Shown in pieces: positions 1 to 33,416 of a stretch of DNA of 33,416 nt. The position numbers and the translations under genes were made by a program. Every line of letters begins with the position of its first letter. Position 1 is the stretch's first letter. Origin of the DNA: Candidatus Absconditabacteria bacterium (GTDB taxonomy: Bacteria; Patescibacteriota; Gracilibacteria; Absconditabacterales; Absconditicoccaceae); assembly GCA_028685875.1 (NCBI GenBank), contig JAQUDD010000009.1, positions 1 through 33,416 of the forward strand, given 5' to 3'. The notes beneath the pieces are model-generated. The model was not told the DNA's origin, searched no databases, and was given only the letters and a program-made list of their open reading frames with translations.

Positions 1-101
1 TCACTGTTGATTTGGGTGTTTATAATACTTTTTCCATCTATTTTAGGATGGGTCTATTTCTTCTTTATTTTCCCTTCTCTTTTCTCTTTCTATTATATAC
101 T

Positions 102-123
102 TTGCACAAGATACATTGTGCAA
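102..123. repeat. Inverted repeat TTGCACAA / TTGTGCAA
   Basis: Perfect 8-bp arms separated by 6 bases. A related copy (TGCACAAG/CTTGTGCA, 191-212) lies 70 bases on. The right arm is part of the 15-base direct repeat found again at 8533-8547. It could be a protein-binding site or a decayed mobile-element end; the sequence does not decide this. Confidence 0.6.
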
Positions 124-127
124 GGTA
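113..127 (+). repeat. 15-nt direct repeat, left copy
   Basis: ACATTGTGCAAGGTA occurs here and again, identical and in the same direction, at 8533-8547. The two copies bracket the complete five-gene type III operon. That position is what a target-site or attachment-site duplication would look like, but no integrase or transposase is present between them. Confidence 0.55.
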
Positions 128-438
128 AAACATCCAGCATTTTGACCTTGTTCCTCTTGCTTCATTATTAAAGGGCTTTGTAGCTACGCTTGCACAAGTT
201 AAATCTTGTGCATCCGTTCGCTCATATATTCACTCACAGGTAGCATAAGGGGAGTCCTCTCCGACGGAGGATTGATGTTTTACACACTCGCATTGTCTCC
301 TATCTCCTCTCCTCTGCCATTTTCTGTACAAAATACGGTTGAGTTTGGTTAGTGATTGCGTTCTTGCACAATACAGATTTTGCATTCGCGCCGTGGAGTA
401 CTTTTACAAAAGTCCTCCGATACATCAAAACGCTGGGT

Positions 439-510
439 ATTGAGCTGATCTTCTTCTTTATAGCTCGCTATCGCTCGCCAGGGGCAAAAAAAAGGGGCAA
501 AAGGGGCAAA
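439..510. repeat. Degenerate inverted border repeat, left copy
   Basis: ATTGAGCTGATC (439-450), CGCTATCGCTC and GGGGCAAA blocks occur here in that order. The reverse complement of 8366-8444 carries the same 12-mer, the TATCGCTC-type palindrome and GGGGCAAA blocks in the same order. Exact identity is limited to short blocks, so this is a degenerate inverted match and not a clean terminal inverted repeat. Confidence 0.4.
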
Positions 511-590
511 AAATATATACTTCTGGTTGCATTTCACCGGTAAAAAAATAAGGTATAAAAAACCGTATTTTTATTTTGCGCGTAAATACT

Positions 591-1838
591 ATGGTATACT
601 CACATTCGCAAGTACAATTATACAAACAATGCGAACTTAGGTATGCCTATAAGTATATCGACAGAATACCAGTACCAGCTGAAGCAAGCTTACATCTGGC
701 GCTCGGTACGAGCGTGCATGGCGCACTCGAATTTCTCTACAAAGAAGTCCAAAGACTCAAAGTACCATCCAAAGAAAGTATATTGGAAGAATATCACAGT
801 ATCCGAAACGAACAAATCACCAAAATCCAAGAAGAAAACAAAAGAAGTCAGCTCGACCAACAACAAGTGGCTGATTTTGCGCATATGGGAGTAGAATACA
901 TCAACTGGTACTACTCTACCTATCATCCATTTGATCAGTCAATAGTGATGTCCACCGAAGAAAAAGTTTTCCCAAAACTCGACGATGACATCAAATTTAG
1001 ATGACAGATAGATCGTATTGATACACAAGATGACACCTTCACTATCGTTGATTATAAAACAAGCAAAAGATATCCCAAAGATACCGACGAGACATTCAAA
1101 GATCAGATCAACCTCTACGGACGAGCCATCAAACAAAACTATGGCAGTAAATTCAAAAAACTCATCGCCAAAATTGTCTATCTTCACCTCAGAAACGAAA
1201 TAGCACGAGAAGTGACAGACGAGGAAATGGAAAAAACAAGAATCAAGTACTCCTCTATCATCCAAGAAATTATTAAAAAGACACAAAGACGATCCAATGG
1301 AGACAAAGAAGCATTCAAACCAGTTCAATGATATCGATGTGACTCCTGCCCTTTCAAGATGATCTGCCCCCTCTTTGCGCACAACTATATCCACGATGAG
1401 GCAGTCAATCTTGACGATATGAAGCCAACCACCATTAAAGCAGTCATCGACGAAATGGCACAGATGGCCTATGAAATCAAAAGGCTAAAAGAACAAAAAG
1501 ATTCATACGCTAAAATTCTCGGAAACTATGCAGCAGAAAAAGGATACAAAAGACTCTATGGAAACGAGAACAAGGTCATCATAGGAAAATCAGAGAACTA
1601 CTCTCCTCTACCAGAAAAGAAAAATGAACTTGAAAGTAAACTTGCAAGTGAAAACATGCTTGATGATGTTGTAGACATAGATCGCTTCAAACTCACTAAG
1701 AAATTTAAAGAACATGAACTCGACTACGATCAATACCAAGACCTTGTTAAAAAATCTGTCAGTATCACCGCACAAAGACCAAGTAAACTCAAAGAAAAAG
1801 AGATAGACGAATATATGGATATAATTGGTGAAGAATAA
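591..1838 (+). CDS. PD-(D/E)XK nuclease, Cas4/RecB/AddB-like, with Fe-S cysteines
   Basis: 415 aa with two in-frame UGA read as Gly. The N-terminus has the RecB-family opening (SHSQVQLYKQC, then GTSVHGALEFLY with H43). The nuclease core is QIDRID (D141) followed by TIVDYKTSK (D154, K156). C14 together with C250, C253 and C259 (CDSCPFKMIC) matches the four-cysteine Fe-S pattern of Cas4/AddB nucleases. The family cuts or resects DNA ends; here I infer a DNA-end or invader-DNA processing role. It is the first gene of the operon, 25 bases ahead of mod. I start at ATG 591; a TTG at 576 is in frame but less likely. It is not part of a CRISPR locus: no repeats or cas1/cas2 are present. The family call is firm; the role in this operon is inferred. 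Confidence 0.85.
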
Positions 1839-1863
1839 TTATTTACTTATACACTCCTTGCTT

Positions 1864-3624
1864 ATGTCATTTCACGAAAATCTCATTACATTACTCAAAA
1901 CACACGATGCCTTTGTAGATATAGAGGGCGATCTATTACAATCGGCTGTCATTGATGCTGCATACAAGATCAATCCGGATCTTATCAAACTTCTCATTTC
2001 TGACCCAGCCATCAAGAAGAAGTTTTTTTCTGAAATAGAAAAACACCGAGTATTTGATATAAACACCTTTGTCGATTATGTAGCAGACAAGAACTTTCTC
2101 AACGATAGCTACACTAAGTTCAAAAACAAAATAGGACTGACAATAGACGAAAAATCACTTCGTGAAAGATGAGAAGTGGCACTTGTACGACCATATAAAG
2201 ACTGTATCCTCGAATGAGGTATGACCAAAGAAGACCAAAAACGCAAAGAGATATTTTTCAACCAAGTACTTGCACAAGACGAGATAGACAAACTCCTTGA
2301 ACCCAAAGTATTAACCAACCGAAAAAGATACACTGTCGATGGCGAGCAAGCTGTTAGAGAGATCAAGAGAGATGAAGAATGAACTATCAGAGAAAATCTC
2401 ATCATCAAAGGAAATAATCTCCTCGCACTTCATAGTCTCAAAAAAGAATTTTCTGGGAAAATAAAATTGATCTATATTGATCCACCGTTTAATACAGGAA
2501 ATGACACCTTTTGATACAATGATTCATTTGGGCATTCAGCACGGCTTACCTTTATGAAAAATAGGTTAGAAGTAGCTAAAGATTTGTTATCAAGTGATTG
2601 AAATATATTCATCCACATAGACATCAATGAAATTCATTATTTAAAAGTTCTATGTGATGATGTTTTTAAAAGAGAAAACTTTGTAGAAGAAATAATATGG
2701 GCATATTGATCACCATCATGATGAAGAGCTGCTGGAGCAAAACCAGTTAACATACATGATACTATTTTACACTACGCAAAAGACTATTCACAAAGAACAC
2801 AGAATAAAGTTTATATTCCATATTCAGAGAAATATGTAGCTGATTGGTTCAAATATACAGATGATGATTGAAGGAAATACCAAAGGAGAATGAGATGAAA
2901 AGATGAAAATTGAAATTCTATATGGGTAAAGCAATATTTGGACGAAAGTAAAGGTGTTCCACTATCAACGGTATGGACAGACATTAAACAAGTATATGCA
3001 GATCCTAGAGCATATAAAGAGAATCAATCTCACCATACAGAGTTAATGAGAGATTTTTCATGATGACAAAAACCAGAATCTCTACTAAAAAGAATTATAG
3101 AAATGACAACGAATGAATGAGATATCGTATTGGATTATCACCTTTGAACAGGAACAACAGTTGCTGCTGCACACAAAACATGAAGACAATATATTTGAAT
3201 TGAACAAATGGACTACATAGATAGCTATACAGTGAATCGTCTAAAAGATATTATACAAGGTAAGCAAACAGGTATATCAAAAGAAATAGATCGACAATGA
3301 TGATGAGATTTTATCTATTGTGAATTAGCAAAATATAACGAAAATTTCATTGATCGCATTAAAGAAGCAGTAGATACAAAGAAATTGCTCTCTATCCGAG
3401 AAGATATGAAAGAAAAATCATTTCTCGACCGAAATGTAGATCTCAGTGAATTAGAAACTGCAATGGAAGAGTTTATGGGACTGTCTCTTGACAAACAAAA
3501 ACAAGCTCTAGTTGAACTCCTTAACAAAAACCAACTCTACATCAACCTCAGCGATAGAGACGATCAAGATTTTGCTATTAGTGAAGAAGATAAGGAGATG
3601 AATAGAAAGTTTTATCAGTTATAA
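1864..3624 (+). CDS. mod: Type III restriction-modification DNA methyltransferase (Mod)
   Basis: 586 aa. Mod carries target recognition and methylates adenine N6 in type III systems. Catalytic motif IV DPPF lies at residues 206-209 (IYIDPPFNTGND) and the SAM-binding motif (LDYHLGTGTT) at 423-432, the beta-class order typical of type III Mod. The N-terminal 180 residues are helical and variable, as usual; the region between the motifs should hold target recognition. About 20 of 34 Gly codons are UGA by hand count, including the first Gly of the SAM motif and a run of three UGA near 3298-3306. It ends 2 bases before the next gene, so translation is probably coupled. Start ATG 1864 gives the usual N-terminus; an upstream in-frame GTG at 1825 would overlap the previous gene. 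Confidence 0.93.
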
Positions 3625-3626
3625 AA

Positions 3627-3842
3627 ATGAAAATGGAAAGACAAAGTGTAAGTTCTAGTAACATTAATTCGATCGGTTATGATGAAGAAACTCAGATCCT
3701 CGAAATAGAATTTAATCATGGTTGAATATATCAATATTTCTGAGTATCCGAATCAGAGTACAATGGAATAATGAATGCATGATCAATCGGGACTTATTTT
3801 CATGATAATATAAAAGATAAGTACAATTACAGTAAAGTTTAG
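3627..3842 (+). CDS. KTSC-domain protein
   Basis: 71 aa, essentially a single KTSC domain: SSNINSIGYDEETQILEIEF, then a GGIYQYFGV block, then GTYFHDNIKD and YNYSKV at the C-terminus. KTSC (named after the C-terminus of some lysyl-tRNA synthetases) is a small fold often met in phages and accessory genes, and is thought to bind nucleic acid. Three UGA codons fall at conserved Gly positions (NHGGIYQYFG, NAGSIG), and without table 25 the gene is invisible. It sits 2 bases after mod and 15 before the OLD-like gene, on the same strand, so it belongs to the operon. Its job there is unknown; a small accessory or regulator is possible. Confidence 0.8.
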
Positions 3843-3857
3843 CATTAAAAATTATTC

Positions 3858-5711
3858 ATGATAGTAAAAAAACTTATACTTGAGAACTTCCGTAGTTATA
3901 AAAACCAAACAGAGATAGATATCAATCAAGATATGACAGTTTTTATATGAAAAAATGATATAGGGAAGTCAACGATTCTAGAAGCATTAGATATATTCTT
4001 TAATTGAAAAGACGCTGTCGTAAAATTTAGTAAAGATGATCATACAATAACAAATATTTGATGAGAAACAATAATTTGAGTAGTATTTGAGAATTTTCCA
4101 GAAGAAATAATTTTGGATACCTCTGTACAGACGACACTCTCACAAGAATATTTATTAAATAAAGACTGACTTCTAGAAATACACAAAAAATACACATCTT
4201 GAAGCGAAAAAGAAACATATATAGTCTGTCAGCATCCAAATAATGATGAGCATATTTCTGATTTATTAAGTAAAAAAATAGCGGAATTAAAAACAATAGT
4301 CGATAATAAATGACTAACCTGTGCAGACAGGAGAATTGCTTCAGAATTAAGAAAAACCATTAGAGAAAGTTACAGTATTACTACTTGTGATACAAAACAG
4401 ATATCCATAAAGGAAGAATGAGCAAAAAATATACGAGATCAGATAAGTATCCATATGCCGATATTTGCACTCTTTCAATCCGACAGACCAAATAAAGACA
4501 AAGACAATGAAGTACAAGATCCGCTTAAACTAACTATACAGGAAATATTAAAAGACCCTGAATTGATTGAAAAATTAAACGATATAGCAAACGAAATAAA
4601 GGAAAAAACAAAAATTGTTACAGAAGAAACACTAAAAAAGCTTAGTGAAATGAATCCAGAAATTGCTTCTGAATTACATCCATCAATGCCTGATAACGAT
4701 AAACTAAAATGGAATAGTGTCTTTAGCACTATAGAAATCATGAGTGATGGTTGAGTTCCATTAAATAAAAGATGAAGTGGAGTAAGAAGATTGGTTCTAA
4801 TAAACTTTTTTAGAGCTCAAGCAGAAAAAAGAAAAAAATTAGACAACAAAACAAATATAATTTATGCCATAGAAGAGCCTGAAACATCTCAACATCCAGA
4901 ACATCAGAAGAAACTACTGTCGGCACTTATTGAGTTATCAGAAGCTAACAACACTCAAATACTACTAACTACGCACAGTCCAGCATTAGCGCAATTAACA
5001 CCAAGGAAATCTATTAACTTAATAGAGAAAAATTGAGATAATATGGTAATAGGAAACAATAACGATAATGTATATTTAAAAATAGCAAATGAACTTTGAA
5101 TTTTACCAACACTATCAAAAATCGTGGTATGTGTAGAATGAAAAAATGATATAATTTTTCTCTCAAACATTAACAAAGGCATAGAAGAATTTGGGAATAT
5201 AGTAGATTTATCAAAATTTTCTATTATTCCTCTAAGCTGATCAAATCTAAAAGTTCGAGTACAAAAACATTATTTACAGGATTCAAATATAGCAGAATTT
5301 CACTTATATGATAGAGATCCAGACAATCAATACGCTGGTGAAGAATCAACAATAAACACAAGATGAGATTGAAGTCATTGTAAGTTAACTAACAAAAGAG
5401 AAATGGAAAACTATATTCCAAAAGAATTAATAGAAGCAGAATTCCAAATAACAATAGATGAAAGTTTAGATTACAATGAAATAGACCTACCAAAAAAAGT
5501 TCTAGAATCTAGTCCTATAGATATATATGTGGAAGCAAGAAATGAATGATGAGACAAAAGCAAAAAAGCAATAATGATTATAAAGCAAATTATGAACTGC
5601 AAATTATCAAAAGATATATCACGCGAATCATTAAATGATAATGATTTTAACGAAATAAAAAGTCGATTTGAGAAAATAGCAGAAATGTATCAATCATGTA
5701 TTCAATTATAA
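3858..5711 (+). CDS. OLD-family ATP-dependent endonuclease (AAA ATPase + TOPRIM)
   Basis: 617 aa. An SMC/ABC-type ATPase begins at the N-terminus (LILENFRSYKN) with Walker A GKNDIGKST at residues 31-39, where the first Gly is UGA. A helical insert rich in charged residues spans about 190-270. The signature and Walker B region follows (RGSGVRRLVLINFF, then YAIEEPETSQHP and LLTTHSPALAQL). A TOPRIM nuclease domain follows, with VVCVEGKNDIIFL (E427) and the acidic YDRDPD (D485, D487). This is the domain order of OLD nucleases, which cut DNA and are the effectors of several phage-defence systems, such as GajA of Gabija. No GajB-like UvrD helicase is adjacent. About 19 of 26 Gly codons are UGA. Its location between mod and res suggests a role in the same defence response. 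Confidence 0.88.
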
Positions 5712-5722
5712 CTTATAAAAAC

Positions 5723-8359
5723 ATGTCCACAACCCTCCTATACCAACAGTTCGATACTCTCTCCCAATTTGGTGCAATACCCAAAAATATTTCTGCTACC
5801 ATCAAAGATAATCTCAATCCAGAATTTGCAATCCGTCCCTATCAGATAGAAGCATTTTCGAGATATAACTACTATGTAAACAATCAATTTGAGGGAAAAC
5901 AAACTCCACCATATCATCTCTGTTTCAATATGGCAACAGGAAGCGGAAAAACACTCATCATGGCATGACTCATAGTAGATCTATACGAGAAATGACACAG
6001 AAATTTTCTCTTTTTCGTCAACTCCAACAATATCATCATCAAGACCAAAGATAATTTTCTTAACTCCTCATCCAAAAAATTTCTCTTTGCACAACAAATC
6101 GTTATAGACAACATAACCGTCCCTATCGTGGAAGTAGACAATTTTGAAAACAGCAATCCAAATGCTATCAATATCTGTTTCACCACTATACAAAAACTTC
6201 ATAGCGACTTATATAACGAGAAAGAAAATCAGATCACTCGAGAAGATTTTCGCAAATACAAAGTAGTTCTTATCTCAGATGAAGCTCACCATATCCAAGC
6301 AGCGACTAAGAAGAAGAAACAAGAGACTGAGCTTATAGGAAAACCTAGTCGAGAAAATACCGTAGAAAAAATATTTAAAGCAAATACAGAAAATCTACTT
6401 CTAGAATTTACTGCAACACTTTTTGATGATGCCAATCAAGCAGTGATGGATAAATATGCGGACAAAGTCCTCTTTCGCTATGATCTCAAACAATTTAGAC
6501 TGGATGGATACTCCAAAGATATTTACACACTCGCAAGCGATCTAGATACAAGCGATAGAGTCCTACAAGCAATTATTCTCAATCAGTATAGAGAAGAAAT
6601 AGCAAGAAAACACAATATTTTTCTCAAGCCTGTTATCTTATTCAAAGCAAATCAAAAAATTGAAGAGTCCAAAAACAATCAAATATTGTTTAATAGCATT
6701 ATAGAAAATCTCAGTCCAAAATGACTTGATGAATTGAGAAAAAAAGTGACGGATCCTTTGATTATCAAAGCACTCAACTTTTTTACAGAAAATAAAATTA
6801 CCGATACCATACTTATCCAAAAACTCCAACATAACTTTGCTCCCAACAAGTGCATCAATGTAAACGAGGAAAACCTTGACAAAGCAAGCATAAAGCAGTC
6901 AGACAAAAAAGAACTACTATCACAACAGACATTACTCAATTCTCTAGAAGATAAAAACAATCAAATTAGAGCAATTTTCTCAGTCAACAAACTCAATGAG
7001 TGATGGGATGTTCTGAATCTTTTTGATATAGTCAGACTCTATGATCTCAGAGATGGAGATTGGATGAAAGATGGATCATACAAACCTTGAAAAACTACTA
7101 TCGCTGAAGCACAACTCATTGGTCGTGGGGCAAGATACAATCCATTTACTTATGGAGAATATACCAATAAGTACACCAGGAAATTTGATAACGATCTGGA
7201 AAATGATCTAAAAATATTAGAAGAACTACACTATCATAGCATAAACAATACAAAATATATATCAGAACTAAGAAAAGCGCTTATCGACAAATGATTGATA
7301 GATGAAAATATCGTAGAAAAAGAGCTTAAACTAAAAGACTCATTTACACAAACCAACTTTTTCCAAACAGGGATTATTTATCTCAACAAACCCATCAAAA
7401 ACAACTATGAGAAAGTAAAATCATTTAGTGATTTTGGTATATCCAAGAAGAACATAATCCATAAAATTGCTACTGGAAAAACTCAAAAGGCATCACTCAT
7501 GGATACGACACAAAGCATCAGAGAAATGTCCACATACAGACAAGACAAAAAAATTACCGATCTTCCATTTCATGTCATCCAAAACGCAATCGCCAAGCAT
7601 CCATTTTTCTCATTCAACAATATCACTATATACTTCCCAAATCTCACATCTACGACAGAATTTATCACCAGTGCCGATTTTATGGGCTGATTAGAAATAA
7701 CTTTTGAAGGTCTACTTGATCCATCATGACATATCCCACACAAAGAAATTATGCAAGCTCTTCACAATATGCTCGATGAAATAGAAAAAGAACTCAAATC
7801 CAATATGCAAGAATTTACCGGAACAGAAGTATTTAACCCACACCAACTCAAAGATATATTCCATGATAAAGTACTCCGTATCAGACAAGGAGACGAGAGA
7901 GAAGATGGACAAGAATCATTTGTTGCAGACAAAGAACGATTCGCTTTCAATGCAAATTTCGGAACAACAGAGGAAAAAGCATTTGTCAGTATGTTTGATA
8001 GAATGATACAAAGACTTCAAGAACAATTTGATGATATTTACCTCATGAGAAATGAACTCCATTTTAAGATATATAACTTCAAAGATGGACAAGCATTCGC
8101 TCCAGACTTTGTCTTATTCCTCAAACAAAAAAACGGAGAACAGCTTACTTATCAGATGTTTATAGAACCAAAATGAGCACATCTGAAAGAAAATGACAAA
8201 CGAAAAGAAGAATTCCTCAGAGAGATAAAAGACAAATTCAAGGATAATCTCCTCACATTCAACGAAAGTAAAAAATACAAAATCACAGGAGTTCCTTTCT
8301 ATAACAATGCCGAAGAAAATACTTTCAAACAAACCTTACATGACGAAATCAGTGCCTAA
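5723..8359 (+). CDS. res: Type III restriction enzyme Res subunit (SF2 helicase + nuclease)
   Basis: 878 aa, near the usual length for Res. Helicase motifs in order: Q-motif-like RPYQIEAF (38-45), Walker A ATGSGKT (71-77), SDEAHH, FTATL, NEGWDVLNLF and LIGRGARYNP. The C-terminal nuclease has APDFVLF (D795) and FIEPKG (E815, K817), the PD-(D/E)XK core. Res uses ATP to translocate on or switch along DNA and cleaves with Mod when sites are unmodified. Nine UGA codons are read as Gly, including the G of NEGWDV and of EPKG. Start ATG 5723 lies 11 bases after the OLD-like gene; an ATG at 5696 overlapping that gene is in frame and also possible. All catalytic motifs are present, so the enzyme looks functional. 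Confidence 0.93.
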
Positions 8360-8365
8360 CGGCAC

Positions 8366-8444
8366 TCTTTGCCCCTGTCGCCTCTCCGAGGCGATTTGCC
8401 CCTTTCCCCTATAAGTGTTCGCTATCGCTCACGATCAGCTCAAT
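8366..8444. repeat. Degenerate inverted border repeat, right copy
   Basis: Contains two TTTGCCCC blocks, CGCTATCGCTC and GATCAGCTCAAT (8433-8444). The 12-mer is the exact reverse complement of 439-450 on the far side of the operon. Read in reverse complement, the block order matches the left border. The match is patchy and short. Confidence 0.4.
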
Positions 8445-8532
8445 TGTCGATATGAAAGAAAAAACTCCAAACAGGGACTCCACTCTGCAAGTATCCCTCG
8501 TTTCACGAGGTCTACTTTGCAAAACTCTGATC

Positions 8533-8547
8533 ACATTGTGCAAGGTA
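8533..8547 (+). repeat. 15-nt direct repeat, right copy
   Basis: Identical, in the same orientation, to 113-127. The two copies are 8.4 kb apart and enclose the whole type III operon. Confidence 0.55.
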
Positions 8548-8801
8548 TAAGAGAGTATAAAAGTACCAAAGAGTATAAGTAATTACAGTTCTAGCTCTCG
8601 CTGGATTTTCCTTGGACTTTGTTAAAGAACTAATATTAACTATTAAAATAAAAATTAAGAGATTTTTTAAAAATTACTTCCTTCAGAAGGTTTGATGTTG
8701 AGTTTTTAAGAATGAACAGGAAAAAATGGTATGGGAAATGGAAAATCAAAGCGAACCACTCCTCTTCCTCTTCTTCTGGTGTGCAAAAAAACTTCAAAAA
8801 T

Positions 8802-8830
8802 TTGACATACTTTATCTTAATATGTATAAT
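8802..8830 (+). promoter_or_regulatory. Near-consensus sigma70 promoter of the Mrr-like gene
   Basis: TTGACA (8802-8807), 17-base spacer, TATAAT (8825-8830). Predicted transcript start is near 8837, with an AAGGAG-type ribosome site just before ATG 8865. It shows that the Mrr-like gene has its own promoter and is not simply the tail of the type III operon. Confidence 0.8.
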
Positions 8831-8864
8831 ATGTTGTAGGACTTTTATTTTTAATAAGGAGATT

Positions 8865-9371
8865 ATGAAAATGTTTTTAGTTTATTGATTCCTTTCATTA
8901 ATTTTCATTACTATAGTTGTTATAAGTTTATCGTTATTTAAAATAAAAAGAGAAAATATAAAAAAAAGAATAGAGAAAATAAACAAGAAACAAGAAATAA
9001 ATATAGAAAATACTTCACGAAGGAGATTTGAAAAACAAATAGCAGAAGTGTTAAAACAAAAAGGATATAAAATTTATTTAGGATCGGGATTTAAAGATTG
9101 ATGAATAGATGTTAGAGGAAAAAAAGAAAATAAAATAGTATTAGTTCAATGTAAACATTGGCGATGATCTTGGCGGGTTAAGACAGGGGAAGTTAGAGAG
9201 TTTTTCTGAGCTATGGCCCTCTATAAAAAGCAATATAAATATGAAAATATTTTATGAATCTTTATAACAACAGGAAAAAGCTCGCGAAAGGCAAAAAAAG
9301 AAGCGGAAAGGCTATGAATTGAACTACGAGATGAAGAAAATTATATTGAAAAAATCTTACAATTTACCTAA
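8865..9371 (+). CDS. Membrane-anchored Mrr-like restriction endonuclease
   Basis: 168 aa. Residues 4-25 form one transmembrane helix, followed by a Lys/Arg-rich linker with coiled-coil character (26-50). The Mrr_cat domain follows: RRRFEKQIAEVLKQKGY, then GSGFKDGGIDVRG (D82), then KIVLVQCKHW (Q95, K97) and a VKTGEVREFFGAM helix. These are the PD-(D/E)XK residues of the Mrr family, which cleaves DNA, in Mrr proper modified DNA. Seven of about 13 Gly codons are UGA, including both in KDGGID. A TM-anchored Mrr domain fits membrane-proximal attack on incoming DNA, but that role is inferred. The start is ATG 8865 with AAGGAG upstream; ATG 8871 is in frame. Confidence 0.85.
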
Positions 9372-9614
9372 TTTTTTTAAAAATTTAATATGTTCAAATT
9401 TGAGAATATAATTAACTTTTTACAGAATAATTACCCTCTCCTCTGTTTTGATTTAAGATATAGTTGACAATTGCTCTTTCTTTTCTCTAAGATTTAATTC
9501 AAAAAGTTATTTGAATTTTTTTACTTTTCTATTGAGAAAAGTAGCCACTTTTATACACTGATTGGGTAGTTTTAAATTATACTATTTTTATTTTTTGCTG
9601 TACAAATATACTTA
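9372..9614. other. AT-rich intergenic stretch
   Basis: No gene seen. It contains a possible but weak promoter (TTGACA 9464-9469, spacer 18, TAAGAT 9488-9493) and a perfect ACTTTTCT/AGAAAAGT hairpin with a 4-base loop near 9520-9542 without a following T-run. Confidence 0.3.
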
Positions 9615-9812
9615 ATGTGAGGTTTTATATTTCTTTTCATTTTAATAGGTATCGGTATTTATCTTTATCGAGAAAAGAAAACTAAAGAAAAAGTTGAAAA
9701 GCTTAGGAGAGAAGAAGAGGAAGCAGAAACTCGTAGAAGAGAATATGCAAAGCAGTTAAAACTTGCTAAGCAAAAAGTAGGAAAATTTGTAAATAGACTA
9801 AAGAGAGAATAA
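9615..9812 (+). CDS. Small membrane protein with coiled-coil tail
   Basis: 65 aa, beginning M-G(UGA)-G. Residues 3-17 are a hydrophobic helix (FIFLFILIGIGIYLY). The remaining 45 residues are highly charged (KKTKEKVEKLRREEEEAETRR and on), an almost certain coiled coil or long helix. I do not recognise the family. It lies between the Mrr-like gene and the helicase fragment on the same strand. The clean open frame, membrane segment and stop at 9812 support a real small gene; without homology it stays hypothetical. Confidence 0.5.
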
Positions 9813-10470
9813 GTATTGATATAGCACTGCAAAATTACTTTATGGCGAATACAGTATAACTTTGAAGGTCAGACATTTAACCATTCATAAATCCAAATGA
9901 TTAGAAGCTGATTATGTTATCATTGATTATGTCAATCAGAATGCTCGCTATAATTTTCCAAGTAGTTTTGATGATGATCCTATTTTATGATTGGTTATTG
10001 AAGACGAAAAGAAGAGTTATCCATTTTCAGAAGAAAGAAGGCTTTTTTATGTAGGTATCACGAGAGGAAAAAATAAGGCTTTTCTTGTCTATAACAAAAA
10101 AAAGGAATCTCTCTTTTTAAAAGACTTATTATCATTAGATAAAAAAACGGTAAATCTTGTTGCCAATACCTCAGGAGGTTCTATGACATTGTTCTCTACA
10201 ACTAATGCTCCTAAATGTCCTCATTGTGGAGGAAAACTTGTTCTATCTCAATTTGATTCGACTTTTTCTGAATATTATTGCTCAAATTATAGAATGGGGT
10301 GTGAAACAAGATATTTTGAATTTAATTGAACTTTGCACAAAGCTCCAAATTGTCCCCAATCAAACTGTGAACTCATTATGAAGCTCAGGAGGAATTCAAG
10401 GACAGGAGAAGCCTTTTGGTGATGTTCTTCCTATCCTATCTGCTTAGGAACTAGACCATTTAGATTATAA
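9802..10470 (+). pseudogene. 3' remnant of UvrD/HelD-type helicase with zinc ribbons
   Basis: The frame is open from 9802 and carries only the C-terminal part of a superfamily I helicase: LTIHKSKGLEADYVII (motif V region) and EERRLFYVGITRGKNKAFLVY (motif VI). Two topoisomerase-like zinc ribbons follow (CPHCGGKL...YYC...GC and CPQSNCEL...FWGCSSYPIC). Walker A, Walker B and domain 2A motifs that should precede are absent, because the frame is closed by TAA at 9799-9801 and the previous gene lies there. A TTG at 9862 could start a shorter product. Four UGA codons sit at Gly positions, including SKG. I read it as a 5'-truncated helicase left at the island edge; a functional zinc-finger fragment cannot be excluded. 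Confidence 0.75.
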
Positions 10471-10533
10471 TTTTGCCTTACCTGTAAAGTATATTTTTAC
10501 TGATTTCTTCTTTTAGATTATTAGATTTGGAGA

Positions 10534-11730
10534 CTAGTGTACTAATTCATAGGTATCTTTCGCTATCATATATTCTTCATTGGTTGGAACTACGATTACG
10601 GTTACTTTACTTTCTGGTGTAGAGATTACCCTCTCCTCTCCTCTGAAATTATTCTTTTCTTCATCGAGTTTTACTCCAAGCCATTCTAGTTGATCGACAA
10701 TAAGTTTTCTTTCAACTGCTGAATTTTCTAGGGTACCAGCTGTTAAGACAATTACATTAACACCATTCATATATGCTGTATATGCTCCAATATATTTTAG
10801 AATTCTGTTGGTATACACCTTGATTACCTCAGTTTCTAGTTCTTTTCCTGCAACAAATCCCTCTTCAACCTCTCTGTGATCGCTAGAAATGTTATTCATC
10901 AATCCTAGGATTCCAGATTTTTTATTCATCATCGCATCTATTTCATTGATACTTAATCCTTCGTTCTTCATTAAGAAAGGTATAATGGCAGGGTCAATAT
11001 CTCCGCATCTGGTTCCCATCATCAGTCCTTCAAGAGGAGTAAATCCCATAGATGTATTTACTACATTCCCATTCTTGATAGCTGTGATGCTTCCTCAGTT
11101 TCCAACATGACAGGTAATAATCTTCGTATTTTTATATTCCTTTCCTAGAATTTCACAAGCTCTATGGCTGACATAGTCGTGAGAAGTTCCATGGAATCCA
11201 TATCTTCTGATTCCGAGTTTTTCATAATATTCACGAGGAATTGCATATAAGAAATGTTCAGGTTTCATTGTTTGATGGAACGCGGTATCAAATACTGCGA
11301 TATTGGGTACTTCAGGAAGCGTTTTTTCACATGCTTCAATCCCTATTAGATTTGCGGGGTTATGTAATGGTGCCAAGGGAATTAAATCTCTGATCGTATT
11401 CTTCACCTCATCGGTAATGAGTACTGAACTTTTGAATGCTTCTCCTCCATGTACTACTCTGTGTCCTACTGCATTAATTTCTTCAAGACTTGAGATAGCT
11501 CCTTGTTCAGGGCTTACCAATATCTCTAATATTTTTGTTAATGCTTCACTATGATCAGCCAAATTTCCGGGAAATTCTGATTTATTTCCTTGTCCATCTT
11601 TGTGTTTGATAAGTCCTCCATCAATTGCAATTCTTTCTGCATTTCCACTTGCGATTACCTCGTTATTATCTCGGTTGAACAGTTGGTATTTCAACGAAGA
11701 ACTTCCGGCGTTCAGTACTAAAATTTTCAT
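10534..11730 (-). CDS. ackA: Acetate kinase
   Basis: 398 aa, the normal length. Interconverts acetyl phosphate plus ADP with acetate plus ATP, a substrate-level ATP source in fermenting cells. Family motifs: ILVLNAGSSSLKYQLF at the N-terminus, HRVVHGGE, DTAFHQTM, RRYGFHGTSHDYVS, and GFTPLEGLMMGTRCGDIDP. One UGA falls at the conserved second Gly of the GNGGSI phosphate-binding loop. The start at ATG 11730 gives the canonical N-terminus; an in-frame ATG at 11745 adds five residues. It is divergent from hisS with a promoter for each in the gap. No phosphotransacetylase is adjacent. Confidence 0.97.
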
Positions 11731-11766
11731 CGTTTTTTCTTTCATAAAAATAAAATTACAGCTCTC

Positions 11767-11795
11767 TTTATACTAAAAGTATGAGAGAAAAGCAA
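11767..11795 (-). promoter_or_regulatory. Promoter of ackA
   Basis: On the minus strand TTGCTT (11795-11790), 17-base spacer, TATAAA (11772-11767), about 37 bases upstream of the ackA ATG. Confidence 0.6.
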
Positions 11796-11826
11796 TGAGA
11801 AATCAGACTTATTTCTTCTATAAGCC

Positions 11827-11854
11827 TTGCAATCTTCCTACAATCTTGTATATT
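11827..11854 (+). promoter_or_regulatory. Promoter of hisS
   Basis: TTGCAA (11827-11832), 16-base spacer, TATATT (11849-11854), about 30 bases before the hisS ATG. Confidence 0.5.
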
Positions 11855-11883
11855 TTCTTTGATTTATTTTGTTAGATGTATGT

Positions 11884-13200
11884 ATGGCACTCCGTCCAAG
11901 TGGTTTTGTAGAATATAGTCCTTCAGAACAGTTAAAATTTGACCAATTAGTAGAGATTATCAAGAGAAATTATGAGAGATTTTGATATACTCATATTCAT
12001 ACCCCCGCTGTGGAAGCGAATACTGTTCTTCTTTCTAAAAATGGGGAAGAGACCGGGAAGCAGATTTTTGGACTCTATGGATTAGCACAAGGAGCTGAGG
12101 ATTTAAAGGACTACTCTCTTCATTTTGATCTTACTGTGCCGTTTGCGAGATATGTATTAGATAGAGAGTCTGAACTTACGCTTCCTTTTAAGAGATATCA
12201 GATTCAACCTGTTCGACGTGGAGAGAGGGCTCAGAAAGGGAGATTTAGGGAGTTTTTTCAGTGTGATTTGGATGTAATTTGGAGAAAAGATTCTGGGAAA
12301 TCGTATTTGTTTTACGATGCAGAGGTGATTTTCAATTCTCTTCTTACTTTACAGGATATTTTGGAACAAATGGAAATTGATGATACTGTGGTGATGCATA
12401 TCAGTAATAGAAAGTTATTAGCAGGATTTTTGTTGTCCGTGGTTTCTCAGGACCAATTACCATCAGTTAGTAGCTTAATAGATAAATTTCATAAAATCTG
12501 ATTGGAAGGTTTTCTTTTGTCTTTACAAGATCTTGAATTGAGTATTGATCAAGCAAAAAAAATTGCTGATTTCGTGGGACATAAGGTGGATTTGGACTCT
12601 TTGGATGCAATTCTTAATCGATCTGAAAGTGCACTCTTTCAACAAGGAGTGTTAGAGCTTAAAGAAGTCTTAACTACTTTAAAACATTTGGAACAATGAT
12701 TTGGTAAGAAGGTTTCTTATCAAGTAGATTTTCAGATTGTTCGTGGGTTAGATTATTATACAGGGACGGTATTTGAAGCGACGCTCGAAGGAGATAAAAA
12801 ACTTGGATCTATTTATGGAGGAGGAAGTTATGAAAACTTGACGGGATATCTGGATCCTAAGAGGGATTTTTATGCGGGAGTTTGAGGATCAATAGGGATT
12901 ACGAGACTGCTCTCTAAGATTTTTGAAGAGAAATCCTTTTCTCAGAATACAGTTGTAGAATATTTGCTTGTTAACTTTCCCGAGACTGTAGAAGATATTT
13001 ATGCTGTGGCAGGAAGACTTGTTGCAGATGGGAAACATATTGAGCTCTATCCGACGGTTGATAAGCTTGGGAAACAGTTTGCTTATGCGGATAAAAAGGG
13101 AATCCCTTATGTGGTCGTTTTGGGACAGGGAGAAAAAGATCAAGGAATCTATAAGATTAAGGATATGAAGACAGGAGAAGAAGGGATTCATACCCTCTAA
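11884..13200 (+). CDS. hisS: Histidyl-tRNA synthetase
   Basis: 438 aa class II synthetase charging tRNA-His. Motif 2 is seen as RRGERAQKGRFREFFQCD. The HisRS signatures LVRGLDYYTGTVFEA-like (IVRGLDYYTGTVFEA) and YGGGSYENL are present, motif 3 is GVGGSIGITRL, and a C-terminal anticodon-binding domain covers about 355-438 (VEYLLVNF onward). Four Gly are UGA, among them the first Gly after GV in motif 3. Start ATG 11884; two other ATGs just upstream are out of frame. It is followed after 75 bases by galE, which has its own promoter. Confidence 0.96.
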
Positions 13201-13212
13201 TTTCATCTTGAT

Positions 13213-13240
13213 TTGACTTCCTTTTGCTAATAGATAGAAT
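13213..13240 (+). promoter_or_regulatory. Promoter of galE
   Basis: TTGACT (13213-13218), 16-base spacer, TAGAAT (13235-13240), 36 bases before the ATG. Confidence 0.5.
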
Positions 13241-13275
13241 TTACCTTTGTGAATTATTTACTTTCTTTGCAATGC

Positions 13276-14343
13276 ATGGAAACACAAAAAAAAATCCTTC
13301 TTACCGGAGGGCTTGGGTATATTGGTTCGCATACGGCGACGGTTTTTGCTGATGCAGGATATGATTTAATTATCATTGATAATCTTTCAAATTCTCATGA
13401 GGATACGCTTGAAGTTCTAAAAAAACTTTGTCCGAGTAAAATTAAATTCTATGATGCGGATCTAAGAAATTATGAGGATATTGAGAAGATTTTTGAAAAA
13501 CATGCATTAGAAATCTGATTTGTATTACACTTTGCAGCTAAGAAATCTGTGGGAGAGAGTTGTCAAGATCCCTTTCTCTATTATGATCATAATATTAATG
13601 GAAGTATTAACTTACTTCAAGCGATGGAAAAGACAGGAGTAAAGAATATTATTTTTTCTTCTAGTGCTACCGTATATGATTCAGAGAATATTCTTCCTCC
13701 TTTTACTGAGGGAGATCGTACGAGAACTATTAATCCTTATGGTACAACGAAACTGATGATTGAGCAATTGCTTAGAGATATGGTAATGCATAAGTGATTT
13801 AATGCGATTGCATTAAGGTATTTTAATCCTATAGGTGCTCACCCTTCTCATGAGATAGGAGAAAATCCTAAAGGAATCCCAACAAATTTGCTTCCATTTA
13901 TTCTAAGGGTAGTGGAAGGGAAGATTGATAAGTTAGAGGTTTTTGGTGATGATTATGATACTCCAGATGGAACTTGTATTAGAGACTATATTCATGTGAT
14001 GGATGTTGCTGAGGCTCATTTTGCGGCTGCACGTTATTTACACGAAAGAAATCTTGTTAATGAGACGAGTGATATGTATACCGCAGAGCCGATTTTTGAA
14101 ACTGTGAATGTAGGAACAGGATATGGGAAGTCCGTAGCGGAGATGATCGCTATTGTAGAGAATGTTGTAGATACAGAAGTTCCTCATGTTGTTGTGGGAC
14201 GTAGATCAGGAGATACTCCTGTTTCTTTAGCTAATCCATTAAAGGCTAAAAAGCTTTTTAACCGAGAGGCGAAAAGGACTATTATGCAGGCAGTAGAAGA
14301 TGCCCGAAACTATCTTCAAATTACTAAAAAAATATCTGAATAA
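13276..14343 (+). CDS. galE: UDP-glucose 4-epimerase
   Basis: 355 aa short-chain dehydrogenase/reductase that interconverts UDP-glucose and UDP-galactose with bound NAD. The NAD-binding GGLGYIGSH is at the N-terminus. The catalytic region has SSSATVY and YGTTK (Tyr/Lys pair), then ALRYFNPIGAH and RDYIHVMDVAEAH, all typical of GalE. Two UGA are read as Gly. I chose ATG 13276, which places the Rossmann fold at the usual position; a GTG at 13249 in frame is less likely. With the nucleotidyltransferase at 17749-18651 it suggests sugar-nucleotide supply for surface glycans. Confidence 0.93.
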
Positions 14344-14360
14344 TCTTCGTGAATTAGTAT

Positions 14361-14389
14361 AAAAAGAGACCTTTGTTACCTCTTTTTTT
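14361..14389. terminator. Bidirectional terminator between galE and smpB
   Basis: AAAAAGAG (14361-14368) pairs with CTCTTTTT (14380-14387) around an 11-base loop, with a T-run on either strand. It serves the convergent genes galE (plus) and smpB (minus). Confidence 0.7.
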
Positions 14390-14392
14390 GGT

Positions 14393-14863
14393 TTAGTATT
14401 GTTTTGCTTCTTTTCTCATTTCTTTCTCGATAGATTTTTCTTTGAGTAATTGCTTCTTCTCAATTTTCTTTTTGAGTCTTCCTAGTCAGATTTTTACTTT
14501 TATGAATCCTCCTCTGGCGATATATACTTCTAATGCTAGTGCGACCATCCCGGGTTTGTCTAGTTGTGCTGCTATTTTGCTAATTTCCTTTTTGTTGAGT
14601 AAGAGTTTTCTTTTCTTTTTTGCTTGATAGTTTGGTGCGAGAATGGGAGAGGTTTTCCCGTATAAAGGAATATCCATTCCGAGGATTCGTATTTCTGAAT
14701 TTTGGATGCTGATGATGGTATCTTGGATATTGATATGTCCACTTTTGATAGACTTTACTTCATGTCACTGCAAAATTATTCCTGCGACATAGTCATTGGA
14801 AATTTCGTAGTCAAAGTAGGCTCTTTTATTTTTTGTAACCAATTTCATTCTTATTTCGTTCAT
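14393..14863 (-). CDS. smpB: SsrA-binding protein SmpB
   Basis: 156 aa, normal length. SmpB delivers tmRNA to stalled ribosomes. Seen: KLVTKNKRAYFDYEI at the N-terminus, AGIILQGHEVKSIKSGHINI (the first Gly is UGA), MDIPLY, KKRKLLLNKKEI, and a Lys-rich C-terminal tail after VYIARGGFIKVKIGLGRLKKK (G by UGA). The tail normally enters the mRNA channel. The likely promoter leaves almost no leader. The partner tmRNA gene was not clearly identified in the window. Confidence 0.95.
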
Positions 14864-14872
14864 AAACACTGT

Positions 14873-14900
14873 TTTATATTAAAGCTTCCTTGTTTTTCAA
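14873..14900 (-). promoter_or_regulatory. Promoter of smpB, nearly leaderless
   Basis: On the minus strand TTGAAA (14900-14895), 16-base spacer, TATAAA (14878-14873). A start site 6-8 bases downstream falls within a few bases of ATG 14863, so the mRNA would be leaderless or almost so. Confidence 0.55.
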
Positions 14901-14987
14901 TTGATATTCTTTTGCGATGAGTTTTGCTTTTTTTTATGTTTTGATTTCTTATACTTTAACGCAGTTATCTTTATTCTTTCTTTTCTT

Positions 14988-15575
14988 ATGCATATTATTT
15001 CTGCAGAATTTATTACGAGTGCGGCAAAGCTTTCTCAGTGTCCTGAAGCTCAATATTCCGAATTTGCTTTTTTTGGGAGATCAAATGTGGGTAAGTCATC
15101 GCTTATCAATATGCTTACTCAGAGAAAAGAGTTAGCGAAGTTCTCGAATAAGCCAGGAAAAACCAGACTTTTCAATTTTTTCCTGATTAATAATGCTTGG
15201 ATGCTTGTTGATCTGCCAGGATATGGATATGCCAAAGCTTCAGATAGGGAGAAGACACAGTGGCTTGATTTAACGCAGGAGTTTTTGATGAAGAGAAATG
15301 CCTTGAAAAAGATATTCCTTTTGATTGATGCGAGTATTCCTCCTCAGAAGATTGATCTAGCGATGATTGAATCTTTTGTGGAAGAAAATATCGATTTTGC
15401 TTTGGTGTTTACCAAAAATGATAAATGATCTCAAAAAGAAAGAAGTAAAAATTTGAGGATTTTTAGGCAAGAATTACAAAAAATTACCAAAACTCCCCCA
15501 CTCCTCTTCTTTGTTTCAAATATCTCTTGAAAAGGTAGAGAAGAACTACTCTTTTATATTGAGTCTCTGGTATAA
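14988..15575 (+). CDS. ysxC: Ribosome-biogenesis GTPase YsxC/EngB
   Basis: 195 aa, typical size. Involved in 50S subunit assembly. G1 GRSNVGKSSLINML, G2-like GKTRLFNFF, G3 VDLPGYGYAKAS, G4 FTKNDK and the C-terminal SNISGKGREELL are all in order. Two UGA codons are read as Gly, the first directly after TKNDK, the second in the SGKG loop. ATG 14988 gives MHIISAEFITSA, matching the family start; the frame is open upstream but that part is Phe-rich junk. Divergent from smpB. Confidence 0.94.
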
Positions 15576-15612
15576 CTATATCTTAAATAGTATTTAATGT
15601 AAATATACTCTG

Positions 15613-15658
15613 AACCTCTTTTGCGAAGATGTGCTATCTCCTTGTTAGAGGTTTTTTT
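15613..15658 (+). terminator. Probable terminator after ysxC
   Basis: AACCTCT (15613-15619) pairs with AGAGGTT (15647-15653), followed by T7. The loop is long (27 bases), so strength is uncertain. Confidence 0.45.
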
Positions 15659-15680
15659 CTTTGTTTACTTGTTTTTTTGT

Positions 15681-15710
15681 TTGACTACCCTATAACCCTA
15701 TTTGTAAATA
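15681..15710 (+). promoter_or_regulatory. Possible promoter of the 15.7-16.0 kb transcript
   Basis: TTGACT (15681-15686), 18-base spacer, TAAATA (15705-15710). It would give a transcript of about 295 bases ending at the strong terminator at 15981-16011. Confidence 0.35.
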
Positions 15711-15779
15711 AAATTACAAAATAAAAAAATTACTGCTCAATGGAGCAAAAATCTTTTCTTTCTGTTTGCAGGAGGAGAA

Positions 15780-15953
15780 ATGCAATGTTGATTATCTGTA
15801 TTCGGAGATTGATATTGTGGCAAATGAAACTTTACCAAAGGGGAAGTTTGCACTTTAAAGACTAGGCTGCCATTTGAATTTTTTGGGTTTCTGTGAGTTA
15901 TATACAGCTATTTGCCTCTTGAGCCAGATATCTCTATACAGCTCATATGATAA
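15780..15953 (+). CDS. Possible 57-aa small protein
   Basis: An open frame under table 25 that starts at ATG 15780 right after GGAGGAGAA (15771-15779), a strong but very close ribosome site. The product begins MQCGLSVFGDGYCGKG and ends with a hydrophobic LPFEFFGFLGVIYSYLPL stretch. It uses 5-6 UGA Gly codons. No family recognised. It lies within the structured transcript, so either the ORF or the RNA may be incidental. Confidence 0.25.
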
Positions 15954-15980
15954 GAGCTAAGGCAGTCTAGGTGTACACCT

Positions 15981-16011
15981 AGACGGAACGGTTCGATTCC
16001 GTCTTTTTTTT
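15981..16011 (+). terminator. Strong intrinsic terminator
   Basis: AGACGGAA (15981-15988), loop CGGTTCGA, TTCCGTCT (15997-16004), then a T-run to 16011. Perfect 8-bp stem. The loop resembles a tRNA T-arm, but the U-run argues for a terminator. Confidence 0.8.
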
Positions 16012-16071
16012 AATTGGAAAAAATGTGTCTGTCTGAGCTTTTGCATTTTGTAATCACAGTTACTGTTAAAT

Positions 16072-16095
16072 AAAAAAACTGAGTTTATGGCTCAG
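16072..16095 (-). terminator. Terminator of dnaB
   Basis: On the minus strand CTGAG - CCATAAA - CTCAG is followed by T7 (plus-strand A-run 16072-16078). It lies 25 bases after the dnaB stop codon. Confidence 0.7.
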
Positions 16096-16119
16096 CATTT
16101 TTTTATTTTAATTGTTTTC

Positions 16120-17475
16120 TTAATAGGTTCCGTCAGTTCTTTCCTTCTTCTTTTCGATGAATTTCATGATTTCTTTCTGAAAGTGGAGTTCTACCTCTCC
16201 TACTGCTCCATTTCTATTTTTTCTGATACAGACATCGGTCGCACCTTTCTTATCGGTGTCTGGGTCATAGTAATCTTCTCTATGGAGCATTAATACTGAG
16301 TCTGCATCTTGTTCTATTGCTCCAGATTCCCTAAGATCGGAAAGCTGAGGTTTTTTGTCTACTCTTTGTTCTACGGCACGGGAGAGTTGAGAAAGAGCGA
16401 TAACGGGGACTTCAAGTTCTTTTGCGAGTTCTTTGAGCCCTCTGGAAATTTCCGAGATTTCTTGAACCCTATTTCCGACGAATGTTGTTGCATGCATCAA
16501 TTGGAGGTAATCAACAATTACAAGGTCGAGTGCTTTTTTTTCTATTTTTAGTTTTCTAAGCTTGGATTTTAAGATGGGAACGGTAAGTCCTCCTTTATCA
16601 TCAATAAAGATTTTTTGTCCATCGCTCAGTTTTTCCATTGCATCTCCCATTTTTGCAAAATCACTATTATCAAGATCTCCTTTGTTTATTTTATACATGG
16701 GAACGCTGGATACTTCCGACATAATTCTGTCTACGATAGCTTCTGAACTCATTTCCAGAGAAAAGATTGCGACAGTCTTTTTTTGTTGTAAGGCGATATT
16801 TGTGAGAAGATTAAGAGCAAAGGCAGTTTTACCCATTGAGGGCCTTGCTGCAACGATAATTAATTCTCCAGGCTTAAATCCTGTTAGCATTTCATCAATT
16901 TTTGAGTATCCAGAATTTACCTTTCTTTCATTGAATTTTTCAGGATTATCGACGATCTCCATATACTCCTCTATCCTTCCTTTTAGTATCTCATCGATTC
17001 CTTCGATCCCGTCTCCTATTTGGTTTTGTGTTAATTCAAAGATTTTTTTCTCAATATCATCAAAAATTTGAATGGCATCTTTTTGTTGATAGGCATCTCC
17101 TGTGATTTGTTGGCAGACTTTTAGGACTTGTCTGAGGAGGGATTTTTCTTTTACAATTTTGCTATACTCTACGCAAGGAGCGGTTGAGATAAGAAATCCT
17201 GAGAGTTCGTAGAGATAGTCTAGGCCTCCAATAGATTCCAGATTCCCGTTTTTTGAAAGCTGATCAGAGACGGTGATCACATCAATAGTCTTTGATGCTC
17301 CTCGGAGTTGATGAATGGCTTCGTAAATGAATCCGTGTTCTTTTTGGTAGAAATCTTTATGGGTAATCCCGTCTCCTTCAAAAATCCAGACCGTTTCTCT
17401 ATCCATAAGTGCTCAGGAGATGACTCCTTTTTCAGCTTCAATGTTGTGTGGTGGTAAGGTGTATTCGGTGACCAT
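16120..17475 (-). CDS. dnaB: Replicative DNA helicase DnaB
   Basis: 451 aa, normal size. Hexameric 5'-3' helicase of the replication fork. The N-terminal domain begins LPPHNIEAEKGVISGALMDRETV, with the single UGA at the Gly before ALM. The RecA-like domain has ARPSMGKTAFALNLL (Walker A), FSLEMS, DLVIVDYLQLM (Walker B) and ALSQLSRAVEQR, LSDLRESGAIEQDAD and IRKNRNGAVGEV. The start ATG 17475 restores the conserved N-terminus that lies upstream of the UGA. No intein is present. Confidence 0.97.
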
Positions 17476-17673
17476 GAAAGAAAGAGGAAGGGATTAAAAG
17501 TGAAAAAGAGGAAAAGTCTGAGGTAAGGTATACATGTTTTGAAAGATTCCTTTTCCTTTGATAAGGAAGGTATTTACCACATCTACGAGAATTGTTTTTG
17601 TATTATTGTAGATAAGATAAAGTTACGTTATTTTTGTATATAATCTTGTTTTTATTTCAAGAGATAATTAAAG

Positions 17674-17702
17674 AAAAACACTAGTTTCTACCTAGTGTTT
17701 TT
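17674..17702 (-). terminator. Terminator of the nucleotidyltransferase gene (bidirectional)
   Basis: AAAAACACTAG (17674-17684) pairs with CTAGTGTTTTT (17692-17702), a perfect 11-bp stem with a 7-base loop, T-run on both strands. It lies 47 bases after the minus-strand stop at 17749. The rest of 17476-17748 shows no gene. Confidence 0.8.
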
Positions 17703-17748
17703 AACATTTTTCTTCACATATTTTTCACATTTTGCAGTTGTTGTTTTT

Positions 17749-18651
17749 TTATTTCCATAAATTTCCTGGGTATTCTCCCTTTGAGATCAGCTTCTTGATA
17801 TTTTTTTTGGTTTCTTCTTTGTCTTCTGGATAGGTAACTCCAAATCGTTGAGCGGTTGTTGGGAGTACAAGAACCTCTCCTCCCTCTTGTGTCATTCGCT
17901 GAGAAAGTGCGACAGGCATTAAAAATTCTGTTGTGGGATGATTTATATTTTCTTCTAGGAATTCTACAAAGTATTTTTGGAAAAAGGGAATAATCTCTGG
18001 TGTGAAGCCCATCATATTCATTGAGCAGAGATCATCATTATTGAGTTCTTCTGTTCCTCCATCAGCTGCTTCAAAAAGAATTTTATCTCCAGATGGATAG
18101 ATTTTCTTAATTTCGGTAACTTTGATAAGTTTTCCGTGATCGTCTAGACTACAAACTCCTCTAGAAACCGTTCCGTGTTTTGAAAGCACCTCAGACAGTT
18201 GATACCCTACAATTGAGCATTTACCAACATTCTCTGGATTTTTTAGAAAATTTGCGAGTGTCTTATAACTTTGTTCTCCATAAAAATCATCGGCATTAAT
18301 TACCGCAAATGGTTCGTTGATATACGTTGTTGCAGCGAGTATTGCGTGTCCTGTTCCTCGGGGTTTTTCTCTTGTTTCGGGAAGTTTAAATCCTTCCGGA
18401 AGGGCATTTTTTTCTTGATATGCGTATTCTACTTTAATTTTTCCATTTAATTTATTTCCGATACGATCTTTGAATTCTTCTGCAAAGTCTTGTCTAATAA
18501 CAAAAATTACTTTATTAAATCCTGCTTTTATTGCATCATAGATGGAATATTCCATCAAGATTTCTTCATTGGGTCAGAATCCATCAAGTTGTTTGAGTCT
18601 CCCGTATCTGCTTCCCATTCCTGCTGCTAAAATCACAAGTGTTAGATTCAT
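17749..18651 (-). CDS. Sugar-phosphate nucleotidyltransferase family protein
   Basis: 300 aa. The N-terminal NTP-transferase signature is LVILAAGMGSRYGRLKQLDGFG (last Gly UGA), followed by EEILMEYSIYDAIKAGF. A NADDFYGEQ block (metal-binding Asp) lies at about residue 112. The family moves a nucleotide to a sugar phosphate or similar acceptor; this subgroup is often simply annotated nucleotidyltransferase, and the substrate cannot be read from sequence. One UGA. ATG 18651 puts the signature at the N-terminus. It may supply the UDP-sugar pool used by GalE, though it is not next to galE. Confidence 0.85.
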
Positions 18652-18771
18652 AGTATCATGAGAGAGAATATAAAAATCTGACTTCTCTTTCTTTATAGGA
18701 GTTGCCTGGAATTTAGCAAGAGAATCTTTATGTTTTTTGCTTGTATTTCTCTCTTTTTTTATAATGTACAC

Positions 18772-18802
18772 TTGTCTACCAGACAAAAACACCTCATATA
18801 GT
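18772..18802 (+). promoter_or_regulatory. Possible promoter of the 18.83-kb leader RNA
   Basis: TTGTCT (18772-18777), 19-base spacer, TATAGT (18797-18802). Spacing is slightly long; a transcript would start near 18809, just ahead of the leader structure. Confidence 0.35.
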
Positions 18803-18832
18803 ATGCACGAAAGTAGCTACTTCAAAAAAATT

Positions 18833-18931
18833 ATACGATAAAGTTAGACACATAGCCTAACTCTTAAAATCGTATGATTTCTTTGAGGTTGTTGTTTGGT
18901 AGACACATTTGTAGGTTATGTGTCTTTTTTT
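18833..18931 (+). promoter_or_regulatory. Structured leader with terminator / antiterminator pairing
   Basis: ATACGAT (18833-18839) pairs with ATCGTAT (18869-18875), enclosing GTTAG (18843-18847) / CTAAC (18857-18861). An intrinsic terminator follows: AGACACAT (18901-18908) with ATGTGTCT (18918-18925) and a T-run. The 9-mer TAGACACAT occurs twice (18845-18853 and 18900-18908), and AGACACATA (18846-18854) can pair with TATGTGTCT (18917-18925). So the first copy can compete with the second for the same 3' strand, the logic of an attenuator or riboswitch. It ends 21 bases before the SemiSWEET-like gene. No known riboswitch class recognised. Confidence 0.55.
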
Positions 18932-18951
18932 ATTTTTTTAAATTTTATGGT

Positions 18952-19371
18952 ATGACGAGTATTTTCTTTACTTTAGTGGTGGCAGCATACGGAATTAGTG
19001 GGATTATTTCTCTCTTTGGATATCTTCCTACGGTAAAGGATTTATGGAAAGGAGTCCCAAGTGCAAATTTTTATACCTATATTACTTGGCTTATTTATTA
19101 TCTTATTTCTTGTCTTTATGGAATTTTTATTTTGAAGGATTGGCTTTTTATTTTGGTAAATGGTTTATTGGATAGTATTTTTTTGGTATTGATTATTATT
19201 TTGATTTCTCGTTTACAGACTCATGAAATTATTGCTGATGTTAAAGAAAGAAAAAGAAAAGTTGTTGCTCATATACAACACAAAAAAATAAAAGTAATAA
19301 GACAGATTAAAGAAAAGAGACCAAAGATAGTAGGATCTATTAAACAGAAGGTCAAATTATTGAAAAGATAA
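18952..19371 (+). CDS. SemiSWEET/PQ-loop-like membrane protein
   Basis: 139 aa. Three transmembrane helices in residues 1-88. GISGIISLFGYLPTVKDLWKG resembles the first helix and PQ motif of SemiSWEET sugar transporters, with Pro-Thr in place of Pro-Gln. Helices two (YITWLIYYLISCLYGIFIL) and three (DWLFILVNGLLDSIFLVLII) follow. The last 50 residues are a basic, probably cytoplasmic tail (KERKRKVV...IKQKVKLLKR). SemiSWEETs are half-transporters that dimerise to move sugars; the substrate here is unknown. ATG 18952 fits the family start. Sits behind an attenuator-like leader and its stop abuts the stop of the convergent M20 gene. Confidence 0.65.
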   Translation: MTSIFFTLVVAAYGISGIISLFGYLPTVKDLWKGVPSANFYTYITWLIYYLISCLYGIFILKDWLFILVNGLLDSIFLVLIIILISRLQTHEIIADVKERKRKVVAHIQHKKIKVIRQIKEKRPKIVGSIKQKVKLLKR

Positions 19372-20634
19372 TTAGCTTGAGAAAAAGGTGAGACAGAAAT
19401 CAAAAAGTTTTTTGATCCTTTCTGTTGTGAGATGTTCATTTGCTATTCAGATATTACTTCCTTCTGTAGCTAGAGGTAGAGAAATAATATTTGGACAGAT
19501 GTGATTTTGAATGGCTTCTGCTGCTTTGATTCCTATGGGATTCTGTTTATGTTGCAGTGGAGCATGTAATGCGGAGCTGAGTAAAGTAGTAGCTTTCTGC
19601 GTATAAGCATTATTGATGTTATATTTACAAGGATTGTATGCTTCATGGATAATTAGCTGTGTTTTTAGATTTTGAGGAATGCTATATTTTAATCGCTGCT
19701 GTAGTCCATTGATAATTTCCTGGTAATTCTGTCTATTTACGATCTTCATATGGAGATTTGCTGAAGTAGTTTTGGGAATACTTTTTGTCTTTTCAAATTT
19801 AGGAAGACTGATTAATCCTGTTATTTCTAATGTGGGTTCTAGATTGATATTCCCTCAGGTATTTGGAACACTAATCGTTCTATATTCTAGATTTGTTCCA
19901 TATCTTCTGATTTCTTTGAGTTCTGGTTGTGTTTTTTCTACATTATAATAAAAATAAGGAATTGCTATTTTATTGTTCATATTGTAGAGTTTATTCAGCA
20001 TTTTGATCATTTCTAGATTTGGATTGAGCTCCCTGAGTTTTTCATCTTCTTTGGAAAATATGATGTCGAAATTGATTCCCCCTCTCTGTCCAATTTCTAG
20101 AGTTGGACTTTCTCCTACTCCTTCTCCGAATCAGAAAAGGCAGAAATCAGATGCAAGACTAGGTTGGTGTTTTTTGAGAAATTCTGTAAGATTTGCTCAG
20201 ACTTTATTTTGTGTTCCATCAATGAGGAAAATAATATTATATCAGAGTTTGTTTTGTTCTATGAGTTCAAGAATACTAGCAAGGTAGATGATGAATTGTC
20301 CTTTATTTTCCGCAACTCCTCTTCCAATGACTTCATCTTTCCCTAGATAGAGGTGAAAGGGGTTATTTTTCCATTCTGGAGAAATTTCTTGTAACTCTAA
20401 ATCATAGTTTGTATAGATCAAACAAGTAGGGAGATTCTGGTTTTGAATCTGTTTTGCTATAAGAATAGGGCAATCATCAACACTATATTCTTGGATATCA
20501 AAGTTTTGCTTTTTAAGGAGGTTGTTGAGCCATTTCATTGTGAGCTCTGCTTCTTTTGAAAAGGATTTGCTATCTTGAATCGTATTAAACTCTATGTATT
20601 CTTTGAGTAATTCGTAATAACGAGACAATACCAT
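19372..20634 (-). CDS. M20-family peptidase homologue with degraded metal site
   Basis: 420 aa with six UGA Gly. The fold is recognisable from LIYTNYDLELQEISPEWKNNPF, VIGRGVAENKGQFIIYLASI and the C-terminal ATEGSNIGIANEHLTTERI, which align with the M20 pattern GHYDVQ...W..PF, GRG..DxKG and the final NEH. Several metal ligands look changed: the His of HxD is Asn76, the Asp of DxKG is Glu109, and the EE catalytic/ligand pair (GEEE) is Thr-Gln-Asn (141-143). The C-terminal His is kept. So it may be a non-catalytic homologue or one with altered metal use. Last gene of the ftsH-led minus-strand run, 46 bases after the TPR gene. Confidence 0.7.
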
Positions 20635-20680
20635 CGTTTCTTCATAGAATTAACTAAAACTGTTGGTATTTTGTTAAGTT

Positions 20681-21655
20681 TTATTCGCTATATTGTTTTA
20701 GTTTTTTCTTTGCTTTTTCATTATTTGGTTCGTATTCCAAGATATTGAAATAGTATCTTTTTGCATTATTAGTATCTTGGATCTCTTCGTAGAGTTCGGC
20801 AAGCGTAAGCAGATAATTTGTGTTTGCTGGTCTGAGTTTAATAATTTTCTCCATACAAGCAATAGCATCATTGATTCTCTCACTGTTGTAATAAATTTCT
20901 ACTAGGCTGAGATTGTACTTTGGGCTGTCTGGTTTGAGGTTGATTGCCTTTTCTACGAGAAGTTCTGCAGTTGGATTATCTCCATTGATGAAATAAATCT
21001 CCCCAATTTGTCGAAGTGACCTATGATCTTCAGGATCTCGTTCGATGATCTTCTTGAGTAGGGAAAGTGCTTTTTTGTGTGAACCAAGTGTGAAATAGAG
21101 ATCAGCAAGCATTTTGGTAAATTCGATGTTTGTGGGATCAATAGCCAATCCTTCAATAATTTTTTTCTCATAGTCTTCGAATTTTCCTTCATTCTTGAGG
21201 GCATTGGCTTCGATTTCAATTCTTTCCAACTGCTTTTTTTCTTTTTCGCTTAATTCTATAACTTTTTCTTCCTGTACTTCTGATCTTTCTTCTTCGTCAT
21301 TCTCCCTTTTTTCTTGTATTTCTTTTTTCTCTTCGTTCTTGCTAGCTTCCTTTTTCTCTGTAGTTGGTTCTTCTTTCTCCCTTTCTTCAAAGTATTCTTC
21401 TATTGCATCTTCGATTACTTCGTGGTAGTCCTCATTCATTTCTTGATTATCTCCTTTGGGATTGATGATATGTTCTTTTTTCTCTTTCAATTCTTTCTTA
21501 ATCTTGATTTTATTGTGTGCTTCTTGGATACGAGAAACAGTATTTTTGCTCAGCTTTTTTATTCTTTTTGATCACCAAATCAGTAGCAAAATGAGGGGAA
21601 CTACAATCACAATTATTGTGAGGATGAGTCGCAAATAGGTTCAAAATTTTTCCAT
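20681..21655 (-). CDS. Membrane-anchored TPR protein
   Basis: 324 aa. One N-terminal transmembrane helix (YLRLILTIIVIVVPLILLLI, about residues 6-25) follows MEKFG. A long acidic/basic low-complexity linker follows (about 60-140, Glu/Lys rich). The C-terminal half is four to five tetratricopeptide repeats (for example FEDYEKKIIEGLAIDP, HKKALSLLKKIIERDP, TAELLVEKAINLKP, INDAIACMEKIIKLRP, NNAKRYYFNILEYEP). TPRs are protein-binding scaffolds; the partner is unknown. Two UGA lie in the N-terminal part. It stands between ricT and the M20 homologue in a run led by ftsH, so a role in envelope protein quality control is possible but inferred. Confidence 0.8.
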
Positions 21656-21685
21656 GTGAAAGATCATAAGTTAAAAGATCTAATT

Positions 21686-22591
21686 TTATTTTGTTTTGAA
21701 TTTATCAATAGGAATTCTGAGAAATCCTTCTTTTGTTTTGATATTTATCTCTTGAGTGATAATATTAAATGAGGCAACAGTTCCCATACATGCTTCCTTA
21801 TCTTTACATTCATCATCTTTGCACGATGCTCTAAAGTTTGTAATATCTATTTTTGTCCCTTTCTTTGGATATTTCTTATTTTCTTCTATGTACAGTTCCA
21901 GTTCATAGAGTAGACAGCATTTAAGTTTCCCACATTTTCCTTTTAGTTTTTCAATATCTCTTCCCTCGAGATTCTGCATAATTACTGCTTCGATTTCGAT
22001 ATTTGGGAGAATCATATTTGTTTTACAACAAAGTTTTTGTCAGCAAGAACCGCACATATTATCACTTCCTGGTGACATTCTCATCATATCTCTTGCACCT
22101 ACTTGAAAAAGAAACATATTCATCCCTAGTTTCTCTCTAAACTTTCTTACGAATTCTGTGAAGATGTATCTTTCTTCTGAATAGAAAAAGAAGTATAATT
22201 GATTAGAAAAAATCTGAAATCTTGCGGTAATAGGTACCGAACCTGGGAAGGCTGCTTTGAATTCTTTTTTAAAGCTTGGAAAAATTTTAAGAGCGATGTG
22301 CTGTTGCTCTTCAAAGTCTTGCAGTTCTTTTTCGATCAACTTTCTTTTGAAATTCCCACTTATTTTTTGTGCTTCTTTACACTCTTCTTTCCCATATATC
22401 TTTTCACATCCTTTGAAGGGTTTGTTGGTTATCATCGTTCCAATGCTTTCTTTGAGTACTCCTGTTTTAGGGTCAGGAAGCCCGTATACTAACTTATCAT
22501 TTGCTTGGATTGTAGCAAAATCTTCAGCAGAAATTCCACCTATTTCTAGATATTTATTGGTGTATCGGTCGAGGACGGAAACACTGTGCAT
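21686..22591 (-). CDS. ricT: PSP1-domain protein, RicT/YaaT family
   Basis: 301 aa. The C-terminal PSP1 core has the Cys-rich set MCGSCGQKLCC (the Gly between is UGA), GKCGKLKCCLLYELELY and KDDECKDKEAC, which corresponds to the RicT family. In Bacillus RicT forms the Y-complex with RicA and RicF, carries Fe-S clusters and promotes mRNA processing. The Cys residues needed for clusters are present. Neither ricA nor ricF is seen here. The gene lies 22 bases after ftsH and 30 before the TPR gene, same strand. Start ATG 22591. Confidence 0.85.
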
Positions 22592-22613
22592 GCTATACAG
22601 CTAGTAAGATAAA

Positions 22614-24623
22614 TTAGTTTTTCTTCTCAGATTTTTTTGTTTTCTTTTCATCTTTTTTCTTTGAATTCTCTTTTTTGAGCTCTTTTACTTTCTCTTCTTG
22701 TTGTTTCTTTTGTTCTTTGATGATGTCTTCAATAGTTTCTGGATGATCAACCATATCCGCAAACTCCTCTCCTCCGATATATTCTTTATCCATTAGGATT
22801 GTTACGAGTTGGTCCATGATAGTTTTATTTTTTTCAATTGTTGCTTTTGCAATTTTATATGCTTCTTCGAGATATTCTTTTATCTTTTGATCAATCTTTT
22901 GCGCTGTTGTTTCACTATAGGGTTTAAATAATGTGTAATCAGTATTTTCTTCGTAGACAACCATTCAGAGTTCTTCGTCCATTCCATATTTTGTAAGCAT
23001 ATTCCTAATCATTTTGTTTGCTCTTTCAAAGTCATTTGAAGCACCGGTGGTGATTTCGCTCTTTCCAAAGAAAATCTCTTCAGCAGCTCTTCCTGCAAGC
23101 ATTACTGACAGTTCTGAAAGCATATATGTTTTGGAATAGAGATTTTTGTCTTCAGTCGGAGTTGTTCGCGTAACTCCTAAAGCATGTCCTCTACGTACCA
23201 CAGAAATCTTCTCTACCGGATCTGCTTCTGGTAAAATATGTGCTAGCAGTGCGTGTCCTAATTCGTGATATGCAGTAATTTTCTTTTCTTTTTCTTGGAT
23301 TCCTTTTACTTTCTTTTCTGGTCCCATAATTACTTTTTCTAGTGCATATTCGAAATCTACTGGTGTTAGCTCTGTTCTTTCTTCTTTTGCGATTTTGAGG
23401 GATGCTTCATTAACAATATTTTCTATGTCTGCACCTACTAATCCACTCGTTCTTTTTACTAAAGAATCTAGTTTTACTTCGGGAGATACTTTCTTTTTCT
23501 TGAGATAATATTCGAAGATTTCTTTTCTTTCTTCTGCAGTGGGTGCTGATACATAAATCTTTCTATCAAATCTTCCTGCTCTCAGTAATGCTGGATCAAG
23601 GATATCTGGTCTGTTTGTAGCTGCCATTACAATAATATTTGTTTGGTTGTCGAATCCGTCCATTTCTGTCAATATCTGGTTGAGTGTTTGTTCTTGTTCT
23701 TGGTGTCCTCCTGTATTTCCATTTCCTCTTTTCTTCCCAATTGCATCAATTTCATCAATAAAGATAATTGCTCTTCCGGTGTCTTTTGCTTGCTTAAAGA
23801 GTGTTCTTACTTTTGCAGCACCCATTCCGACAAGCATTTCCATAAATTCAGATCCGGAAACACTGAAAAATTCTACACCTGCTTCTCCTGCAACTGCTCT
23901 AGCAAGTAGTGTTTTCCCAGATCCTGGTTCTCCGTACAGCAATACTCCTTTTGGTGGTCTTGCTCAGACTTTTGCATATTTTTCTGGATATTTGAGATAA
24001 TCGACCACTTCTACAAGTTCGTTTTTTACTTCTTCCATTCCTGCAATATCAGAAAACTTAGTTTTCTTTGCTGTTGCTGTAGGTTTTTTCCCTATTTGAA
24101 TATTCATTAATCCTCCTGCTCCATTCCCTTTTCCTAGCATAAATTTTGCTGCAATAATGAAGACAATCAAAATGAGTAACATTACCCCAAATTGTTCAAT
24201 TAATCTCATAAATCGGGAAGTTTCGTTGTAGATTGTGGTAATGCTTGTTGCTCCTGTAAGAGAAATTCCTAATTCTGTGATACTACTATCAAGAGGTTTT
24301 TTTGAACTTATTACTACATATTTATCGACTATTTTACTTTTCCCTAAGGAGAGAATCCCTTGTTGTTCTCCTGTACCAATAAAAATATATCCTTTCATGA
24401 GAGTTCCATCTTCTATTTCTACTTTATTATAGTTTGTGTTATTATAGAGTTCAATCCACTTACTGAGGCTTACTTCCTTGATTTCTTCTATTTTCTCTTG
24501 ATTTTTTGTTGTTTCTTTGCCGATAGTTATAGTGTCTGGACTGAGCAAAGTATTTTGAAGAACACCAAGTCCTACCGTAAGTATTATTAAAAAAATTATC
24601 AAATTCAGTAATGATTTTTTCAT
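22614..24623 (-). CDS. ftsH: ATP-dependent zinc metalloprotease FtsH
   Basis: 669 aa. Membrane AAA protease that degrades misfolded membrane and regulatory proteins. TM1 (LLNLIIFLIILTVGLGVL) and TM2 (FGVMLLILIVFIIAAKFML) flank a small periplasmic domain. AAA: Walker A GEPGSGKT (231-238, directly after VLLY), Walker B IIFIDEIDAIG, SRH ATNRPDILDPALLRAGRFDR. Zinc site HELGH at 453-457. The tail is Lys/Glu-rich. Two UGA: in YAKVGARPPKG and before MVVYEE. The pore loop is EMLVGMGAAKVR, with Met-Gly where Val-Gly is usual. Promoter upstream; heads ftsH-ricT-TPR-M20. Confidence 0.96.
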
Positions 24624-24675
24624 GTTCTGTTTAGAGAGTAAAGGTCTAAAAGTCAGAATTCTTTTTTACTCGTTC

Positions 24676-24703
24676 AGTATATAAAAAGGTCGATTTAATG
24701 CAA
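24676..24703 (-). promoter_or_regulatory. Promoter of the ftsH run
   Basis: On the minus strand TTGCAT (24703-24698), 16-base spacer, TATACT (24681-24676), about 53 bases before the ftsH ATG. Confidence 0.55.
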
Positions 24704-24753
24704 GTAGAAGAAATTCTCATGGAGCTTAATAATTTTGGGAATGGAAAATTTAC

Positions 24754-24781
24754 TTGCTCTTCTTTTTGATAATATTATACT
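24754..24781 (+). promoter_or_regulatory. Promoter of recG
   Basis: TTGCTC (24754-24759), 16-base spacer, TATACT (24776-24781), 36 bases before the recG ATG. Divergent from the ftsH promoter. Confidence 0.5.
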
Positions 24782-24816
24782 CAAGAAATCGGTTTTTGTA
24801 TCCTCTCTTTCTTAGC

Positions 24817-26886
24817 ATGTGATTAAAAGAAGAACTTAGAACTACCCCTAGATATGTTTCTATTCTTGCTCAAAATGGAATTCACACTTTGAAGGATTTT
24901 TTTAATAATTTTCCAAGAACCTATGAGGATAGGTCTCACATAAAACCTCTAACAGAGCTTATTTTTGACGAGAAAGGAAAAACTGCAACGAAGGGGATGA
25001 TTATTCAAAAGAAGGTGTTTCGTAGGGGTGGGAAGATGATTTATGATATTGCGTTTCAAGATCAATATGGAAATAGGGGGACCATTAGTATTTTTAATTC
25101 AGGATTTTTAGCTGGTAAATTAGTTGAGAATCAACGATATATTATTGTGGGGAAGCCAAAATTTCAATATGGGAAAGTGATTTTTTCTCATCCTGATGTA
25201 GTTCCCACAGTTGCTCCAGAAGAAGAGACGCAAGAGGCAAGTTCCTATAATTCTGGAAGAATTTTCCCAATTTATTCGGAGATGCAAGGGATTAAGCCAG
25301 GCTGGTTTGCTCAGAAAATTTGGGATAATTTAGATAGGATTGATCAGCTTTTTAGTGAATATTTACCTACGGAATTTGTTGAGCAGTTTGATTTATTAGG
25401 TGTTGCATCTACCGTAAGGAATTTACATTATCCAGAGAATGAGGATATTAGACAGAAAGCTTTGTATAGGCTCTTTTTTGATAGGTTGCTTAGGATACAG
25501 CTTTATTCTTTGATGAATAAGTTAGCATATACAGGAAGTTTAGATGTGCCTTTGGTTCAGGAAGATCCGACTTGGGAGCTTCTAAAAGCTGTGCTTGAGC
25601 GCCTTCCCTTCCAGTTAACGGTAGCACAAAAAAAAGTGATTATTCAGATATTGGAAGATTTTCATAGAGGAAAACCTATGATGAGGCTCCTTCAAGGGGA
25701 TGTAGGAAGCGGAAAAACGGTCGTTGCAATGATTGCTGCATATTATATTCATCAAGTCTTTGGCGGGCAATCTGTGTTGCTTGCTCCTTTGGAAGTACTT
25801 GCTAATCAGCATTATAAGACTGTTGCGAAGTTTCTTCTTCCGCTTTGATTGAGAGTAGAATTGTTGACAGGTTCTCTTCCCAAAGCTCAAAAAGACAAGG
25901 TAAAAGCTGATCTTGTAAGTGGCAAGATTGATTTCTTGGTTGCTACACATGCGGTATTGCAGGAAAGTGTGGATTTTAAGAATTTGCAATTTGTGTGTAT
26001 TGATGAGCAGCATAAATTTGGAGTAAAGCAGAGAGCGATGTTTAAGAAATTCAGTTCTCCCCATATTTTACAGATGACTGCTACTCCGATTCCGAGGTCG
26101 ATGGCCTTGGCATTTTTTGGGGAATTTGATGTGAGCATTATTGATCAGTTGCCTGCTGGGAGAATCCCTATTGATACTAAAGTGATTTCTGAATCAGAAT
26201 ATTTGAAGTTAAAACCTTGGATTTTGCAAAAGATTGAGCAAGGACAGAGAGTGTTTGTAGTCACTCCTCTCATTGAGATGTCTGAAAAGATGGATGATGT
26301 GACCTCTGCTACTGAGCAATATGAACAGATTTGTGAATATTTTTCAGAACTTCCTAATGAGAAAATCTGACTTCTTCATGGGAGAATGTCTGCGAAGGAT
26401 AAAGACCAAATAATGAATGATTTTAAATCAGGGAGAAAGTGTCTACTTGTGTCTACTACTGTCATAGAGGTTGGGGTTGATGTGCCAGAAGCTACGATTA
26501 TGATTATCAAAAATGCTGAAAGATTTTGACTTTCTCAGCTTCATCAGCTTAGAGGAAGAATTGGAAGATCTACTATCAAGTCCTATTGTTTTCTTGAAAC
26601 TCCAAAGAAGTCGGGAGATGCTTATCAGAGAATTAAAGTGATGGAAACGACTACGGATTGATTTAAACTTGCAGAATTGGATTTACAAAATCGTGGAAGT
26701 GGTGAGATTTTGGGAACGATGCAATCAGGAGATAGTGATATTCCTCTTGAGATTATGACTGATTTGAAATTTTTGGAAAAAGTGCAGGAAGGAGCAATGT
26801 GGCTTTTGAAAAGGTATCCTCATTTGGAGGGGCTTCCAGGATTGCAGAAGTTTATGAATGAGAAGATTGGAGATGTCTTGGCTTAG
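24817..26886 (+). CDS. recG: ATP-dependent DNA helicase RecG
   Basis: 689 aa, typical. Branch-migration helicase for stalled forks and recombination intermediates. The N-terminal wedge (OB) domain covers about 55-130. Helicase: [80 protein letters not shown]. The C-terminal TRG-like part includes [21 protein letters not shown]. Five UGA including the second codon (ATG TGA at 24817). A reader without table 25 would start later (TTG 24889). No gene overlaps; a terminator follows at 26939. Confidence 0.96.
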
Positions 26887-26938
26887 TGCTTTTTTATCCA
26901 TTCTCACCAAATTATATAAATAATCCCATTGAATATTG

Positions 26939-26964
26939 ACACTAATTTATTATAGTGTTTTTTT
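26939..26964 (+). terminator. Terminator after recG
   Basis: ACACTA (26939-26944) pairs with TAGTGT (26953-26958), followed by a T-run to 26964. Confidence 0.65.
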
Positions 26965-26991
26965 GTGGGCACTTTTAATATTTATATATTT

Positions 26992-28209
26992 ATGGATAAA
27001 ATAGAGAATAGGTATAATAATTCCTTTGACTCTCCCCTTTTTAAAGTGGATGATATTTGTACTGATATAAAAAAATTTCAGTGAAGAGCCGAAGAATATA
27101 GTGAAAAAAGTGTCAATTCTATTATAGATCATGTTCGTAAGGGGAGGTTTGATCCGAGATTGTTTGATCCTATAAGGGTACGAAAAAACCCTGAAAATAA
27201 AAAACTCTATGTTTTAGCTGGTCATTCTAGATTGGAGGCTTTTAAGAGGTTGCGTGACCTACAGAAAACAGATAAACAAATACAAGAATTTTGTGGAAGA
27301 ACAAACATAAATTTTGAATATATTCCAGCAACGGTTTTTGATGATATCGATATTCACAAAGCTGAATATATTTCTGCTATTTCGAATACTCTTTCTGATC
27401 CGGAATGGCCCATTGATAGAGCTAAATGGTATAGAAAGACACGCTCAGAGATGTCTCTCTCTGACTGGGAGGAAGAGGGGAAAAGAGCTGAATGGGCTAA
27501 TCGAACTAAGATAAAAGCTTATTCTTATCTAGATGAACATGGATGTATGGCAGATATGTTAAGAAGCTTTAAAAATAGCATTAGTTCCTCAGAGACCAAT
27601 GTTCTTGAGAAAATAGCTGTACGGACGTGAAGGGTTAAGTCAAAGTTTTTACAGCTTACTAGACAACATGAATCGGAAATTTATGACCGATTGATTACTC
27701 ATCAATGATATGGTACGCAGAAAAAACAAGTACATACCTATGAAAAGTTTGAGAAGATTATTAGAGCCTGTCTTCCTTCTCTTAACCGTCATCCGGATTG
27801 AATGTTGAACGTACGTAACCTTACAGGAATGTCCGTAGCTATGAAAGAATATTATACTATTTTACATGATTTGAGAGAAAAAAAGAAACATGCGTTGAAC
27901 ACTTTTTGAATAAAAAGAAGAATATATAATAAGAAAGTTGCAACTCAATATATAGAACCAGATTTATTTACTGCAGAATCAGGACAAAGAATTGAAGATC
28001 TTTTATCTGTAGACAATGTTACCTGAGCGTTGGAATATTTGGAAGATTCTTTAGTAAAATTAGAGGATTCAGTTAGTGATGAAACAATTAGAAGTATTAA
28101 AATTACCTATTTAGAATGGTTAAATACTATTGAGCAGAAATTATATCTCCATATGGAAAGAAAAGAGGATTTTTTTCTGCAAGGAAAAAGGGAGAAAACC
28201 TTATTTTAA
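26992..28209 (+). CDS. ParB/sulfiredoxin-fold protein
   Basis: 405 aa. The N-terminal domain has FDPIRVRKNPENKKLYVLAGHSRLEAF, where LAGHSR (75-80) matches the phosphate/CTP-binding motif GxxR of ParB-like domains (GHRRxxA in ParB). The rest is helical and unfamiliar, with the pattern KADRxxxxR seen as INITIAL-like DRAKWYRKTRSEMS. The domain occurs in plasmid partition proteins and in many mobile-element and phage-defence proteins. Six of about 14 Gly are UGA, higher than in the adjacent recG. No ParA is next to it, so chromosome partition is not supported. Start ATG 26992, in the shadow of the recG terminator. Confidence 0.7.
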
Positions 28210-28276
28210 TGTTTTATTGTGCTTTAACTAGATTTCCTGGTTTAGATAGTTATTCTTATTCTGCGGAAAATTTCTC

Positions 28277-28305
28277 TTGACATATGAATATTTATTCTAT
28301 ATAGT
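28277..28305 (+). promoter_or_regulatory. Near-consensus promoter of the 129-aa unknown gene
   Basis: TTGACA (28277-28282), 17-base spacer, TATAGT (28300-28305). Predicted start about 28312, 37 bases before ATG 28349. Confidence 0.75.
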
Positions 28306-28348
28306 AAAGAGATAATAAAATTATGTTGAACTAAAAAAAATAAAAATT

Positions 28349-28738
28349 ATGAGGACTAATTGTATCTTGTATGTAATTCCCTGTGAGCATTGGAAACGAG
28401 AGATTAGAACGGCTCCTGTGGTAGACACTAAGAAACTCCCCTTCATCCCTTCGGATCATTCCGGTATCATTCAGCGATATGGGAAAGTCCGGAAAGGATT
28501 GAGACAACTTTATGCTTTGTCTTTACAAAAGAAAGAAGAATATCTTCCCCTCTATGAGAAGCGGGACTATTCTCCCAATGGAGAGTTGCGAAGAGAAAAT
28601 GAGCTTATCCTTTTAAAGGATGAGGCGAATGTTTTGGAGATGACCTTTTGGGTTTGTATCCAAAAATCTGTCCCCCTTGAAGCAATTAAGAATATCTGCA
28701 TTACCCAAGATTGGGAGATTGTGGAAGTTGAGGATTAA
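28349..28738 (+). CDS. Unknown 129-aa protein
   Basis: No family recognised. It begins MRTNCILYVIPCEHWKREIR, contains many charged residues (LYEKRDYSPNGELRRENELILLKDEA), and has no transmembrane segment. It has its own good promoter and a solid terminator, and no UGA codon, so the frame is open under either code. Independent transcription suggests a real gene of soluble product. The gap 28210-28276 before its promoter holds nothing notable. Confidence 0.65.
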   Translation: MRTNCILYVIPCEHWKREIRTAPVVDTKKLPFIPSDHSGIIQRYGKVRKGLRQLYALSLQKKEEYLPLYEKRDYSPNGELRRENELILLKDEANVLEMTFWVCIQKSVPLEAIKNICITQDWEIVEVED

Positions 28739-28769
28739 TGAAAATATCAAGTGAAAGTTTATAAACATG

Positions 28770-28815
28770 TCCGATTTTGAATAGCAGTTTACTACTGTTT
28801 TAAGTCGGATTTTTT
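28770..28815 (+). terminator. Terminator of the 129-aa gene
   Basis: TCCGA (28770-28774) pairs with TCGGA (28805-28809), with an inner CAGT/ACTG hairpin (28785-28797), then T6. It overlaps the last codons of the convergent ung gene. Confidence 0.6.
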
Positions 28816-29491
28816 AAATTCTCCAATCAATTCCAGAAATTCAATGCTGTTTTAGGTAGTCGTTAGTTTTAGAAAAGGGCTTACTTCCAAAGAAGCCTCT
28901 ATCTGCTGAGAAGGGAGAAGGATGAGGAGACCTAATGATCATGTGCTTTGATTTATCAATAAGGTCAGTTTTTTGTTGTGCAAATGCTCCTCGTAAGATG
29001 AACACTAGGTGGTCTTTTTTTTCTGAAAGTTTTTTGATTACTGCATCGGTAAAGATGTGTCGTCCTATATCTTTGTGGGAATTGGGGTTATCTTTTCTTA
29101 CGGTCAGGCTTGCATTGAGCAGAAACACTCCTTGTTTTGCTCGAGGAGTGAGATTCCCTGTTGTGGGAATAGCTAATCAGAGATCGTCATGAAGTTCTTT
29201 GTAAATATTTTTCAGAGAAGGAGGGATTCTGATTCCTTCAAGAACAGAAAAAGAGAGTCCGTGTGCTTCTCCTGTTCCGTGGTAAGGATCTTGTCCAAGT
29301 ATGACAACTTTTACTTGATCAAAGGGAGTGGTATTGAATGCGTTAAAGATGTTTGTTCCAGCAGGGAAAATGGTTTTTCCTTCAGCTTTTTCTTGTTGGA
29401 GGAATTGTTTGATTTGTGAAAAATAGGGTTTCTGAAACTCCTCTGTTAAGGCTTGTTCTCGGGATTCTTCTATCTGAACGTTGATGGTCAT
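28814..29491 (-). CDS. ung: Uracil-DNA glycosylase
   Basis: 225 aa, family 1. Removes uracil from DNA in base-excision repair. Active-site [16 protein letters not shown] and the DNA-intercalation loop [21 protein letters not shown] are all present. Two UGA: after HDDL and, notably, at [13 protein letters not shown]. Without table 25 the protein would end at LKQH; with it the classic C-terminus (family: YL..HG...IDW) is restored, and the true stop is TAA at 28816-28814. Follows the PAP2 gene by 6 bases, hence co-transcribed with nth and PAP2. Confidence 0.95.
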
Positions 29492-29497
29492 GCAGAT

Positions 29498-30142
29498 TTA
29501 TTTTGGTTGATAAATTCTTTCTTGAAATTTGATAAGGGGGTTTATAATCCACTTTTTTAATCTTTTTAAGATAGGTTCTTGAGCAAGCAATAACGGTACA
29601 AAGATTCCGATAGTAAATCCTCCCAAGATATCTGTAGGTCGGTGAACAATGGTTATTACTCTACATATTCCCATAATGATGGCGATGAAGATGAGGAAAT
29701 AGGAAAATCAGATGAGATATTTATTTTTTGTTTTATGTCCTCGTATCATGGTTGCGATAGCGACAGACATAGACACGGCTGCATGATCAGAGGGAAAAGA
29801 ACTTGGGGGCAGGAATTGATGAAGAATGGTTTCTTCCAGTTCTACTCCACTTAGGAGATTAATTGGTCTTTCTTTTACGAAAAAAGTCTGAGTGAGAATA
29901 TTGATGAGAACACTGAATATTGCTGAAAATAGAATAAAGAGTCATCCTTGTTTTTCTTCAAGATTCTTTTTTATCATCCCATGGAGATAGAGAGTGATGA
30001 GAAAGATAGGATAGATAAACACAAAAATATCTGCTCCGATAGGTGCTCGCTGCTCTACTCGTGGATATTTGTTTTGAAGTTCTATGGCACTATCAATAAT
30101 TTTTTGTCCAAACTTTGGTTCTATCATCTGAATTTTTGCCAT
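29498..30142 (-). CDS. PAP2-superfamily membrane phosphatase
   Basis: 214 aa, five or so membrane segments. Three PAP2 motifs: KERPINL (KxxxxxxRP), SSFPSDHAAVS (PSxH, with Asp where Gly is usual) and CRVITIVHRPTDILGG (SRxxxxxHxxxD pattern with Cys in the first position). The family removes phosphates from lipid carriers such as undecaprenyl pyrophosphate or phosphatidate. Two UGA. It starts 24 bases after nth and ends 6 bases before ung. The substrate cannot be decided. Confidence 0.85.
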
Positions 30143-30166
30143 AATTTTTGTGTATAATATAATTGT

Positions 30167-30904
30167 TTATTTTTTATTATTTTTGTTTGTTTTTTCAAGT
30201 TGCTTTTCTTTGTAGTATTTGCAAAGGTGTTGTAGTTTGCATGTCTCGCAAAGGGGTCTTTGTGCTTTGCAATGGTATCTTCAAAACAATACCATTATAT
30301 GATTTGCATCTGTTCTATATTCTTTGGGAATCTTTTTGTCTATTAGTTTGGAAGTCTCAGTTGGATTTTCTGTTTGTACCATTCATAATCTATTCGCAAC
30401 TCTTTGAACATGAGTATCCACAGCGACAACAGGTTTATTGAAGAGTGTAGCTTCAATAACTTTTGCTGTCTTTTCTCCGACTCATGCAAGTTTTACTAAT
30501 TGTTCTCTTTGTTCAGGTATATAGTATCCATACTTATTGTATATTGTTTGTTCTTTTTCGCTTAGGTTCCTTATTTCTTTTTCGCTTAGGTTCCTTATTT
30601 CTTTTGTTAAATCTAGGAGCTGTTTGGACATAATGTATATATGTTTTGCTTTAGCTCTGAAGTAGTTAATAGACTTTATTTCTTCTTCTATTTTGTTTTG
30701 TCAAAGTTTAATAGCATTCTTTGGCTCTTTTACGTGTTTGAAAAAATGTTGAGTAATTTTGTTTACTTGCTTGTCTGTTGCCTGAGCTGAGAGCATTACT
30801 GCAACTAAGAGTTGATAAGGGGTATTATATTTTAGCTCTGTTTTGGGTTCTGGATAGAGTTCTAGAAAGTAGTTGAAGATTTCTCTGTAATCAGCTTTTT
30901 TCAT
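30167..30904 (-). CDS. nth: Endonuclease III
   Basis: 245 aa, slightly long. Base-excision repair of oxidised pyrimidines, glycosylase plus AP lyase. LLVAVMLSAQATDKQVN, HhH LVKLAGVGEKTAKV with the catalytic Lys, VDTHVQRVANRLG with the catalytic Asp, and the C-terminal 4Fe-4S ligands C-x6-C-x2-C-x5-C (HCKAQRPLCETCKLQHLC). Four UGA: before QNK, at LAGVG, at RLG and at LFG. It has an internal 8-aa tandem repeat. Starts at ATG 30904; a longer in-frame start at 30958 would run into the terminator and is rejected. Confidence 0.94.
30557..30604. repeat. 24-bp tandem duplication inside nth
   Basis: Two identical copies (30557-30580 and 30581-30604) encode a repeated EIRNLSEK octapeptide in nth, in frame. 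It lies between the DNA-binding helices and the HhH motif and explains part of the extra length. Confidence 0.85.
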
Positions 30905-30942
30905 GTTATGTATTTGAGTAAAGTTAGTTAATTGTATAAAAG

Positions 30943-30964
30943 AAAAAAAAGAACTCAAGTTCTT
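30943..30964 (-). terminator. Terminator after tRNA-Trp
   Basis: On the minus strand AAGAAC (30964-30959), loop TTGA, GTTCTT (30954-30949), then T-run. It ends the rnpB-tRNA-Trp transcript 12 bases after the tRNA. Confidence 0.7.
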
Positions 30965-30975
30965 CTTTGATACTT

Positions 30976-31047
30976 CAGGACCTGAGGGACTCGAACCCCC
31001 GACGCGCGGCTTTGGAGACCACCGCTCTACCTCTGAGCTAAGGTCCT
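30976..31047 (-). tRNA. tRNA-Trp (anticodon CCA)
   Basis: Full cloverleaf: acceptor AGGACCT/AGGTCCT, D stem GCTC/GAGC, anticodon stem GTGGT/GCCGC with loop CTCCAAA, T stem GGGGG/CCCTC with loop TTCGAGT, discriminator G as for Trp. CCA is not encoded. The CCA anticodon reads only UGG, consistent with UGA not being Trp in this organism. It follows rnpB by 5 bases on the same strand. Confidence 0.97.
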
Positions 31048-31052
31048 ATTTT

Positions 31053-31406
31053 CTCACCAAACAATAAGCCTGATTTTGTGTTTCAAGTACGATGTGTCTA
31101 GAAAAGCGTATAGCTTTTATCTTGCACTGCCCTCGCTGTATAGCGAGAATAAGCTTGCATCAGGAAGTGGTTTACCCCTCGTACTAGCATCACTAGTACT
31201 GAGTAGAAGTAAGCATTGCTGCTATCTTCACGTTGCATCTTTCATCTCTAAGGACAAGGCAAGCCTTTTCCCTACAGACTAGTTTTCGTTTCTGTGGCAC
31301 TTTCATTTGGGTGAGAGCCGTCCAGCATTCGTGAAATGCCTCCTTTTTTCTGGTGTCAGGACTTTCCTCTCCGCAGTTTATGCGAAGTTGTACTTTGTTT
31401 GGCGAG
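31053..31406 (-). ncRNA. rnpB: RNase P RNA
   Basis: About 354 bases. Conserved regions: GAGGAAAGTCC (31369-31359, CR I), GGGGTAAACC near 31175-31166 (CR IV), and ACACAAAATCAGGCTTAT near the 3' end (CR V, ACAnAA...GGCTTA). P1 is CTCGCCAAACAA (31406-31395) with TTGTTTGGTGAG (31064-31053), a 12-bp helix with one G-U, which sets both ends. It processes the 5' ends of tRNAs. The next gene in the transcript is tRNA-Trp, so it can free its own 3' end. Confidence 0.95.
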
Positions 31407-31410
31407 CTAG

Positions 31411-31438
31411 ACTATACTAAAAGAATTCTGAATTTCAA
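31411..31438 (-). promoter_or_regulatory. Promoter of rnpB
   Basis: On the minus strand TTGAAA (31438-31433), 16-base spacer, TATAGT (31416-31411). The start site falls at or next to P1. The -10 and following bases (TATAGTCTAGC) are identical to those of the truncated fusA. Confidence 0.7.
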
Positions 31439-31464
31439 TCACTTTTTCTTTGTCTTGTTGTTTC

Positions 31465-32589
31465 TTATCTTAGGATAATTATTTTTCTTGCTACTTTGTG
31501 TTGTTCTCTTTTGTAAGGTTCTTCAATACTTTCTATTTTTCGTCCGAGTTTCTCAGTTAGTGTTGTAATATGTTCCTCTATACTATTTTCATGCCCTATA
31601 TAGATAGGGATTGTGAAGACCATAGGTGGTCTTTTTTCTCCAAAGAAATTAGTAATGGTTTGGATAAATTGGAGGTAGAGATTCTTTACTCGTCTTTGGT
31701 ATTCTATCACTTCTTCCGCTGTGGTGGTTTGTTTTATCACTGGACCAAGTCGTCCTTCAGTAACGATTACGGTTTCATGACTAAGGAGGTCTGCGAAATT
31801 GTTTGGATCTAAGGGTTTTGAAATATCTTGTTCGTAGAATTTAAAGAGTTTATCTTGATAATATCTACTTTCTTCTCGCCAGGATTGGTTCTTGAGTGCA
31901 AGGTTAAGTTTTATATCAGATCCGATGAAATTATATCCGAAGTAATTTGCTAAGAACCCTGTTGTTCCTGTTCAGCAAAAGGGATCAAAAATTAGGGTTT
32001 TTTCTTGGTTTTTAGTGAATGATAATGCAATGTTGATGAGAGAGTGGGTAAGCTTTGCTGGCATCATTCCTAGTTGCATACTACGACCGGGTTTTTCGAA
32101 ATCTATCACTTCGTAGAGTTTTATATTTTGGTATCCAAGCACTACTCCGTATTCTACTACAGCCCCCCTCCCCTTCGGGGTATCCCCCTTCGCAGGGGGA
32201 ATCTTAACGAGTTCTATTCCTTTCTTTTTTACATCAAGGTCGGTATGCAGGATATCGACTTGTTTGAACCTCTTCATCCCGTACTTTTTCTTGAAATTGA
32301 TTCCCATTACTTTGTCAGCGATTCAGAGGATTTTTGGTTTTTTGTTAAGTAGATTGCCACGGCTCACTTCGTTCCCCTCGCAATGACGAGCAGTTAGGAT
32401 GTTCTCTATTTCTTCAAAGGGCAAAACTTCTCATCGTTTGATGAGGCTTGCGATGTTGGTAAGTTTGTCCGCTTCGTTGGTATCGAAAGTGATGAGATGA
32501 TCCGAAATCTGTTTGAGATTTTTGGGGTGTACTTGGTGAAGCTCTTTGAGTGTTATTTCGGGATGGTTTCCGATAATGGCGAAGTACAT
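31465..32589 (-). CDS. Trm11-like RNA/DNA methyltransferase with repeat insertions
   Basis: 374 aa. Trm11/THUMP-type start (MYFAIIGNHPEITLKELH), then HSLINIALSF, the SAM site LIFDPFCGTGTTGFLANYFGYNFIGSDI (the Gly of FCGTG is UGA), and VIVTEGRLGPV at the place of the catalytic NPPY-like motif. Members modify guanine in tRNA. Three UGA. Two blocks look inserted: ARHCEGNEVSRGNLL and PPAKGDTPKGRG, coming from palindromic repeats at 32351-32388 and 32170-32199; the frame stays open through both. Stop is 26 bases ahead of the rnpB -35 box. Substrate assignment is only by family. Confidence 0.8.
32170..32199. repeat. GC-rich double hairpin inside the methyltransferase gene
   Basis: CCCCTTCGGGG (32170-32180) and CCCCCTTCGCAGGGGG (32184-32199) in a row. 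Very GC-rich in an AT-rich gene. Encodes the PPAKGDTPKG stretch in frame. Typical of a dispersed palindromic element. Confidence 0.75.
32351..32388. repeat. GCAAT-type palindromic element inside the methyltransferase gene
   Basis: Arms ATTGC and GCAAT close a core with CTCACTTCG. On the minus strand it reads as CGTCATTGCGAGGGGAACG, the form of the widespread CGTCATTGCGAG...GCAATC dispersed repeat that often produces RHCEExSNEVS-like peptides. Here it gives ARHCEGNEVSRGNLL in frame. Confidence 0.75.
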
Positions 32590-32697
32590 AGAAAAAGAGG
32601 AAAATGTAAATAGAAAAAAAGATAAACAGAAATCTTTGTGTTTGTTTGATTATAAGGATTTGGGTAGGGATAAGCAAGCAAGAAACAGTCAAGCAAG

Positions 32698-32720
32698 AAA
32701 AAAACCTGATTTCTATCAGG
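32698..32720 (-). terminator. Terminator after truncated fusA
   Basis: On the minus strand CCTGA (32720-32716), loop TAGAAA, TCAGG (32709-32705), then T7. It follows the stop of the fusA fragment by about 10 bases. Confidence 0.8.
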
Positions 32721-32730
32721 CTTAATTCTT

Positions 32731-32961
32731 TTATGTTCATAAATAAGGGGATCTACGCATTATTCCATTTTCGTCGTTATTAAGTGCCTTTTGTGCTCTC
32801 TCCGCTAAAATATTCAGACTTTCTCCATCGTGAGTTTCTCCGATTTTGTGTAAACGTCCAGTATAGAAAAGAATTCTTTCTGTCGTTGTGGTTTTTCCGG
32901 CATCGATGTGGGCCATGATACCAATGTTTCTTACCTTTTCTAAAGGTGTAATGTCTGCCAT
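32731..32961 (-). pseudogene. fusA: Truncated elongation factor G (N-terminal 48 residues)
   Basis: 76 aa with one UGA just before the stop. Residues 1-48 match [23 protein letters not shown] (P-loop), [21 protein letters not shown]. After HDGES the EF-G sequence (normally MDWM.QE.ERGITI) is lost and an unrelated [14 protein letters not shown] tail follows. The rest of the G domain and domains II-V are absent. It has a near-consensus promoter and a clean terminator, so it is probably transcribed. The full fusA must be elsewhere. Most likely a duplicated 5' end; a functional micro-protein is not excluded. Confidence 0.85.
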
Positions 32962-32998
32962 ATTCTTGATAGCTAAAATAATAAAAATTAACTGCTAG

Positions 32999-33026
32999 AC
33001 TATAGGAATGTGGATTTTATTTTCAA
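32999..33026 (-). promoter_or_regulatory. Promoter of the fusA fragment
   Basis: On the minus strand TTGAAA (33026-33021), 16-base spacer, TATAGT (33004-32999), then CTAGC; same -10 region as rnpB. Confidence 0.65.
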
Positions 33027-33112
33027 GAAGAAATGATTGGGGATAGGATTACAGAAGATTAGTGAGAATTACAAAAGATTTATGGGTAAAGAGTGAAAAA
33101 GTCTGACTTTTT

Positions 33113-33141
33113 TTGACTTTGGGAAATTTTGGGTATATAAT
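33113..33141 (+). promoter_or_regulatory. Promoter of the last gene
   Basis: TTGACT (33113-33118), 17-base spacer, TATAAT (33136-33141). Predicted start near 33148, 25 bases before ATG 33173. Confidence 0.8.
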
Positions 33142-33172
33142 AGAGGTGATTTATTATTTTACCTTTTATAGT

Positions 33173-33416
33173 ATGGTAGAAACACAAAATAAAGAGGTTA
33201 AAGTGCAAAACAATTCTCGGGAGGTAGACTGGGTTTTGCAGCAAGTTAATGAAGAACTCATCAAGCTTGATGAAGGCATTAAGGCTACACATAAAGAAAA
33301 TTCATCATGAAAAATAACAATACCTGCTAGTATTATTTGAATAGCGAAAGAAAATATTAAAAGTGGTGGTGTAATAGACAATATTTTACAAAAAAATATT
33401 GGTTCAGATGCTGAAA
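33173..33416 (+). CDS. Unknown protein, 5' part only
   Basis: At least 81 residues before the window ends. The N-terminus is charged and soluble (MVETQNKEVKVQNNSREVDW), then a helical segment (VLQQVNEELIKLDEGIKATHKENSS). Two UGA are read as Gly (SSGKITIPASIIG). No family recognised from this part. A good promoter supports the gene. ATG 33173 chosen because an upstream ATG-less extension lies inside the promoter. Confidence 0.6.

Follow-up and report, generated by a model that had tools for sequence, protein, structure and literature searches.

A candidate transcription attenuator with two competing folds precedes a SemiSWEET-like gene in a bacterium that reads TGA as glycine

The stretch of DNA analysed here (the window) is contig C7, 33,416 bases long, from a genome of 1.03 Mb. 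Long reading frames appear along it when TGA is read as glycine, as in NCBI table 25 (code 25), used by SR1 and Gracilibacteria. The leader described below is flanked on its 5′ side by a minus-strand nucleotidyltransferase gene that starts near position 18651, and on its 3′ side by a plus-strand SemiSWEET-like gene. No Pfam family matches the encoded protein, and a profile of its relatives compared with solved structures gives 4rng, a member of the MtN3/saliva (SWEET) family, as its sole and best match (E 0.49). Because this match is weak, SemiSWEET is a plausible candidate name for the gene product and is unproven.

The leader and the SemiSWEET-like gene together (18652-19371) sit between the nucleotidyltransferase gene and a gene for an M20-type peptidase. 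Genes of these same two types adjoin each other, with ~85 bases between them, on contig C17 of genome G005, which belongs to the same genus as the window species. Therefore, the leader and its gene are jointly present at this site in the window and are jointly absent from it in G005. Elsewhere in the window (1825-8359), by-eye reading of the translations suggested consecutive genes resembling a type III restriction-modification pair (a DNA methyltransferase and a helicase/nuclease), separated by a gene for an OLD-like ATPase/nuclease.

The original prediction drew attention to a nested hairpin (ATACGAT/ATCGTAT around GTTAG/CTAAC), and to a 9-mer, TAGACACAT, that occurs at 18845-18853 and again at 18900-18908, with a single complement, TATGTGTCT, at 18917-18925 followed by a run of T nucleotides. 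All of these elements are present as described, and the nested hairpin corresponds to the apical hairpin P3/P4 (Table 1). The repeat by itself is only mildly unusual: of dinucleotide-shuffled versions of the stretch, 2.4% contain a 9-mer repeat, as do 8% of the 99-nt segments of this DNA. What goes beyond chance is the retention of all these pairings, with compensatory changes, in the three related copies described below. The extent first proposed, 18833-18931, does contain these elements but is too short, given that the domain continues ~60 nt farther in the 5′ direction. This omission left out the long P1 helix, which competes for the 5′ arm of the terminator by using that arm for its last five pairs. 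Folding of positions 18771-18935 yields -45.3 kcal/mol (z = -4.9), and none of 200 shuffled sequences is as stable. Transcription is expected to start at approximately 18771-18773, as predicted from the promoter-like site.

Table 1. Predicted features of the leader and the gene that follows it (window coordinates).
Feature	Position	Strand	Basis
Promoter-like site: TATAAT (18760-18765) and weak -35 TTGCTT (18737-18742)	18737-18765	+	Sequence, inferred
Whole structured region	~18772-18931	+	Folding; TATAAT box just 5′
5′ hairpin TTGTCT-ACC-AGACAA, also the 5′ strand of P1	18772-18786	+	Self-hairpin possible in 4/4 copies
P1, 14 bp (18773-18786 with 18892-18905)	18773-18905	+	Folding and covariation
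P2, 6 bp (18791-18796 with 18884-18889)	18791-18889	+	Folding and covariation
Small hairpin, differing from copy to copy	18800-18821	+	Folding
Possible leader peptide MHESSYFKKIIR; its TAA stop lies within the conserved TAAAG motif	18803-18841	+	Open reading frame
Apical hairpin: P3 (18828-18838 with 18870-18880) and P4 (18843-18847 with 18857-18861)	18828-18880	+	Folding and covariation
Apical loop copy AGACACATA, complement of terminator 3′ arm (18917-18925)	18846-18854	+	9/9 pairs, 4/4 copies
Intrinsic-terminator-like hairpin AGACACAT/ATGTGTCT (18901-18908 with 18918-18925), then U-tract	18901-18931	+	Sequence
SemiSWEET-like gene (candidate name), 139-aa membrane protein	18952-19371	+	Weak match to 4rng (E 0.49)

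A covariance model (R1) made from the window copy alone was run against 353 genomes of the class and returned full-length matches at G012:C19:9051-9203 (E 2.2e-7) and G005:C2:8235-8390 (E 9.6e-4), both with a -10-like box on the 5′ side and a terminator-like end. An improved model (R2) revealed a second copy in G012 at 15305-15473 (E 4.4e-4), 6 kb from the first, and a final search of 40 genomes with model R3 found no further copy. These searches score a limited number of candidates per genome, and the E-values derive from a shortened calibration. Thus the relatives comprise one copy in another species of the window's genus (G005) and two in a single genome (G012) from a different genus of the same family. 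An independent search, with a pattern based on the sequences of the apical loop and the 3′ arm of the terminator, picked out the window's genome, G005 and G012 again and gave no control match among the matches listed. Weak model matches in other genomes (E 0.02-1) were inspected and rejected, as the complementarity between loop and terminator was absent.

Other searches were negative. Apart from the window, comparison of the DNA with 99 relatives gave nothing but short matches of low complexity, and the leader is single copy in the window's own genome. Genome contigs searched by protein and by a P1 pattern gave no match, pattern searches of viral contigs gave either nothing or chance matches in sequence that appears to be protein-coding, and the leader was not found in the plasmids and phages searched. 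Among the candidates scored per genome, the element thus appears to be rare and patchy within one code-25 family.

A lack of conserved pairing in relatives had been set beforehand as grounds for abandoning the original prediction, which survived this comparison. All three relatives carry the same P1, P2 and P3/P4 helices and the terminator, and across the four copies these helices and the pairing of the loop with the terminator 3′ arm are shown by the alignments to be conserved through compensatory changes. For the main helices, 21 of the 33 pairs are changed on both sides and 97% of cells are paired, a level reached by none of 500 shuffles, with the caveat that these counts were made on an alignment (A6) that was fitted to the model and is hence biased towards it. 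Two-sided changes in the four copies of A6 affect 8 of 14 pairs in P1 (98% paired), 5 of 6 in P2, 6 of the 8 counted pairs in P3 and 2 of 5 in P4.

Pairing between the apical loop and the terminator was evaluated on a plain MAFFT alignment (A7) made without structure. The loop and the 3′ arm form 9 of 9 pairs in each of the four copies (100% paired), the partner sequences being AGACACATA/TATGTGTCT, GGACGTATA/TATGCGTCC, GGACACATA/TATGTGTCC and GGAGGTATA/TATGCCTCC. Three of these pairs carry two-sided changes, and none does when the partner is slid. The arms of the terminator are less completely paired with each other (84% of cells in A7, where the 5′ arm of the fourth copy is partly misplaced). 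Every copy retains a hairpin followed by CTTTTTT; the terminator stem is short and AU-rich, and that of the fourth copy is weaker. Predicted duplex energies (loop with 3′ arm/terminator arms) are -10.4/-9.1, -11.6/-8.4, -12.1/-7.5 and -15.0/-8.7, such that the loop duplex is the more stable one in every copy. With the pseudoknot energy left out of account, the two full folds differ by about 3 kcal/mol at most. Because P1 also overlaps the 5′ arm of the terminator, two folds of nearly equal energy would compete. The A7 pairing, its two-sided changes and these energies are our main evidence that the competition between the loop and the 5′ arm for the terminator 3′ arm is under selection.

A terminator hairpin and U-tract thus precede the gene, together with an alternative pairing that excludes the hairpin, and the terminator/antiterminator architecture first proposed is supported by the sequence, the energies and the conserved pairings. 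The antiterminating pairing of the repeat had been thought to need the opening of the nested hairpin. Its competing role is upheld, but the pairing opens at most two pairs at the top rather than the whole hairpin, and is probably a pseudoknot in which the apical loop binds the 3′ arm of the terminator. Our favored reading, held with somewhat more confidence than doubt, is that this RNA forms the 5′ leader of a transcript with a single gene and attenuates transcription by means of two folds that exclude each other. In the ‘ON’ state, the 5′ end would pair into the long P1, the base of which captures the terminator 5′ arm, while the terminator 3′ arm and the apical loop would pair as a pseudoknot, permitting RNA polymerase to read into the gene. 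In the ‘OFF’ state, the 5′ end would fold on itself and the terminator arms would pair together before the U-tract, causing transcription to stop ahead of the gene. Switching would therefore involve two concerted exchanges, wherein the 5′ end trades itself for the P1 3′ strand as a partner and the terminator 3′ arm trades the 5′ arm for the apical loop. The choice of fold would be set by a signal that acts on the apical loop, on the P2-P3 domain or on the timing of P1 formation. Transcription of the leader, termination at the hairpin, the default fold and the nature of the signal are all points that we infer from the sequence.

No known RNA class accounts for the leader, in agreement with the original prediction. 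Rfam 15 applied to the window matched only a tRNA, and no riboswitch, T-box or leader family. At a relaxed threshold the leader gave only six chance-level matches to unrelated gene families, and the three relatives returned only a neighbouring tRNA. Terminator/antiterminator riboswitches have a folded domain closed by a P1 stem, and the 3′ strand of this stem also contributes to a terminator hairpin ahead of the gene. The leader resembles them in that its P1-closed domain has a 3′ strand that also serves the terminator, but it differs in matching no known class, in preceding unrelated genes, and in having a terminator 3′ arm that also pairs with the apical loop. In pT181-type plasmid attenuators, one arm of the terminator is contested by a leader segment lying upstream of it, as is the case here; however, no antisense RNA or replication gene is visible, and both terminator arms have competitors. 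Because the leader is rod-shaped, 6S RNA (RF00013) was also considered, which it resembles in its long rod shape, its length of ~155 nt and its terminator. This identity was rejected, since 6S RNA gave no match in the window's genome, the weak matches found in relatives map to different loci, and four copies placed before genes do not fit it. Sub-threshold 6S matches (E 4e-8 to 3e-7; G010:C6:43560-43703, G008:C34:3240-3391 and G051:C37:5884-6039) lie in genomes of the same family or class, have rod-like folds, and are possibly diverged 6S RNAs below the Rfam cut-off.

The genes that follow the four copies bear on what the switch might sense. The copy in G005 precedes a gene for a 139-aa protein without a family, and the two in G012 precede genes for secreted-type proteins with signal-peptide-like N-termini. 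Functionally related downstream genes are usual for a riboswitch class, though not strictly defining, and unrelated ones are unusual; no obvious common function is apparent here. Moreover, SemiSWEET homologues found elsewhere, including two paralogues in the window's own genome, all lack the leader. Because the linked genes differ, the SemiSWEET-like gene gives no clue to the ligand, and the sugar-related ligand suggested at the outset is unsupported. The same observation weighs against a strict riboswitch, wherein the P2-P3-P4 domain would directly bind a metabolite or ion that picks the fold. Such a version draws on an aptamer-like folded domain that is linked to the terminator through a P1 that has sequence in common with that terminator, and on a conserved loop sequence, but no Rfam class matches and the conserved letters are mostly those required for terminator pairing. 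We consider it possible, at rather long odds.

A broader proposal, which we put forward tentatively, is that the leader represents a new riboswitch-like class of the code-25 (Gracilibacteria-type) lineage. In such RNAs, P1 would hold one terminator arm and a pseudoknotted apical loop the other, and the genes joined to them would be unrelated ones for envelope or secreted proteins. The response might be to something general, for instance host contact or the state of translation.

Somewhat less plausible than direct ligand binding is a stand-alone structured small RNA that has its own promoter and terminator, acts in trans, and lies before genes by coincidence; the loop-to-terminator pairing would then be part of a mature pseudoknotted fold. 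Its promoter-like start, its terminator, a length typical of many small RNAs (~155 nt) and the unrelated downstream genes are compatible with this idea. A TATAAT or TATAGA lies just 5′ of two relatives, and a clear -10 is absent from the fourth copy. However, a start codon occurs on the same strand 21-58 nt past the U-tract in all four copies, although with only four copies a shared strand would arise by chance about 1 in 16 times. The spacing is 21 nt in the window, which leaves scant space for a second promoter. Also, the two G012 copies resemble each other between U-tract and start codon, which is the pattern that joint duplication of the leader and the beginning of the gene would leave. 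Near these copies on contig C19 are two large-serine-recombinase-like genes (11155-12816, and from 19083), suggesting a mobile island. On balance, a cis-acting leader is clearly favored over a stand-alone RNA.

The attenuator could be controlled by a ribosome, which, upon reaching the stop codon of a leader peptide, would cover the copy of the repeat in the apical loop and free the terminator 3′ arm to form the terminator. Three of the four copies carry short open reading frames (MHESSYFKKIIR, MRLKIFRKG and MVSDCSNRK, of 12, 9 and 9 codons) that end at one conserved TAA, with a chance of ~0.08-0.10 per copy, and the spacing from the stop codon to the loop copy is constant. A possible short frame whose stop adjoins a competing pairing segment, as in these three copies, recalls the leader-peptide attenuators of the trp, his and erm type. 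However, the fourth copy has CAA in place of the TAA and has no such frame, a clear ribosome-binding site is absent in two of the three copies that do, the peptides have nothing but basic residues in common, and the pattern was spotted post hoc. Furthermore, no run of codons for a single amino acid is present, and no biosynthetic or resistance gene follows the leader. A ribosome-based version is possible, and is not general because the frame occurs in three copies and not in the fourth; we judge it improbable. Both this and the strict riboswitch are sub-types of the attenuator reading, and so our confidences in the various readings need not sum to one. Hairpins arising by chance in AT-rich sequence, or a mobile-element end, might account for the patchy distribution and for the pair of copies near serine recombinase genes in G012, but are very hard to reconcile with the compensatory changes, with arms lacking the sequence conservation of transposon ends, and with the single copy in the window's genome.

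The leader is probably a real, previously undescribed gene switch, because the three related copies keep its folding despite changed sequences. The support comes from four copies in three genomes of one taxonomic family, and the best reading is a new attenuator or riboswitch-like leader family that is rare and patchily distributed in one code-25 family. A covariance model started from a single sequence was able to expand one observation into this small family. Our search of the literature on regulatory RNAs of such ultrasmall bacteria found almost nothing. If our interpretation is true, this conserved two-state leader would provide a concrete cis-regulatory element, open to testing, in a lineage whose genetic code is altered. 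The way its apical loop pairs with the 3′ arm of the terminator would also make an instructive variant of attenuation.
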